From Shewanella sp. NFH-SH190041 (GTDB lineage Bacteria > Pseudomonadota > Gammaproteobacteria > Enterobacterales > Shewanellaceae): a stretch of 64,000 nt of DNA. A model generated the notes under the pieces. The model had not been told where the DNA came from. It worked only from the letters and a program-made list of their open reading frames with translations, and did no database searches. Shown here in pieces: positions 1-64,000 of this stretch (position 1 is its first letter; the number at the start of each line of letters is the position of its first letter). The stretch lies in the NCBI RefSeq assembly GCF_024363255.1, contig NZ_AP026070.1, forward strand, positions 2,914,001-2,978,000. Reading direction: 5' to 3'. The position numbers were made by a program, and so were the translations under genes.

Positions 1-1
1 T

Positions 2-874
2 GATGCTTTCAGCCATGCTGCAAAAGATAAAGTTATTGAACTGATTAAAGCTGATTTAGGTCAGGTGGATATGGTGGTGTACTCGCTGGCATCTCCGGTC
101 CGTAAACTGCCAGACACAGGGGAGCTGATCCGCTCATCACTCAAGCCTATTGGCGAAGCCTATACCGCCACCGCAGTAGACACCAATAAAGACACTATTA
201 TTGAAGCAAGTGTAGAGCCAGCCACTGAGCAAGAAATCGCTGACACAGTCACTGTAATGGGTGGTCAAGATTGGGAATTGTGGATCCAAGCGCTTTCTCA
301 AGCAGGCGTATTGGCAGATAAATGCAAAACCGTTGCTTATAGCTACATCGGTACAGAAATCACCTGGCCAATCTACTGGCATGGTGCGCTGGGCAAAGCC
401 AAAATGGATCTAGATCGTGCTGCCCACAGCCTAGATAAGCAACTGGCGACCACTGGTGGCAGTGCTAATGTTGCAGTGCTTAAGAGTGTAGTAACTCAAG
501 CTAGCAGTGCTATTCCTGTGATGCCGCTGTATATCGCCATGGTATTTAAAAAGATGCGTGAAGAAGGCGTGCACGAAGGCTGCATGGAACAAATTTACCG
601 TATGTTCAGCCAACGCTTATACAAAGCTGATGGCACCGATGCCGACGTCGACGGTGAGAACCGTTTACGCCTCGATGACTGGGAACTGCGTGATGATATT
701 CAACAGCACTGCCAGGACCTTTGGCCGCAGGTCACCACCGAAAATCTGTCACAACTGACTGATTATCGTGAATATAAAGAAGAGTTTCTGAAGCTATTCG
801 GTTTCGGTATTGCCGGAATTGATTATGATGCCGAAGTCGATCCCTATGTCGAGTTTGATGTCATTACACTATAA
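2..874 (+). CDS. fabV: FabV-type enoyl-ACP/enoyl-CoA reductase, 3' part
   Basis: Catalyses the NADH-dependent last reduction step of the fatty-acid elongation cycle; FabV is the enlarged short-chain-dehydrogenase type of enoyl reductase. The frame is open from base 2, so the start codon and the N-terminal Rossmann nucleotide site lie outside the window. The family's Tyr-x8-Lys catalytic pair is visible, with Tyr at 374-376 and Lys at 401-403, following YSYIGTE and TWPIYW. The C-terminal stretch [15 protein letters not shown] is also typical. It stops at TAA 872-874 and is followed at once by a strong terminator, so the gene ends its transcription unit. Only the missing 5' part limits certainty. 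Confidence 0.93.
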
Positions 875-891
875 TGAAGTTCGACTGTTCT

Positions 892-921
892 AAAATACCG
901 CTGTCACAGCGGTATTTTTTT
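892..921 (+). terminator. Intrinsic terminator of fabV
   Basis: Ten-base-pair stem AATACCGCTG (894-903) with CAGCGGTATT (907-916), three-base loop, then a T run. It begins 18 bases after the fabV stop. Confidence 0.9.
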
Positions 922-978
922 ATGTCACAATCGCAAAGGTTCGCAGTGATTAACTGCGAGACAGGATCCGCTGTAACG

Positions 979-1007
979 TTAAAACGGCTGCAGCAATACG
1001 CTATAAC
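979..1007 (+). promoter_or_regulatory. Probable sigma-70 promoter of the molbindin gene
   Basis: TTAAAA (979-984) and TATAAC (1002-1007) are separated by exactly 17 bases, 34 bases before the ATG at 1041. The -10 is strong and the -35 moderate. Confidence 0.5.
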
Positions 1008-1040
1008 GGTATTTTTATTTCTCTTCACCAAGGAGTGATT

Positions 1041-1253
1041 ATGAAAATCAGTGCACGCAATACTCTGACCGGTACCATCAAAGCCATTGAAGAAGGTGTC
1101 GTTAACAATGAAGTGACCATCGAGTTGGCACCGAATGTTGAGTTAACCTCTGTCGTCACCAAAGCCTCCTGTGAACGGCTGGGGCTAAAAGTCGGTGGCA
1201 GTGCCTACGCGATTATCAAAGCCAGTAGTGTAATGGTAGGAACCGACCACTAA
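1041..1253 (+). CDS. Molbindin-type molybdenum/tungsten-binding protein (Mop domain)
   Basis: A 70-residue protein that is essentially one TOBE/Mop domain (MKISARNTLTGTI, IEEGVVNNEV, VVTKASCERLGL, AYAIIKASSVMV). Molbindins oligomerise and bind molybdate or tungstate in the cytoplasm, probably as storage or homeostasis proteins; the domain also occurs in ModE and ModC. The frame reaches back to a GTG at 1035, but that GTG is part of the Shine-Dalgarno AAGGAG (1030-1035), so ATG 1041 with a 5-base spacer is the start. It stands alone between two terminators with its own promoter, and no mod transport genes are nearby. Confidence 0.85.
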   Translation: MKISARNTLTGTIKAIEEGVVNNEVTIELAPNVELTSVVTKASCERLGLKVGGSAYAIIKASSVMVGTDH

Positions 1254-1280
1254 TCAGTAGCTTGCAACGTTATAGAATAA

Positions 1281-1307
1281 AAAAGCCGGCAATTGCCGGC
1301 TTTTTTT
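1281..1307. terminator. Bidirectional terminator between the molbindin gene and ppiD
   Basis: AAAAGCCGGC with GCCGGCTTTT flanks AATT; A and T runs on both sides serve both converging genes. Confidence 0.9.
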
Positions 1308-1324
1308 ATTTCTGAATAACGAGC

Positions 1325-3211
1325 TTACTGATTGGCAGAGGCTGCTTCAGCTTGAGCAGGAAATTCAATATCCGCTTTCGCCTTCAGATTATCAACCACT
1401 GCCTGATAATCTGCTTGAGAATACTGCGCAGCCAAACGCTGCTTCAGCGTATCTAGCATCTGCGGCGTAATATCTTTCGCTTGATTCACTTTATCAAGTA
1501 CCACCACAGCGTAACCCTTCGCAGTTGCGACTGTGTCAACCGTTGGTTTAGCACTCGGCGCAGGCATTTGGAACGCCTTCGCCACAATCGCTTGATCCAC
1601 ATCACGGCTGAAACGTGCCAGATTATCCTGCTTGATCAATGCAATTGGCTTACTATCTTTGATATCAGCCATTAACCGCTGAGCCTGATCCCGCGCCATT
1701 TCATTAGCTTTTTCTTGGGTCAGTTGCGCCATAATATCCGCTTTCACATCAGCAAATGGTAAAACGCCGGCATTAATGTGCTTAGCAACACGTACCACAA
1801 CCACATGGTTTGGCGCCAATTCAATCACATCAGAATTCATACCGCTGAGCAGAACTTGATCGGAGAATGCTGCTTTAACCACCTCAGGATTACTTAATGC
1901 TGCAGGAGGATTATTACGGGCAAACAGGGCAGTCTGTTGTACTTTAACCCCAACCGCATCAGCCGCATCTTTTAAGGTATCAGGCACTTCATAACTGACA
2001 TCTGCCAGTTTCTGCTGCAGCTGATAAAAATCATCTGTGGCCTTGTCCTGTTGCAGTTTGGCAATAATCTGATCTTTCACTTTATCAAAAGGTTCAGTCT
2101 GACCGGGTTGGATATCCAGCAACTTAATAATGTGATACCCAAAATCGGTCTTCACCACTGGGGAAATATCACCTTTAGCCGGAATAGCAAACAGGGCTTT
2201 ATCAAACGCAGGTTGCATTACGCCAGGCTCAAACCAATCCAATTTACCACCGTGCTCAGCACTGAATTGATCATTGGAGTATTCTTTTGCCAACTTGGCA
2301 AAATCAGCGCCATTTTTCAGCTCTTGATAAATTTTATCGGCTTCTGCTTTTTCCGCTGCATCATCCTTACCTTTTGCAATCAGAATATGAGCCGCTAAAC
2401 GCTTCTCAGCTGATTTATAGGCGCTTTGATGCTCGTCATAATATTTCTGCGCTTCAGCGTCAGTCACTTTGATGTGCTTGGCCAAATCAGCAATATTTAA
2501 GTCGACATAGTTCAGGCTGATTTTTTCCAGACTCATAAACTGAGCCTGATTAGCCTGATAGAACTTTTCAGCTTGAGCCTCAGTGACTTTCACGTCTTTA
2601 ACAAAAGGCTCAGCATCAACAACCTGATACTGAATATTGCGTGTCTGTCCCTGCAGTTCAGCCAATTGTTTAGCTTCGCCCTGTAGCACAAACTCACTTC
2701 CTACCAGCGCGGTAATCAACTGGTTAGACGTCAGATCCTGACGCATCATTTCACTGAATGCATTAGGCTGATAGCCCAGTTGTGCCAGAATAGCCAGATA
2801 ACGCTGGTTATCAAATTGACCGTTAACTTGGAAAGCGGGTTCTGAGCGAATAGCCTGTTTAATCTGGGCGTCTGACACTTGCAGCCCCAGTTTATCGGCG
2901 GCTTGCTCAATCAGTGTTTGTGCAACTAAGCGATCAAGCACTGATTTTTTCAGATTAGCCAGATAGTTATCGTCTGCAGCCAGAGTGGCAAACATATCAC
3001 CCAATTGCTGCTCCATCCGGGAACGTTCATTTTGATAAGCCTGGTCCAGCTCAGCATTGCTGATCGATTGCCCGTTAACAGTTGCGGCAGGTACCTCTGA
3101 TGAGGAACCTAAGTAGCTGCTAACTCCGGCAAAAGCAAAAGAAAGTATCACAAGCACCAGGATGGTTTTCGCAATCACCCCTTGTGAACCTTCGCGAATC
3201 TTCTCTAACAT
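1325..3211 (-). CDS. ppiD: PpiD periplasmic folding factor (parvulin-domain SurA-like chaperone)
   Basis: A 628-residue inner-membrane-anchored chaperone that helps newly exported proteins leave the Sec translocon. One N-terminal membrane helix (about residues 12-35, VIAKTILVLVILSFAFAGVSS) is followed by a SurA-N-like segment, a parvulin domain around residues 250-360 (AAHILIAKGKDD, GGKLDWFEPGVMQPAFD, DFGYHIIKLLD) and a C-terminal SurA-like part. The frame extends upstream to a GTG at 3259, but that codon lies inside a terminator hairpin; ATG 3211, giving MLEKIREGSQG, fits the family. It lies downstream of hupB on the same strand, as in enterobacteria. Confidence 0.93.
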   Translation of the reverse strand: MLEKIREGSQGVIAKTILVLVILSFAFAGVSSYLGSSSEVPAATVNGQSISNAELDQAYQNERSRMEQQLGDMFATLAADDNYLANLKKSVLDRLVAQTLIEQAADKLGLQVSDAQIKQAIRSEPAFQVNGQFDNQRYLAILAQLGYQPNAFSEMMRQDLTSNQLITALVGSEFVLQGEAKQLAELQGQTRNIQYQVVDAEPFVKDVKVTEAQAEKFYQANQAQFMSLEKISLNYVDLNIADLAKHIKVTDAEAQKYYDEHQSAYKSAEKRLAAHILIAKGKDDAAEKAEADKIYQELKNGADFAKLAKEYSNDQFSAEHGGKLDWFEPGVMQPAFDKALFAIPAKGDISPVVKTDFGYHIIKLLDIQPGQTEPFDKVKDQIIAKLQQDKATDDFYQLQQKLADVSYEVPDTLKDAADAVGVKVQQTALFARNNPPAALSNPEVVKAAFSDQVLLSGMNSDVIELAPNHVVVVRVAKHINAGVLPFADVKADIMAQLTQEKANEMARDQAQRLMADIKDSKPIALIKQDNLARFSRDVDQAIVAKAFQMPAPSAKPTVDTVATAKGYAVVVLDKVNQAKDITPQMLDTLKQRLAAQYSQADYQAVVDNLKAKADIEFPAQAEAASANQ

Positions 3212-3240
3212 CAGATTTCTCGCTTGTTGCGATGGATTAA

Positions 3241-3275
3241 AATAAAAAAGGCGCTTCACTGGGTGAATGCGCCTT
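3241..3275 (-). terminator. Terminator hairpin directly upstream of ppiD
   Basis: On the minus strand AAGGCGC pairs with GCGCCTT (3269-3275 and 3248-3254) with an inner TTCAC/GTGAA helix, followed by a T-rich run at 3241-3247. It is only about 30 bases before the ppiD ATG, so it either insulates ppiD from hupB or acts as an attenuator in the ppiD leader. Confidence 0.8.
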
Positions 3276-3363
3276 ATTGAATCACTTTCGTGTATCGGGA
3301 CATATTAGTCTCATACACTGGGCGCCGATCCCAAATTGTAAGAATCACCACCCTTCAATTCGT

Positions 3364-3387
3364 AAAAAGCACTGCGGGGCAGTGCTT
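3364..3387 (-). terminator. Terminator of hupB
   Basis: AAGCACTG/CAGTGCTT stem with a five-base loop and a minus-strand T run, 34 bases after the hupB stop. Confidence 0.85.
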
Positions 3388-3421
3388 CAATATACGAAAG
3401 CCTCAAAGGCTGCGCTGTTAA

Positions 3422-3694
3422 TTAGTTAACTGCGTCTTTCAGTGCTTTACCAGCTTTGAATGCTGGAATGTTTGCTGCAGCAATTTTGATCTCTTTACCA
3501 GTTTGTGGATTGCGACCAGTACGCTCAGCACGCTGACGAACTTCAAAAGTACCGAAACCAACAAGAGAAATCTTATCGCCTTCTTTCAGACCTTCAGTCA
3601 CTGCTGCAATAAAAGAGTCCAATGCACGACCAGCGGCAGCCTTGGAAATGTCCGCACCAGTGGCGATTTTCTCGATCAGTTCAGATTTGTTCAT
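3422..3694 (-). CDS. hupB: HU-beta nucleoid protein
   Basis: A 90-residue histone-like DNA-bending protein, full length for [13 protein letters not shown], the [18 protein letters not shown] arm with the intercalating Asn-Pro, and the C-terminal [14 protein letters not shown]. The frame extends 11 codons upstream, but ATG 3694 has Shine-Dalgarno AAGGGG about 5 bases away and gives the standard N-terminus. It lies between lon and ppiD, the classical order, with its own promoter (-35 3784-3789, -10 3761-3766) and terminator. Confidence 0.97.
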
Positions 3695-3760
3695 GTCATC
3701 CCCTTGAATGTAATTTTTGCGCCGCAACCAAATCCTTCTCTAGAGCGGTCTGCGGAGGCT

Positions 3761-3789
3761 TTTATAACAAGCTTGAATCTAAAGTTCAA
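3761..3789 (-). promoter_or_regulatory. sigma-70 promoter of hupB
   Basis: On the minus strand TTGAAC (3789-3784), 17 bases, then TATAAA (3766-3761), about 67 bases before the hupB ATG. Confidence 0.7.
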
Positions 3790-3831
3790 GCCCAGTTCGA
3801 AAACCAAAGAAATAATTTGTATACAGCTCAA

Positions 3832-3865
3832 AGCCAGTCGCCCCAAGGGTTTGGGAAGACTGGCT
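3832..3865. terminator. Stem-loop in the lon-hupB gap, probably the lon terminator
   Basis: AGCCAGTC (3832-3839) pairs perfectly with GACTGGCT (3858-3865), with an inner CCCAA/TTGGG helix. On the minus strand only a weak T-rich tail follows, so termination may be inefficient. Confidence 0.5.
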
Positions 3866-3950
3866 CTCCACGGACTTAGGCTACCACAGCTCGTGGCATT
3901 GTTAAGCCCCTTTTTTCATTTTTTTTAATGAGATAAGGCATTTTTTTGCG

Positions 3951-6308
3951 TTATCCCAAGTTTTTGACTACTTCAAAGCCTTCAACTGGTCGTTCTAACG
4001 CCAACTTCAGAACTTCATCAACCCATTTCACCGGATGGATTTTCAGATCAGCAATCACATTTGCCGGAATTTCCTCGAGATCACGCTCGTTTTCTTTCGG
4101 GATAAGTACAACTTTAATACCACCACGGTGTGCCGCCAGCAGCTTCTCTTTTAAGCCACCGATGGGTAAAACTTCACCACGCAAGGTAATTTCACCTGTC
4201 ATGGCAACATCTGCATTCACCGGATTACCGGTCAACGTAGACACTAATGCTGTACACATTGCCGCCCCTGCAGAGGGACCATCTTTCGGGGTTGCACCTT
4301 CCGGTACGTGAATATGAATATCCCGCTTTTCATAGAAATCAGGGTTAATACCCAACTGTTCAGCCCGGGCACGCACCACTGTCATGGCAGCCTGGATAGA
4401 CTCTTTCATCACATCGCCCAAAGAGCCTGTATAAGTTAATTTGCCTTTACCAGCAACGGATGTCGCTTCAATTGTCAGCAAATCACCCCCCACTTGAGTC
4501 CAAGCCAAACCAGTGACTTGACCAACCTGGTTTTTACTTTCCGCCTTGCCATAATCAAAGCGCTGCACCCCAAGGAATGACTTCAAATTATCCTGAGTGA
4601 TTTCTACCTGCTTAATGCTTTTATCCAGCAGGATCTGCTTAACCACCTTACGGCATACTTTAGACAGTTCACGCTCTAATGCCCGCACACCAGCTTCACG
4701 GGTGTAATAACGGATAATGCCCATAATGGCACTGTCATCCATCAGGATCTCCGATGGTTTCAGGCCATTACGCTCAATCTGTTTCGGCAGTAAATGCTGC
4801 TTAGCAATATTGAGTTTTTCATCTTCGGTATATCCGGACAAACGAATAACTTCCATACGGTCCAACAATGGGCCAGGAATATCCATGGAGTTAGAGGTCG
4901 CCACAAACATCACATCTGACAGATCATAATCCACTTCCAGATAGTGATCACTGAACGCTGCGTTCTGCTCAGGATCCAGTACTTCCAGTAATGCAGAAGA
5001 CGGGTCACCACGCATATCGCTGCTCATCTTATCGATTTCATCGAGCAAGAACAGTGGGTTTTTCACTCCAACTTTAGCCATTTTCTGGATAATTTTACCT
5101 GGCATAGACCCGATATAAGTACGACGGTGTCCACGGATCTCCGCTTCATCACGTACCCCCCCCAGCGCCACCCGGACGTATTTACGACCAGTCGCTTTGG
5201 CAATAGACTGCCCCAGTGATGTTTTACCAACACCCGGAGGGCCGACCAGACATAGGATCGGGCCTTTCAGCTGTTTGACTCGGGTCTGTACCGCGAGATA
5301 TTCCAAAATACGCTCTTTCACCTTTTCCAGACCATAATGATCCATATCCAAGGTTTCCTGCGCTTTGGCTAAATCACGCTTAATTTTCGAACGCTTCTTC
5401 CATGGTACTGATGTCATCCAATCCACATAACTGCGCACTACTGTGGCTTCTGCAGACATCGGAGACATCATCTTCAATTTATTCAATTCAGCCTGAGCTT
5501 TTTCCTTGGCTTCAGCAGGCATTTCCGCTTCTTCAATTTTGCGGCCTAGCCCTTCAAACTCATCATGTCCTTCATCAAGATCGCCCAGCTCTTTCTGAAT
5601 CGCCTTCATCTGCTCATTCAGATAGTACTCGCGCTGGCTCTTTTCCATCTGCTTTTTGACCCGAGTGCGGATACGTTTTTCAACCTGCAACAAGTCGATT
5701 TCCGCCTCCATCATGGCCATCAGATATTCCAGCCGTTCAGCAACATTAACCATTTCAAGCACTGATTGCTTATCAGCCAGCTTCAACGGCATATGTGCCG
5801 CCATGGTATCAGCCAAACGCGCCGCTTCATCAATACCAGACAATGATGTCAGTACTTCAGGAGGAATTTTTTTATTCAGCTTGATATAGCCTTCAAACTG
5901 CCCAATGGCGCTGCGAACCAGCACCTCTTCCTCTTTTTCATCTATTGTTTCTGCTGCTAAATACTCAGCTTCAGCAACAAAATATTCATCTTCTTTTGTG
6001 TATCGGTTAATCCGGGCACGCTGGCCACCTTCTACCAATACCTTCACAGTACCATCTGGCAGCTTTAATAGCTGAAGAATTGAGGCAACTGTGCCTACAT
6101 CAAAAATATCCTCACTGGTAGGCTCATCAAGATCGGCGTCACGCTGTGCTACCAGAATGATTTGCTTGTCCTGAGCCATTGCCGATTCAAGACAGCGGAT
6201 AGACTTTTCCCGTCCGACGAATAACGGAATAACCATATGTGGATAAACCACTACGTCGCGTAGCGGCAATACGGGAAGTTCGATATGCGTATCACGCTCT
6301 AATGTCAT
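3951..6308 (-). CDS. lon: Lon ATP-dependent protease
   Basis: A cytoplasmic hexameric AAA+ protease that degrades misfolded and selected regulatory proteins. At 785 residues it has the usual length. In order it has the N-terminal LON substrate domain ([20 protein letters not shown]), a coiled-coil linker, an AAA+ module with Walker [10 protein letters not shown] and Walker B LFLLDEID, and the protease domain with Ser679 in DGPSAG and Lys722 in GGLKEK, the catalytic dyad. It starts at ATG 6308 after a heat-shock-like promoter. Order clpP-clpX-lon-hupB is conserved in gammaproteobacteria. Confidence 0.98.
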
Positions 6309-6347
6309 AGTTCGATTCCGTTTGAAGATAATGGGTCAGTACCGAGT

Positions 6348-6374
6348 ATATTGGGACAAATTCCTGAGTTTCAA
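6348..6374 (-). promoter_or_regulatory. Candidate sigma-32 (heat-shock) promoter of lon
   Basis: On the minus strand TTGAAA (6374-6369), 13 bases, then CCCAATAT (6355-6348), close to the CTTGAAA / CCCCATNT pattern of RpoH promoters, 40 bases before the lon ATG. lon is a heat-shock gene in Escherichia coli; here the assignment is by pattern only. Confidence 0.5.
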
Positions 6375-6385
6375 TGGCAGAATGA

Positions 6386-6413
6386 AAAAAAGGAGCCATA
6401 AAGGCTCCTTTTT
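6386..6413 (-). terminator. Terminator of clpX
   Basis: AAAAAGGAGCC/GGCTCCTTTTT stem with a five-base loop between clpX and lon; it separates the two units. Confidence 0.9.
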
Positions 6414-6437
6414 AAAATAATGATTACAAACGTTTAA

Positions 6438-7715
6438 TTATTGCTCGCCTGCTGCCTGTGACTCATTATTTTCATACATAAGTAATGGGGCTGATTCGCC
6501 TTTAACGACAGACTCATCAATCACAGCTTTAACAACACCTTGGCTAGATGGCAGATCATACATAGTATCAAGCAAAATGCCTTCTACGATGGAGCGCAGA
6601 CCACGGGCACCGGTTTTGCGGGTCATGGCTTTTTGTGCAATAGCCTTAAGCGCATCTTCACGGAACTCCAGCTCTACTCCTTCCATATCAAACAGAGCGG
6701 CATATTGTTTGGTCAGTGCATTTTTCGGCTCAGACAGGATCTGAACCAAAGCATCCTGATCCAGCTCCTGCAAGGTTGCCACTACAGGCAAACGGCCGAT
6801 AAATTCAGGGATCAAACCGTATTTCACCAGATCTTCTGGCTCAACTTGCAGCAAGGTGTCAGACACAGTCTTCTTGTCGCTTTCACCTTTAACTTGTGCT
6901 GCAAAACCAATGCCTGAGCTAGTTTCACTACGCTGTTCAATGACTTTTTCCAGCCCCGCAAACGCGCCACCACAGATAAACAAGATTTTAGAGGTATCAA
7001 CCTGTAAAAACTCCTGCTGTGGATGCTTACGACCACCTTGAGGTGGAACGGCAGCAATTGTCCCTTCAATCAGCTTCAGCAGCGCCTGCTGTACTCCTTC
7101 ACCAGAAACATCACGGGTGATGGATGGGTTATCTGATTTACGGCTGATTTTATCGATTTCATCGATATAAACGATGCCGCGTTGGGCCTTCTCAACGTCA
7201 TAATCACATTTCTGAAGCAGCTTCTGGATGATATTTTCAACATCTTCCCCCACATAACCGGCTTCGGTTAGCGTGGTTGCATCAGCCATAGTGAAAGGGA
7301 CATTCAAAAAGCGCGCTAACGTCTCAGCCAATAAGGTTTTACCACTACCTGTGGGACCGATCAGCAAGATGTTACTCTTACCCAGTTCGATACCATCTTT
7401 AGGCGATGCGTTCTTCAACCGTTTGTAATGGTTGTAAACCGCTACCGACAATACTTTTTTTGCTTGCCCTTGCCCAATGACATAGTCATCCAGGTGAGCC
7501 CGCAATTCATGAGGCGTCGGTAATTTTTCCTGATCCCGCTTTGGCGAAATCTCTTTTATCTCTTCGCGAATAATGTCATTACATAATTCGACACATTCGT
7601 CACAAACATAGACAGAAGGCCCGGCAATCAGCTTGCGAACCTCGTGCTGGCTCTTTCCACAGAAAGAGCAGTACAACAGTTTACCGCCGTCGCCGTTACT
7701 TTTGTTGTCACCCAT
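6438..7715 (-). CDS. clpX: ClpX, ATPase subunit of the ClpXP protease
   Basis: Unfolds tagged substrates and feeds them to ClpP. The 425-residue protein starts with the zinc-binding dimerisation domain (CSFCGKSQ and CDECVELC supply the Cys pairs), followed by the AAA+ module with Walker A GPTGSGKT, Walker [10 protein letters not shown], and the pore and sensor regions. The ClpP-contacting loop tripeptide is in the GIGFAAQVK stretch. ATG 7715 is preceded by Shine-Dalgarno AGAGGTAG. It lies 84 bases after clpP and ends in its own terminator. Confidence 0.98.
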
Positions 7716-7799
7716 TCTACTACCTCTTATGCAGCCTGCTGACTGCCAGTGTCTTCGCCGTCAAATATGCTCTGAGCATAGCCCAGATAACAGCAAAAA

Positions 7800-8411
7800 T
7801 CAGCCGCGCTTAGTCAGGACTGAATCAACCAGACCGTATTCAACAGCCTGTTCTGCACTCATGAAATTATCACGGTCAGTATCACGTTCAATCACTTCCA
7901 GTGGTTGGCCAGTGTGATCAGCCAACATCTGGTTCAATTTCTGTTTAATGCCCAGAATTTCCTGCGCATGAATTGCAATATCAGACGCCTGCCCCTGGAA
8001 ACCACCCAATGGCTGATGGATCATCACCCGAGAGTTTGGCAGACAGTGGCGTTTGCCCTTTTCTCCACCGGCAAGCAAAAATGCGCCCATGCTTGCTGCT
8101 TGACCCATACATACAGTACTAACATTTGGCTTAATGAACTGCATGGTGTCATAAATTGCCATACCTGCAGTCACGCTACCACCGGGAGAGTTAATATACA
8201 GATAAATATCTTTATCTGGACTTTCCGACTCCAAAAACAGCAACTGCGCCACAATGAGATTGGCCATATGTTCTTCAACCTGGCCAACCAGGAAAATTAC
8301 CCGCTCTTTGAGCAAACGGGAGTAGATATCATAGGAGCGCTCACCTTTAGCAGTTTGTTCAACAACCATAGGCACGAGAGCGTTAAGTACTGATTCTGGC
8401 GCTTTTTGCAT
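7800..8411 (-). CDS. clpP: ClpP protease proteolytic subunit
   Basis: Serine peptidase forming the tetradecameric chamber used by ClpX and ClpA. The 203-residue form has the catalytic triad Ser107 (GQAASMGA), His132 (VMIHQPLGG) and Asp181 (TDRDNF). The frame runs 11 codons further upstream, but ATG 8411 has Shine-Dalgarno GGAAGGAAG and gives the expected short propeptide. It lies between tig and clpX in the conserved order. Confidence 0.98.
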
Positions 8412-8502
8412 TCTTCCTTCCCTAAAAACGAAAATGGTTCGCATGAGAAAAACCCATACGAACCATTATAAATGGCCTGAGGCCAAACAAGTCAAGTTTC
8501 GC

Positions 8503-9816
8503 TTATGCGCGACCGGTAGCCTTGTTCATAAATTCTTCAAAAGCAACTTCTTTGTCAGTAACTTTTGCGCCAGCCAGTAATGCTTCAACAGCTTGCTCTT
8601 CCAGAGCAACGTTGCGCATGTTCTGCATCAGCTCTTGGTTGTTGTTGTAATAAGCAACAACTTCAGCAGGATCTTCGTAAGCAGAAGCCATAGACTCGAT
8701 CAGTGCAGTTACGCGAGCATCGTCAGCTTTCAGTTCGTTAGCTTTGATCACTTCACCCAGCAGCAGGCCAACTTTCACACGACGCTCAGCTTGTTCAGTG
8801 AACAGCTCAGCTGGCAGTTCTGGCATGTTAGCTTGGTTACCAAATTGGCTACCGAAACGCTGCATAGCTTGCTGACGCAGTACGTTTACTTCACCGTCGA
8901 TCAGCGCTTTTGGCAGATCGATTTCATTGTTAGTCAACAGACCTTCAATAACCTGCTCTTTGATGTTCGCTTTCAGAGCTTGTTCCAGTTCGCGGGTCAT
9001 ATTCTTGCGGATTTCCGCTTTCAGACCAGCAACACCTTCTTCAGCAATACCGAACTGCTTAGCGAACTCATCATTCACTTCTGGCAGGCTCGCACCCAGA
9101 ACTTCAGTCACAGTGATAGCGAACTTAGCTGGCTTACCTTTCAGGTTTTCAGCGTGATATTCTTCTGGGAAAGTCACATCGATATCGAATTCATCACCGG
9201 CTTTGTGGCCAACGATACCTTCTTCGAAGCCAGGGATCATACGACCGCTGCCCAGGTGCAGTTCGAAACCTTCGGCTTTGCCGCCTTCAAACTCTTCACC
9301 GTCAACAGAACCAACAAAGTTTACTTTCACTTTGTCGCCATCAGCGGCTTCACGCTCAACAACATCATACTGAGCGTGCTGCTTGCGCAGAGTCTCAATC
9401 ATGTTGTCAACATCAGCATCAGTTACATCAGCAACTGGCTTTTCAACAGCAATCGCATCCAGACCTTTCAGTTCAACTTCTGGGTAAACTTCGAAGGTAG
9501 CAACGAATTCAAATGCATCGTCTTTGGTTTCGCCAGGGATGAAGGTTGGGGCACCAGCTGGATTCAGTTTTTCAGCCACAATCGCTTCAATGAAGTTACG
9601 CTGCATAACCTGACCGGTTACGTCTTGACGGATTGCATCACCATAGCGCTTGTTAATTACGCTAGCAGGTACTTTACCTGGACGGAAACCTGGCAGACGA
9701 GCGCGCTTGGCTTCTTGCTTCAGGCTATCCTGAACCAGCTTTTCAATTTGCTCAGCAGGTACGCTGATGGTCAGGCGACGCTCTAGGCCTTGAGTTGTTT
9801 CAACAGAAACTTGCAT
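8503..9816 (-). CDS. tig: Trigger factor, ribosome-associated chaperone
   Basis: First chaperone met by nascent chains at the ribosome exit. Its 437 residues hold the ribosome-binding N domain with the signature GFRPGKVP, a FKBP-type prolyl isomerase domain around 160-240 ([36 protein letters not shown]), and the helical C-terminal domain. A long antisense open frame overlies this gene and is a codon-bias artefact. It has its own promoter at 9971-9999. Confidence 0.98.
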
Positions 9817-9970
9817 TGTTTTACCTCGAAATATGTCTAACGTCCTTTGTAATAGTCGAATGCATCAACTATTCAGGTATTCGTTTCTTGATCTAAATTT
9901 TCGCTCGAATGCCCTTCAGTTCTGAATTTCGGCACTGGTCGCACGTAGATGATAGTTATCAAGACGCGAC

Positions 9971-9999
9971 ATTATAGCCAGCGTTTTTTTCAGAGTCGA
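9971..9999 (-). promoter_or_regulatory. sigma-70 promoter of tig
   Basis: On the minus strand TCGACT (9999-9994), 17 bases, then a perfect TATAAT (9976-9971). It gives a leader of roughly 145 bases before the tig ATG, in which I recognise no known regulatory RNA. Confidence 0.55.
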
Positions 10000-10024
10000 G
10001 TGGCAAACCCAGGTTACAAGGCAT

Positions 10025-10054
10025 AAAAAAAGCGACCTAAGGTCGCTTTTTTTA
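10025..10054 (-). terminator. Terminator of the tRNA operon
   Basis: Stem AAGCGACC/GGTCGCTT with flanking A and T runs, directly after tRNA-His on the minus strand; symmetrical enough to work in both directions. Confidence 0.85.
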
Positions 10055-10070
10055 TTCTTTTTTTAAAGAG

Positions 10071-10146
10071 TGGGGTGGCTAATGGGACTCGAACCCACGA
10101 CAACTGGAATCACAATCCAGGGCTCTACCAACTGAGCTATAGCCAC
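10071..10146 (-). tRNA. tRNA-His (GTG)
   Basis: Full cloverleaf with encoded CCA. The anticodon loop TTGTGAT gives GTG, the T arm has GGTTCGAGTCC, and the acceptor is GTGGCTA with an additional G at -1 (10147), the identity element of histidine tRNA. Last gene of a Pro-Arg-His operon. Confidence 0.97.
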
Positions 10147-10155
10147 CACATAAAG

Positions 10156-10232
10156 TGGTACGCCCGGCAGGATTCGAACCTGCGACCATCCGCTTAGAAG
10201 GCGGATGCTCTATCCAACTGAGCTACGGGCGC
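10156..10232 (-). tRNA. tRNA-Arg (TCT)
   Basis: 77-base cloverleaf with encoded CCA. Anticodon loop CTTCTAA gives TCT, reading AGA/AGG; D arm GCTCAGTTGG and T arm GGTTCGAATCC are standard. Confidence 0.96.
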
Positions 10233-10305
10233 ATGATCTGCAGATTTAACCTGCATCCTAACCGTTGATAAACAAGGTGTAAAGTTCACCTCATTTAAAA
10301 ATTCT

Positions 10306-10382
10306 TGGTCGGTGATAGAGGATTCGAACCTCTGACCCTCTGCTCCCAAAGCAGATGCGCTACCAGACTGCGCTAATCACCG
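10306..10382 (-). tRNA. tRNA-Pro (TGG)
   Basis: 77-base cloverleaf with encoded CCA. Anticodon loop TTTGGGA gives TGG; acceptor CGGTGAT pairs with ATCACCG. First gene of the tRNA operon. Confidence 0.96.
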
Positions 10383-10438
10383 AATGTCTCTTTATTGCCA
10401 AGACGCATTTATTTGCTGCCCCGCTGAGAACGAGGCGC

Positions 10439-10467
10439 ATATTAGCCATTGCCCCCACGGCCGTCAA
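10439..10467 (-). promoter_or_regulatory. Promoter of the Pro-Arg-His tRNA operon
   Basis: On the minus strand TTGACG (10467-10462), 17 bases, then TAATAT (10444-10439), followed by a GC-rich discriminator GCGCCTCG as in stable-RNA promoters under stringent control. Confidence 0.75.
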
Positions 10468-10602
10468 CGGTTTTTTTTAACTAAATCATCGCTTGCTGCT
10501 ATTTAAAACAATACGCTGAATTTTAATACATCATTTTGGCAAAAATGCCATTTTACGTACAAAAATAAGCCTCAGCTTTTTCACTGACAAAATCCAATCT
10601 CC

Positions 10603-10631
10603 ATGACACTGTGCCGCTGCCCTGCTAAAAT
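10603..10631 (+). promoter_or_regulatory. Promoter of folD
   Basis: ATGACA (10603-10608), 17 bases, then TAAAAT (10626-10631), about 50 bases before the folD start. The rest of the tRNA-folD gap (10383-10682) holds only the divergent tRNA promoter and a short TGGCA/TGCCA hairpin near 10536. Confidence 0.6.
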
Positions 10632-10682
10632 GCGCGCAAATTTTTTGCTGTGCCTTGCGTGTAAAAGGAAATTCAACCTCTT

Positions 10683-11564
10683 ATGACAGCTACTATTATC
10701 GATGGCAAAGCGATTGCCCAAACAATTCGCACTGAAATTAAACAAAAAGTCGCCGCCCGCCTGCAACAAGGGCAACGAGCACCGGGTTTAGCGGTTATTT
10801 TATTGGGCGCCGATCCTGCTTCACAGGTTTATGTCGGCAGTAAACGCAAGGCTTGTGAGGAAGTCGGTTTTGTGTCCAAAGCATTTGATCTGGATAGTGA
10901 TACCAGTGAACAAACTCTGCTGGCACTGATTGAACAGTGTAACCAAGATGACACCATTGATGGCATTTTAGTGCAACTGCCTCTCCCCGCACATATTGAT
11001 GACGCTAAAATCCTGGAAAGCATTCGCCCAGATAAAGATGTCGATGGCTTTCACCCTTATAATGTCGGACGGCTATCCCAACGTATTCCGGTATTACGTC
11101 CCTGTACGCCCATGGGCATTATGACACTGATAAAATCCACTGGGATTGATACCTATGGTATGGATGCTACCGTCGTTGGCGCATCTAATATTGTGGGTCG
11201 ACCAATGTCGCTGGAATTACTGCTAGCAGGTTGTACGACCACGGTTTGTCATCGTTTTACCCGTAATTTAGAGCAGAAAGTTCGTAATGCCGATCTGCTC
11301 GTTGTCGCGGTAGGCAAACCCGGCTTTATTCCTGGAGATTGGATTAAACCGGGCGCAGTAGTGATTGATGTCGGGATTAACCGGTTAGAAAACGGGAAGT
11401 TGGTTGGGGATGTGCAGTTTGAACAGGCCTGTGAGCATGCGGCATTTATTACCCCGGTGCCCGGTGGCGTCGGCCCGATGACGATTGCCAGTTTGCTGCA
11501 AAATACCTTGTATGCTGCAGAACGTTTTCACGATCCCCTGCAAGTAACCCAAGCTGCTGTATAA
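10683..11564 (+). CDS. folD: FolD, methylene-THF dehydrogenase / methenyl-THF cyclohydrolase
   Basis: Bifunctional cytoplasmic enzyme interconverting methylene-, methenyl- and formyl-tetrahydrofolate in one-carbon metabolism. The 293-residue protein is near family length. It shows the catalytic region [14 protein letters not shown] with the conserved Lys, the signature [11 protein letters not shown] and PCTPMGIM, the NADP-binding Rossmann motif [10 protein letters not shown], and the C-terminal [10 protein letters not shown]. It is a single gene with its own promoter and a terminator shared with convergent cysS. Confidence 0.97.
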
Positions 11565-11580
11565 AGATATTACAGAAATA

Positions 11581-11608
11581 AAAAACGCCGATTTCACCGG
11601 CGTTTTTT
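11581..11608. terminator. Bidirectional terminator between folD and cysS
   Basis: AAAACGCCG/CGGCGTTTT stem with A and T runs on both sides, between the two convergent genes. Confidence 0.85.
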
Positions 11609-11643
11609 ATTCACTTAGCTTAATTTAATTTCGCACAACACAA

Positions 11644-13023
11644 TTATTTCTTACGCCAAGTGGTGCCTTGAGGGCCATCTTCCAGAACAACATTCAACGC
11701 ATTAAGACGATCACGGGCAGCATCCGCGGCCGGCCAGTCTTTTTCAGCCCGAGCACGGTTACGTTCAACGATCAGGGCTTCAATTTCAGCCACTTCATCA
11801 TCATTACCATCACCTTTAAAGAAAGATTCTACATCCTGTCCCATAATACCCAGCACATCGGCCAGCTGCTTCATTGCCACACCTAAAGCCGATGCTGCCG
11901 CCATATCCGTACCTTTCAAGCGGTTGATTTCACGCACCATATCAAACAGAACAGAATAGGCCTCAGGCGTGTTAAAATCATCATCCATGGCATCACGGAA
12001 ACGCTGAACATATTCTTCTGCAGGCGCGGCAGCTACAGTCAAGTCCAATCCTTTCAACGCTGTATACAGACGCTCAAGGGATGCACGAGCTTGCTTCAGA
12101 TTATCCTCTGAATAGTTTAATTGACTGCGATAATGCCCAGATAGCAGGAAGTAACGTACTGTCTGAGGATCATAATGCTGCAGAACATCACGGATAGTGA
12201 AGAAATTACCCAAAGATTTAGACATCTTTTCCCGATCAACCATCACCATACCTGTGTGCATCCAGTAATTCACATAGGGTGTATCGTGGGCACAGCAAGA
12301 TTGGGCAATCTCATTTTCATGGTGTGGGAATTGCAGATCACTGCCGCCGCCATGGATATCAAAATGAGCACCTAAGTGTTTACCATTCATGGCACTACAC
12401 TCAATGTGCCAGCCTGGGCGGCCTGGCCCCCAAGGAGATTCCCAGGTTGGCTCACCTGGCTTAGACATTTTCCACAGCACAAAATCCATTGGATTATGTT
12501 TATGCTCATCCACCTCAACCCGGGCGCCAGCCTGCAGTTGATCCAAATCCTGTCCAGACAAACGACCATACGCAGGGAAAGAAGGCACGCTAAATAGCAC
12601 ATCACCGTTATCAGCAACATAGGCGTGACCACGGGCAATCAACTGCTCAACCATTTCAATGATTTCAGCAATATGCAAGGTCGCACGGGGTTCAAAGTCT
12701 GGACGTAGCATATTCAAGGCATCAAAGTCTTGGTGCATTTCACCAATTAGACGCTCTGTCAGCGCTTCGCAGCTTTCGTTATTTTCATTGGCACGCTTGA
12801 TGATTTTGTCGTCTACGTCAGTAATATTGCGCAGGAAATTTACTTCGTAACCGATGTAACGCAGGTAACGCACAATCATGTCGAAGGAGACAAAAGTACG
12901 GCCGTGGCCAATATGACACAGATCGTAAATCGTCACACCGCATACATACATCCCTACTTTTCCGGGATTAATAGGTTTGAATTCCTCTTTCTGACGACTG
13001 ATGCTGTTGTAAATCTTCAACAT
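11644..13023 (-). CDS. cysS: Cysteinyl-tRNA synthetase
   Basis: Class I synthetase charging tRNA-Cys. At 459 residues it matches the family. HIGH is present in [13 protein letters not shown] in [10 protein letters not shown], and zinc ligands in YVCGVTIYD and WHIECSAM followed by [13 protein letters not shown]. The C-terminal anticodon-binding part is complete, ending GTTWRKK. It is divergent from ppiB. Confidence 0.98.
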
Positions 13024-13207
13024 GGAGTATCTCTTTTACCAATGGTGGGACTATTAATTCAAGGCAACCAGTCTACCATGGCCACAAAGCGGCTTGCATC
13101 CGAATTCCGCGCGAATTGCGAGCAGATAAACACTGTGCTTTATGCCCTTGGTCGGATCAGTTAAAATCCATGACGTTATTAATCAGAAGTCATTGAGAAG
13201 CATAAAT

Positions 13208-13702
13208 ATGATTACACTGCACACCAACCATGGCGACATCAAACTGCAAATGTTTGCCGATAAAGCTCCAGAAACTGTTGCCAACTTTGTTCAATACGCC
13301 AAAGATGGTTTCTTCAATGGCACTATTTTCCACCGCGTTATCGATGGATTTATGATCCAAGGCGGTGGTTTCGATGAAAAGATGGTTCAAAAACCAACTC
13401 GCGCAGCCATCAAAAATGAAGCTAACAATGGTCTGTCTAACAAAGCCGGTACTATCGCCATGGCTCGCACTTCAGACCCACACTCCGCCACCGGTCAATT
13501 CTTTATCAATGTGAATGACAACACTTTCTTGGATTTCCGCGCGGAGTCCATGCAAGGTTGGGGTTACTGTGTATTTGGTGAAGTGGTAGAAGGTATGGAT
13601 GTCGTGAATGCCATTAAAGGCGTAAACACCCGTAACCATGGTATGCACCAAGATGTACCTGTTGACAATGTGGTTATCCAGAGCGTCACGGTTGAGGAAT
13701 AA
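13208..13702 (+). CDS. ppiB: PpiB, cytoplasmic cyclophilin-type prolyl isomerase
   Basis: A 164-residue cyclophilin whose signature [13 protein letters not shown] and active-site residues (Arg and Phe in that motif, GQFFINV, WGYCVFG) are intact. No signal peptide, so cytoplasmic. The frame extends to an ATG at 13142, but ATG 13208 gives the family N-terminus [11 protein letters not shown] and has Shine-Dalgarno GAGAAG. It is followed after 8 bases by lpxH, the same pair as in Escherichia coli. Confidence 0.96.
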
Positions 13703-13710
13703 CGCTTAAG

Positions 13711-14424
13711 ATGCGTACCCTCTTTGTTGGCGATCTGCACTTAAGTGCAGATCGCCCTGATATTACCGCCGCCTTCAGCCACTTCCTTGCTACCCTCCCA
13801 TCAGATACCCAAGCGTTGTATATTCTTGGCGATCTCTTTGAGGTCTGGGTCGGTGATGATTTAGCTGAGCCTTTTGCCCTAGCGCTTGCCCAACAATTAC
13901 GCGATATTGCAGGGAAAATACCGGTATATTATGTCCATGGTAATCGGGACTTTATGCTCGGTCGCCGGTTTGCCAAGCAATCTGGTATGCAGTTATTACC
14001 AGAGGTTTCTGTCACTCAGCTTTATGGCCATAAGTTGGTTATCCTTCATGGTGACAGCCTGTGCACGCTGGACAAAGCATACCAACGTTTTCGCCGTTTT
14101 CGCTCAATTGCACTGTTTCGCTGGATCTATTCCCTACTTCCCAAACGCAAACGCCAGGCAATCGCCTCGGGGTTACGCGCGAAGAGTAAACAGGGAAACC
14201 AATATAAAACCCGCGAAATTATGGATGTAGAATCCAGTGCAGTGTTGGCCCTAATGCAGCAAAAACACGCTGATATTATGATCCACGGCCACACCCACAG
14301 ACCCGCTATCCATCAGCTAGGTGATCAATTGCAACGCATGGTCGTCGGTGACTGGTACACCCAGGGCAGTGTCCTGACGTTAACCCCTCAAGGCGCAGAG
14401 CTGAGCAATCTACCACTGGAATAA
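13711..14424 (+). CDS. lpxH: LpxH, UDP-2,3-diacylglucosamine pyrophosphatase
   Basis: Metallophosphoesterase that hydrolyses UDP-2,3-diacylglucosamine to lipid X in lipid A synthesis, acting at the inner face of the inner membrane. The 237-residue protein has the metal-binding series [28 protein letters not shown] and GHTHRP in the right order. It is translated from an ATG 8 bases after ppiB, so the two form an operon. Confidence 0.96.
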
Positions 14425-14921
14425 TATCTTCAACTATGCGGCAGTATGCAGGTAATCTCCCGATAAAATCGGTCATTAGCATCCGTCATTGCTGCATAGT
14501 GAGGTAACTAGCAAAGAGTAGGACAGTAATCGAGGAAATAGTTTCTGCGTTGCCATTGCGGGAATATCGCGTAAAAACGCCATCAACAGCATTATTGTCC
14601 TATTGCGCCATGTTTCTTTTACACATATCTCTTCACTCAATATCCGCGTTTAACTAAAACTGCGTGTCAACGCATGCCGACTTAATCCGCCACGATAGAA
14701 AAGCGAGTATTGCCCAAATAGCCTTATCCACGCTGCATGAGGTATGTACATTAAGGTCATTTATCCGCTCACATAGGGGGAATTTTATCTAAATAATGGT
14801 ATAGGCGAAAACCAAGCCCTTGACCAAGCGCTATTTTTGTTCAATAAATAAACAAGAGCTGTATCAGGTTCGTCTGATGTTTGGCGGGCAATTTTGTTTA
14901 TGCTGAACGGAGATAATAAAA
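14425..14921. other. Gene-free gap of about 500 bases, lpxH to Yip1 gene
   Basis: No frame with coding character and no tRNA on either strand. A loose inverted pair (ACTATGC near 14433, GCATAGT near 14494) could form a stem with a loop of about 50 bases just after lpxH. A TTGACC at about 14820 with AT-rich sequence 16-17 bases on may be the promoter of the next gene. Nothing else is supported. Confidence 0.4.
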
Positions 14922-15518
14922 ATGATTCTGAGTCACTTGAAGGGGTTATATACACATCCGAAACAAGAATGGCACACCATAGAGCAAAACCACGAAACCG
15001 CACACAACAGCCTTACCCATATTCTACTTATCGCCCTTATCCCTGCCATCTGCAGCTATATCGCTAATACTCAAATCGGGTGGAACCCTGGAGCTGGAGA
15101 TTTATTATACCTGACGCCTGCTAGCGCCCTGTATATGTCAGCAGGAATGTACTTTGGGTTAATTGCTGGGGTATTTGCACTTGCCTACTTAGTTTATTGG
15201 ATGGCCAAAACCTTTGATGCTAGCCCCAGCTATACCCAAGCATTTGAATTAGCGTCTTATACCGCTACCCCGCTCTTTATGGTGGGCTTCTCTGCACTGT
15301 ATCCTGAGCTCTGGTTTATGATGTTAGTCGGGCTTGCCGGCGTCAGTTATTCCGTCTATCTGCTTTATACTGGCGTACCAATTTTAATGAAAATTCCGGA
15401 AGAAAAAGGCTTTATTTACGCAAGCTCGGTTGTGACTGCCGGGCTAGTACTACTGGTCGCCCTGATGACAGGCAGCGTGATCCTTTGGTCCAATGGCTTT
15501 GGTCCAGCCATTCAGTAA
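14922..15518 (+). CDS. Yip1-domain inner-membrane protein
   Basis: A 198-residue protein with about five hydrophobic segments after a short N-terminal cytoplasmic part (MILSHLKGLYTHPKQEW). The layout and the AFELASYTATPLFMVGF-like core resemble bacterial Yip1 family proteins, whose molecular role is not established. Shine-Dalgarno GGAG lies 9 bases before ATG 14922. It forms a single-gene unit with a strong terminator. Confidence 0.75.
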   Translation: MILSHLKGLYTHPKQEWHTIEQNHETAHNSLTHILLIALIPAICSYIANTQIGWNPGAGDLLYLTPASALYMSAGMYFGLIAGVFALAYLVYWMAKTFDASPSYTQAFELASYTATPLFMVGFSALYPELWFMMLVGLAGVSYSVYLLYTGVPILMKIPEEKGFIYASSVVTAGLVLLVALMTGSVILWSNGFGPAIQ

Positions 15519-15531
15519 CGCTATTGCAAAC

Positions 15532-15560
15532 AAAAAGCCGGCAGATAAGCCGGCTTTTTT
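15532..15560. terminator. Bidirectional terminator between the Yip1 gene and glnS
   Basis: AAAAAGCCGGC/GCCGGCTTTTTT stem with a six-base loop. Confidence 0.9.
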
Positions 15561-15579
15561 CATTGTACTGACTTAACGC

Positions 15580-17253
15580 TTAAGCAAAAGAGTCACGCAG
15601 CGCTACAGTCAGGTTAAATACCAGATGCTCTAGGCTTGAATCCTTATTGTCGGCGCAGAAGTAACCTTCACGCTCAAACTGATAGGCTTCGCATGGCTTA
15701 GCATCGATAAGACCCGCCTCTACCACGCCATGCTCAATCACCAGAGACTCTGGGTTCAGTACTTCATCGACTGTTTCAGCGGCAGCCGGGTTGGCATCTT
15801 TGAACAGACGGCCATAAAGACGGAACTCAGCCGGTTTAGCGGTTGAGGCTTCAACCCAATGGATCACCCCTTTCACCTTACGACCATCTGCTGGGTTTTT
15901 GCCCAGAGTGTCAGGATCATAAGTACAGTAAACCGTAGTGATATTGCCCTCAGCATCCTTATCGCAACGCTCTGCCTTAATCACATAAGCATTACGCAGA
16001 CGTACTTCTTTTCCTGTCACCAGACGCTTGTACTGCTTATTGGCTTCTTCACGGAAATCCGCAGCATCAATGTAGACTTCGCGGCCGAATGCTAATTCCC
16101 GATTACCCATTTCAGGATGGTTTGGATGCACTGGGGCAGACACATGTTCCAACTGACCTTCAGGGTAGTTTTCAATCACAACCTTGATTGGCTTCAGCAC
16201 TGCCATCGCCCGAGGAGCGTGTTCATTCAACTCTTCACGGATACAGGCTTCCAACATGCCAACTTCAACCAGGTTATCCTGCTTGGTCACACCGATACGC
16301 TTACAGAATTCACGGATAGAGGCTGGCGTAAAACCACGGCGGCGCAAACCGGCAATGGTTGGCATACGCGGATCATCCCAACCGGAAACCAGATTACGCA
16401 CCACAAGATCATTCAGCTTACGCTTAGACATCAGGGTGTATTCCAGATTCAGGCGGCTGAATTCATACTGATGGGTACGGTTAGGTGCTTGGAAATCATC
16501 CAGATGATCCAGTACCCAGTCATACAGGCGGCGGTTATCTTGGAATTCCAGCGTACACAGTGAGTGGGTAATATGCTCCAGCGCATCAGAAATACAATGG
16601 GTGAAGTCATACATAGGATAGATGCACCACTTGTCACCGGTCTGATGATGGTGGGCAAAGCGGATGCGATAGATCACAGGATCGCGCATACACATAAAAG
16701 GTGAGGCCATATCAATTTTGGCCCGCAGCGCACATTCGCCCTCTTTAAATTCACCTTGGCGCATTTTTTCAAACAACGCCAGGTTCTCTTCAACACTGGT
16801 ATCACGGTATGGGCTATTTTTGCCAGGCTCTTTCAGCGTACCGCGGTATTCACGGGTTTGCTCACCATTAAGGAAGCAAACATACGCCAGACCTTTGTTG
16901 ATTAACTCAACAGCATAACCGTGCAGAGCATCAAAGTAGTTGGATGAATAACGGATATCACCGCTCCACTGGAATCCCAGCCACTTCACGTCTTCCTGAA
17001 TAGAGTTCACATAATCAATGTCTTCTTTTTCAGGGTTCGTATCATCAAAACGCAGGTTACACTCACCCTGGTAATCCCGGGCAATACCGAAGTTCAGGCA
17101 GATAGACTTAGCGTGACCGATATGAAGATAGCCGTTTGGCTCCGGCGGGAAACGGGTATGCACACTGGTGTGCTTGCCGCTTTTCAGATCTTCATCAATG
17201 ATGTTACGAATGAAGTTGCTTGGACGAACTTCGTTGTTGTCCACATGACTCAT
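15580..17253 (-). CDS. glnS: Glutaminyl-tRNA synthetase
   Basis: Class I synthetase charging tRNA-Gln. The 557-residue protein has [14 protein letters not shown] (HIGH), the KMSKS-like LMSKRKLN, and the complete two-barrel anticodon-binding region. The frame extends 9 codons upstream, but ATG 17253 has Shine-Dalgarno AGAGGA and gives [15 protein letters not shown], matching the family. Single-gene unit. Confidence 0.98.
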
Positions 17254-17375
17254 GGAATTCCTCTTTGCGAACAATGGCAATTTTAATCAAAGGCCCATGA
17301 TCCTACAGATCTGGCTTTGACACAATGGCCAGCAATTAAATTCCCCCCCACAGTTCCCCGCAGAGGGCACAACGG

Positions 17376-17400
17376 AAAAAGCAGCCCGCAGGCTGCTTTT
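17376..17400 (-). terminator. Terminator of feoAB
   Basis: AAAAGCAGCC/GGCTGCTTTT stem with a four-base loop, 22 bases after the feoB stop; A and T runs on both sides. Confidence 0.85.
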
Positions 17401-17422
17401 ATAATTTGGGTGGTATCATACC

Positions 17423-19717
17423 TTATTCGGTAATGATACGGATACCCGGAATAATCTGCTGGGTTTTACGCCCTTGACGACGCAGCCAGGTATAAAACAC
17501 GACTAGCGCTAAAATGATACCGCCAATCCAAGCACCGGATGTCAGCGGGTGCTGGCTGAATGTCGCTGTCTGGTATACCAATGTTGCTGTCCCGTAAGCC
17601 AGACCAAAGGTCCACAGCGCAGCAAAGCGAGCCCAGCGCGCACCAAATTCGTGCACCAGTGCCCCCATCGCGGCCACACATGGGGTATATAGCAGAACAA
17701 ACAACAGGTAACTAAAGGCAGCAATAGTCGTACCAAAACCGGTTTGCAGCGCTGTAAAGGTTGAGGTATCTACGCCCTGCTCTTCTGCTGCAACTTTCTC
17801 ATCTTTCACATCACCGACATTTAATGCCATAGGGTCAGCGTAAGAGATACCTAACAGGTTTTCAGGAATGGTTGCCAATGCCTCGGAGAAACTCTCACTC
17901 AGTGGTGTCAGCCCTTCATCATCAGATGCTGCGGGTGAATACAGGTTGTTCAATGTACCAACCACGGCTTCCTTAGCGAAAATACCGGTTACAATCCCCA
18001 CGGTAGCTGGCCAGTTACTCTGTTCAACCCCTAGAGGCGTAAACAGTGGCGTCACTTTCTGGCTTACCACACTGAGCAGTGACTCACTGCTATCTTGGTG
18101 GCCAAAGCTGCCATCGGTACCGATAGAGTTCACAAAGTTCAGCAGGGTGACCACAATGACAATGGTCTTACCGGCACCAACAATAAAACCCTTGGTACGC
18201 TTAACGGTACGCTTCAGCGTTGGCTTAAACTTCGGCAGTTCATAATCAGGCAGTTCCATTACCACGGCGCTGGATGTACCCGGCAGCAGCGTTTTACGTA
18301 GCATTAAGCCAGTGCCGACTGCCGCCAAAATACCGATCAGGTACAAAGCAAACACCAGGTTCTGTCCGCTATTGGGGAAGAAAGCCGCGGCAAACAAAGC
18401 ATACACAGGCAAACGTGCACCACAGGACATAAAGGGCGCCATCATACCGGTGACGATACGCTCACGCTCATTACCTAATGTCCGGGTCGCCATAATGGCC
18501 GGAACCGAGCAGCCGAAGCCAACAATCATGGGCACAAAGGCTTTACCAGGCAAACCAATACGGCGCATTAAGCCGTCAACCACAAACGCGGCGCGGGCCA
18601 TATAGCCTGAGCTCTCCAGTACGGACAATGCCAAAAACAGCGCCGCAATTACCGGAATAAAGGTCGCCACAGTCTGAATACCCTGGCCAAAGCCACCAGC
18701 CAGAATAGTGACTAGCCACTCAGGCGCACCGATATTCCCCAGCCAAGCACCGAAGTGGTCAACAAATAATGCTCCAGCACTGATATCAAAGAAATCAATG
18801 AAAGAACTGCCAACGTTAATGGCAAACAGGAACATCAGATACATCACCAGTAAGAAAACTGGAACACCGAGTACCGGATTTAATACCAGACGGTCGAGCT
18901 TGGCACTGAAGGTCTCTTTTGGCGCAGGTTTAACCGATGCATCATACACCTGCTCCACAAACTGATAGCGGGTAGCGGCGATCATCACCTCAATATCTTC
19001 ACCCTTGGCTTTCAGACTTTCAGCACAGGCAATCACTTCCGGCTGTTTTTCGCCATTAGCACAGCTGCCACAACCCAGGCCATGCCCGAACATCGCCAGC
19101 GCACGCCCACGACTCAACCCAGCTTCACGCTGCATCACGGCAGTCACGGCCTGCTCAATCTCAGCGCCATAATTCAATTTCAGTGGCGTACTATCAACCC
19201 GACCGGCTAACAACTCAACCACATGGGCTTTAACCTTATGCACATCTTCTGGATCACGAGAGCAAACCCCCACAACAGGGCATCCCAGAGTCTGGCTCAT
19301 TTTCTGGAAATCAACTTGAATGCCGCGCTTGTGAGCCGCATCCATCTTGTTGATCACCACCACCATAGGTACCCCCAACTCACGTAACTGAGCTGTTAAG
19401 TAGAGGTGGCGCTCTAAGTTGGTACCATCAACCAGGTTAATAATGGCATCACATGGCTGTTCAGCAAGGTACTGCTGGGCAATACGCTCATCTAAAGAAC
19501 AGTCACACTGATTACCTGCCGGTAAAATATCGTAAATACCCGGCAAATCAGTTAAAAATACATCAGAACCTTCTAGGGTAAATTGGCCAGTCTTCTTCTC
19601 AACCGTTACCCCTGACCAGTTACCAACAACCTGGCTTGCGCCGGTCAGCGCGTTAAACAGAGTGGATTTCCCCGCGTTGGGGTTTCCTACCGTGACACAA
19701 TGAAACTGCTTAGTCAT
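17423..19717 (-). CDS. feoB: FeoB ferrous iron transporter
   Basis: Inner-membrane Fe(II) importer of 764 residues. The N-terminal G domain has G1 GNPNAGKST, G3 DLPGIYD and G4 NKMD, followed by the helical GDI-like domain and then the polytopic membrane domain with the two gate regions (FVPMIVGFGCSVPAIMATRT, and TGIFAKEAVVGTL). The C-terminus is a short basic tail. Its start overlaps the feoA stop by 8 bases, so translation is probably coupled. No feoC follows. The substrate fits a cell that reduces Fe(III) outside and must import Fe(II). Confidence 0.97.
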   Translation of the reverse strand: MTKQFHCVTVGNPNAGKSTLFNALTGASQVVGNWSGVTVEKKTGQFTLEGSDVFLTDLPGIYDILPAGNQCDCSLDERIAQQYLAEQPCDAIINLVDGTNLERHLYLTAQLRELGVPMVVVINKMDAAHKRGIQVDFQKMSQTLGCPVVGVCSRDPEDVHKVKAHVVELLAGRVDSTPLKLNYGAEIEQAVTAVMQREAGLSRGRALAMFGHGLGCGSCANGEKQPEVIACAESLKAKGEDIEVMIAATRYQFVEQVYDASVKPAPKETFSAKLDRLVLNPVLGVPVFLLVMYLMFLFAINVGSSFIDFFDISAGALFVDHFGAWLGNIGAPEWLVTILAGGFGQGIQTVATFIPVIAALFLALSVLESSGYMARAAFVVDGLMRRIGLPGKAFVPMIVGFGCSVPAIMATRTLGNERERIVTGMMAPFMSCGARLPVYALFAAAFFPNSGQNLVFALYLIGILAAVGTGLMLRKTLLPGTSSAVVMELPDYELPKFKPTLKRTVKRTKGFIVGAGKTIVIVVTLLNFVNSIGTDGSFGHQDSSESLLSVVSQKVTPLFTPLGVEQSNWPATVGIVTGIFAKEAVVGTLNNLYSPAASDDEGLTPLSESFSEALATIPENLLGISYADPMALNVGDVKDEKVAAEEQGVDTSTFTALQTGFGTTIAAFSYLLFVLLYTPCVAAMGALVHEFGARWARFAALWTFGLAYGTATLVYQTATFSQHPLTSGAWIGGIILALVVFYTWLRRQGRKTQQIIPGIRIITE

Positions 19718-19949
19718 TGGTTTTGATTACCTCAATAATGTCGGCCAAATCCCGGCGCATACACAGCTTGCTACCGCGGAGAGCTAATTCCAGACCCGAA
19801 CCCATAGGAGCCCGGCGGGTCAGACTAAAACGGGTGTTTGGGGTGATCCCCATCGACAGCAGCTTACGCTTCACCGTTTGCGGCAAATCGATATGTCCGA
19901 TTTCAGAAATCATGGCGCTATCGCCGGGACTGAGTTCACTTAACTTCAT
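19710..19949 (-). CDS. feoA: FeoA, accessory protein of ferrous iron uptake
   Basis: A 79-residue SH3-like cytoplasmic protein (MKLSELSPGDSAMI, MGITPNTRFSLTRRAPMG) required for FeoB activity. ATG 19949 has a GGTGGA Shine-Dalgarno. First gene of feoAB; the upstream sequence carries an FNR-type site and a -10 at class II spacing plus a Fur-like box further out, described separately. Confidence 0.95.
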   Translation of the reverse strand: MKLSELSPGDSAMISEIGHIDLPQTVKRKLLSMGITPNTRFSLTRRAPMGSGLELALRGSKLCMRRDLADIIEVIKTND

Positions 19950-19994
19950 TAACTATTTCCACCTTGGGCAGCGTTTGCCTAATAACTGATACCG

Positions 19995-20036
19995 ATTCTA
20001 AACCAGCTAAATCAGCAATAACTTTATCTGGATCAA
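19995..20036 (-). promoter_or_regulatory. FNR/EtrA-type class II promoter of feoAB
   Basis: On the minus strand TTGATCCAGATAAA (20036-20023) matches TTGAT-N4-ATCAA at 9 of 10 positions. TAGAAT (20000-19995), 5 of 6 to the -10 consensus, begins exactly where a class II FNR promoter (site centred at -41.5) requires. The predicted start of transcription is about 19988. feoAB is FNR-activated in enterobacteria; here it is an inference from sequence and spacing. Confidence 0.65.
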
Positions 20037-20052
20037 GATTTTCAACCGAAAA

Positions 20053-20067
20053 CGATAATAGTTTTCA
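20053..20067. promoter_or_regulatory. Fur-like box upstream of feoA
   Basis: cGATAATaGTTTTCA matches 11 of 14 positions of the 7-1-7 Fur consensus. It lies upstream of the FNR site relative to feoA, an unusual place for simple repression, so it is only tentative. Confidence 0.35.
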
Positions 20068-20260
20068 CTTGTGTTCTGCATTATGCGGCAAGTGACCACG
20101 TTAATAAACTACCAAGCCGCCAGATGGCGGGATTTTCACCTGACGCAATCTAAAAAACCGCCCAAACGATCACTTTCCACACAAACAAGGCAGTAAGTAT
20201 CGACAACCCGCTCTGTTTTTAAACGATTCAAACACGGGCCTATACCCCCCGCCTAAATAC

Positions 20261-20276
20261 TCAGATCCAGTTCACA
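20261..20276. promoter_or_regulatory. CRP-like site upstream of omcA
   Basis: TCAGA-TCCAGT-TCACA: a perfect right half and a weak left half of the CRP consensus TGTGA-N6-TCACA. Fourteen to sixteen bases around it recur upstream of mtrC (22699-22714). CRP is a known activator of these genes in Shewanella oneidensis; site identity is inferred. Confidence 0.5.
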
Positions 20277-20410
20277 GAACAGTTTCAAAACAACTGCGAA
20301 AAAAACATCGTTTGTTAGCCTTACCGATGAAAAACCATTTCCACACATTTTTTACGGTTAAGCAACTAACCACATGAAAAGCTGATAATTATAACAATGC
20401 AGGGAATTAG

Positions 20411-22591
20411 ATGATGAAAAGTTTTAACCTCAAACGCAGGCCTTATGTGTTGCTGGGAGCCGGGTTACTTTCCGTGGCACTAGCGGGCTGTAGTGATGGT
20501 GATGATGGCGAAAACGGCAAAGACGGGGTGATTGGTATCAACATTAATGCCACCAGCACACTGAAAGCAACATTCACCCATGCCAGTATTGATGCCGGCA
20601 AGGTCACCGTAGATTTCAGACTGGAAAATGCCAATGGCGTTGCCATTCTAGGCTTAACCAACCAACATGATTTACGCTTCGGCATTGCCCAACTCACTCC
20701 CGTTACTGCCACACAACTGGATGGCAATGTCACTCCGCGGGGATTTCAATGGCAGGCCTATATCAACAGCTTAAAACAACCTAATCCGGAATGGATACCA
20801 GCAGATGATCGTCACCTCAATCCGGGAGCAACATTTCAGGCTGGGGTAGAAGCTGCAGCAAATTGTCAGAACTGCCTGACAGATAACCAAGATGGCAGCT
20901 ATCGTTATACCTTCCAAACCAATATCGCCAATATCACAGATCCACTGCCAATCACCTATCAGGCAGAGTTAACCCAAAGAGCCACATTGGAGCTGGTTGC
21001 CCCCCAAGCCGTAACCAATGCCCACTTTGACTGGCAACCATCCACAGGTAAAACCGAAGATATTCAGAGCCGTGATGTGGTGTCCATTGCATCCTGTTAT
21101 GCCTGCCATCAACCAGAAAGTTTAGCGCTCCATGGCGGTCGTCGGATTGAGTTGGAGAGTTGCGCATCCTGTCATACAGCAACCTCTGCCGATCCTGAAA
21201 GTGGCAACAGCGTAGATTTTACCTATATGATCCACGCTATCCACAAAGGCCAAGATCGAGTGGGTTACGACAAAAATGCCGCAGCCATGGTTCCAGCACC
21301 TTATAAAGTCATTGGTTACAACGGAAGTCAACATGACTACGGTAAAGTCATGTATCCACAACAACCCGCTGCTGACTGCGCAGCTTGCCATGTTGAAGGT
21401 GAAGGCGCTCCGGCCGATGTGGGCCTGTTCCATGCTGATTTAAGTAACTCAGCCTGTATCGGTTGCCACACAGAAACGCCATCCAAAAATCATAGCGACA
21501 CTGACTGTGTCGCCTGCCATAACAGTGAAAGCCCTTATCATGGTACCGATAGCGCCGCCAAACGCCACGGCGATGTATTGAAAGGGTATCAGGCCAGCCA
21601 GGGATATTCAGCCCATTTCAGTCATATCACAGTGCAAAACGGTACCCTAAGCTTTGATGTGCAAATCCTCGATGATAAAGGCCAAGCCGTTGGCAGAGAA
21701 TTTATTGCCAACCCAAGTATGTACACCAAATCCAGCATCTATTTCAGTTGGGATATCGATCAGAACTATCCAGCATATGATACTGGCAGTAAATACGGCG
21801 ACCGGGGATTCTCTTTGCTAGATGAAACAGTGTCTACCTATCAGCCAGAGAGTAAAACTTTTAGTATCAACAGTGCCGCCAGTAATCTGATCCTGCCGGA
21901 TCTTAACGGTAAGAGTGTCGAGCTGTATGCCGCAGTAGCAACTTGCTTCAACAAAGGTGGTTATGGCGTTAAAGAAATCGTACCTACCGCCTGTGATTCA
22001 GCTAAAGGCGTGCGTATGGTGTACATCCAGCATCAACCGCTGCGCTTTACCTGGAACGGGTCCAACACCTCTGAACCAGCCAAGCAACGTCGCACCATTA
22101 TTGACGATGGTAAGTGTATGGAGTGTCATAACCAAGAAATTGTTCATTATGACAATGGTGTCAATTGCCAAGCATGCCACACCCCAGACAAAGGGCTGTC
22201 TTATGGCGCGGTCAAATCTCCGACCAGCTTTGCCTATAAAGCACACCACGCCAGTGGCCACTACTTGAAATATGCTGGTGTTGGCAGCAGTACTGTCGTC
22301 AAAACCGACTGCTCAACCTGTCATACCGAGCAAGGCATCGAACTTGGCCGTTCCCCTGAACGTGCATGGCGTTATGCCGATACTCATGGCGCGGATATCT
22401 GGATGTCTTCTGATACAGGCGCCTGTATGAGTTGCCACCAGAAATATCTGAGTGACGCTGGCAAAGCGCATATTGAAGGATTCGGCGGCATTATTGATGG
22501 GCAAGATAAAGCCGATGTATTGATCCGCCAAGCAGAAAGCTGTGCTACCTGTCACAGTCCTGAGCAAGTACGCCAATTACACGGCCATTAA
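20411..22591 (+). CDS. omcA: OmcA, outer-surface decaheme c-type cytochrome
   Basis: Extracellular lipoprotein that passes electrons from MtrCAB to Fe(III)/Mn(IV) oxides and flavins. The 726-residue protein has a lipoprotein signal with lipobox LAGC (Cys27), a Ser/Gly/Asp-rich linker, and exactly ten CxxCH motifs in two clusters of five (first SIASCYACH, last CATCH), with beta-barrel domains before, between and after, as in OmcA/MtrC proteins. An additional C152-x2-C155 without His is not a heme site; OmcA has the same pair. N-terminal and central sequences fit OmcA better than MtrC. ATG 20411 and 20414 are both possible starts. First of four co-oriented electron-transfer genes. Confidence 0.96.
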   Translation: MMKSFNLKRRPYVLLGAGLLSVALAGCSDGDDGENGKDGVIGININATSTLKATFTHASIDAGKVTVDFRLENANGVAILGLTNQHDLRFGIAQLTPVTATQLDGNVTPRGFQWQAYINSLKQPNPEWIPADDRHLNPGATFQAGVEAAANCQNCLTDNQDGSYRYTFQTNIANITDPLPITYQAELTQRATLELVAPQAVTNAHFDWQPSTGKTEDIQSRDVVSIASCYACHQPESLALHGGRRIELESCASCHTATSADPESGNSVDFTYMIHAIHKGQDRVGYDKNAAAMVPAPYKVIGYNGSQHDYGKVMYPQQPAADCAACHVEGEGAPADVGLFHADLSNSACIGCHTETPSKNHSDTDCVACHNSESPYHGTDSAAKRHGDVLKGYQASQGYSAHFSHITVQNGTLSFDVQILDDKGQAVGREFIANPSMYTKSSIYFSWDIDQNYPAYDTGSKYGDRGFSLLDETVSTYQPESKTFSINSAASNLILPDLNGKSVELYAAVATCFNKGGYGVKEIVPTACDSAKGVRMVYIQHQPLRFTWNGSNTSEPAKQRRTIIDDGKCMECHNQEIVHYDNGVNCQACHTPDKGLSYGAVKSPTSFAYKAHHASGHYLKYAGVGSSTVVKTDCSTCHTEQGIELGRSPERAWRYADTHGADIWMSSDTGACMSCHQKYLSDAGKAHIEGFGGIIDGQDKADVLIRQAESCATCHSPEQVRQLHGH

Positions 22592-22874
22592 CCATTCGAG
22601 GGGAGAGGCAACTCTCCCCTTTTTCTGTCACTGTTAACAGCTGTTGCAGTGTGATTACAGTTGCACACATCACATTAAAATATTCATTAAGAAATAGACA
22701 GATCCAGTTCACAGTCTGAATCGGCTAATGCAGCTTTTTCAGCCTCCTTACGGTAATTTTTCCCTGAGGAAGAAACTTCCTAAATATGGGTAAGTCGCTA
22801 AAAGAAAATATAAAAAATCCACTCTACATCCCGTGGATGGCGTACTTACTCATCATCACATTGCAGGGAAAAAT
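22592..22874. other. omcA-mtrC intergenic regulatory region
   Basis: No gene. Just after omcA is an imperfect GAGGGGAGAGG.../CTCTCCCCTTTTTCTG stretch that may terminate some transcripts (AGGGGAGAG with CTCTCCCCT, about 22599-22624). TGTGA (22650-22654) and TCACA (22670-22674) are isolated CRP half sites; a better CRP-like box lies at 22698-22713. mtrC therefore probably has its own promoter as well as any read-through. Confidence 0.5.
22698..22713. promoter_or_regulatory. CRP-like site upstream of mtrC
   Basis: ACAGA-TCCAGT-TCACA. The 16 bases CAGATCCAGTTCACAG (22699-22714) are identical to 20262-20277 upstream of omcA, the only long match between the two promoter regions that I find. Confidence 0.5.
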
Positions 22875-24896
22875 ATGATGAACATAACGCACTCCAAACT
22901 GGCAGCGCTGATCACAGCGGCCATGCTTTCTGTCACCCTGACAGGATGCGATGGTGATAACGGCCACAACGGCACGCCGGGTAAACCCGGAGGCCCAGCA
23001 GCTGATACGGTCAACGAACTCCATCTCAATATCACTGACCTACAAGTCGCCAATAACAATGCTAAGGTGACTGTATTTGCGCACAACGAAGCTGATTTAC
23101 CGGTAGTGGGTCTGAAGGATTTTCAAATAAAGAAAGCAGCGCAGCTGATACCACAGGGATTCAATGGCCCGGGCGAAGCTGCGCAATGGCAAATAACAGG
23201 CAACAGTACAGGTTTTACGGATCATAAAAACGGCCATTATAGTTTTGATTTGCCACTGGAAGGTGCCGATACTTCATTCACCCAGAGATTCAATTTTATT
23301 GCTGCAGCATCCACCCTACAGGATGGTGCCACAGTTGTGCCACATACTGAATACACTGAAGATCTAGCTGCAGATGGCAGTAGCGCCAAATTGACTAAAA
23401 ATATCGTTGATGCCAAGCAATGCCATAGTTGCCATCAACCAGGAGAAAAACTATACGCAGGCCACAACTATACCGACTTAGAAACCTGTGTAACCTGCCA
23501 TAACCAGGAGCTAGCAGACAAACTGGCTCGCCCGGCACTGGCCTTTGGGCATCTTATTCATAATGTCCATAACAGTGCCAAAATGTATGGCCGCAATCTG
23601 GATAAAAGTGCTGAAACGGCCCACGCCCTGGTGAAAGATAACTGTGAGACATGCCATCAAAAACCTACTACTGATGACGCCATGCTAGAGGAATGGGGGA
23701 ATTGGTCACGGGTTCCTACAATGGAAACCTGCTCCAGTTGTCATACCGATATCGACTTTATCAGTGGTTATGGCCATCCGGCTCAAGCAGATAACAGTAA
23801 CTGTATCGCCTGTCACAATGCCACTATGACAGAACAAATCCATCTGCAGCCACATCGGGTACAAAAGCAATTTATTGCGCGCCATCAGCTCAATGTGCAG
23901 ATGACAGTACTGCCACAGGAAAACGCCGCAGCGCTGCCAGCAAGCGATCATCAAGTCAGGATGAGTATTACCTTGCAAAATGACCAAGGACAACCCGTTG
24001 CACTGAGCACCATCAAGTACATTGAGAGCTTTACCAACATCGGGCCCAATTTCCCGACATTGGCATATGGCCGCCATGAACTTGATGAGCAAAAGCTGGT
24101 CATCGACGGTAAACCAAATCCAGCGCTGACATCCACTCAGTTAAGCTATAACAAGGGTGAATTTGTTTACACCAGCAAAGCACTGCCCTTTGGTGCTATC
24201 GGTACAGACACAGATACCGCCGTCAATATGGTATCCGCAGCCATTTGTGTTGATAGCGAGCACAATGCTACTGACTGCCAACAGGATGCCAGCGAATTTG
24301 CCTCCCTCAATGCTGTCACATCTTATGCAGGCCTAAGTGACACGCTACACACCCGCGCTAGCAGCTCTACGGCTATCGACCGGTGTATCGGCTGTCACGG
24401 AGACAGTTTTGAGATCCACAATGCCTTCTCTGAGCATGTGAAACATGCCGGGCTGGTCATCAATCAATTAGATGATATCGGTGGCTGTGTGACCTGCCAT
24501 ACCCCCCATGGCACATATGCCAATGGTAAAAATAAAGGGGCACTGGAGATGAAGCTGCACAAAACCCATAAAGAGAGCGCCTCTTTTGGTTTAATTGGCG
24601 GTAAATGCGCCCAGTGTCACGACAGTTTCAATCTGGCATCATTTGAACACAAAGGGCCAATGGCTACCGACGCCATTAATGAAAACTGGGAATGGACAAC
24701 CACAGGCTACACCAGCCCAATTACAGCGGTATGCACCTCTTGCCATGTGATTGGCTCGCCCTATGTTTCACTCACAGAGCAGCATATTACGCAAAACGGC
24801 GGTTACTATCAGCAAGGGGATGCCCTACCGTCTACCGAAACCTGTCTTACCTGTCATAAACCCACAGTGACAAATCACGGCGCCATCAGCATGTAA
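22875..24896 (+). CDS. mtrC: MtrC, outer-membrane decaheme c-type cytochrome
   Basis: Terminal extracellular reductase of the MtrCAB conduit. The 673-residue lipoprotein has lipobox LTGC (Cys25), a glycine-rich linker and ten CxxCH motifs in two groups of five. Stretches such as NEADLPVVGLKDFQIKKA, HLIHNVHN, NWSRVPTMETCSSCH and LIGGKCAQCH identify it as MtrC rather than OmcA. The frame opens at ATG 22833, but ATG 22875 (or 22878) with Shine-Dalgarno AGGGAA gives the lipoprotein signal. Followed after 74 bases by mtrA. Confidence 0.96.
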   Translation: MMNITHSKLAALITAAMLSVTLTGCDGDNGHNGTPGKPGGPAADTVNELHLNITDLQVANNNAKVTVFAHNEADLPVVGLKDFQIKKAAQLIPQGFNGPGEAAQWQITGNSTGFTDHKNGHYSFDLPLEGADTSFTQRFNFIAAASTLQDGATVVPHTEYTEDLAADGSSAKLTKNIVDAKQCHSCHQPGEKLYAGHNYTDLETCVTCHNQELADKLARPALAFGHLIHNVHNSAKMYGRNLDKSAETAHALVKDNCETCHQKPTTDDAMLEEWGNWSRVPTMETCSSCHTDIDFISGYGHPAQADNSNCIACHNATMTEQIHLQPHRVQKQFIARHQLNVQMTVLPQENAAALPASDHQVRMSITLQNDQGQPVALSTIKYIESFTNIGPNFPTLAYGRHELDEQKLVIDGKPNPALTSTQLSYNKGEFVYTSKALPFGAIGTDTDTAVNMVSAAICVDSEHNATDCQQDASEFASLNAVTSYAGLSDTLHTRASSSTAIDRCIGCHGDSFEIHNAFSEHVKHAGLVINQLDDIGGCVTCHTPHGTYANGKNKGALEMKLHKTHKESASFGLIGGKCAQCHDSFNLASFEHKGPMATDAINENWEWTTTGYTSPITAVCTSCHVIGSPYVSLTEQHITQNGGYYQQGDALPSTETCLTCHKPTVTNHGAISM

Positions 24897-24970
24897 CAAC
24901 ATGGCTGGCCACCTAACACGTGGCCAGCTAGCAACTGATGCAATACCAGACAGACTCAGGACATATCATC

Positions 24971-25957
24971 ATGAAATACTACTCTCTGTACCCTAAAGGC
25001 ACGGTGGCGGGATGGCTCCGGACCATAGTGCTGGTGACCAGTTGTGTCACCGCGATATTCTCTACTTCGACCACCGCAGCAAAATGGGATAATAAAATGA
25101 CCCCGGCCGAAGTGGAAGCGACCTTAGATGCCAAATTCACCGCCGGGAAATATTCCCCAAAAGGTGCTGACACTTGCTTAATGTGCCACGGCAAAAATAA
25201 CCAGGTTATGGCACTATTTGACGGAGCACACGGCAGTCTAGATAACAGCCGCAGCCCTATGGCAGGACTTCAGTGTGAGGCCTGCCATGGCCCGATGGGA
25301 CAACATAATCGCGGCGGCAAAGAGCCGGTTATCACCTTCGGCAGTCAATCTTCCCTGTCAACTGAGAAGCAAAACAGTGTTTGCCTCTCCTGCCATCAGG
25401 GCGAATTAGCCATGAATTGGGATGGCGGCCATCATCAAAATGCAGAGATTGCATGCGCTGACTGCCACCAGATCCATGCAGCTAAAGATGCCGTGCTGGA
25501 TAAACAAACTGAAATTAACGTCTGCAGCCAGTGTCATACCCGTGAAAAAGCCGATCTGCATAAACGCTCCAGCCATCCGTTGAAATGGGGGCAAATGACT
25601 TGCAGCGACTGTCATAACCCCCATGGCAGTATGAACCCCAGTGATTTAACTCAGATATCCATTAACGAGTCCTGTTATGAGTGTCATGCCGACAAACGTG
25701 GTCCCATGCTATGGGAACATGCGCCAGTGACAGAAAACTGCGTCAGTTGCCATAACCCTCACGGCAGCGTCAATGACAATATGCTGACTGCCCGGGCACC
25801 ACAGTTATGTCAGCAGTGTCATGCCGGTACCCACAGTGGCCAACCACTGTTTGGCCAAGGTGGCAATAATGCCATGACAGGAGGCCGCAGCTGTCTGAAC
25901 TGTCACAGCCAAGTCCATGGCTCCAACCATCCATCCGGCAAATTACTGCAGCGCTGA
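24971..25957 (+). CDS. mtrA: MtrA, periplasmic decaheme c-type cytochrome
   Basis: Electron-carrying core that threads through MtrB and links periplasmic donors to MtrC. The 328-residue protein has an N-terminal export signal (about 1-36, ending near STTAA before KWDNKM), then ten CxxCH motifs evenly spaced over the whole chain, the pattern of MtrA/DmsE proteins. [10 protein letters not shown] and the C-terminus [17 protein letters not shown] are distinctive. The frame extends to ATG 24938, which lacks a ribosome site; ATG 24971 has AGGA 9 bases upstream. mtrB begins 13 bases after the stop. Confidence 0.96.
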
Positions 25958-25970
25958 CAGGGAGAGCACC

Positions 25971-28133
25971 ATGACATATAAACTCAATCTCATCACCCTT
26001 GCCTTACTAACAGCCGGGACTGGTGCCATAGCAGAAGAAGCGTCCTCGCAAAAGCAACTCACGGGCTACCATCTGGATCAGGCAAATACTGCCAAGGTGA
26101 AATTTAACGCTTGGCAATGCAAACGTTGTCCACAAGCTGAAGGTATCCAAGGGCAGGCGTCACTGGGTAGCGGCTATAACACTGGTCACAACGGTCACAG
26201 CGCCAATGCGATGGGCAGTGACAAACAATGGCCGATCAGTATCAATGCCGATCTTAGTTACCAAAGCCAAGATGGTTACCGCGTTGATGCCGAAGCAAAC
26301 AATCTGGGAATGGATGCCAGCCGGGCGACGCTGACGGTCAATAAAGCTGGCCGTTACGCACTGGCATTGGACTATCGTACTTTAGCGCACTGGGATACCG
26401 ATAATGCACTCACTCCTTATTTAGGGATTGGCAGCAATTATCTGTACCTCCCAGAAAACTGGGTAACAGCCAGTACCACGGCGGAGATGACCGCATTGGA
26501 TAGCGCATTATCCCCGCTCAGCTTATCATTCAAGCGTGAGCAGATAGGCATGACGCTGTCATATAGTGATATGTTTGGTAGCACACCGTCACTTAACGCC
26601 GGCGCCAGCAGCTGGCAAACTTATCTCAGTTTCCGGCGCGAGACAAAAACCGGTTTACAAACCAGTTCAGGCAGTTTTTTTGATCAATCCATGATGCTGG
26701 CATCACCGGTGGATTATCAGACAGATCGGCTCAACGCAGGCATTACCGCCAAGGGAAACCATTGGTACAGCACGCTGGATTACAGTGGCTCCATGTTCAA
26801 TAACCGCTACAACATGCTGCAGTTTGACAATGCCTTTGTACCAACCTTCGGAGCCCAAAGCACTGGCGTAATGGCATTGGCGCCAGATAATGATGCCCAT
26901 ACCGTGACATTATCTGGTGGTTATCACACCACAAGGCTACAACTGCAAAGCCGCGCTTATCTGGGACAAATGCGTCAAGATGACGCGCTTATCAGCTCAG
27001 GTTACCATTATCCCCTGCCGCAGCCATCGTTAGAAAATCAGGTTGATATCCAAGGCGCGGATTTTCAAGCCCGTTATCGCATCAACCGAGATCTTCGGTT
27101 GAAAGCCAGTTATGATCTGTATGACAGAGATAATCGCACTCAGATCCTACCTTGGCAGCAGATAAGCATTGACCCCTTATCAGGGAAAGTTGCCTACAAC
27201 ACCCCCTACGACAGTCAGCGTCAACAGATAAAGCTGGCTGCGGATTACCGCCTAGCAGCCGGCGTTAAACTCGACACTGGTTACGATTATCGCCAAGACA
27301 CCCGCAGTTATAGCGAGCGGGAAGAAACTGATGAACATAAGGTTTGGGCCAGTATGCTGCTTCGCGCTATGGATGATCTGGATCTGCGCCTGAAAGCCAG
27401 CCATGAAATGCGCGATGGTTCGCGTTTTGAAGCTTCGGCATTGACCTCCAGCGAAGCTAATCCCCTGCTGCGGCGCTATAACTTGGCTGATCGAAACCGC
27501 ACACAAGCGCAATTGAGTCTGTCTTATTCACTGCCTGCGGATATCACCTTAGATAGCGCCTTGCGCTACGCCATAGATGATTATCGTCACACCGCTATTG
27601 GCCTGACAGAAGCAGAAGATATCAGCTGGGATATCAGTGCCAATTGGCAGGCCAGTGAGGATCTGCACCTCAGTGCATTTTATGGCGCGCAGCGCATTGA
27701 TTCTCGCCAACATGGCGCAATCAGTGATATCAGCCGCCCCAGCTGGCACAGTGATATTGAAGATAGATTCCAATATGTGGGCACATCCGTGCGCTATGAC
27801 AATCTGCTGGCTGATAAACTCAGTATCGGGCTGGATTATCAATATGCTGACTCACGGGCAAATACTCAAGTCACACAGGGGTTACATAATGGCCCAAGCA
27901 AGGATTATGGCCGCTATCAGGCGATCAATCACAGCCTGAGTCTCTACGGCCAATATCACCTCAGCAGCCAGACCAGTGTGAAACTGGATTACCGTTATGA
28001 ACGCTATCAAGATACTGATCCTGCAACACAACTCAGCCCCGATGCCATCTGGAATGTCCTGAGTTTCGGTCAGCTAGATAACAATTATCAGGCTCAACTA
28101 CTGATGTTTACCCTGCAATACCGTTTTAACTGA
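25971..28133 (+). CDS. mtrB: MtrB, outer-membrane beta-barrel of the electron conduit
   Basis: A 720-residue porin-like barrel that sheathes MtrA and holds MtrC in the outer membrane. It has a signal peptide (cleavage near residue 21, GAIA), the N-terminal C50-x2-C53 pair that is conserved in MtrB and needed for its stability in Shewanella oneidensis, then alternating amphipathic strands (about 28 expected) to the aromatic C-terminus LLMFTLQYRFN. ATG 25971 has Shine-Dalgarno GGGAGA; a longer frame into mtrA is not used. It is somewhat longer than the 697-residue S. oneidensis protein. Confidence 0.95.
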   Translation: MTYKLNLITLALLTAGTGAIAEEASSQKQLTGYHLDQANTAKVKFNAWQCKRCPQAEGIQGQASLGSGYNTGHNGHSANAMGSDKQWPISINADLSYQSQDGYRVDAEANNLGMDASRATLTVNKAGRYALALDYRTLAHWDTDNALTPYLGIGSNYLYLPENWVTASTTAEMTALDSALSPLSLSFKREQIGMTLSYSDMFGSTPSLNAGASSWQTYLSFRRETKTGLQTSSGSFFDQSMMLASPVDYQTDRLNAGITAKGNHWYSTLDYSGSMFNNRYNMLQFDNAFVPTFGAQSTGVMALAPDNDAHTVTLSGGYHTTRLQLQSRAYLGQMRQDDALISSGYHYPLPQPSLENQVDIQGADFQARYRINRDLRLKASYDLYDRDNRTQILPWQQISIDPLSGKVAYNTPYDSQRQQIKLAADYRLAAGVKLDTGYDYRQDTRSYSEREETDEHKVWASMLLRAMDDLDLRLKASHEMRDGSRFEASALTSSEANPLLRRYNLADRNRTQAQLSLSYSLPADITLDSALRYAIDDYRHTAIGLTEAEDISWDISANWQASEDLHLSAFYGAQRIDSRQHGAISDISRPSWHSDIEDRFQYVGTSVRYDNLLADKLSIGLDYQYADSRANTQVTQGLHNGPSKDYGRYQAINHSLSLYGQYHLSSQTSVKLDYRYERYQDTDPATQLSPDAIWNVLSFGQLDNNYQAQLLMFTLQYRFN

Positions 28134-28141
28134 GTCGCATC

Positions 28142-28177
28142 ATAGATCCTCATTTGTTCTGACTTATGAGGATCTAT
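28142..28177. terminator. Twelve-base perfect inverted repeat after mtrB
   Basis: ATAGATCCTCAT (28142-28153) and ATGAGGATCTAT (28166-28177) with a 12-base loop, 9 bases after the mtrB stop. Neither strand has a T run, so it is either a weak terminator or an mRNA 3' end stabiliser. Its right arm contains the stop codon of the convergent acyltransferase gene. Confidence 0.5.
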
Positions 28178-30098
28178 CGTCTAGAGCGGATCTAAACATA
28201 GGTGTTAACAGTTTATTACCAAACTCACTCATATGGTCACCATCATAGTAGATTGGTCGGCCATGAATATTCGAAATACATTTTCCTTGTTTACATAAAT
28301 AATTTATTGGTGATAATAAATGGGCATCTAATGTTCTAGTCACATTCTTTAAAATTAAATTTACCTGTTTATTTCTTTTTTCATAATCATAGATTGATAT
28401 TGAAAAGTCATTATGTACATCATTATATAACAATTTTTCTTTTGCTATCGCTTTAGGTATATTTGTATGCATTTCCGGAATCGGGGAAATAATAAAAACA
28501 CGGTCTTTATTATTAATACCATCAATAGTTAGTCCAATATTTTTCTCAAGCTCTAATAAAAATTTTTTATTTACTTCATGATACTTATCTTTAAAATAAA
28601 TAAGTGGTCCTTTATATGGAGTCGTCACACGCTCTGGATTAGATTGACCATATAGATATGCAGACATTCTTGCAGCAATAAACACAGGTGTAGATGGATG
28701 TTTATTAATATATTCCATTCGCTTACTATTATCATACAAACATAATAAAGAGTTTCCTGATATTTTTACATTCATAATAAATGGACAAGAAGCCCTAGCA
28801 AGAACAGTTACCCCCTCCTTTTTTAAATCAAATAAGGTAGATAATGCTGTAGCAATCGCATCTGCATGACTATCACCAACCATAATAGCTTTAATATTAT
28901 TACTATTACCTAATATTTTTACCGAAAAATCTCCACTATTTTCATCCAGCATCAAATTATTTTTATTACGATCAAATGATTCATTACTCGCGAGCAAAAC
29001 TTCATTCGAATAATGCCAATGAAAACCATCTGTTAAACAAATCAATTTACTCAATACAAATATGAACAAAATCATTAATATAGGTTTAAATTTATATATT
29101 GATTTCAATGATGTCAATTTTGAAGTCATACATTTATTTTTTTCAATTAAATAATAACTCAAGGCCCCTAGACACAAAGATAATAACACCCCAACTGCCT
29201 GCCAATTTCTAATTTTAAAATAAATACTCATTACGACAACTGGCCAATGCCACAAATATATCGAATAAGACCATTCACCAATTTTTTGTGATATTTTATT
29301 ATCTAAAATAATATTCTTTGCATTAGCTAAAATGATTAAATAAGCACCTAATACTGGTGTTATGGTTAAATAACTTGGCCATATATTATTTTTACTAAAT
29401 AATATAAATGATATAATAACCAAACCTAATCCTATAATAGATACTATTCTTGGATTTTTTATTTTGAATGGATATAAAAATGCCAACCCTCCAAATAACA
29501 TTTCCCACATCCTTGTAGAAAGCATAAAATAAGTTCTATTATCTTGATTAACTTCATAATAGATACACATAGAGAAGCTAATTAACAATAATAATAAAAC
29601 TACTCGTTTTATGTTTTTCAGCGACAAGAATTTATTTGCACACAACAAAACAGCGGGGTATAAAATATAAAATTGCCACTCCACTGATAAAGACCAAGTA
29701 TGTAATAACCACTTAGTATGAGAAGATACTGCAAAATAGCCAGATTCATTCATATACCTTATATTTGATAAAAAAAGTATACTTTTTTCTATATGCTTAC
29801 CAAGCATTTTGTAATCAGTTGGGGGAAGATAAAACCAACCAATAATAATTAATGCTAAACTAACAAAAAACAGTACCGGAATGATTCTATTAGCTCTGGA
29901 TGCATAAAAATCCGTAATCGAAAATTTATTGTCATCTATTTTACTAAATATAATTGATGTCATCAAAAAACCAGAAATAACAAAAAAAACATCGACACCA
30001 GCAAAGCCTCCTGGAATAGATGAATATCCAAAATGGAATAAAACTACTCCAATTACAGCAATGGCCCTAAGCCCATTAACATCACTTCTAAACTTCAT
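28164..30098 (-). CDS. OafA-type membrane O-acyltransferase with SGNH domain
   Basis: A 644-residue protein likely to transfer acyl (often acetyl) groups to a surface sugar polymer. The N-terminal half is an acyltransferase-3 domain with about ten membrane helices (RSDVNGLRAIAV, VLFHFG with the conserved His, GGFAGVDVFFVISGFLM). The C-terminal half is an SGNH hydrolase-like domain with Ser410 in VGDSHADA and Asp619-x2-His622 in YYDGDHMSEFGN. The frame extends to a TTG at 30140; ATG 30098 is preferred. The gene is far more AT-rich than its neighbours and uses A/T-ending codons, which indicates horizontal acquisition. The acceptor polymer is unknown. Confidence 0.88.
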   Translation of the reverse strand: MKFRSDVNGLRAIAVIGVVLFHFGYSSIPGGFAGVDVFFVISGFLMTSIIFSKIDDNKFSITDFYASRANRIIPVLFFVSLALIIIGWFYLPPTDYKMLGKHIEKSILFLSNIRYMNESGYFAVSSHTKWLLHTWSLSVEWQFYILYPAVLLCANKFLSLKNIKRVVLLLLLISFSMCIYYEVNQDNRTYFMLSTRMWEMLFGGLAFLYPFKIKNPRIVSIIGLGLVIISFILFSKNNIWPSYLTITPVLGAYLIILANAKNIILDNKISQKIGEWSYSIYLWHWPVVVMSIYFKIRNWQAVGVLLSLCLGALSYYLIEKNKCMTSKLTSLKSIYKFKPILMILFIFVLSKLICLTDGFHWHYSNEVLLASNESFDRNKNNLMLDENSGDFSVKILGNSNNIKAIMVGDSHADAIATALSTLFDLKKEGVTVLARASCPFIMNVKISGNSLLCLYDNSKRMEYINKHPSTPVFIAARMSAYLYGQSNPERVTTPYKGPLIYFKDKYHEVNKKFLLELEKNIGLTIDGINNKDRVFIISPIPEMHTNIPKAIAKEKLLYNDVHNDFSISIYDYEKRNKQVNLILKNVTRTLDAHLLSPINYLCKQGKCISNIHGRPIYYDGDHMSEFGNKLLTPMFRSALDDRSS

Positions 30099-30397
30099 AA
30101 ACAAAAACTTCACCAGGTCTCTATAAAAGTCATAGACCAAAAATAAATTAAATTAAGTTGTATTATATTATATTTATAGGTAGTTATTTATCATTGTAAA
30201 TATTAAATTACAGCTTGATTTATCGTTTAAATTTTTACCAATAACTATTAATAAATAAAAATATATCATGCTGAATCTGGATATATTCATATTGTGACCG
30301 AATTCAAACTCCCTGAAAAAGCAGATGCTGATACTTGATTCAGTTACCGCTTTGCCGGATCTTAACCTACACCTGTTTCTGTTTTTTCCTGTCTTCC
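30099..30397. other. AT-rich gap upstream of the acyltransferase
   Basis: Bases 30140-30300 are almost pure A/T and probably hold the acyltransferase promoter on the minus strand; normal composition returns near 30300, marking the edge of the foreign-looking segment. No gene seen. Confidence 0.45.
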
Positions 30398-30988
30398 ATG
30401 CGTAATGTCGCTGTTTTTCCAGCCTGTATTGCTGTCAGTTTATTCCTATTGCCCGTTGCCCCCGCGATGGCGTTTAATCCTGCGGGAGGGCAAGCATCGG
30501 CCATCATCCTGATGTCTTTAGGCAGTTTTACTCTGCTCAACCTTATATTCCAGTTATTGTTTTATTTTACAGGACCTTATAGTCAATCCGGCGTGGCACG
30601 CATCCATGCTGGACTGGGGATGTTATTTCCCCTCGCCGCCCTGATGTTTGCCTTAAAAGAGCATGCGGGTAGTGCTGATCTGATTTTTAAACTCGGCGCC
30701 ATCTTTATTGCTGCCGCCTTTGCGCTATTGCCTCTGGCACTGCAGCATTCAGCCCGCCCGCTGTCCAGTCACAGTGCACTTTATCTGGCACTGGCGGCTG
30801 TGTGTTTAACGCTCCCCACCCTGTATCTGGCGCCTTTTGGCCTATTCAGTGCCAGTTTGGCCGCAGTAGCACTGCGTTATGCCAAAACCTTAGCCACCCG
30901 GCTATGGGCACTGTTGGCCTTAATCCCCTCTGTCACGCTATTGCTTTACTGGCTAATACAGATTAGTGGCAAGTTAATGGCCCAATAA
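30398..30988 (+). CDS. Unrecognised inner-membrane protein with about five or six helices
   Basis: I do not recognise this 196-residue protein. It has a signal-like first helix (MRNVAVFPACIAV through VAPAMAF, with an AxA-like end) and about five further hydrophobic segments separated by short loops. There are no catalytic motifs, no heme sites and only one cysteine near the N-terminus. The frame opens at a TTG at 30335; ATG 30398 is the more likely start although its ribosome site is poor. It lies upstream of the UDG-family gene on the same strand, 63 bases away. Confidence 0.6.
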   Translation: MRNVAVFPACIAVSLFLLPVAPAMAFNPAGGQASAIILMSLGSFTLLNLIFQLLFYFTGPYSQSGVARIHAGLGMLFPLAALMFALKEHAGSADLIFKLGAIFIAAAFALLPLALQHSARPLSSHSALYLALAAVCLTLPTLYLAPFGLFSASLAAVALRYAKTLATRLWALLALIPSVTLLLYWLIQISGKLMAQ

Positions 30989-31051
30989 AACAAAGCATTA
31001 TCAGGCGGCATAACCCCATGGCATCATAACAACTCACACGAGGAAACCATT

Positions 31052-31666
31052 ATGGATACTGTGTCATCTCTGATGCAGCAGATCCGCCAATGTCGGATCT
31101 GCGAAGCGGTACTGCCCCTGCCACCCAAACCGATATTACAGGCCTCAGCTCAAGCTAAAATCCTCATTGCCGGGCAGGCGCCCGGCATCAAAACACATTA
31201 CAAGGGGATCCCTTTTGATGATGCCAGTGGCGATAGACTGCGCGATTGGTTGGGGGTGGATCGGGCGACATTTTATAACCCCGAATTGTTTGCGATTGTG
31301 CCCATGGGCTTTTGTTATCCCGGTACGGTTATGCGTCACGGTAAAGCCCAGGGCGATAAACCACCTCGCCCCGAATGCCGGGCCTGCTGGCATCCCCAGC
31401 TGCTACCACAGCTTCAACAGGTACAGCTCACCCTGATCTTGGGGCAATATGCCATTGATTATCATCTGGCAGATAGCGGCCATCAGACGGTGACCTCCGC
31501 AGTGGAACAATGGCAAACATTCTGGCCCGAGCGCCTAGTCCTGCCCCACCCGAGCCCGCGCAATAATTTCTGGCTGAAAAAACACCCTGAGTTCAGCCAA
31601 ACCATACTGCCGCTGCTGCGTCGCAGAGTCAGAGAGATTCTGGAGCCGCACCATGTATCAACTTGA
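31052..31666 (+). CDS. Uracil-DNA glycosylase superfamily protein
   Basis: A 204-residue protein of the UDG fold, with motif 1-like GQAPG (about 41-45) and motif 2-like HPSPRNN (about 181-187). Cysteines 14, 17, 88 and 109 (or 112) are spaced like the 4Fe-4S ligands of family 4/5 thermostable-type glycosylases, so it may carry an iron-sulfur cluster. A base-excision repair role is likely but the exact substrate is not clear. Shine-Dalgarno GAGGAAA precedes ATG 31052. Its 3' end overlaps the next gene by 14 bases. Confidence 0.75.
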   Translation: MDTVSSLMQQIRQCRICEAVLPLPPKPILQASAQAKILIAGQAPGIKTHYKGIPFDDASGDRLRDWLGVDRATFYNPELFAIVPMGFCYPGTVMRHGKAQGDKPPRPECRACWHPQLLPQLQQVQLTLILGQYAIDYHLADSGHQTVTSAVEQWQTFWPERLVLPHPSPRNNFWLKKHPEFSQTILPLLRRRVREILEPHHVST

Positions 31667-32786
31667 TCCGGCTCTGGCTGGCGAAATTGTTCGCCGCACC
31701 ATAAAAATCATCGGTCACAATATCAATGTGATGAATGGGCAAGGGATCATCCTTGGCTCTGGCGACCCCGCCAGATTGGGACAGCAACACCTAGGTGCAT
31801 GTCAGGCTATCGCCCAAGGTGAGGATATCGCCATTTATCAAGGCTGCAGTGCCACTGGCGTCAAACCCGGACTCAATCTACCACTGAGATTTCAAGGACA
31901 AATTATCGGTGTTATCGGTATTACTGGGCACCCAGATAGCCTGAGCCAATACGGTGAACTGCTGAAAATGACGGCCGAAATGATTGTGGAACAGGCCAAT
32001 TTGATGGAACAGCTGCAATGGCAAAATCGTCGCCGTGAAGAATTTATTCTGCAACTGATCCGCGCATCCGCAGCTGACATGGCCAAGCTCGCGCATTGGG
32101 CTAAACAGCTGGATATTGATATTCATACCCCTCGGGTCGCGGCCATCATTGAGATGCCGTCTCCTCGGGGAGATGAAATGAAACAGTTGATGTCCCTGCT
32201 GCAATATCCAGAGCGGGATAATCTGATCGCCATGACATCACTGTCCCAACTGGTGATCCTCAAACCCGCATTTTTAAACGGTAAAAGCTGGTCACCCGCG
32301 GCTGAACATGAGCGAATTGAACAACTGTTAACCCGTATACCGGGCACTTGGCGTCAACAGTTCAATATTGCACTGGGGCACTTTTTCAGTGGGGATGGCG
32401 GTATCGCTCGCTCATACCAAACGGCTCGGGAAACCCTGTCGATAGGGCAACATCTACACCCTGGAAAAGGCAAGTATCTCTACGAAGATTATGCCCGAGA
32501 GGTCCTACTCAGTGAGCTAGCCGCCAGTTGGCGCGGTGAGCTGCTTTGTCAGCCTTATGAGGCTCTACTCCAGGCGGATACAAAAGGCATATTGCGCCGC
32601 ACGCTCATGGCTTATCTGCAATATGGAGCCCAACCCGGCCCCTGTGCTGACGCCCTGTTTATTCACCGTAACACCCTCAGATACCGACTGGATAAAATCA
32701 GTCAGATCACCGGCATCTCATTGCAATCCCTTGATGGCCTGATGCAACTACAACTGGCGTTCTGGCTGCATCAAACTCGGACTTAA
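31653..32786 (+). CDS. cdaR: CdaR/SdaR-type sugar diacid and glycerate regulator
   Basis: A 377-residue transcription activator: N-terminal diacid-recognition domain (LAGEIVRRTIKIIGHNINVMN, LPLRFQGQIIGVIGITG), a GGDEF-like middle part, and the C-terminal PucR-type helix-turn-helix (ALFIHRNTLRYRLDKISQITG). CdaR proteins respond to glycerate and control glucarate, galactarate and glycerate genes. Here permease and glycerate kinase genes follow directly on the same strand, which supports control of D-glycerate use. ATG 31653 with GGAG 7 bases upstream lies inside the UDG gene. Confidence 0.88.
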   Translation: MYQLDPALAGEIVRRTIKIIGHNINVMNGQGIILGSGDPARLGQQHLGACQAIAQGEDIAIYQGCSATGVKPGLNLPLRFQGQIIGVIGITGHPDSLSQYGELLKMTAEMIVEQANLMEQLQWQNRRREEFILQLIRASAADMAKLAHWAKQLDIDIHTPRVAAIIEMPSPRGDEMKQLMSLLQYPERDNLIAMTSLSQLVILKPAFLNGKSWSPAAEHERIEQLLTRIPGTWRQQFNIALGHFFSGDGGIARSYQTARETLSIGQHLHPGKGKYLYEDYAREVLLSELAASWRGELLCQPYEALLQADTKGILRRTLMAYLQYGAQPGPCADALFIHRNTLRYRLDKISQITGISLQSLDGLMQLQLAFWLHQTRT

Positions 32787-32832
32787 CCTGCGTATGGCGA
32801 CATCATTTCCCTCATGTTGCAGAAAATAGCCA

Positions 32833-32848
32833 TTGTGCAAATGCACAA
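32833..32848. promoter_or_regulatory. Candidate CdaR operator upstream of the glycerate permease
   Basis: TTGTGCA-AA-TGCACAA is a perfect 7-bp inverted repeat, 165 bases before the permease start and just downstream of cdaR. It is the only perfect dyad in this gap. Confidence 0.5.
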
Positions 32849-33013
32849 AAAAAGCGTGATATTACAAGGCAATATCCGTCACAGCCGCCAAAGTCAAACT
32901 CGATGTGCTAAGGGATAATAGCTCCCGCCTACACGCGCATATTCCCGCTAGTATGCTGCTCAAAAGTCAGCCAAGGCGGCACCTTGCCAAAATAATCACA
33001 ATGGAATGATGAC

Positions 33014-34372
33014 ATGTACCTTGTAATCACCCTGCTCGCAGTGGTGGCCTTTATTGTACTGGCCACTGCGCGGCTGAAACTCCACCCCTTTCTTACCTTA
33101 CTGCTAGCAACCTTTATCGCGGCATTTGCATTCGGCCTGCCAGCAGCAGAGATTGCCAAAACCATTACCGCAGGATTTGGCGGCATTCTCGGCTACATCG
33201 GTTTAGTCATCGTGCTGGGCACCATTATCGGCATTATTCTGGAGCGCAGCGGCGCGGCCATTACCTTGGCTGATGTGGTGATCCGCGTATTAGGACAACG
33301 TTTTCCTAATCTGACGATGTCGATTATTGGTTATATCGTGTCTATCCCGGTATTTTGTGACTCCGGCTTTGTGATTTTAAATTCGCTAAAACAATCTCTG
33401 GCCAGTCGTATGAACGTGTCCAATGTTTCCATGAGTGTGGCGCTCGCCACCGGGTTATACGCCACCCATACTTTTGTGCCGCCAACGCCAGGGCCAATAG
33501 CGGCAGCGGGTAATCTCGGGCTTGAGTATCAATTAGGTTGGGTGATTGCCATTGGTCTGGGCATTGCTGCCGTTGCGGCACTGGCCGGTTTATGGTGGGC
33601 TAGCCGTTTTGCCAAGCAGGCCCCTGACGGTGAAGGCGCGGATGAGTTACTGCAACAACAGGCAAGCTATGACAGCCTCAAAGCCAGTTATGGCACGCTC
33701 CCTAAACCCTTACCAGCGTTTGCGCCCATCTTGATACCCATAGTCCTTATCTGTCTTGGCTCGATCGCCAATTTCCCCGCCAAACCGCTGGGCAGCGATA
33801 GCCTATATCAACTTTTTAATTTCCTCGGTCAGCCGCTTAATGCGCTGATGATCGGCCTGCTGCTATCACTGGCGTTACTGAAACGCCCCGACCGCATGGC
33901 TGAATTTGGTGAACGCATAAGTGAAGGATTAACCGTCGCGGCGCCCATCCTGCTTATTACTGGGGCTGGCGGTGCCTTTGGTGCCGTCATAAAAGCCAGT
34001 CAAATCGGTGATTTTCTTGGCACCAGTCTATCGGCGCTCGGCATTGGCATCTTTATGCCTTTTGTGGTGGCCGCAGCGCTTAAATCTGCCCAAGGTTCAT
34101 CTACCGTTGCCCTGGTGGCCACCTCAGCATTGGTTGCCCCACTGCTTGGTGATATTGGGTTAGCAAGCGATATGGGGCGGGTATTGACTGTGATGGCCAT
34201 TGGTGCCGGCGCCATGACGGTCTCCCATGCCAATGACAGCTTCTTCTGGGTTGTCACTCAATTCAGTCGCATGAGTGTCTCCCAAGCTTATCGGGCACAG
34301 ACAATGGCCACCGCAGTACAGGGGATCACCGCGATGACTTTGGTTTATCTGCTGTCTCTGGTATTGCTATAA
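33014..34372 (+). CDS. GntP-family permease, probably for D-glycerate
   Basis: A 452-residue inner-membrane symporter with about 12-14 helices. Family features include PVFCDSGFVILNSL, ATGLYATHTFVPPTPGPIAAAGNLG and GAGAMTVSHANDSFFWVVTQFS. GntP proteins carry gluconate and related sugar acids with protons; the glycerate kinase just downstream (47 bases) and the CdaR regulator upstream point to D-glycerate. Start ATG 33014 with a modest GGA ribosome site. Confidence 0.85.
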   Translation: MYLVITLLAVVAFIVLATARLKLHPFLTLLLATFIAAFAFGLPAAEIAKTITAGFGGILGYIGLVIVLGTIIGIILERSGAAITLADVVIRVLGQRFPNLTMSIIGYIVSIPVFCDSGFVILNSLKQSLASRMNVSNVSMSVALATGLYATHTFVPPTPGPIAAAGNLGLEYQLGWVIAIGLGIAAVAALAGLWWASRFAKQAPDGEGADELLQQQASYDSLKASYGTLPKPLPAFAPILIPIVLICLGSIANFPAKPLGSDSLYQLFNFLGQPLNALMIGLLLSLALLKRPDRMAEFGERISEGLTVAAPILLITGAGGAFGAVIKASQIGDFLGTSLSALGIGIFMPFVVAAALKSAQGSSTVALVATSALVAPLLGDIGLASDMGRVLTVMAIGAGAMTVSHANDSFFWVVTQFSRMSVSQAYRAQTMATAVQGITAMTLVYLLSLVLL

Positions 34373-34419
34373 TTCTCAAACGGTTAGTGTAAAAAACAGC
34401 CATCACTCGGGAGCATCTT

Positions 34420-35571
34420 ATGCAGCCTATGAAAATTATCATTGCCCCAGATTCCTTTAAGGAAAGCCTCACCGCACTGGAAGCCGCCCGAGCAATTCAG
34501 GCAGGGTTTAGCCAAGTCTTTCCTGACGCCCACTATTTATTAGTGCCGATGGCCGACGGCGGAGAAGGAACGGTGACGGCCATGGTGGATGCCACCAAAG
34601 GGCGGTTTATCGACTGTCATGTTACCGGGCCATTGGGCCAAAGCGTCCATGCCAGATATGGCCTGTTGGGACAGCGGGATATTGCCGTGATAGAGATGGC
34701 TGAAGCTTCTGGGCTACACCATGTTGCTGTAAACCTGCGCAATCCAACCCTGACCACCAGCTATGGCACAGGAGAGCTTATTCTCGACGCCATCAAGCGT
34801 GGCGTGCGGCATATTATTCTCGGGCTAGGGGGCAGCGCCACCAATGATGGCGGGGCGGGGATGTTGCAGGCCCTCGGTGCCAAATTACTCGATATTGATG
34901 GCCAAGCATTGCCTGCTGGGGGGCTGGCCTTGCAACAATTAGCACAGTTGGACTTATCTGCGCTGCATCCGGCACTCGCTCACTGCCGCATTGATGTGGC
35001 CTGTGATGTGGACAATCCCTTATGTGGTATCCGCGGTGCATCCCAAGTGTTCGGGCCACAAAAAGGGGCAACCCCAGCAATGATCCCACAATTGGATAAA
35101 GCATTAGGACAACTGGCAAGTGTTGTCGCAGCACAATTTCCTGACCGCGCCCACATGCAGTTGCTGCCGGGCGCAGGTGCTGCTGGCGGTATGGGCTATG
35201 CCTTGGTTAGCTTACTGGGCGCCCAGTTGTTACCCGGTGTCGAGCTGGTGATTAATGCCGTCAATCTGCGCGCCGCCGTGAATGGCGCCGATTTAGTCAT
35301 TACCGGTGAAGGGCGAATTGATGGCCAGACGGTCTATGGCAAAACCCCCATGGGGGTTTTGAATGTTGCCAAACAAAATGCCGTGCCCTGTATCGCCTTG
35401 GCCGGTAGTCTTGGCCAGGATGCCGATGCCATTGTGCAGCAGGGCATGCAGGCCGTGATCCCGATTATGCCTGCGCCAATGCCATTGACACAGGCACTTG
35501 TGCAAGCGCGGGAAAACCTGACCCGCACAGCAGCTAGCTGCGCGGCACTGCTTAAACTGGGGCAACGCTAA
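34420..35571 (+). CDS. garK: Glycerate kinase (GarK/GlxK type)
   Basis: Phosphorylates D-glycerate to phosphoglycerate (2-phospho product in this family), feeding glycolysis. The 383-residue protein has the family features IIAPDSFKESLTA, PMADGGEGT, LGGSATNDGGAGMLQALGA, DVDNPLCG and ITGEGRIDGQT. ATG 34420 has Shine-Dalgarno GGGAG. Last gene of the cdaR-permease-kinase set; two hairpins follow. Confidence 0.93.
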   Translation: MQPMKIIIAPDSFKESLTALEAARAIQAGFSQVFPDAHYLLVPMADGGEGTVTAMVDATKGRFIDCHVTGPLGQSVHARYGLLGQRDIAVIEMAEASGLHHVAVNLRNPTLTTSYGTGELILDAIKRGVRHIILGLGGSATNDGGAGMLQALGAKLLDIDGQALPAGGLALQQLAQLDLSALHPALAHCRIDVACDVDNPLCGIRGASQVFGPQKGATPAMIPQLDKALGQLASVVAAQFPDRAHMQLLPGAGAAGGMGYALVSLLGAQLLPGVELVINAVNLRAAVNGADLVITGEGRIDGQTVYGKTPMGVLNVAKQNAVPCIALAGSLGQDADAIVQQGMQAVIPIMPAPMPLTQALVQARENLTRTAASCAALLKLGQR

Positions 35572-35602
35572 AGACCGTAGAAATGCAGGATAACGCTCGC
35601 CG

Positions 35603-35642
35603 CTTTGGCAGCCGAAAACACTTTTCCGGCTGATGACCAAAG
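35603..35642 (+). other. Stable stem-loop after the glycerate kinase gene
   Basis: CTTTGGCAGCCG (35603-35614) pairs with CGGCTG-atga-CCAAAG (35627-35642), one four-base bulge, no T run. Probably protects the 3' end of the mRNA or supports the following terminator. Confidence 0.5.
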
Positions 35643-35691
35643 TCGAGAGAGTGACGTTATGTCAGCTCATAACAGGCTAAAAACGCCTTGT

Positions 35692-35716
35692 GCCCGCCCA
35701 CAGCGGCGGGCTTTTT
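35692..35716 (+). terminator. Terminator of the glycerate operon
   Basis: GCCCGCC/GGCGGGC stem with a six-base loop and TTTTT, 121 bases after the kinase stop. Confidence 0.85.
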
Positions 35717-35798
35717 CCTATGCTGCCCCTTGAACAAAAACAGAACTGTGTCCTGCGCCCTTGATGACAAAATCTCCATCCAGTAGAGTGACTGCATT

Positions 35799-35827
35799 TT
35801 GACAAACGGCTCGGAGCTTGTTAGATC
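35799..35827 (+). promoter_or_regulatory. Promoter of the PLP decarboxylase gene
   Basis: Perfect TTGACA (35799-35804), 17 bases, then TAGATC (35822-35827). With the two hairpins above, this accounts for the 324-base gap 35572-35895. Confidence 0.6.
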
Positions 35828-35895
35828 CTGTCTATTCATGGCAAAAATAGACTTAACCGTTTCCCGGCAAGGCTGAGCGCAATAATAAGAATATT

Positions 35896-37569
35896 ATGAC
35901 AGCATCGTACCCCCGCCAGGCCACAGCGTCTGAAGCAGCACTTATCCGTATTTTCACTATTCCCGAACAACCCGAATCAACCTTAGGGCGCATCGAGCAG
36001 CAATTAGGGCGAGATGTGGCGGGCTTTCTACAGGAAAGTATTGCCGCACTGGAAAAGCCCCTCGGCGAAATTGAAAAAGACTTCCAGCAGTATGCCATCC
36101 CGACATCACCTAGGTTTGTATCGGATTATGTTGATGAAATTATGCAAAATCTGGTCGCCCATTCGGTACACACTGCCGCGCCAACCTTTATCGGGCATAT
36201 GACCTCAGCTCTGCCCTATTTCCTGCTACCACTGTCGAAAATGATGGTGGGGCTAAACCAGAACTTGGTCAAAATTGAAACCTCCAAAGCCTTTACGCCA
36301 CTGGAGCGTCAGGTACTGGGGATGATGCATCATCTGGTTTATGGTCAGGACAGTCACTTTTATCAGCAGTGGCTGCATAATGCTGGGCATGCATTAGGGG
36401 CTTTTTGCTCCGGTGGTACAGTGGCCAATATGACCGCCCTGTGGATCGCTCGCAATAAATTGCTGGCACCTGACGGGCGCTTTAAAGGGGTGGTACGTGA
36501 AGGGCTGCATCGGGCACTGCGGCATTATGGTTGGGATGATTTAGCTATTTTAGTCTCTCAGCGCGGACATTATTCCCTTGGCAAAGCTGCTGATATTCTC
36601 GGCATTGGCCGGGATAATATCATTGCCGTACCGACAGATAGCCATAACCGCGTAGATATGCAGGCAATGCGGGCACAAGCGGCTCGACTGCAGGCGGCCA
36701 ATATCCGGGTGATGGCCATTATTGGCGTGGCCGGGACCACTGAGACAGGCAATGTGGATCCCCTAACATCATTAGCAGCACTGGCCCAAGAGTTAGAATG
36801 TCATTTTCATGTTGATGCAGCATGGGGCGGCGCGACACTGCTTTCCAATCGCTACCGTCATCTGCTGGCTGGCGCAGAGCTGGCCGACTCCATCACTATT
36901 GATGCCCATAAACAAATGTATGTGCCAATGGGTGCTGGTATGGTTCTGTTTAAAGATCCGGCCTCAGCCAATGCCATTGAGCATCATGCTGAATATATCT
37001 TACGCCGTGGGTCAAAAGATCTGGGTAGCCGAACACTGGAAGGCTCTCGCCCGGGGATGGCTATGCTGGTGCATGCCTGTTTGCAGATTATTGGTCGAGA
37101 AGGCTATGAAATTCTGATTAATAACAGCTTGGAAAAAGCCCGCTACTTTGCGAAGCTCATCCAACAACACCCTGATTTTGAACTGACCAGTGAGCCTGAG
37201 TTATGTCTGTTGACCTACCGCTATGTACCCAGACAAGTGCAACAGGCCATCACAGTGGTACAACAAACGGGCCAGCATGCAGCCATGGAGCAGCTCAATG
37301 CCCTGCTCGATGGCTTGACCCGTTTTATTCAGAAAATACAGCGTGAACAGGGTAAATCCTTTGTCTCCCGCACTCGCATTCCTGCGGCAAACTACCCAGA
37401 TCGTAAAACCACGGTATTACGGGTCGTATTGGCTAACCCGCTTACTACAGAGGCTATTTTGCAGGAAGTGCTGACTGAACAAGTCATGCTCGCCGGCAAA
37501 GACACACAGCATTTGCCCCTGTTACTTAAACTCGCCCAAGATGTGATAACAAACGCACCTAGCGTATAA
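35896..37569 (+). CDS. panP: PLP-dependent aspartate/glutamate decarboxylase, PanP type
   Basis: A 557-residue group II decarboxylase. It has SGGTVANMTALWIARN, HVDAAWGG and the PLP-binding Lys339 in DAHKQMYVP. The long N-terminus and PTFIGHMTSALPYFLLPL resemble the proteins called PanP, which make beta-alanine from aspartate for coenzyme A in bacteria without PanD (Vibrio, Shewanella); a glutamate decarboxylase role cannot be excluded from sequence alone. Single gene with its own promoter. Confidence 0.82.
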   Translation: MTASYPRQATASEAALIRIFTIPEQPESTLGRIEQQLGRDVAGFLQESIAALEKPLGEIEKDFQQYAIPTSPRFVSDYVDEIMQNLVAHSVHTAAPTFIGHMTSALPYFLLPLSKMMVGLNQNLVKIETSKAFTPLERQVLGMMHHLVYGQDSHFYQQWLHNAGHALGAFCSGGTVANMTALWIARNKLLAPDGRFKGVVREGLHRALRHYGWDDLAILVSQRGHYSLGKAADILGIGRDNIIAVPTDSHNRVDMQAMRAQAARLQAANIRVMAIIGVAGTTETGNVDPLTSLAALAQELECHFHVDAAWGGATLLSNRYRHLLAGAELADSITIDAHKQMYVPMGAGMVLFKDPASANAIEHHAEYILRRGSKDLGSRTLEGSRPGMAMLVHACLQIIGREGYEILINNSLEKARYFAKLIQQHPDFELTSEPELCLLTYRYVPRQVQQAITVVQQTGQHAAMEQLNALLDGLTRFIQKIQREQGKSFVSRTRIPAANYPDRKTTVLRVVLANPLTTEAILQEVLTEQVMLAGKDTQHLPLLLKLAQDVITNAPSV

Positions 37570-37601
37570 CTGACACATCATAAGCTAACTAAAAAACAGA
37601 T

Positions 37602-37638
37602 TGATCCGGCTAGTATTAATTCATTACTGGCCGGATCA
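37602..37638. terminator. Extended stem-loop between the converging panP and MCP genes
   Basis: TGATCCGGC pairs with GCCGGATCA with an inner AGTA/TACT helix. On the minus strand the stem is followed by AATCTGTTTTTT, so it best serves the chemotaxis gene. Confidence 0.65.
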
Positions 37639-37662
37639 TATACTGAGAGTGAACAGCATTTA

Positions 37663-39321
37663 TCAAACTTTAAATTCTGCAACTAAGGCAGCTAATTCAT
37701 TCGCGGTTTGCGCCAATTGTAAGGCATTGGCATTCATCTGCTCGGCTCCCGCCACTGATTGGCTCATCCCCTGATGCACGCTGACGATATTACTGTTAAT
37801 TTCTTCCGCAACCGCAGTCTGTTGCTCTGCAGCTGTGGCAATCTGCAAATTCATATCATTAATTTTTGCCACACTAACAGTAATGGAGTCGAGAGCATTA
37901 CCGGCCTGCTCCGCACACTGAACACTGTCATCGGAATACTCCCGACTGCGGCTCATCACTTCAACGGTTCGCAAAGCGCCCTGTTGCAACTGATTAATCA
38001 TGGCGCGGATTTCCTCAGTAGAATCCTGAGTGCGACTAGCAAGCGTGCGCACTTCATCAGCAACCACAGCAAATCCCCGTCCCTGCTCCCCGGCCCGAGC
38101 CGCTTCAATAGCCGCATTTAATGCTAATAGATTGGTTTGCTCGGCAATAGACTGAATCACCTCAAGAATCTTCTGGATCTGCTGGCTGTGCTGTTCTAAC
38201 TCAGCCACAGAATCCGAAGCACCTGACACTTCTGCAGCCAAACTTTGCATACTGCTAATGGTTTGAGCAACAACCTGATTACCTTCTTTCGCTGTTGAAT
38301 CGGACTCTTCCGTTGCTTCGGCAGCCGCACTCGCATTACGGGCAACATCAACCACTGTCGATGTCATTTCATTCATGGCGGTAGCCACCATATCCAACTC
38401 ACGTTTTTGGTTATCAATAGACACCAGCGCAGCAGCAGTAACGGATTGTGTCTCCTGAGCTGATTGCGTCAAATGCTGTGCCATACCAGAAGCTCGTTGT
38501 AAACTGAGCTGGAACTTTTCCAACATACGGTTGAAACCTATCGACAGGGCAGTTAATTCATCCTTACCCAACTCAGGGATCCGCTGAGTTAAATCAGAAT
38601 GCTGCTCAATGCTGTTAATCGTCGACAGCATTCCCTGCACGGGTAACACAATTGCTCTTGCCAACATAGCAATTGCCATGGTGACGATAGCAAATAATAT
38701 CAACACTAAAACACTTAAATCCCAACGAGTATCCTGCAGCTCTTTTTTAGACCCCTGCTCCAATTGAGTTCTAACACTCGTTTCAGCCTGCGCCAACAAT
38801 TTAAAACTGGCTAAGGCTGCATTAGCTGGAGGAAATGCAGTTAATTTATAATGCTGCCACGCTGTCGCTAATTGCTCTGGCGTACGCTCCTGCCCCGCCA
38901 ACACCTGCATGCAATCAAACCCAATTTGAATGAAATTTTGCGTGTCCCGCTCAGCATCATTGGCTAATTGGTTTAAGCGAGTGCGTTCAGATTCATTAGA
39001 GATATGCTCAATTGACTCACGTAACTGTTCAAAATAGCGCGGGATCGTCTGATGAAACTTATCCAGTGACACCATATTTTTATTGTAATCGTCACCAATC
39101 AGTATCGAACGAGTGATACGAGAAAAATCATTCATATCCCCCTTAATAGATAACACCGCCCGCTCTGTACCACCTGCGCCCTTCTCATACTCAGTAAATT
39201 TGTTATCTACCTGGCTTAAATTGATTGTCATACTCAGCAGGATCAATGCCCCGGAGATAATCACCAGTAACGCGATACCCCACAGCTTGATGCGGATAGA
39301 GATATCCAAAATTCGGTTCAT
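37663..39321 (-). CDS. Methyl-accepting chemotaxis protein
   Basis: A 552-residue transmembrane receptor: N-terminal helix (about 12-34), a periplasmic helical bundle of about 170 residues resembling the 4HB ligand domain, a second helix (about 205-225), HAMP, and the cytoplasmic coiled coil with the kinase-control hairpin [32 protein letters not shown]. No C-terminal CheR-tethering pentapeptide (ends ALVAEFKV). Ligand unknown. The frame extends 9 codons upstream, but ATG 39321 has Shine-Dalgarno GAGG. Confidence 0.93.
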
Positions 39322-39812
39322 GTAATATGCCTCAAAAATATATTCCACACAAAGTGCGGAACAACAAAGTCTCTGAGATGTTGCGACTACAACATATCAT
39401 CAGAAAAACCTAATAAAGTGGCGACATAAACTCACAAATACTGAACCCCAAATTTAGATATTTTTCTGCATTCAGGCGGATATCACACTAAAGGCAATAT
39501 TTTTACATTTTACCTATCACTAAAGGGGCATACTAAAGCGCTACCGATAGGCCGAAACGCTGTAGATTCGGGATTTATCTCTGCAACAAGGCAAGAAAAA
39601 GACAGACAGACATACAACATATGAATATTAATATAACTAAATAGGGATAATTCCAATAAAAATGTGGGGAATAGGCATAAAAACCCACTTGAATGACTAA
39701 GGTGGTCTCGTGCTCCCAAAATATATAATTTTTATAAAAAATAACAAAAACGGGAGAATCGCTAAACTATTCTCCCGCTGGTGCCTAACAGGCCAATATA
39801 ATCCTTATAATT
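39322..39812. other. Gap between the phosphohexomutase and MCP genes
   Basis: About 490 AT-rich bases. Apart from the terminator at 39745-39777 I see no gene; short minus-strand frames near 39510-39719 lack coding character and a ribosome site. The chemotaxis gene promoter must lie here but no convincing -35/-10 pair stands out. Confidence 0.4.
39745..39777 (-). terminator. Terminator of the phosphohexomutase gene
   Basis: CGGGAGAAT/ATTCTCCCG stem, nine-base loop, followed by TTTTTG on the minus strand. Confidence 0.85.
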
Positions 39813-41531
39813 TTATTTCGGCAATGATGCCTGATGCTCGGCAATAAATTCAGCCATCTGCGACTGGGCTCGCTGCTGCGCAGACTGTAGCGTATCGTTT
39901 GTCGTCATTTGCGTGACCACTTCGTAATAACACTTAATTTTTGGCTCGGTGCCAGATGGACGGACAATCACACGACTGTCATTTTCTAAGCAATAAATCA
40001 GCACATCACTTGCAGGAAGATGCAATAATTCTGTTCGACCATCGGCGTAGTAACGACATGATGTATTGATATCGTCAATCATCACCACGGCACTACCGGC
40101 AATATGCGTCGGTACATGCTCACGCAAATATGCACCAATATCAGGAGTCTCAGGTTGTAGCTTAATACTGACCTGTTCATTTAAATGAAAACCGTGCTCA
40201 CGATAAATGCTTTCCAGCCGATCCCAAACGCTTAACCCCTGTCCTGCAAGCTCAGCTGTCAGCTGCACAAAGGCCAGCTGTGCACTAAGACCATCTTTAT
40301 CCCATACGGTATTACCCACCGTGTATCCCAAGGCTTCTTCATACGCAAATAAAAAGCGACAAGTTTCAGTTTGCTGCGCCTGACCGACATTCATCAGCCA
40401 TTTAAACCCGGTTAAGGTGGTATAGTGACTTCCGCCCAGTTTGGCTGCCACTTTACCCAACAAACTGGAAGAAACGATGGTATTTCCAACTAAACGTTGC
40501 ACCACAGGTGCGTGGCTCAGCAGATAATGTCCCAATAATACCCCGACTTGATCGCCTGTTAGCATCTGGTAGCTATCATCTCGTTTAACTGCCACAGCAA
40601 AGCGGTCTGCATCAGGATCATTAGCACAAGCCAGTAGCGCCCCATGTTCCTTTGCGGCAGCAATCACCATATCCATAGCGCCGGGCTCTTCAGGGTTAGG
40701 AAATGCAACGGTGGGGAAATTACCATCCGGCCAGCGCTGCTCTTCTACAGGATAAACATGGGTAAAACCAGCATCGGCCAGCAGTTGTTCTGCCATCTTC
40801 GCCCCAACACCATGCATCGCGGTATAACTTAAGCTGACACGTTCTGGATAGCTGTGATTGCTTAGTTCACGACTAGCACGAACTGTGCGGCGATAAAGCT
40901 GATAAAAATCATCTTGCAACCACTGCAGTAACCCCGCGTTACCGGCTTGATTTAAATCCATAACACTGACACAGTCTTGGGCGGCCGTTTCGATACAGGC
41001 CGCAATACCTGCATCGTGTGGCGGGATAATCTGCGCGCCATTTTCCCAATAGACTTTATATCCATTGTATTCTGGCGGGTTGTGGCTAGCCGTCACAACA
41101 ATACCCGCCGCGGCATGAAAATGTTTCACGCCAAAGGCGACCAGAGGTGTCGGAGCCACATCATGGGTGAGCATGACGTGAATCCCAAGTTCAGCTAACA
41201 CCCCGGCGGCATCATGGGCAAATTGGCAAGAATCGTTACGCCCATCGTACCCAATCACAACCCCTCTCGTTTTCGCCTGTTTAACCTGTTCGATAAGATA
41301 CTGTCCCAACCCTTTGGATGTCTGCTGCACCACGAGTCGATTCATGCGCATTGGTCCTGCACCAGCAATTCCCCGTAATCCGGCGGTACCAAATGCCAGT
41401 CGGCCAGCAAACCGGGCGGCCAGCTCAACCTCATCACCATTATCCAACAGCGCTTGGATCTCTTCGGCCATGGCCGGATCCGGCTCTTGTGCCAACCAAT
41501 GGGTAATTTTGCTGTGTAAATGAGTATTCAT
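39813..41531 (-). CDS. Alpha-D-phosphohexomutase (phosphoglucomutase/phosphomannomutase)
   Basis: A 572-residue cytoplasmic enzyme moving phosphate between C1 and C6 of a hexose. It shows FGTAGLRG, the phosphoserine loop TASHNPPEYNGYK, the metal loop ANDPDADR, the sugar-specificity motif FAYEEALGY and the C-terminal phosphate-binding RPSGTEPKIK. Length and the GLRG N-terminus fit the PGM2-like class more than the Pgm class; sugar preference cannot be settled here. Single gene. Confidence 0.92.
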   Translation of the reverse strand: MNTHLHSKITHWLAQEPDPAMAEEIQALLDNGDEVELAARFAGRLAFGTAGLRGIAGAGPMRMNRLVVQQTSKGLGQYLIEQVKQAKTRGVVIGYDGRNDSCQFAHDAAGVLAELGIHVMLTHDVAPTPLVAFGVKHFHAAAGIVVTASHNPPEYNGYKVYWENGAQIIPPHDAGIAACIETAAQDCVSVMDLNQAGNAGLLQWLQDDFYQLYRRTVRASRELSNHSYPERVSLSYTAMHGVGAKMAEQLLADAGFTHVYPVEEQRWPDGNFPTVAFPNPEEPGAMDMVIAAAKEHGALLACANDPDADRFAVAVKRDDSYQMLTGDQVGVLLGHYLLSHAPVVQRLVGNTIVSSSLLGKVAAKLGGSHYTTLTGFKWLMNVGQAQQTETCRFLFAYEEALGYTVGNTVWDKDGLSAQLAFVQLTAELAGQGLSVWDRLESIYREHGFHLNEQVSIKLQPETPDIGAYLREHVPTHIAGSAVVMIDDINTSCRYYADGRTELLHLPASDVLIYCLENDSRVIVRPSGTEPKIKCYYEVVTQMTTNDTLQSAQQRAQSQMAEFIAEHQASLPK

Positions 41532-42600
41532 ACTCTTTATGCCTTATCGAAATAACATTCATTTACATTAAGTAAAAGCCAGCTCGCAAACAAGTGAAAC
41601 CTTGTTTATTGATATTTCGCCAATGTGTAGCAGTCCAAAACTGTCAATACAAAGCTAATCCGTAAGTAACCTTATGTTTACTTTACGATTACTATGCAAG
41701 CATCAAGCTGGTTCATTATTACCAGTAACGCCAGAAACCATCTGTATTTTCAATATTTCCGCACCTGAACTATCTAAATGAAGTCAGAAACACAAAATAA
41801 AGATTAACTCCTTTATAAATAACAGATTAAATAAATTCAGCATCGTTAAATAACTTAGCGTACCAAACGCTGTTTTATCGCAACCATAAAATACACAGCG
41901 AAAAACAGTTTCAAACGGATAAAAAGTGACGCCATTAATAACACTATTGAATCGCCAATAAATTGTTTTTTAATTGTTTAATTCATGAATCACAAATGAG
42001 AAATAAGGGAAAAACGATAGCCAAGTTCGCTTTTCACGATAAAGCAATTAAAAATTTAAAAAATCCCTAATACAGGGTTTATCTATTCAAACACTCATCA
42101 CAACGAAGTTGATGAAAAAATAACGCCCATCAACATGAGCCTATTTGCGATTAAGGCTGCTTTTAACCCGTCATGATGTATCAAATTACGCCGATGTGCC
42201 GAAGCACCGGCTCAGCATCTTCTTCACTATGCTTGCTATCAGTGACTTAGCGCCAAACCACAGCATCACACCTCAAATACAACACCAACCCAAGTAAAAT
42301 TAGCCTATTGCTAAAAAAGTCACTCTAGCTCGATTGCCAAACAGCGTTTGCAGGCCTGATAAAACCATGCAATAGCAGGCAAACATCGTGTCGCGCCACA
42401 ATGCTCTTTGTCCGCTAAAAAAATTTTTTGCAAAGTGATAGATCATTATCTCGATATCAAAAAGCTGTAAAATCCGGCTAATGTAAAAAAATAGTTTTAT
42501 TTCAGATAATAAAAATACCGCAATAGTTAAATACAAGAAAAAGTAATAATAAATGCATCATTGCAGCTTGTGTTTGATACAAAGCATACAGTAGACTTCG
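41532..42600. other. Long gene-free, AT-rich region upstream of the nupC leader
   Basis: More than 1 kb without any frame of coding character in a window that is otherwise tightly packed. It contains a hairpin at 41868-41901 (CGCTGT/ACAGCG with TTTAT/ATAAA) and a very stable one at 42190-42211 (GCCG-at-GTGC-CGAA-GCAC-CGGC; on the minus strand the loop is a TTCG tetraloop). Only a 78-codon minus frame at 42300-42536 is open and it lacks a ribosome site. It may hold small RNA genes; none can be named. Confidence 0.5.
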
Positions 42601-42868
42601 CTCCCGGCCTGGGTCTGACCTGACTCCTGTTCTGGTCGGAACTTCCCATAGCCACCTGATTTATCAAGCTGTCACCAGGATGTGAATGACCCAATGGAGC
42701 CGGACCGGCGTCACATTTGGCTTGTTATCTGGGTGACTTCCATGTTGTATTTGCCGGATCCCAAGGGATCATACTTGTGCCTAAACGCACCTGTATCCCC
42801 CGTAAGAACCGCCGCAGCTGGCTACCTGATACCTGCGGTTTTGGTTTGATTTATTACTAGGGGGAAAC
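42601..42868 (+). ncRNA. Structured 5' leader of nupC, candidate cis-regulatory RNA
   Basis: Nested helices cover nearly the whole leader: TCTGACC/GGTCGGA (42614-42620 with 42634-42640); GTCACC/GGTGAC (42671-42676 with 42732-42737) enclosing ATGTGA/TCACAT (42680-42685 with 42711-42716) and GCCG/CGGC; ATAC-GTGC/GCAC-GTAT (42771-42780 with 42787-42796); and CCGCAG/CTGCGG (42812-42817 with 42833-42838) followed by a T-rich tract. TCCCCC at 42796-42801 is a perfect complement of the Shine-Dalgarno GGGGGA (42860-42865). It matches no riboswitch class that I know; the nupC context suggests nucleoside or nucleotide sensing, by inference. Confidence 0.5.
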
Positions 42869-44074
42869 ATGCAACTGTTAATCAGTTTGATTGGCGTTGT
42901 AGCACTGATAGCCATTGCTTGGCTGTTATCGGAAAAACGTACTGCCATTAACTGGCGTACCATTATTGGCGCTTTTGTGCTTCAGGCCGGCTTTGCCGCC
43001 TTAGTGCTTTATATTCCTGCAGGCCAGCACGCTCTGCAAAGTGTCAGTAAAAGCGTGACCGGGCTATTGAGCTTTGCCGATCAAGGGATCAATTTCCTAT
43101 TTGGTGGTCTAACGCCTAATTTTGTTTTTGCCTTCCGTGTTTTACCTTTGATTATCTTTATCAGCGCACTGATTTCCATGCTCTATTACCTAGGCATTAT
43201 GCAGTGGGTTATCCGCATTATTGGTGGTGCCTTGCAACGGATTTTAGGGATCAGCCGCTCCGAGTCCATTATCGCTACCGGTAATATTTTCCTCTCCCAA
43301 GGTGAAAGTCCGCTGCTTATCCGACCTTTCTTATCTCGTATGACTCGCTCAGAACTGTTCACTGTAATGACGTGCGGTATGGCATCTGTCGCAGGTTCTG
43401 TACTGGGTGGCTACGCCGCCATGGGTGTGGAAATGAAGTACCTGTTAGCTGCTAGTTTTATGGCAGCACCAGGCAGCTTAATGATGGCCAAATTGCTTAT
43501 TCCTGAACAAGGAACGCCTGTCGCGCAAGACGAAGTGCAGATGGAAAAAAGCGAAGAAAGTAATGTGATTGACGCCATGGCTGCCGGCGCCATGAACGGT
43601 ATGAAAGTTGCCGTTGCCATCGGTACCATGTTGCTGGCTTTTATCAGTGTCATTGCCATGGTCAACCACGGTCTGACCGCTGTCGGCCACTGGTTCGGTT
43701 TTGAGCATGTCACCATGCAAAGTATCTTGGGTTATATCTTTGCCCCTATTGCTTATCTGATTGGCGTGCCTGCCCATGAGATGGCAGCCGCTGGCTCATT
43801 AATCGGCCAAAAGCTCATCCTAAACGAATTTGTCGCATATCAAGAGTTTATTCCTCTGAAACAAATTCTGTCTGCCCACACCCAAGTAATCATCACTTTT
43901 GCCCTGTGTGGTTTTGCCAATATTGGATCTATTGCGATTCAATTAGGTTCTATTGGTGTACTGGCACCAGAGCGCCGCGGTGAAATTGCAAGCCTGGGTC
44001 TGCGCGCAGTGCTTGCTGCAACGCTGGCAAACCTGATGAGTGCGGCTCTGGCAGGCATTTTCGTCGGTCTGTAA
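42869..44074 (+). CDS. nupC: NupC-type concentrative nucleoside transporter
   Basis: A 401-residue CNT-family inner-membrane importer driven by H+ or Na+. It has the family organisation: three N-terminal helices, a gate region GGLTPNFVFAFRVLPLIIF, IFLSQGESPLLIRPF, and the substrate region ending FALCGFANIGSIAIQLGSIG. ATG 42869 is preceded by Shine-Dalgarno GGGGGA, which the leader can mask. Monocistronic, closed by a strong terminator. Confidence 0.94.
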   Translation: MQLLISLIGVVALIAIAWLLSEKRTAINWRTIIGAFVLQAGFAALVLYIPAGQHALQSVSKSVTGLLSFADQGINFLFGGLTPNFVFAFRVLPLIIFISALISMLYYLGIMQWVIRIIGGALQRILGISRSESIIATGNIFLSQGESPLLIRPFLSRMTRSELFTVMTCGMASVAGSVLGGYAAMGVEMKYLLAASFMAAPGSLMMAKLLIPEQGTPVAQDEVQMEKSEESNVIDAMAAGAMNGMKVAVAIGTMLLAFISVIAMVNHGLTAVGHWFGFEHVTMQSILGYIFAPIAYLIGVPAHEMAAAGSLIGQKLILNEFVAYQEFIPLKQILSAHTQVIITFALCGFANIGSIAIQLGSIGVLAPERRGEIASLGLRAVLAATLANLMSAALAGIFVGL

Positions 44075-44091
44075 GCAAACGTTATCAATAT

Positions 44092-44118
44092 AAAAAAGGC
44101 GCCCAAGGCGCCTTTTTT
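44092..44118 (+). terminator. Terminator of nupC
   Basis: AAAAAAGGCGCC/GGCGCCTTTTTT with a three-base loop. Confidence 0.92.
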
Positions 44119-44329
44119 ATTATCTCTGTCCCACCTTCAATGCCAACGTGACTATGCTTTCCCAAGTATTGCAGATAGCTAACTACCTAGAGTCTAAGCT
44201 AAACATATGTGGGAATACCTAAAACAACAAAACCACCTGTAAGAGGCGGCATTGAGTCTATAAACCCATGACATATTTAGCACTTAGTCAATGGGCATCG
44301 CTTATACCTAAAGCATTCTGAGGTTAAAA

Positions 44330-45064
44330 TTAGCCATTACGCGGCGCTTTGGTATTGCTGCTGCGGCCATTGGGGGAAAACACAGTCAAATACAACAGAG
44401 CTGCAATGGCCCAGCTGATCGCCAACGTCCATAAGCCATGACTTAAAAAATGTGCCCCGCGCAACTGCTGATCCCAATCAAACACCGCCCCCATGACTAG
44501 GGCAAAAGCCAAGCCGGCCCAACGCCAACGGGGAAAGTACATCTTGGCAAAGAAATACAGTCCAATCCAACCATAACCGCCTGTGGCATGGCCGCCAGGG
44601 AAACAACGCCCGGGATGAACATAATCAGGTAATGCGCTGAAAGTCGGCACATATGGCTGATCACCACCGTAGCGCAATAAATCCCAAGGACAATTAACAT
44701 GGGTATATTTTTTCAATATGCCTACCACAATGACTGTGAGCAAAAAGCTGAGCAATAAATACAACAACCCATGCCGATAAGGCCGCAATTTACGCCACTT
44801 CCAAGCACTCACAGTCGCAAACAGCAACACTAGCGCCATAACGACTACCAATTTATGGCCCCAATCATGCAACACTATTTGTTCCATAAAGCCATGGCGC
44901 AACGGCCAACCGCCAGCAGCGCCGCCTTCCCAACGAAACAGATTATCAGCCAACCAAATATCCAGTCGGAACAGCTCAATGGCGCCCATAACGACGAAAA
45001 AGACCAATCCAGGCAGAATAATAAATTTAACCCACTCTAATTGGCGTGAAGGAACCCTATTCAA
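44330..45064 (-). CDS. PAP2-superfamily membrane phosphatase-like protein
   Basis: A 244-residue inner-membrane protein with about six helices and the three PAP2 regions: KKYTHVNCPWDL (motif 1, Cys in place of the usual Arg of KX6RP), FPGGHATGG (motif 2) and RGAHFLSHGLW (motif 3, with the Asp position changed). The pattern fits the COG3907 branch of membrane-bound PAP2 enzymes, probably acting on a lipid-linked phosphate in the periplasm. Its start overlaps the GNAT gene by 8 bases, so the two are co-translated. Confidence 0.8.
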   Translation of the reverse strand: MNRVPSRQLEWVKFIILPGLVFFVVMGAIELFRLDIWLADNLFRWEGGAAGGWPLRHGFMEQIVLHDWGHKLVVVMALVLLFATVSAWKWRKLRPYRHGLLYLLLSFLLTVIVVGILKKYTHVNCPWDLLRYGGDQPYVPTFSALPDYVHPGRCFPGGHATGGYGWIGLYFFAKMYFPRWRWAGLAFALVMGAVFDWDQQLRGAHFLSHGLWTLAISWAIAALLYLTVFSPNGRSSNTKAPRNG

Positions 45065-45596
45065 TCTGTTCTCCAGTTTTACTCATCGCCTTAGTCCCTT
45101 CCCGGGTTAAGGCCATCAAATAGACATCAACATAAACCCCATCCCTGAAAGCATAGTCTTGGGCCCGCCCTTCAATCACAAAACCTAATGACTGATACAA
45201 GGCTAGCGCAGCTTCATTATCGGTATACACTTCCAACTCGATTCGCCGAAGTGCCAACCACTGAAAAGCTAATTCCAATGCGGCGCAAATCAGTGCGCGG
45301 CCAATCCCCTGACGACGGTGACACTCACATACAGCTAACCCAATATTGCCGCAATGACGTCGCCTTGGGTGCTCAAAAACCTGCAACCCTAATTGGCCAA
45401 AGATTTTACCATCTTGCTCTGCGACCAGACTGAAAAAATCTGCCCTACCAGCTGCTAACCTTTGCTGCCACTGGGCTAGGGTCGAAAACGGGAGCTGTAA
45501 TGTGCCACTAAGATTACTGGGTTGCGCATAAATATCTCGGATCTGCGCCGCGTCAGCGACCTCACTGTGCCGAATTTGCCAAGGTAAAGTTGTCAT
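45057..45596 (-). CDS. GNAT-family N-acetyltransferase (YhhY-like)
   Basis: A 179-residue acetyl-CoA-dependent acetyltransferase with the CoA-binding motif CHRRQGIGRALICAALELAF and motif B EVYTDNEAALALYQSLGFVIEGR. LPFSTLAQWQQRL and DYAFRDGVYVDVYLMA recall amino-acid acetyltransferases such as YhhY. ATG 45596 has Shine-Dalgarno AAGGAGA. Upstream partner of the PAP2 gene. Confidence 0.88.
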   Translation of the reverse strand: MTTLPWQIRHSEVADAAQIRDIYAQPSNLSGTLQLPFSTLAQWQQRLAAGRADFFSLVAEQDGKIFGQLGLQVFEHPRRRHCGNIGLAVCECHRRQGIGRALICAALELAFQWLALRRIELEVYTDNEAALALYQSLGFVIEGRAQDYAFRDGVYVDVYLMALTREGTKAMSKTGEQIE

Positions 45597-45660
45597 CCAT
45601 TCTCCTTTTAACCCTGTTACTTGCTAAAAACTGTTATAACGACACTCACAACACAACAAT

Positions 45661-45690
45661 AAAAAAAGCGCCCCGATAAGGGCGCTTTTT
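45661..45690 (-). terminator. Terminator of the small secreted protein gene
   Basis: AAAAAGCGCCC/GGGCGCTTTTT stem with a six-base loop. Confidence 0.9.
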
Positions 45691-45718
45691 AATGGATAAT
45701 GCTACAAATAATTACATT

Positions 45719-45949
45719 TTATCGCGACGCCCCGGAATACGACTCTCCGGATAGCATCATGGTGTCCTGCGCTGACGATGGCAAACTCATGGCGGTCACG
45801 GTATCAGATTCACCGTTAAAACGGTCTAACTCAGTGGCAAGTGATAAATAACTGGACTCAGTCAGTCCCGCCCCATCACGCTGCACACTGGTTATGGTTA
45901 ATACTACCGCGCTGATGCCGACAAACGCAGCGACCAGTCTTAATCTCAT
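45719..45949 (-). CDS. Small membrane-anchored or secreted protein, unknown function
   Basis: I do not recognise this 76-residue protein. It has a basic start (MRLRL) and one hydrophobic helix (VAAFVGISAVVLTITSV) followed by a polar Ser/Thr/Asp-rich tail with no cysteine. The frame extends 14 codons upstream, but ATG 45949 has Shine-Dalgarno AAAGGAG about 7 bases away. Its own terminator and a 220-base upstream gap make it a stand-alone unit. Confidence 0.7.
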   Translation of the reverse strand: MRLRLVAAFVGISAVVLTITSVQRDGAGLTESSYLSLATELDRFNGESDTVTAMSLPSSAQDTMMLSGESYSGASR

Positions 45950-46168
45950 CACCTGCTCCTTTGTTTTCTGTATCCGGTTAAACCGGTACACCTTATTATC
46001 CGTTCAGGTTTCACAGGGCAGACAACCAAATAACACTTTAGCCTTGTGAATACGAGCCTATCCATGCCCGCAGCTCAATAACGTTAACATGATATAAACA
46101 AGGGTAACAAGCAATCATTGCACAAATTTTGTACTCTACAGCTGAAATGCCTCAATGGGCCAAAATGG

Positions 46169-47242
46169 TCAATTTTGTCTTGTTACTGCCCGGGACAGAC
46201 GACGTAGCCCTTCATTCACAGACACTAATGGACGATAATCTAAGTCCTGTTTTGCCGCACTAATATCACAATAATGACAACAAGTTAGTTGTTTAGCGAT
46301 ATAACGGGTCATAGGTGGCGTCGCACTTAATCCTAGCCTGGTATAAAGCGTTTCAAATAAACCACCGAGCAGATAAATCAGTCTGGCGTTCAAGCGTCGG
46401 ATCACCGGCTCGCGTCCAGTACAAGCCTGGAGGCGTTTCAACAATTCAGCCATCGGCATAGGTTCATCGTCCGACAAAAAATACACTTTACCGGCAACTT
46501 GAACCGGACGATTTAGCAGGGTTTCAGCGGCTAATAAATGCCCAAACACGGCATTATCAATATAAATGGAGTCCACCATCGGCTCTCGGCTACCAACCAT
46601 CTGCAGCACACAATATTGACGACGGGATAAAATACGAGGATACAGGTGCCTATCACCAGGGCCCCAGATCATCTGTGGCCTAAGTGCCACCACATTAAGC
46701 CGAGATCCCCCAGCAACCGGTGCGCCCTGGGCTCTGAGTAACATTTTTTCTGCCCGCGCCTTCGATTCAGCATAATCATTTAAATATGTCTCAGCGTATG
46801 GCGCCCGCTCATCAACTCCTGACGCATCTTCACCGGCAAAAATAACCGCAGGACTACTGGTATAAACCAAATAATTGATCCCACCTTGCTGACAAGCAGC
46901 AATCACATTGGCAGTACCATCAAGATTTGTCGCTAAAAAATCCTGCCGCTCGCCCCACACCCCGGCTTTGGCCGCCAAATGGAAAACTAACTGGCAATCA
47001 CTGCAAGCCTGCTGTAACGACTGAATATCGGTCAAATCCCCTTGAAATTGACGTACACCGATATCTGCTAATTCAGGGTAAAAACGACGGGAATAGCTAT
47101 TTACCTCAATCCCGGCCTGAAGTAATTTGCGGCATAACGCCCGGCCGAGAAACCCACCGCCACCGGTCACTAATACCCGACTAACCCGGCAAGCAATCTC
47201 ATCCAAGACTTTGGTTTCATTAGGATGCAGCTTAGATCTCAT
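46169..47242 (-). CDS. oleD: OleD-like NADPH-dependent 2-alkyl-3-ketoalkanoate reductase
   Basis: A 357-residue extended short-chain dehydrogenase with VTGGGGFLGRALC (nucleotide site), HLAAKAGVWGERQDF, the Tyr-x3-Lys pair in DYAESKARAEKM, and C-terminal ITRYIAKQL-like and HYCDISAAKQDL stretches, all close to OleD. In olefin synthesis OleD reduces the beta-keto acid from OleA before OleC and OleB make the alkene. None of those partners is adjacent here: a methyltransferase precedes it and a small secreted protein follows. It may work with distant genes or on another substrate. ATG 47242 is the start. Confidence 0.78.
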   Translation of the reverse strand: MRSKLHPNETKVLDEIACRVSRVLVTGGGGFLGRALCRKLLQAGIEVNSYSRRFYPELADIGVRQFQGDLTDIQSLQQACSDCQLVFHLAAKAGVWGERQDFLATNLDGTANVIAACQQGGINYLVYTSSPAVIFAGEDASGVDERAPYAETYLNDYAESKARAEKMLLRAQGAPVAGGSRLNVVALRPQMIWGPGDRHLYPRILSRRQYCVLQMVGSREPMVDSIYIDNAVFGHLLAAETLLNRPVQVAGKVYFLSDDEPMPMAELLKRLQACTGREPVIRRLNARLIYLLGGLFETLYTRLGLSATPPMTRYIAKQLTCCHYCDISAAKQDLDYRPLVSVNEGLRRLSRAVTRQN

Positions 47243-47408
47243 CTCTGATCCACCTATTTATTGCTGGTGCCGGGAGATGACAGACATAAAGATACCCGGC
47301 CATAGTTTTGCTGACCTAAGGCATTCTACACTATCTTGGCTCAAGTATCACTTTAGAGGTATATTGTGAGGTATGTTTTAATCAAAGACTCAGTGTTTGG
47401 CTATTAGA

Positions 47409-48746
47409 TCATACCGTCTGTGGCAAACTCGCTTGGATCAGTGCATTTCGTGGCGTCACTGATGTATCACAAAAACAACTGATCTCGGTCTGATATCCCT
47501 GTTCAATTAAAAAGCATAATCTATCGAGCAATAAATAATGCTCTAAGGGTGCCCGCAACAAATGGGCGACTAAATCCAACTGACGTACCAGTGTCAGGCG
47601 TGCAGCCCCGGCCTGAAGCCAAGGGGTAAAATCTGTCACCTCAGTGCCATCAGGAAGAGTTAACGGTAGCTGTTTAAATGCTGCAACCGTTTGGCAATAC
47701 TCAGCAAAACTGCCACTTAGCTGCGCATTTCTGACTGCCGGCAACGGCAGGTAATTATCCTGCTGGCGCACCACACGCTGCAAGCTGTCAAAACCAAGTC
47801 GCCAGATCATCTCCTGTTGTCGTCGCTCGCAATCGCGAGAGGACGACACCACACTTTGCTGCAGTGGCAACTGTAATTCCTGCCGATTGAGCTGCAAATC
47901 ATGCTGTTGAGCCACCTTAGATAACGGCTGGTAAAATTCAGTGCGGATAAGGTGGTAACAACAAGGAGAAATTGAAATATGCGCCACACTGCTAGCGGCA
48001 GCCCGCGTCAATAAACTGGTATGTAATTCGCCACAGGCATGCAAAGCCACGGCATGTTGCACCCCGTCCATCACCTGCGCTGGGGGAGCAAAAGCATCTG
48101 CACAGATAAATTGCTGTGGCAGTTGCCAACGGTGAGCAAAGTCCTGCCCATCTCGACACAATGCCTGCTGCCACTCCAGACTGACCACCGGCACCTGGCG
48201 ACTCTGGCAGATAAGCCGGCCTAAATGTCCTTTACCGGCACACCATTCCAGCAATAATCCTCGGGTGGTTTCAGAGGGTAGTGCTGCAGCAAATGAAGTG
48301 ATTTGCTGCCATTTTCGGCCTTTAATATGCGCACTAAAATGTGGCCTGAGCTGTTCATCCAGCCCGTGCTGATTATCTTGCCTCGATACTTGATGTGTCT
48401 GGCTCGTATGACTGCCACTTTGTGGCAGGGTCAACGCCAGCAATTGCGCCAGATTATCCAACTGCTCAACACTCAGCCCTTGCGCCACTAAATCCTGATG
48501 TAACGCCGGCCATAAACGGTGCAATAGTTGTTGCTGGCAAGCATCCGTCTTTGCCAACGCATCTTCATCCAACTGCAAAACCACATCCGCCAGATTCGGA
48601 AACGCCGTTTGCCAAGGTAATTGACGACAATCAAAACTGCGTAATCGCCACAGCGGTGACAGGGTCTGTAATAGCTGACTTAGCTGTTGCAGTAAGCTGG
48701 CATATGGCAAGGTATGATACAGGTGAGATGACAGTAATAATGACAA
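47409..48746 (-). CDS. SAM-dependent methyltransferase, METTL25-like (Methyltransf_32)
   Basis: A 445-residue protein. The central Rossmann domain has the SAM motif EWCAGKGHLGR (about residues 167-177), an acidic residue in VSLEWQQ, HACGELH and ISPCCYHLI, the signature of Methyltransf_32 proteins. The N-terminal 150 and C-terminal 130 residues are glutamine- and leucine-rich with no recognisable domain. The substrate is unknown. It lies 166 bases upstream of oleD on the same strand, and may be co-transcribed with it. Confidence 0.75.
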   Translation of the reverse strand: MSLLLSSHLYHTLPYASLLQQLSQLLQTLSPLWRLRSFDCRQLPWQTAFPNLADVVLQLDEDALAKTDACQQQLLHRLWPALHQDLVAQGLSVEQLDNLAQLLALTLPQSGSHTSQTHQVSRQDNQHGLDEQLRPHFSAHIKGRKWQQITSFAAALPSETTRGLLLEWCAGKGHLGRLICQSRQVPVVSLEWQQALCRDGQDFAHRWQLPQQFICADAFAPPAQVMDGVQHAVALHACGELHTSLLTRAAASSVAHISISPCCYHLIRTEFYQPLSKVAQQHDLQLNRQELQLPLQQSVVSSSRDCERRQQEMIWRLGFDSLQRVVRQQDNYLPLPAVRNAQLSGSFAEYCQTVAAFKQLPLTLPDGTEVTDFTPWLQAGAARLTLVRQLDLVAHLLRAPLEHYLLLDRLCFLIEQGYQTEISCFCDTSVTPRNALIQASLPQTV

Positions 48747-48985
48747 AGCGGCTCCGCCTAGCAGTCCATCGGTTAAAGCCGACGTATTCTAATGACGGTG
48801 TGACACATAGCAAGTTTTTCCCTGCCAATGCGCCACTGGCGATAACAGCCATAGTGATAAAAGCATCCGACAAAGCGGCGAACGTTAACAGCAATATTCG
48901 ACCAAGCTGCGAATAAAACATAGCGCTACAACATCGCCCTGGCACTGTCTATTTCTTGGTCAGAACAATTGCGATTACGGCTTTA

Positions 48986-50146
48986 TTATGATGCTTGACG
49001 CGCGGCCTGCTTCAAACCCATCCGCCGCCCAAGCCACACCCCTAATCCCAGCGGGGCAAAAAACACCACCACCAAAAACAGGACAATATAGAGGATCAGA
49101 CTCTTAATCAGGCCATTAATTTCTGCAAATACCTGACTGACAGTACGTTGTACCATCGCATCGGCATCCCGTACCACAGCGCGGCGCTCATCATCAACTA
49201 ACTGTGCGAGGGCTAATCGCTCCCGCGCAACCATTTGTTCTAATGCCTGACGTTCCTTTGATAACTGTGCCAAATTCTGCTGAGCACTGGCATCCAGTTG
49301 AGCCAACAACGGCGTTAATTCCCGACGCATATCCACAGCCAACTGTGACATTAACTCGGGGCTTTGCGCCATCAGTTGCTGAAATTTAGCTGAGGTGCGA
49401 CTGATATCCTGCAACGTCTGCTGCACCTCTTTGGTGTTAATATCGGCGTGCAGAGCAAACAGCTCGGCTTTCCAGCCAAGAATTTTAGGCGTCTGAGCCG
49501 ACAGCATTGCCAGACGATCAGACATATCACTCATCACCTCTGGCACAGAGCCAAACGTGGTTACCGCCTCAAATTCACCGATATTGCGAGCCTTAAGCCA
49601 ATCATTAAAGGCCGATATCCGGGCAAACGTAATGTCAAATAAGGGGTGGGCACTCGCATATGCACGAATAAAGCGTTGATTAACGGCAAACTCTGATGAA
49701 CTCATGAGCCCTCGCATCCGCCGCTCATAATCCTGCAGCAATTGTTGACTGGTGTTTGCCGCAGCAGCGCTCTGCTCACCAAACAAGGCTTTGCCATTTC
49801 CCTGCTTGAAAAAATCAGCCATCTGCGCAGTAAAGGCCCACGTATCAACCATTGCGGCCACGGGCGAAACCTGAAAAATTGTTTGTCCTAACGTCTGCTC
49901 AGCATAAATCTTCCACAGCAGTGCTTGGCTCTGACGATTAACATCCCCACCATGACTTATTGCATCGGCCGTCTGCTCTACCCCAGCGTAAAAAGTATTG
50001 CTGTATTCCCGAGTAAAAACCCGCATACTGAGCTGCTCCTGAGGTAAGGGTTCAATCCCGCTTTCCAGTTTGACTTCCAGCAGCGAACAGCCCGAGCAGG
50101 TCAATGCCAATAAAGCGGTTAAAAACAGTGACGGGTAAAAACGCAT
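48986..50146 (-). CDS. Probable lipoprotein with long helical domain and C-terminal membrane helix
   Basis: A 386-residue protein I do not recognise. The signal sequence ends SGCSLLEV, a probable though not canonical lipobox. The middle is helical, and residues about 270-345 are a long coiled coil rich in Gln, Glu and Arg (LAQLSKERQALEQMVARERLALAQLVDDERRAV region). One strong membrane helix follows (SLILYIVLFLVVVFFAPLGLGVWLG) and a basic tail. It superficially resembles chemotaxis receptors but lacks HAMP and the signalling hairpin. The frame opens at 50260; ATG 50146 with GGAG is the start. Confidence 0.7.
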   Translation of the reverse strand: MRFYPSLFLTALLALTCSGCSLLEVKLESGIEPLPQEQLSMRVFTREYSNTFYAGVEQTADAISHGGDVNRQSQALLWKIYAEQTLGQTIFQVSPVAAMVDTWAFTAQMADFFKQGNGKALFGEQSAAAANTSQQLLQDYERRMRGLMSSSEFAVNQRFIRAYASAHPLFDITFARISAFNDWLKARNIGEFEAVTTFGSVPEVMSDMSDRLAMLSAQTPKILGWKAELFALHADINTKEVQQTLQDISRTSAKFQQLMAQSPELMSQLAVDMRRELTPLLAQLDASAQQNLAQLSKERQALEQMVARERLALAQLVDDERRAVVRDADAMVQRTVSQVFAEINGLIKSLILYIVLFLVVVFFAPLGLGVWLGRRMGLKQAARQAS

Positions 50147-50251
50147 TGCAGACTCCGGGCAGATAAATATTGCCGCGAGTGTAACACCCCGCCACACAAG
50201 CTCCTGACTCTGGGGGATAAAAATCCGAACATGATCACAGGGAAAATTTTT

Positions 50252-50485
50252 ATGATTCAATCACCTTGCGTTGCCAACTGCGGTCTAAATGATCAGGATT
50301 ACTGCATGGGCTGTGGCCGGCATATCGATGAAATCGTCAGTTGGAGTCAGGTCGATGATAGCCGTAAACAGGCGATTATCGATGCATTACCCGCTCGTAA
50401 AAAAGCCTTTTCTGGACAGCAAAATACCCAGACCCAGGGGCCGGCAAAATGGCATGAAGCGAAAGTACGCTTAGGGTTGGAATAA
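50252..50485 (+). CDS. DUF1289 family cysteine-rich small protein
   Basis: A 77-residue cytoplasmic protein with the DUF1289 pattern SPCVANCGLNDQDYCMGCGR followed by EIVSW. The four conserved Cys probably bind a metal. The function of the family is not known. ATG 50252 with AGGGA is preferred to ATG 50231. Divergent from the lipoprotein gene with 105 bases between. Confidence 0.85.
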   Translation: MIQSPCVANCGLNDQDYCMGCGRHIDEIVSWSQVDDSRKQAIIDALPARKKAFSGQQNTQTQGPAKWHEAKVRLGLE

Positions 50486-50517
50486 TGGCGTTAAATCTGT
50501 CTTAACTTCCCTAATAA

Positions 50518-50543
50518 AAACAAAAAAGTAAAACAAAAAAGTA
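50518..50543. repeat. Two tandem copies of a 13-base A-rich unit
   Basis: AAACAAAAAAGTA occurs twice head to tail (50518-50530, 50531-50543), followed by a partial third copy. Probably slippage in an untranslated A-rich stretch. Confidence 0.6.
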
Positions 50544-50548
50544 AACAC

Positions 50549-50578
50549 AAAAAAGCCGGGATAATCTCCCGGCTTTTA
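50549..50578. terminator. Bidirectional terminator between DUF1289 and POT transporter genes
   Basis: AAAAGCCGGGA/TCCCGGCTTTT stem with a five-base loop. Confidence 0.88.
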
Positions 50579-50601
50579 ATTCCTACGAGGTAAGTGATAA
50601 C

Positions 50602-52134
50602 TTACATTTCGCCAGTTACTGTCTCACCCTTGTCGCCATTATGAGCATGATGTGTCGCAGTCAAACGGCTCATCAATGGCAATACTGCCAGAGCAATCAA
50701 AGTACAGCACAATGCAGCAACACCTAACTTATTAAATAGATTAGTGTAAATCGGCAGTGTCTGCAGCGGATCAGTAATGCCTTGTGGTACGCTGGCAAAG
50801 TTAGCCACTACACCACCCAAGTACTGGGAAATACCAGAAGCTACAAAATAAGCGCCCATCATAAAGCCACCCATACGCTCAGGTACATAACGGGCAATCA
50901 TTGCCAAACCCAAACCACTGACCAATAACTCACCCAAAGAATAAGCACCGTAACCGCCAATCATGACCCAAGAGGAGGTTTTACCTGCTACAGCAAACTG
51001 GCCAGCGAAACCATAGATAAAGAATCCGGCTGCTACTACAGCAAATCCCAGTGCGAACTTAGCAGCGATAGAGAAATCTTTGTTATTTCGGCCCGCATAG
51101 GCATATGCCCACGCCAAAAATGGACTTAATACCATAATCCAAATTGGGTTCAACGCTTGGAACTGAGCTGGAGACCAAGTCCACAGATGGTATCCCAGTA
51201 CATTGAAGTCCCAGTTTACGTTACGCAGCGCAAACAGCGCCAGAGAGGTCGACATCTGCTGATAGAACACAAAGAAGAATACGGTTTGCACTGTTAGCAC
51301 CAGTGCGGCAATCAAACCGGCACGCTCAGACTCATGACTGGTACGGATCAGGTGAACAAAAATCCCCAGTACCACAATACCCGCTACGTAAACGAAAATG
51401 CGGGCGATCAATTCGTATTCCAAAATAAAAGCTGAAGCGATGACAATCAGCACAGAGCTAGCTAGTACCGCTAATAATTTACTTTTATCCATCGGCAAAG
51501 CATCTGGCTCAGAACCATATCGGCTCAGAGACTGACGCATAACCATATAGTTGGCAAGTCCAACTAAAATACCTACACAGCACACAGCAAACGCAGCATG
51601 CCAACCATATTCATTACCATAATGTGCATTAACATAGTCCTTGATCCATGGTGTTAATAGCATGGAGAAGGTCGAACCAATATTTACCGCCATATAGTAG
51701 ATGGTGAAGGCACTGTCGATTTTAGAGTCATCACCTTCATAGATCTTACGTACCAAGTTACCCGCATTTGGCTTAAACAGACCGTTTCCCACGACGATCA
51801 CACCCAAAGCTAAAAATAAAAAGGTCGTATTATCTGTCGGTACCGTCATCAAGGCATAACCTAGAGACAGAATAGCGGCCCCGATCAGCATGGTACGTTT
51901 AGTGCCCAGAACTTTGTCACCCACCCATCCGCCAATCGCGGGAGCAACATAGATCAGTGCAGCACACGCACTCCATACTAAGTTGGCACGGCTGTCTTCA
52001 AAGCCAAGACGCTGCACCATAAAGTAAACAATTAACGCCTGCATACCGTAGTAGCCAAAGCGCTCCCAGAGTTCAATCAGTGACACTGTCATAAAAGACC
52101 GTGTCTGGTTCACTTTTGGTGCCCCAGTTATCAT
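50602..52134 (-). CDS. POT-family proton-dependent oligopeptide transporter
   Basis: A roughly 510-residue inner-membrane importer of di- and tripeptides with 14 helices. Signature features are the E-x2-E-R motif in IELWERFGYYGMQALIVYF, GGWVGDKVLGTKRTM, the FKPNAGNLVRKIYE stretch and FTIYYMAVNIGSTFS. It may start at ATG 52134, with Shine-Dalgarno GGGAAG 7 bases upstream, or at ATG 52149, which has a weaker site. Single gene. Confidence 0.92.
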   Translation of the reverse strand: MITGAPKVNQTRSFMTVSLIELWERFGYYGMQALIVYFMVQRLGFEDSRANLVWSACAALIYVAPAIGGWVGDKVLGTKRTMLIGAAILSLGYALMTVPTDNTTFLFLALGVIVVGNGLFKPNAGNLVRKIYEGDDSKIDSAFTIYYMAVNIGSTFSMLLTPWIKDYVNAHYGNEYGWHAAFAVCCVGILVGLANYMVMRQSLSRYGSEPDALPMDKSKLLAVLASSVLIVIASAFILEYELIARIFVYVAGIVVLGIFVHLIRTSHESERAGLIAALVLTVQTVFFFVFYQQMSTSLALFALRNVNWDFNVLGYHLWTWSPAQFQALNPIWIMVLSPFLAWAYAYAGRNNKDFSIAAKFALGFAVVAAGFFIYGFAGQFAVAGKTSSWVMIGGYGAYSLGELLVSGLGLAMIARYVPERMGGFMMGAYFVASGISQYLGGVVANFASVPQGITDPLQTLPIYTNLFNKLGVAALCCTLIALAVLPLMSRLTATHHAHNGDKGETVTGEM

Positions 52135-52283
52135 GCTCTTACTTCCCATCTTTATTTAATTGTAAGTACTCGAGTATATGTGTATCAGTGATTGATCCAA
52201 ATACCGAACACCAGAAAAACAGTTAAAAATTCGCCACTCACATCACATTTTGACCATGTTTGCTATCGTACGCACAAAATGTA

Positions 52284-52312
52284 AACAAAAACGCCTCCAA
52301 CGGAGGCGTTTA
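52284..52312 (-). terminator. Terminator of yajD
   Basis: AAACGCCTCC/GGAGGCGTTT stem, three-base loop, minus-strand TTTTTG. Confidence 0.88.
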
Positions 52313-52332
52313 CTCTTTGCCCACTTATTGCA

Positions 52333-52692
52333 TTATTTCTTCATCATCGCCTTGAGATCAGCAAATGGGTTATATGTAGCCGCCTGCTGCTTGCCTTCAC
52401 TGGTATCCCCATATTGCACTAACTCTTCAAAGCGAGAATGCTCATTATCATGGCAGTAGAGACAAAGCAGTTCCCAATTGGAGCCATCAGAGGGGTTATT
52501 ATCATGGTTGTGATCCCTGTGGTGCACCGTCAGTTCACTTAAGTTTTTGTAAGTAAACTCACGGGCACAGCGGCCACATACCCAGGGATACAACTTAAGC
52601 GCCTGTTCGCGATATCCCTTTTCCCGTTTTGCCTGATATTCACGTGCCTGCACCAGCACTTGATCCAATTTACTTTGCCCTTGATTGCTCAT
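52333..52692 (-). CDS. yajD: YajD-type HNH nuclease family protein
   Basis: A 119-residue protein with a zinc-bound HNH fold: Cys pair WVCGRC, LTVHHRDHNHDNNP (the HH and H of the active site), and LCLYCHDNEH. The N-terminal helix is basic. HNH proteins cut nucleic acids, but the role of YajD itself is not established. It lies 30 bases downstream of betT on the same strand and may share its transcript. Confidence 0.88.
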   Translation of the reverse strand: MSNQGQSKLDQVLVQAREYQAKREKGYREQALKLYPWVCGRCAREFTYKNLSELTVHHRDHNHDNNPSDGSNWELLCLYCHDNEHSRFEELVQYGDTSEGKQQAATYNPFADLKAMMKK

Positions 52693-52722
52693 TTATTTTC
52701 ACATCCTCCGGCTTGACGCCTA

Positions 52723-54693
52723 TTAATTGTCAATTGGCTCCGACAGTGACAGATGCAAGTAATGCAGATGTTTCTCGTACTGAGTCACCACATCGGCAAT
52801 GATCTGCTCTTCGGTATAGCCCATCACATCATAATGCTGTCCGCCGTGTTCCAGAAATACTTCTACCCGGTAGTAGCTATTTTCTTCTTCCAGCGCGGTC
52901 ACCGGCAGGGTAAATTCCCGCATCCGTAATCCGTAGATAAAGTCAGGATGACCTTCATTTTCAATCACCAGTCTTACCCGACTGTCGAGATAACGCAGAT
53001 CCGCCACTATGCCTTTTGACATAAACTCTTGGCAGACTTTTGATAATGCTGGCGTGGCCACATTATCAACAAACCAATGGGCTTGCTCCTGTGTTGGATG
53101 AGACACCAACACATCGATACGTTCCTGCCAAGGAATATTGGTTTTGGCATACTGCACACTGGTGGTGTGTTGCTGCACACTGCTGAGCTTAAGCCAATCA
53201 TCCTGCAGTGCTTTCAGCAAGCCAAAACACATCAGCAACATTACCAGCAAAAATGGCAAAGCACTGGCAATGGCTGCTGTCTGCAATGCTTGCAAACCGC
53301 CGGCCAACAAGAGTACTGAAGCGACGCCCCCCTGAGTCAATGCCCAGAAAATCCGCTGCCATACTGGCGCGTCATTGTCACCTCCCGAGGTGAGGTTATC
53401 GATCACCAGTGAGCCGGAATCCGATGAGGTCACAAAGAAAGTTACAATCAAACAAACCGCGATAGATGACAGTACTAATGGATAAGGCAGATGCTCAAAA
53501 AACTTAAACAGCGCCACTGACACATCAGAATTCACAGCATCGGCGAGATACCCGGCGCCATGATGCATGATGGCATCAATGGCTGAGTTACCAAATACTG
53601 TCATCCACAGGAAGGTAAAACCAGAAGGAACAAACAGCACCCCGATGAGAAACTCACGTATGGTTCGGCCACGGCTAACTCGGGCAATAAAGGTACCAAC
53701 AAATGGTGACCAAGAGATCCACCAGCCCCAATACAGCAGTGTCCAACCACCCAGCCAGTCATTTTTCTGCTCATAGGCATACAGATTGAAGGTTTTACTG
53801 ACAATATCACTCAGGTAACCACCGGTGTTCTGCACAAAGGTTTGCAGCAATTCCACAGTTGGCCCAAAGGCCAACACAATGATCATCAATAAGGCAGCTA
53901 GGAACAGATTGAGCTCACTTAAGCGTTTTACCCCCTTATCCAAGCCAGAAAATACCGACAAGGTGGCGATCAGGGTAATCCCGATAATCAAAGCAACCTG
54001 AACCCCAGCACCGATGGGCAACCCTACCAGATAATGCAATCCGGAATTGACCTGTAACACACCAAAACCAAGGGAGGTTGATACCCCGAACATGGTCCCC
54101 AATACCGCAAAGGTATCGACAGCATGTCCGATAGGGCCGTAAATCCGTTCACCAATCAATGGATACAGTGCGCTACGAGGCAGCAGCGGCAGTTTATGCC
54201 GATAAGAGAAATAGGCCAGACTCAATCCCACGACGGCATAAATTGCCCAAGCATGGATGCCCCAGTGGAAGAAGGTGATTTTCATCGCCTCTTTGGCCGC
54301 TGCGATGCTCTGTGGTGTGGCATCAGGTGGTGCAAGAAAATGCATTACCGGCTCTGCCACACCAAAAAACATCAGTCCGATCCCCATGCCGGCGGAAAAT
54401 AGCATGGCAATCCAGCTTTTGTAGCTGTAATCAGGCTGGGAATGATCTGGGCCCAATTTGATATCGCCAAAGCGGCTGACCATGACAAACAGGACAAACA
54501 ACATGAAGATGGCAACCCCAAGGATGTAAAGCCAACCGGCTTTGTGCTCCATCCAAGACTGGATTGATTTGAACACTTGCTGGGCCTGCTCTGGCCAGAC
54601 GGCCCCAATGATGACCAGCAGTGCGATAAGAATGACCGATGGGAAAAACACCGGTGGATTGATACTCGATTTTAAACGTAATTTTTTATGCAT
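52723..54693 (-). CDS. betT: BCCT-family transporter, BetT-like (choline/betaine)
   Basis: A 656-residue inner-membrane transporter with 12 helices. It has the glycine-rich AGMGIGLMFFGVAEP that determines coupling in BetT/BetP, and the tryptophan box WTLLYWGWWISWSPFVG. The long C-terminal cytoplasmic domain of about 130 residues is typical of osmoregulated BetT, so choline is the likely substrate. No betIBA genes are nearby. A CRP-like site lies about 108 bases upstream of ATG 54693. Confidence 0.87.
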   Translation of the reverse strand: MHKKLRLKSSINPPVFFPSVILIALLVIIGAVWPEQAQQVFKSIQSWMEHKAGWLYILGVAIFMLFVLFVMVSRFGDIKLGPDHSQPDYSYKSWIAMLFSAGMGIGLMFFGVAEPVMHFLAPPDATPQSIAAAKEAMKITFFHWGIHAWAIYAVVGLSLAYFSYRHKLPLLPRSALYPLIGERIYGPIGHAVDTFAVLGTMFGVSTSLGFGVLQVNSGLHYLVGLPIGAGVQVALIIGITLIATLSVFSGLDKGVKRLSELNLFLAALLMIIVLAFGPTVELLQTFVQNTGGYLSDIVSKTFNLYAYEQKNDWLGGWTLLYWGWWISWSPFVGTFIARVSRGRTIREFLIGVLFVPSGFTFLWMTVFGNSAIDAIMHHGAGYLADAVNSDVSVALFKFFEHLPYPLVLSSIAVCLIVTFFVTSSDSGSLVIDNLTSGGDNDAPVWQRIFWALTQGGVASVLLLAGGLQALQTAAIASALPFLLVMLLMCFGLLKALQDDWLKLSSVQQHTTSVQYAKTNIPWQERIDVLVSHPTQEQAHWFVDNVATPALSKVCQEFMSKGIVADLRYLDSRVRLVIENEGHPDFIYGLRMREFTLPVTALEEENSYYRVEVFLEHGGQHYDVMGYTEEQIIADVVTQYEKHLHYLHLSLSEPIDN

Positions 54694-55465
54694 CCGTTAC
54701 CCTAATGTTGAACGGTAGAAAGTATATTGCGAGTGCTTACTCCCGGGAGAAAAGAAAGTGAAATAGTGTAACTGAGGTGAGCTAACAAAAAAGTGTGATA
54801 CATCTCACTTTTTATCATTGCCTATTATGGTGTGAATTTGCAAATGAAAACTTTTTAAGATTATGTTTTTACAGCTATAAACACTACCAACTATCGCACT
54901 TATCAGCGCTAACGCTATTTTGAGCGCACAAAAAACACACTAATATCATCACTAAGTTCAATGTCAATTTCAGTCTGTCATAGCAGCATAAATGTTAAGA
55001 TTGAAAGGCTCGCGCTACTGGCTCTAAACCTTGTCTATTTGCCTAAGACAAGCCCCACGAATAGTGACATAGTCATCAGTCATCTTCATCGATACCATCA
55101 TAAATAATCAGACAATCCTGACATTCGCCAACACAAGCGCCCATGGCAAAAGACAGTAAAAAGCAAAGATAATATTAAGAATATCGGAGTAGAAAAATAG
55201 AGGTCACCGGTCAGCTCAGATGTATTAGTTCCGACTAGATCTGACCCACTACAACTCGTATATCGCACATCGCATAATGACATGTCACTTATTATCTGAA
55301 TTCGAGCCGCTAAGACCACAAGAATAGTGCCCCGCTGTCAACATAGCACCACTAAGCTGAATCCTCCAACGGCCTCACGACGGCCAGTCAGCCCATTAAT
55401 GGCATTCAAAACCCAATAAAACACTCATGCTTGAATTGACCTTTATCCGCCAATCAAGATACTCC
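54694..55465. other. Gene-free gap between betT and phoU
   Basis: About 770 bases. The betT side holds its promoter region and the CRP-like dyad at 54794-54809. The rest is AT-rich with no coding frame, no tRNA and no clear terminator for phoU; the short minus frame 55098-55319 looks random. Confidence 0.45.
54794..54809. promoter_or_regulatory. CRP-like site upstream of betT
   Basis: TGTGA-TACATC-TCACT matches CRP half sites at 9 of 10 positions and extends to an AAAAGTG/CACTTTT dyad. A possible -10 (TACACT, 54770-54765) would place it near -43, a class II-like position. Confidence 0.5.
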
Positions 55466-56179
55466 TCACGACTCCTCACTGCGTGGTGGCTCAACGCCCC
55501 GCGCCATATCCTCGTAGGAGCTATGACGCACATCTTTACCATTGACGTAATAGATAATGTATTCACAAATATTTTTACAACGGTCGCCAACCCGCTCTAC
55601 TGCTCGTGCCGCCCAAAGCACATCCAACACACCGGGAATAGAGCGGGGATCTTCCATCATATAAGTCATCAACTGGCGGATAATCCCCTCATATTCCTTA
55701 TCTAATTTGGCATCTTGCTTATGTAGCGCCAATGCCGCAGCGGCATCCATCCGCGCCAATGCATCTAAGGTCGCATTTAAAGTGCGGGTGGCATGACGCC
55801 CCATACTCTCAATACTGACCAATAACGGCTGCTGATTCTGGTTACGTTTTTCCACCGCGGCTTTGGCAATTCGTACGCTGGAGTCACCAATACGCTCCAA
55901 ATCAGTAATGGTTTTACTGATCGCAATAATCAAACGTAAATCACTGGCGGCAGGCTGTCGCTTAGCAATAATGCGGGTACATTCCTCATCAATGGCCACC
56001 TCTAAGGTATTGACCTGTCGATCACCTTGGATCACCTGTTGCGCCAGCTCCGCATCCAAACTCCCCAGCGCATCTAATGCCTGCTCTAGTTGCCGCGCAA
56101 CCAGCCCGCCCATCGCCAGCACCCGGTTACGGATGTCTTCCAATTCAGCAGTAAATTGACCGGAAATATGTTTGTTCAT
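55466..56179 (-). CDS. phoU: PhoU, phosphate uptake regulator
   Basis: A 237-residue cytoplasmic protein of two three-helix bundles that links the Pst transporter to the PhoR/PhoB signalling pair. It shows the metal-binding repeats (EVAIDEECTRIIAKRQP, DKEYEGIIRQLMTYM, RAVERVGDRCKNICEYIIYY) and the DLERIGDSSVRIAK motif. It begins MNKHISGQF at ATG 56179 (GGGA 9 bases upstream); a GTG and an ATG a few codons upstream are alternatives. It follows pstB after a 236-base gap containing a repeat copy. Confidence 0.95.
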   Translation of the reverse strand: MNKHISGQFTAELEDIRNRVLAMGGLVARQLEQALDALGSLDAELAQQVIQGDRQVNTLEVAIDEECTRIIAKRQPAASDLRLIIAISKTITDLERIGDSSVRIAKAAVEKRNQNQQPLLVSIESMGRHATRTLNATLDALARMDAAAALALHKQDAKLDKEYEGIIRQLMTYMMEDPRSIPGVLDVLWAARAVERVGDRCKNICEYIIYYVNGKDVRHSSYEDMARGVEPPRSEES

Positions 56180-56239
56180 ACTGAGTTTTCCCATCACCTA
56201 ATGTCCATTATTCTGTATATCTCGCCGCGATGATTGCTA

Positions 56240-56394
56240 GGCTTGCTGACTTTGCACGGCTAAATTATATTCCTGCGGGCAGTGTTTAAGGCGCCGTTCT
56301 ACTGCGTTATCGGCTTATCAGGTAGCGCAACTACCTATCAAAGCTTCTGCCTGGTATAAATCATCCTCAAATCACTGCAAAAACAAACTTGAAA
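56240..56394 (+). repeat. Intergenic repeat, copy A (between pstB and phoU)
   Basis: The core 56276-56394 aligns with 61650-61764 at roughly 85% identity in the same orientation, with identical runs such as TTCTACTGCGTTAT, GGCTTATCAGGTAG and ACTGCAAAAACAAACTTGAAA (split). A left part, 56240-56266 (GCTGACTTTGCACGGCTAAAT), matches 61520-61545. CTCGCCGCGAT occurs at 56221-56231. Confidence 0.8.
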
Positions 56395-56415
56395 GGTCAG
56401 CATACCCTAACACTA

Positions 56416-57237
56416 TCATCCGTAACGTCCGGTGATGTAATCTTCGGTTTTACGCTTAGCTGGGGTGGTAAAAATAGTGTTGGTATCGGCGTATTCCACC
56501 AGCTCCCCCATATACATAAATGCAGTTTTATCTGACACCCTCGCCGCCTGCTGCATATTATGGGTCACAATAACTACGGTATATTGGCTTTTCAGCTCAG
56601 TAATCAACTCTTCAATCGTCAGAGTCGAAATGGGATCCAATGCTGAAGTCGGCTCATCCAGTAATAAGACTTCCGGCTCAATAGCAATGGCTCGGGCAAT
56701 CACCAAACGCTGCTGCTGACCACCGGATAACCCCAGCGCATTATCATGTAGCCGGTCTTTCACCTCATCCCATATCGCCGCGCATCGCAGTGAGCGCTCA
56801 CACGCTTCATCTAACTGCCGGCGATTATTAATGCCCTGCAGCCGCAACCCGTACACCACATTTTCATAAATAGACTTAGGAAAGGGATTGGGGCGCTGAA
56901 ATACCATGCCGACATTGCGCCTAAGCGCAGCCACATCGACCCGCTTGTCATAAATATTCTGCCCATGTAGTAAAATCTCGCCTCCCACCCGACAGGTATC
57001 CACCAGATCATTCATCCGGTTAATACAGCGTAATAAGGTGGATTTACCACAACCACTGGGGCCGATAAAAGCAGTCACTTCCCGGGGCTGAATCGCCATA
57101 GAAATATCAAATAACGCCTGCTTGGTGCCGTAATGCAAATCCAAATGATTGATCTGCAAAATAGCCGCTTGCGGATCCCCGTTCGCAATCACCGAGGCTT
57201 GAGGGGCTTTAGGCTGAATTGAAGTGTGTATCGTCAT
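56416..57237 (-). CDS. pstB: PstB, ATPase of the phosphate ABC transporter
   Basis: A 273-residue ABC protein energising phosphate import. It shows Walker [11 protein letters not shown]-loop [16 protein letters not shown], signature LSGGQQQR, Walker [14 protein letters not shown] and the H-loop in [13 protein letters not shown]; the FPKSIYENV and C-terminal DYITGRYG stretches are specific for PstB. The frame reaches a GTG at 57252; ATG 57237 is the likely start. 34 bases after pstA. Confidence 0.97.
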
Positions 57238-57271
57238 AGCATCACATTCCACCGGTTAGATTGGCTCAGGA

Positions 57272-59017
57272 TTAATGTTCCAATGCGCGGTATTTCTCAC
57301 GCAAATGGTTACGGACCGTAATGGCAGTTAGATTCAGCGCCACAATGACACTGACCAGTAAAAACGACGTGGCATAAACCAGTGGTCTTGCCGCCTCCAC
57401 ATTGGGGCTCTGAAAACCAACATCGTAGATATGAAATCCCAAGTGCATAAATTTACGCTCAAGATGGACAAAGGGAAAATTCAGATCCACCGGTAAGGTC
57501 GGCGCTAATTTCACCACGCCGACTAACATTAGCGGCGCAACTTCACCGGCAGCCCGCGCTACCGCTAAGATCAATCCGGTCATAATCGCGGGACTGGCCA
57601 TGGGGATCACTATTCGCCACAGGGTTTCTGCTTTGGTTGCTCCCAGCGCCAAACTGCCATGTCGCACAGCACTGGGGATACGACTCAGCCCCTCTTCAGT
57701 GGATACGATCACCACAGGTAAAGTTAAAATCGCTAATGTTAATGCTGACCACAACACGCCGGGAGAGCCAAATGTTGGGCTGGGCAACGCCTCAGGGTAA
57801 AACAGCTGATCCAGCGAGCCCCCCAACATATAGACAAAAAAGCCCAATCCAAATACCCCATACACAATTGACGGCACCCCGGCCAAATTAATTACCGCAA
57901 TGCGGATCATCCGGGTGATGGGGCCATTTCCTGCGTATTCATGCAGATAAATCGCGGCAATCACGCCAAAGGGGGTGACAATCACCGCCATCAACAGCAC
58001 CATAAACACAGTGCCAAAAATTGCCGGAAAGACCCCGCCCTCCGTATTGGCTTCTCGGGGATCATCTGTGACAAACCCCAGCATTCCCTTGCCCCATAAC
58101 TTCAATTTTTCCAACCAACTCAATGTATTGGGGTAAGTTACCGCTAACACCTGTGATAACGGCAAACTGACGTTATCTCCCAGCATATCCCGGACAATCA
58201 ACTTATCTTGCCCGGCGGCCTGGCGCAGGGAAAAAAATTGCTGTTCTAGTAGCTGATACCGACTGTTAAGTTGCTCCTTGGTTACTTCCAGCTCCGCTAA
58301 TCGCTCCTCGCTCAAGTGGCCATTAAGCTCATCCCGGCGCTGCTGCAACCTCAGCTGCTCCAGTTGATAATTAATGGCACCGATATCTTGCTGCTGTAAT
58401 CTCTGCGCCTGCTGGTTCAAACTCACTGCCCGCGCAACCTGCTGCGCCACAGCATGGCGAAACGCCTGACGGGACAATGAGGTAGTCGTCGACTTAGCAG
58501 ACAGGGCATGCTCAGGCTCGGCACTATCTGGCGCTAGCGTATGCGCTTTGTCCTTCGCCAACGAAATGGTTTTGCCGTCCAAAACCAAGGCGACGGGATA
58601 GCCATAAAAATTACCGTTTTTACTGCGCTCAATCTGCGCTAATGCCGCGGGCGCTGTGCGGCTAATAATATCGCTGCCGTTGATCCAGCGAAAATCCAGT
58701 CCGACCCGTTCACGGTTACCGGTTTTAACCAGATAACGCGTCAGACTTTGCGGTGCTGAGTCAGCCGTATCAGAGACCATACCGGCATCGGCCAATCTGG
58801 CGGCAGAAAGCGTTTCTCGATCATAAAGCTGACCAATCAGTACCGACGTCCCCTGCTTGTTTTGCAGTTGCCACTCATACACAGGAGATGGCCAGAAATA
58901 ACTCAAGCCCCGCCCGGCGATCAGCAGCAAAAGCCCCAATACCGCGATCAAACTGATACTGACCGCCCCGGCTGTCAGCCAAATCCAGGGTGCGCCGGAT
59001 TTATACCAATTTCCCAT
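57272..59017 (-). CDS. pstA: PstA, phosphate ABC transporter permease (extended form)
   Basis: A 581-residue permease, about twice the size of the compact PstA. After one N-terminal helix comes a region of about 290 residues with a coiled coil (NYQLEQLRLQQRRDELNGHLSEERL region), then the five- to six-helix permease domain with the EAA loop HGSLALGATKAETLWRIVIP. The frame starts at an ATG overlapping the pstC stop (TAATG, 59041), but ATG 59017 has a much better Shine-Dalgarno (GGGAG). It works with PstC and PstB in the inner membrane. Confidence 0.93.
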   Translation of the reverse strand: MGNWYKSGAPWIWLTAGAVSISLIAVLGLLLLIAGRGLSYFWPSPVYEWQLQNKQGTSVLIGQLYDRETLSAARLADAGMVSDTADSAPQSLTRYLVKTGNRERVGLDFRWINGSDIISRTAPAALAQIERSKNGNFYGYPVALVLDGKTISLAKDKAHTLAPDSAEPEHALSAKSTTTSLSRQAFRHAVAQQVARAVSLNQQAQRLQQQDIGAINYQLEQLRLQQRRDELNGHLSEERLAELEVTKEQLNSRYQLLEQQFFSLRQAAGQDKLIVRDMLGDNVSLPLSQVLAVTYPNTLSWLEKLKLWGKGMLGFVTDDPREANTEGGVFPAIFGTVFMVLLMAVIVTPFGVIAAIYLHEYAGNGPITRMIRIAVINLAGVPSIVYGVFGLGFFVYMLGGSLDQLFYPEALPSPTFGSPGVLWSALTLAILTLPVVIVSTEEGLSRIPSAVRHGSLALGATKAETLWRIVIPMASPAIMTGLILAVARAAGEVAPLMLVGVVKLAPTLPVDLNFPFVHLERKFMHLGFHIYDVGFQSPNVEAARPLVYATSFLLVSVIVALNLTAITVRNHLREKYRALEH

Positions 59018-59040
59018 AACAGGCTCTCCCTCAGCCAACA

Positions 59041-61479
59041 TTACAGCGCACTGTAACGAGCCCGCAGTCGCTGCCTGACCACTTCAGCCAGGGTGTTAAA
59101 CACAAAGGTGAAAATAAACAGCACAAAGGCGGCAAGAAACAGCACGCGATAATGGGTACTGCCAATCGCCGACTCCGGCATTTCTACCGCAATATTGGCC
59201 GCTAACGTGCGCATACCTTCAAATACGCTCCACTGCATAATGGGGGTATTCCCTGTGGCCATCAGCACAATCATGGTCTCACCTACCGCCCGACCTAACC
59301 CCATCATCACCGCAGAGAAAATCCCGGGGCTAGCGGTCAACAACACCACACGGGTTAAGGTCTGCCACTGGGTTGCCCCCAGCGCCAGTGAGCCGTTGGC
59401 CAGCTGCCGCGGCACCGAAAATACCGCATCTTCAGCGATAGAGAAGATAGTTGGGATCACAGCAAAGCCCATGGCAATACCCACCACCAGCGCGTTACGT
59501 TGATCAAAAGTGATCCCCAGCTCATTGGTAATAAAGCGACGACTATCCCCGGCAAATAACCACAGTTCCAATACCGGGCTAAAACTAAAACAGCCCCAGC
59601 CCACCAAACACAATATTGGTAGCAGCATCAACTCTCGATATTCCTGGGGTAACAAACGTTTAAACCGCCCCGGTAAGACGTACCATCCCAAGGCCGTTAG
59701 CACCACAGTCAATGGCAACATCAACAGCAATAGCACAATGCCGGGCAGATTTTCTTCCACTAAAGGGGCTAACCATAATCCGGCCAAAAAGCCCAAGATC
59801 ACCGTGGGTAAGGCTTCCATAATTTCAATGGTGGGTTTAACCAGAGCCCGAACCTTTGACGACATAAAGTAGGCCGTGTATACCGCGCCCGCAATGGCCA
59901 ACGGCACGGCAAATAGCATGGCGTATAAAGCGGCTTTCATGGTGCCAAACACCAGGGGCATCAGGCTAAGTTTGGCTTCAAAATCATCGGAGCCTGAAGT
60001 GGACTGCCATACGTACTGTGGCTGAGGATATCCCTCATACCAGACTTTCTGCCATAGTGCAGATAAAGACACCTCTGGATGTGCATTTTCGACAGCAAAC
60101 ACCTGCAACTGAGTGCCACTTTCCACCACAAGAGCACTGGCTCTGGGACTAAAGGCCATGGCATCGGCTTGGCCAAGCTTAAGCTGGCGATGCAATAACT
60201 GCCGCTCACTGGTGGTGTAATGCAAGGTCAATGCCCCGGTTTGGGTCAGCGTGGCAAAACTTTTGCGGTAAAATTCAGTGGCAAGTGCAGCGACTGCACC
60301 ACCAGCATTAAAGTCACGAATATGCTGATACAGTCGGCCATTGGGCTGAGGCACCTGAAAATATTGCCCCACCTCACCAGATTGATGGGTAAGTAAAATT
60401 GAGCTTGCGCCAGCCAACAGCGCCATTCCCGTTACCGGGGAGCTATCCCGACTTAAATCCAGCACTTGCAGCAGTGATGCTTTCGCGCGACGAATATCAT
60501 AAATAAACACCCGATTATGACTGCGCAATAGCAACTGCTGCTGATCTGGGGTCATTAAGGCCTGACTGACGCCGGCAGGCGCATCCGTTATCACGCTATG
60601 CTCACTGTGCCAGCTAATGGTTTCAGTCATCATATTTTCTTCCCCGACCAAACGCGTCAGCTGCCAATGGCCAAGGGCATCTTGATATGCCAGCGTCACC
60701 CGATCGGACTGATAGCCAACCGCCAAAGTGGTCACGGCTTGGCGGCTTATATGATTTGATAATGCAGACTTGGCCACATTGGGTTGAGGGGAAGTCTCTT
60801 CCGTGGAGGATGTCGTCATTGATGCCGTCTTTGAGACACGACTTGATTCGGGCTCTTGCTCAGCCCTAGCGGCCGATGACGGTAGCGTGCCAGCCTGCAA
60901 TACCAGCGGGGTACTGCCCAGCGGATAACGTAACGTAGGGGTAATTAAGCGAACATTATCTGGATAGGAAGTTGCAAACGCGACCTTAACTGGCAGCACA
61001 GTGCCATTACTTAGTCCCAGAACAAACAGCTGCTCAGAGTCAGATGCTACCGCAGCCGCAGTCACCTTAACCTGCTCAGGTAAAGGTACGCTGATTTTTG
61101 CCAGTAACTGGCCATCCAACACCCGGTAAAAACTGACTTGCCCCTGAACACTGACCCGAAACACTATCTCATTTTGCTCATCCATTCCCAACATCAGCGG
61201 AGCGCGCTGGGACGCAGCCAATGGAATGGTGGCTGCCGGGGTTAACTCAGCGCCAGCAAAAATGGGTTTAACCACATACAGCAGATAGAAAAAAATCAGT
61301 AGCAGCGCAATAAACACCATGCTTCCGCCCAAGGTGACGCCGACAGCAGTCGCTTTATCGATAAATGTGCGCCGACTGGTACGGTTATCCGCCCGTAAAA
61401 TGGCATGATTCGCCTGTTTTGACTGTTGCACTCTGCTCTGCCCTTGTTGCCCTTTCACGCTGCGCTTGCTCCCTACCAT
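59041..61479 (-). CDS. pstC: PstC, phosphate ABC transporter permease (extended form)
   Basis: An 812-residue permease. One helix (about 48-75) is followed by some 440 residues outside the membrane, rich in short beta-type segments (LFVLGLSNGTVLP, QLLLRSHNRVFIYDIRRAKASLLQVLDLSRD) reminiscent of a beta-propeller, then a six-helix permease domain over the last 300 residues with the EAA loop NGSLALGATQWQTLTRVVL. Extended PstC and PstA pairs occur in other proteobacteria. No pstS is adjacent. The start is ATG 61479, after a long Pho-regulated leader. Confidence 0.92.
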   Translation of the reverse strand: MVGSKRSVKGQQGQSRVQQSKQANHAILRADNRTSRRTFIDKATAVGVTLGGSMVFIALLLIFFYLLYVVKPIFAGAELTPAATIPLAASQRAPLMLGMDEQNEIVFRVSVQGQVSFYRVLDGQLLAKISVPLPEQVKVTAAAVASDSEQLFVLGLSNGTVLPVKVAFATSYPDNVRLITPTLRYPLGSTPLVLQAGTLPSSAARAEQEPESSRVSKTASMTTSSTEETSPQPNVAKSALSNHISRQAVTTLAVGYQSDRVTLAYQDALGHWQLTRLVGEENMMTETISWHSEHSVITDAPAGVSQALMTPDQQQLLLRSHNRVFIYDIRRAKASLLQVLDLSRDSSPVTGMALLAGASSILLTHQSGEVGQYFQVPQPNGRLYQHIRDFNAGGAVAALATEFYRKSFATLTQTGALTLHYTTSERQLLHRQLKLGQADAMAFSPRASALVVESGTQLQVFAVENAHPEVSLSALWQKVWYEGYPQPQYVWQSTSGSDDFEAKLSLMPLVFGTMKAALYAMLFAVPLAIAGAVYTAYFMSSKVRALVKPTIEIMEALPTVILGFLAGLWLAPLVEENLPGIVLLLLMLPLTVVLTALGWYVLPGRFKRLLPQEYRELMLLPILCLVGWGCFSFSPVLELWLFAGDSRRFITNELGITFDQRNALVVGIAMGFAVIPTIFSIAEDAVFSVPRQLANGSLALGATQWQTLTRVVLLTASPGIFSAVMMGLGRAVGETMIVLMATGNTPIMQWSVFEGMRTLAANIAVEMPESAIGSTHYRVLFLAAFVLFIFTFVFNTLAEVVRQRLRARYSAL

Positions 61480-61963
61480 CAACTTTACAGTACTGAGATC
61501 TGAGGATCGTCAGCCTAGGGGCTGCTGACTTTTCGCGGTTAAATTTTGTTCGAGACAAAAGCATTTTAATCGCGGCGAGTGGTTTGCCACCTAGTTATGC
61601 TAAGCAAGAACCGCTCAACAAAGGGTAAAACGCTTTTAGCCAAACCCATCGGGCAGCGTTTGAGACGCCTTTCTACTGCGTTATTGGCTTATCAGGTAGT
61701 GCTCCCATCAAAGCCTCTGCCTGAGATAAAGCACCCTCAACTCACTGCAAAAACAAACTTGAAACATCAACAGACCCAAGAGGTGCAGTTGATTGACGAT
61801 GGTTTTTAATCCCTGATATAGGATTACGCCATTAAGTGTGTTAACAATAAAGTGTGCTAACAATAAGTTAACCTGTTGTATGCATGATGAGTAACGGGAG
61901 TATTCAACAGCAAACATCCCGCATCGGGATTAATGACAACAGGCACAACATAAGATGGTCAGC
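61480..61963 (-). other. Long untranslated leader of the pst operon
   Basis: Between the predicted transcription start (about 61957) and pstC lie about 475 bases with no convincing gene; a 69-codon minus frame (61708-61917) lacks a ribosome site. The leader includes repeat copy B (61518-61764). It may regulate pst translation or transcript processing. Confidence 0.45.
61518..61764 (+). repeat. Intergenic repeat, copy B (leader of pstC)
   Basis: The core 61650-61764 aligns with copy A (56276-56394), and the left part 61520-61545 with 56242-56266. In this copy the two parts are separated by about 100 extra bases (61548-61649), which contain ATCGCGGCGAG (61569-61579), the reverse complement of CTCGCCGCGAT at 56221-56231. 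Confidence 0.8.
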
Positions 61964-61997
61964 ATTATAAGCCGTCAATATGACAGCTATATGACAT
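61964..61997 (-). promoter_or_regulatory. PHO box and -10 of the pst operon
   Basis: On the minus strand ATGTCAT-ATAG-CTGTCAT (61997-61980) is a near-perfect pair of PhoB 7-mers with the standard four-base spacer. A perfect TATAAT (61969-61964) follows after 10 bases, the arrangement of PhoB-activated promoters. The orientation is towards pstC; the ACT-domain gene starts 32 bases away on the other side. Confidence 0.85.
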
Positions 61998-62029
61998 CAC
62001 ATCAGGGAACAGACACAGGGAGATGAAGT

Positions 62030-62545
62030 ATGCTGCGACACCTGATAACGCTTCAGGCACCAGACCGAACCGGGCTGGTTGAACAGTTAGCCCATGCCAT
62101 TAGTCGCCACGGCGGCAGTTGGCTGGATTCTGAAATGCGCCATATTGACGGTGTGTTTGCCGCCATTATTGTGGTTCAAAGCCCAGCACAACAGTGGGAT
62201 GCCCTGCTAGAGCAATTGGAATGTATTGATGGACTGACGCTGACCTGCGCCGAGCTTGGTGCCAAGGCTGATATTGCCTACCACTGTCAGTATCAATTGG
62301 TCGCCTATGACCGCACCGGATTAGTGCTAGATATCTCAAACAGAATTACCCAATTGGGCATTAATATCGAGCACTTTAGCAGCCAATTTGAATCCGCCGG
62401 CCATACCGGGATCCCGCTGTTTCGGGCCAATATGACGCTGGGATTACCAGCTGCCGCATTAGAAGAAGAGCTACACCATGCCCTTTATGGTATCGGTGAT
62501 GATGTGGTGTTGGATAAAATGCCAGATAACGGTGACCCCACCTGA
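62030..62545 (+). CDS. GcvR-like protein with two ACT domains
   Basis: A 171-residue cytoplasmic protein with two ACT repeats, LITLQAPDRTGLVEQLAHAIS and QLVAYDRTGLVLDISNRITQLGINIEHF, as in the glycine-cleavage repressor GcvR and related amino-acid-sensing proteins. No DNA-binding domain, so it would act by binding a partner. ATG 62030 has Shine-Dalgarno GGGAGATGAAG. It is divergent from pst, with the PHO box only 32 bases from its start codon. Confidence 0.82.
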   Translation: MLRHLITLQAPDRTGLVEQLAHAISRHGGSWLDSEMRHIDGVFAAIIVVQSPAQQWDALLEQLECIDGLTLTCAELGAKADIAYHCQYQLVAYDRTGLVLDISNRITQLGINIEHFSSQFESAGHTGIPLFRANMTLGLPAAALEEELHHALYGIGDDVVLDKMPDNGDPT

Positions 62546-62566
62546 CAACATCAGGTGAACTAAGCG

Positions 62567-62848
62567 TTATTGCGGGATACGACCGTTACGCACCAGCGCC
62601 CGGCGCACATTACGGCACAGTTTGCCAAAACGGTTGAGATCATCAAATCCGGGCGCAATGCCCCGATTAATACTGTGCTGCCAATAACTCAGTTCACTGT
62701 CCACCAGCTCCATTAATTTTTTCGGGCAGCCGATACACTCGTTGTCTGGTCCGCAAACGAAGGTATCGGCATCGTATAAGGGGAACTCCTGCTTTACCGC
62801 ATCAATAATCTGCTGCATAGCGGTGATCCGGTCCGGTTTCTGGCCCAT
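62567..62848 (-). CDS. Small cysteine-containing protein, unknown function
   Basis: I do not recognise this 93-residue protein. It is soluble and mostly helical, with a C-x5-C-x2-C cluster (VCGPDNECIGC, about residues 33-43) that could bind metal or an iron-sulfur centre, and another Cys near the end (GKLCRNVRRAL). ATG 62848 with AGGTGA is a better start than the GTG at 62857. Convergent with the ACT-domain gene, 21 bases apart. Confidence 0.7.
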   Translation of the reverse strand: MGQKPDRITAMQQIIDAVKQEFPLYDADTFVCGPDNECIGCPKKLMELVDSELSYWQHSINRGIAPGFDDLNRFGKLCRNVRRALVRNGRIPQ

Positions 62849-63070
62849 AATTTTCACCTAGATGATGATAACTACCGACATTATAACGCTGAGTGGTATA
62901 AGCGGATATACGACAAATTTTATCGTACAAAACACCCCCTCCCCATCAAGCAGTTTTAAGGTCGACAGCAGAATTAACCGTCTGATTTAACGATCTGTAA
63001 GCACTACCGACAAGCTGAGACAGCTTTGGTACACTGGCACATTCACCTTCAAGAATAAGAGTCCATCGCC

Positions 63071-63898
63071 GTGAGCCAAATGCAAGGAACCCTGTCAAAA
63101 ATGCGCAGCTGTCTGGATGAGCAGCAAGCCGTCAGTTATCGTCTACCGGTGGGAGAGCAGGAATTAGCCTTAAATCCACTGATTGGCAAGTCATTGACAC
63201 TTGTTCACACAGGCAATATCTACTGCTGTAACTGCGGAAAAAAAACCAAGAAAAGCTATGCACAGGGTCACTGTTTTGTGTGTATGCAGAAATTGGCCAG
63301 TTGCGATATGTGTATTATGAAACCGGAAACCTGTCATTTCAGTGCTGGTACCTGTCGGGAGCCTGAATGGGGAGAGCGTAACTGTTTTGTGCCCCACTAT
63401 GTTTATCTGGCTAATACTTCAGGCATTAAGGTTGGTATCACCCGCCATACGCAAATCCCCACCCGTTGGATCGATCAAGGGGCAACCCAAGGCCTCCCCA
63501 TTATTAAAGTGGCAAATCGCCGCTTGTCTGGCTTGGTTGAAGTTGAGTTGGCTAAGTTGATTAAAGATAAAACTAACTGGCAGGCAATGTTGAAAAGTAA
63601 TGCTGAAGATATTGATCTAAAGCAGCAAGCTAAAGAGTTACTGCCACATATCGAACAAAGGTTAGCTGAGCTGATTGCCGCTGAAGGCCCGGATGCAATT
63701 ACGATTCTGAGCAATGACATCCAACCCATCCACTACCCAGTGGACGTATTCCCGACCAAGGTGAAATCTTTCAATCTGGATAAAGCGCCCATAGTCAGTG
63801 GCATCCTTATGGGCATAAAAGGGCAATATTTAATATTTGATACCGGGGTCATCAATATCCGTAAATACACCGGCTATGAAATCGCCATTGAGAGTTAA
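63071..63898 (+). CDS. DUF2797 family protein with zinc-ribbon-like cysteines
   Basis: A 275-residue protein. The N-terminal half contains CCNCG, CFVCM, CDMCIM and CHFSAGTC, several Cys pairs that may bind zinc. The middle YVYLANTSGIKVGITR...RWIDQGA faintly resembles a GIY-YIG nuclease core, which is only suggestive. DUF2797 has no known function. The GTG at 63071 is taken as start; ATG 63080 is possible. It has a 170-base upstream gap without a clear promoter. Confidence 0.78.
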   Translation: MSQMQGTLSKMRSCLDEQQAVSYRLPVGEQELALNPLIGKSLTLVHTGNIYCCNCGKKTKKSYAQGHCFVCMQKLASCDMCIMKPETCHFSAGTCREPEWGERNCFVPHYVYLANTSGIKVGITRHTQIPTRWIDQGATQGLPIIKVANRRLSGLVEVELAKLIKDKTNWQAMLKSNAEDIDLKQQAKELLPHIEQRLAELIAAEGPDAITILSNDIQPIHYPVDVFPTKVKSFNLDKAPIVSGILMGIKGQYLIFDTGVINIRKYTGYEIAIES

Positions 63899-63932
63899 TC
63901 GATCCAACTAACCCAACTAGCCTAAATAAGAT

Positions 63933-63958
63933 GTCTGCTGTTTATCACTACAGCAGAC
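63933..63958. other. Stem-loop downstream of the DUF2797 gene
   Basis: GTCTGCTG (63933-63940) and CAGCAGAC (63951-63958), ten-base loop, no T run. Possibly a weak terminator. Confidence 0.4.
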
Positions 63959-64000
63959 TCTAAAATGTCTGTGCTGCAGATTTCGAGCTATTTTTATGCT

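Follow-up and report, generated by a model that had tools for sequence, protein, structure and literature searches.

Translationally coupled leader open reading frames (ORFs) end close to, or over, the start of the next gene, and their translation opens a hairpin that covers the next Shine-Dalgarno sequence (SD). Among proteins of the CsrA/RsmA type, RsmE binds A(N)GGAX loops closed by C-G, as a dimer with two equal sites (excerpts of PMC4005645), and a csrA mutant of one pathogenic E. coli accumulates nucleosides and nucleobases (excerpts of a review, PMC7652899). Here, we describe a conserved RNA in the leader of nupC in Shewanella, which is a cis-regulatory leader RNA family listed neither in Rfam nor in the literature searched, and hence a new family. 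We tentatively read it as a conserved cis-acting translational gate, which a CsrA/RsmA-type dimer may hold in its closed form and which, in the locus analysed, would reach nupC by coupling to a leader ORF; taken as a whole, we hold this reading with somewhat less than even confidence.

The stretch analysed (the window) comprises 64,000 nucleotides of Shewanella sp. NFH-SH190041 (GCF_024363255.1, NZ_AP026070.1 2,914,001–2,978,000, forward strand), and coordinates below are window positions on the plus strand unless marked otherwise. The nupC gene (42869–44074) encodes a CNT-family nucleoside transporter (TIGR00804, 473 bits, cut-off 442) and is followed at 44090–44118 by an ordinary terminator-like hairpin (AAAAAAGGCGCCCAAGGCGCCTTTTTT, by eye). 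An earlier note had read the nupC leader as a switch made of three mutually exclusive pairings with a terminator-like stem between them. The pairings it named are in the sequence: TCCCCC (42796–42801) and GGGGGA (42860–42865) are exact complements, and CCGCAG (42812–42817) with CTGCGG (42833–42838) as well as GATCC..GGGATC are all there as described. The terminator-like stem fared differently, a consensus scan of 42300–43000 giving 0 terminator-like sites. With the exception of the nupC SD, the listed segments fall within an open leader ORF (42742–42849) that the note had overlooked, and the conserved, covarying RNA occupies 42604–42757, upstream of most of them. The three pairings are the downstream half of a larger object, and of the other leaders read, only that of S. 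corallii (L034) has the TCCCCC-type hairpin and the CCGCAG stem. What holds of the note's interpretation is an unlisted, covarying RNA with an anti-SD; the three pairings are not the conserved switch, and what the putative conserved SD gate would control is the leader ORF rather than the window's nupC SD. The fold of the 290-base leader has a predicted energy of -97.7 kcal/mol (z -2.5), with 3 of 200 dinucleotide shuffles as good.

By eye, a -10-like box (TAGACT, 42592–42597) places the expected transcription start near 42603, and relatives have a similar box in the corresponding position; a promoter consensus scan gave no promoter-like site on the leader strand and did not pick up the TAGACT box. 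Because the box recurs at the equivalent place in relatives, a start downstream of 42780 appears unlikely. Farther up than the -10 box, TGTGA words that resemble CRP sites can be seen by eye ~35–40 bases ahead of the expected start in L048–L064, L139 and L164.

The core of the RNA spans ~85 bases (42653–42736) and consists of a helix, P1, and two hairpins, P3 and P4/P5, each with a GGA loop; it carries an SD just 3' of P1 and an anti-SD 5' of P1. P1 pairs CAAGC (42665–42669) with GCUUG (42720–42724), as assigned with covariance models R1 (built from 16 leaders) and R2 (37 sequences) and the fitted alignment. Hairpin P3 (42672–42685) pairs UCAC (42672–42675) with GUGA (42682–42685) around a loop containing GGA (42678–42680). 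The next element (42690–42709) holds P5 (CC 42690–42691 with GG 42702–42703), the second GGA (42696–42698) and a conserved CCGGC, and is enclosed by P4, which is weak in the window (UGA 42687–42689 with UCA 42711–42713). The leader-ORF SD (GGGUGA, 42731–42736, from the sequence) adjoins P1 and lies opposite the anti-SD (CACC, 42653–42656, by eye). An outer helix, P0, assigned by comparing cognate with shuffled pairings, joins the first bases of the expected transcript (CCGGC, 42604–42608) to codons 4–6 of the leader ORF (GCCGG, 42753–42757). Across the nupC leaders of Shewanella, Photobacterium and Vibrio, the core reads ACAAGC-YGU, a short GGA hairpin, ACCC..A.GGA...GG.CC.GC, GCUUGU and the SD. 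The SD stands at the same place in relatives, and the anti-SD, by eye, is CACC(U) in Shewanella, Photobacterium and others, ACC in Vibrio, and CUCC opposite GGAG in one further Shewanella locus (L202).

The helices covary among orthologous leaders, as the earlier note had proposed to check. On alignment A6, whose 39 sequences were fitted to the covariance model and hence lean towards it, 94.8% of cells pair, 10 of the 12 pairs show double changes, and the covariation score was reached by 0 of 500 shuffles. P1 is paired in 90.9% of cells, with double changes in 5 of 6 pairs, P3 in 98%, with double changes in 4 of 4, and P5 in 100%, with CG changed to UA in 3. By eye, P1 ACAAGC/GCUUGU becomes ACAUGC/GCGUGU in a genome tentatively labelled Aeromonas-like (L166) and ACAAGU/ACUUGU in L202; in some Shewanella leaders P1 is shorter and differs in sequence. 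The pairs UCAC/GUGA, UCUC/GAGA and UUUC/GAGA all occur in P3, and P5 takes the form CC/GG and, in L202, UC/GA. For P4, cognate strands beat shuffled combinations (0 of 5000 as good for 36 sequences, and likewise for 12); the signal is strong in, and mostly carried by, leaders of the two further gene contexts described below, whereas many nupC leaders have only a weak P4, in partial competition with P3. Shuffles were as good as cognate P0 strands in 22 of 10000 trials for 21 leaders, 121 of 10000 for 10 and 45 of 10000 for 6, and P0 is weak or absent in Vibrio.

Conservation extends to unpaired and junction positions. GGA is present in both loops of all 39 aligned sequences, and an A precedes it, with a variable base between, in 29 of 36 first loops and 34 of 36 second loops; these 36 were picked by a pattern that itself requires GGA, and 2 of 38 sequences were not found by it. 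The A is missing ahead of the first GGA in 7/36, and an extra stem is inserted directly after it in 7/36. Outside the GGA loops, G15, G18, C101, G113, G118 and C119 (positions of the fitted alignment) are conserved in 38–39 of 39. A further helix, P2 (GCYG with CNGC), has standard pairs at 15-119 in 38/39 and at 16-118 in 39/39; its third, middle pair is non-standard in 14/39 (C.A in 11). We rejected P2 as a simple closing helix on account of that middle pair, and kept it only as a possible crossing helix. G15-C16 can pair either in P1 or with 118-119 in P2, which would cross P4, and this alternative pairing is a possible switch.

A search with the leader DNA found matches in only 3 of 60 relatives, the window's own genome included. 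At E<=0.1, model R1 matched 60 of the 394 genomes of the order that were searched, with three or more of these matches (L172–L174) due to chance. R2 reached 70 of the 394 at E<=1, and 62 at E<=0.0011, again with the window's genome, in 8 families; of the matches weaker than E 0.0011 only those in G074 and G225 were accepted, by context, and one in G461 has E 0.53. Beyond the order, among 369 sampled genomes of the class, E<=0.1 was reached only in the window's own genome and at L179, which was judged chance after a look at its ORFs. Further covariance matches were judged chance after their loci were read (L172, L173, L174, L198–L201, L203, L205–L208, L212, L213 and L215). In viral contigs, 43 stretches match ACAAGCYGTCNCANGGA, none of them at E<=0.1 with R2. 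Carriers include Shewanella, Photobacterium and Vibrio; the more divergent Grimontia, Enterovibrio and Veronia reach only E 0.2–2.7, yet with the match at the expected place, and we infer that Agarivorans and Alginatibacterium are carriers too.

The RNA tracks nupC closely. A nupC orthologue at E<=1e-170 occurs in 21 of 97 Shewanella genomes, and every one of the 21 carries the RNA; of the other 76 genomes only G001 has a strong RNA match, likewise before a nupC-like frame. That genome is filed as Shewanella with 4% contamination, and its contig C50 (L002) carries a Photobacterium-type leader with a matching leader ORF, by transfer or contamination. Nine loci of more distant nupC paralogues (L025–L033) have no RNA. 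In some Shewanella (L013, L009), insertions that by eye resemble short repeated elements interrupt the nupC leader. In a set of 142 loci, which includes many mutual duplicates and from which chance loci and some further duplicates were left out, the downstream gene is nupC in 117, a CBU_0592-family gene in 11, a gene for a 34-residue protein in 4, and none of these in 10, namely the nine paralogues and L114, with no nupC start in reach. The start codon lies 32–40 bases after the core where no leader ORF intervenes: 33 for nupC in several Vibrio (e.g. L057, L063), 32–40 for CBU_0592 and 39 for the 34-residue ORF. In the sequences compared, the core thus stands before nupC and two other kinds of gene, with the SD of the first ORF directly 3' of P1 and facing an anti-SD.

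Members of the CBU_0592 family (NF047864), three-helix membrane proteins, directly follow the RNA at L175, L194–L197, L169–L171 and L178. The predicted fold has three helices (mean pLDDT 91); Foldseek gave no match at E<=0.001, with SemiSWEET chains only at E above 4, and VIA-align returned mostly helical bundles in a range that its own notes call uninformative. On these structure comparisons we claim no function for the family, and the literature searched says nothing on it.

The third kind of gene encodes a 34-residue microprotein (MSYTGK..WQNTWF...LRGGLY.M.FKG; L259–L288) with matches in 92 of 97 Shewanella genomes at E<=0.01, and two or three neighbouring copies in some. It has no Pfam match, and a literature search with its first letters returned nothing. 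The sequence before the ORF allows all four helices in L202, L204 and L214. At the 30 best of the 92 genomes' loci, R2 matches occur in 15, all directly upstream of the ORF, with E 0.003–2 for 91 kb, most of these scores being meaningless on their own; per-genome scores are weak (E 0.13–0.66). By eye, these leaders have further GGA hairpins upstream. From the weak scores together with position, the 34-residue ORF is likely a third context of the RNA. In L202 the next long ORF is a PF00860 permease (xanthine/uracil family), ~500–800 bases on and past a terminator-like hairpin (by eye); at several other such loci the next ORF within reach is something else. The window's genome has its own locus of this kind (L289, G000:C1:946700-950700, at about bases 1220–1620), where R2 gives no match; several GGA hairpins stand there before a short ORF (MPYQAMKSFYWQNTWFDARVLRGGIFTMPV), and beyond it lies a PF00860-like permease ORF.

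In the window, the gated SD serves a leader ORF of 35 codons (42742–42849; MLYLPDPKGSYLCLNAPVSPVRTAAAGYLIPAVLV followed by a stop). In a predicted fold from the leader-ORF start to early nupC, 42797–42801, part of the TCCCCC anti-SD (42796–42801) inside this ORF, pairs with 42860–42864 of the nupC SD at probability 0.98–0.99. Since 26 of 200 shuffled upstream sequences hide the nupC SD equally well, only moderately beyond chance, the hiding alone is not striking; in S. corallii the nupC SD is hidden in the same way by other bases, and 0 of 200 shuffles are as good. The TCCCCC/GGGGGA hairpin starts within the leader ORF and covers the nupC SD, so that translation of nupC in the window probably depends on coupling. 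Leader ORFs of ~33–57 codons occupy the gated place in the window, S. corallii, Photobacterium and other Vibrio; that of S. corallii has 33 codons and the same C-terminal words as the window's. In the window, S. corallii, Photobacterium and several Vibrio, the ORF stops 4–20 bases away from the nupC start or overlaps it (TAATG in Photobacterium). Coupling is not a general rule, since leaders tentatively labelled Moritella-like, and most of those from Shewanella, have a short ORF or one whose stop is distant from nupC. Among the 10 distinct leader ORFs of one Vibrio group, the 9 of equal length give a pN/pS of 0.14, with 64, 22 and 172 changes by codon position; three other groups give 0.41, 0.60 and 0.63, and the V. 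ordalii/anguillarum pair differs by one base. Purifying selection, and with it translation of the leader ORF, appears firmly supported in that one Vibrio group only, and leader peptides differ between genera.

With P1 and P0 closed and the anti-SD paired, the SD of the first ORF would be hidden and its translation off. In the window, an untranslated leader ORF would leave the TCCCCC/GGGGGA hairpin to hide the nupC SD (GGGGGA, 42860–42865), and ribosomes translating the leader ORF would open the hairpin and free it. The putative gate thus acts on the leader ORF in the window and directly on nupC in some Vibrio. In what is the weakest step of the scheme, a CsrA/RsmA-type dimer would bind both A(N)GGA loops at once and hold the closed form, and its release would turn nupC on. 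The paired A(N)GGA loops are what suggests CsrA/RsmA, a trigger we propose tentatively and rate a little below evens; the additional GGA hairpins of the 34-residue leaders and the build-up of nucleosides in the csrA mutant speak for it as well; against nucleoside sensing, itself something we infer, the protein is at least as good a candidate. The loops with a missing A or an inserted stem at the first GGA fit a CsrA loop poorly, and CsrA would not need the nearly invariant G15, G18, C101, G113, G118 and C119. The GGA words do not overlap the gated SD of nupC leaders, which is GGGUGA, AGGUG or AGGUA; GGAG-type SDs occur in some CBU_0592 and 34-residue leaders. To our knowledge, not every CsrA target needs a GGA that overlaps the SD. 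On the coupling side, pN/pS values of 0.41–0.63, or a single change, outside the best Vibrio group argue less strongly for a translated leader ORF.

Nearly as likely as CsrA/RsmA is a metabolite riboswitch: the same gate, with a core that binds a small molecule, most plausibly of nucleoside or purine type, and so stabilises the closed or the open form. It explains the conserved bases outside both GGA loops better than CsrA does, a P2 that crosses P4 would contend with P1 for shared GC bases, and the contexts include a nucleoside transporter and, downstream of some 34-residue loci, the PF00860 permease. That permease, however, lies far downstream behind a terminator-like hairpin, the third pair of P2 is often non-standard, and an aptamer would not usually have a pair of loops that share the A(N)GGA word with its free base. 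Such an RNA would be a new riboswitch class in at least eight families of one order, gating a leader ORF coupled to nupC, or nupC, CBU_0592 or the 34-residue ORF directly. A P2/P4 pseudoknot incompatible with part of P1 may be its means. We regard such a class as a real possibility, though a doubtful one.

The remaining explanations are less likely. A static structure, in which the core makes the mRNA more stable or keeps translation low and constant with no switch, would not need conserved loop and junction bases, a constant start-codon placement or three gene contexts, and is unlikely. Control by the leader peptide, with translation speed or stalling on the leader ORF as the signal and the conserved RNA only setting initiation, is in keeping with the purifying selection in one Vibrio group and with the several groups in which the ORF stop is close to the nupC start or overlaps it. 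Yet the peptides vary between genera, some Vibrio, CBU_0592 and 34-residue contexts keep the RNA without a leader ORF, and the scan gave no terminator-like site in the leader, which together make this quite improbable. The earlier note's own version, in which the three pairings around 42765–42865 form a ligand- or protein-controlled nupC switch, can point to pairings that exist, to a nupC SD hidden in the predicted fold and to S. corallii, which keeps an equivalent hairpin with other bases. We consider it very improbable, since among the leaders read only S. corallii shares the pairings, the segments are leader-ORF codons and the widely conserved part lies upstream.

The earlier note could match the leader to no known RNA class, and the comparison with Rfam names none. 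Taking a covariance score at or above the family gathering score as membership in Rfam 15, no family matches the window's leader, and only tRNAs reach gathering in the window; three tRNA genes lie at 10074–10382 on the minus strand. In relatives (10 at gathering, and 6 and 10 at permissive thresholds), again nothing but tRNAs reaches gathering, and no family falls on the core. The literature searched describes no RNA before nupC; supplements and a 2017 survey, which reportedly presented 224 candidate RNAs, lay outside the search. By term search, nupC is absent from PMC11109978, PMC8632094, PMC2864571 and PMC6429828. The RNA is a gammaproteobacterial cis-regulatory element with a proposed start-site gate that is directly testable. 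It opens a way to study how nucleoside uptake is regulated and provides an initial hint at what regulates the CBU_0592 membrane proteins and a conserved Shewanella microprotein. It also poses a sharp choice between CsrA and a metabolite; if a metabolite is bound, the RNA is a new riboswitch class.

Compared with known systems, the leader resembles CsrA/RsmA (RsmE) targets such as glgC or hcnA (excerpts of PMC4005645 and PMC7652899), in that it has, close to a start site, what look in most sequences like A(N)GGA loops of the C-G-closed kind, two or more in number, which a dimer could bridge. It departs from them in that the gated SD of nupC leaders is no GGA site, in the conservation of P1, junction and post-P5 bases, and in the stem that follows the first GGA in 7/36. 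With SD-hiding riboswitches it shares a compact core in the 5' leader, an SD fixed beside the closing helix and more than one gene context, but no Rfam family matches, and here two equal GGA words stand in two hairpins. As in translationally coupled leaders, a short ORF ends, in several groups, close to or over the next start, and its translation would open a hairpin over the next SD; in contrast to them, the peptide is not conserved between genera, and a conserved RNA would gate the SD of the leader ORF itself.
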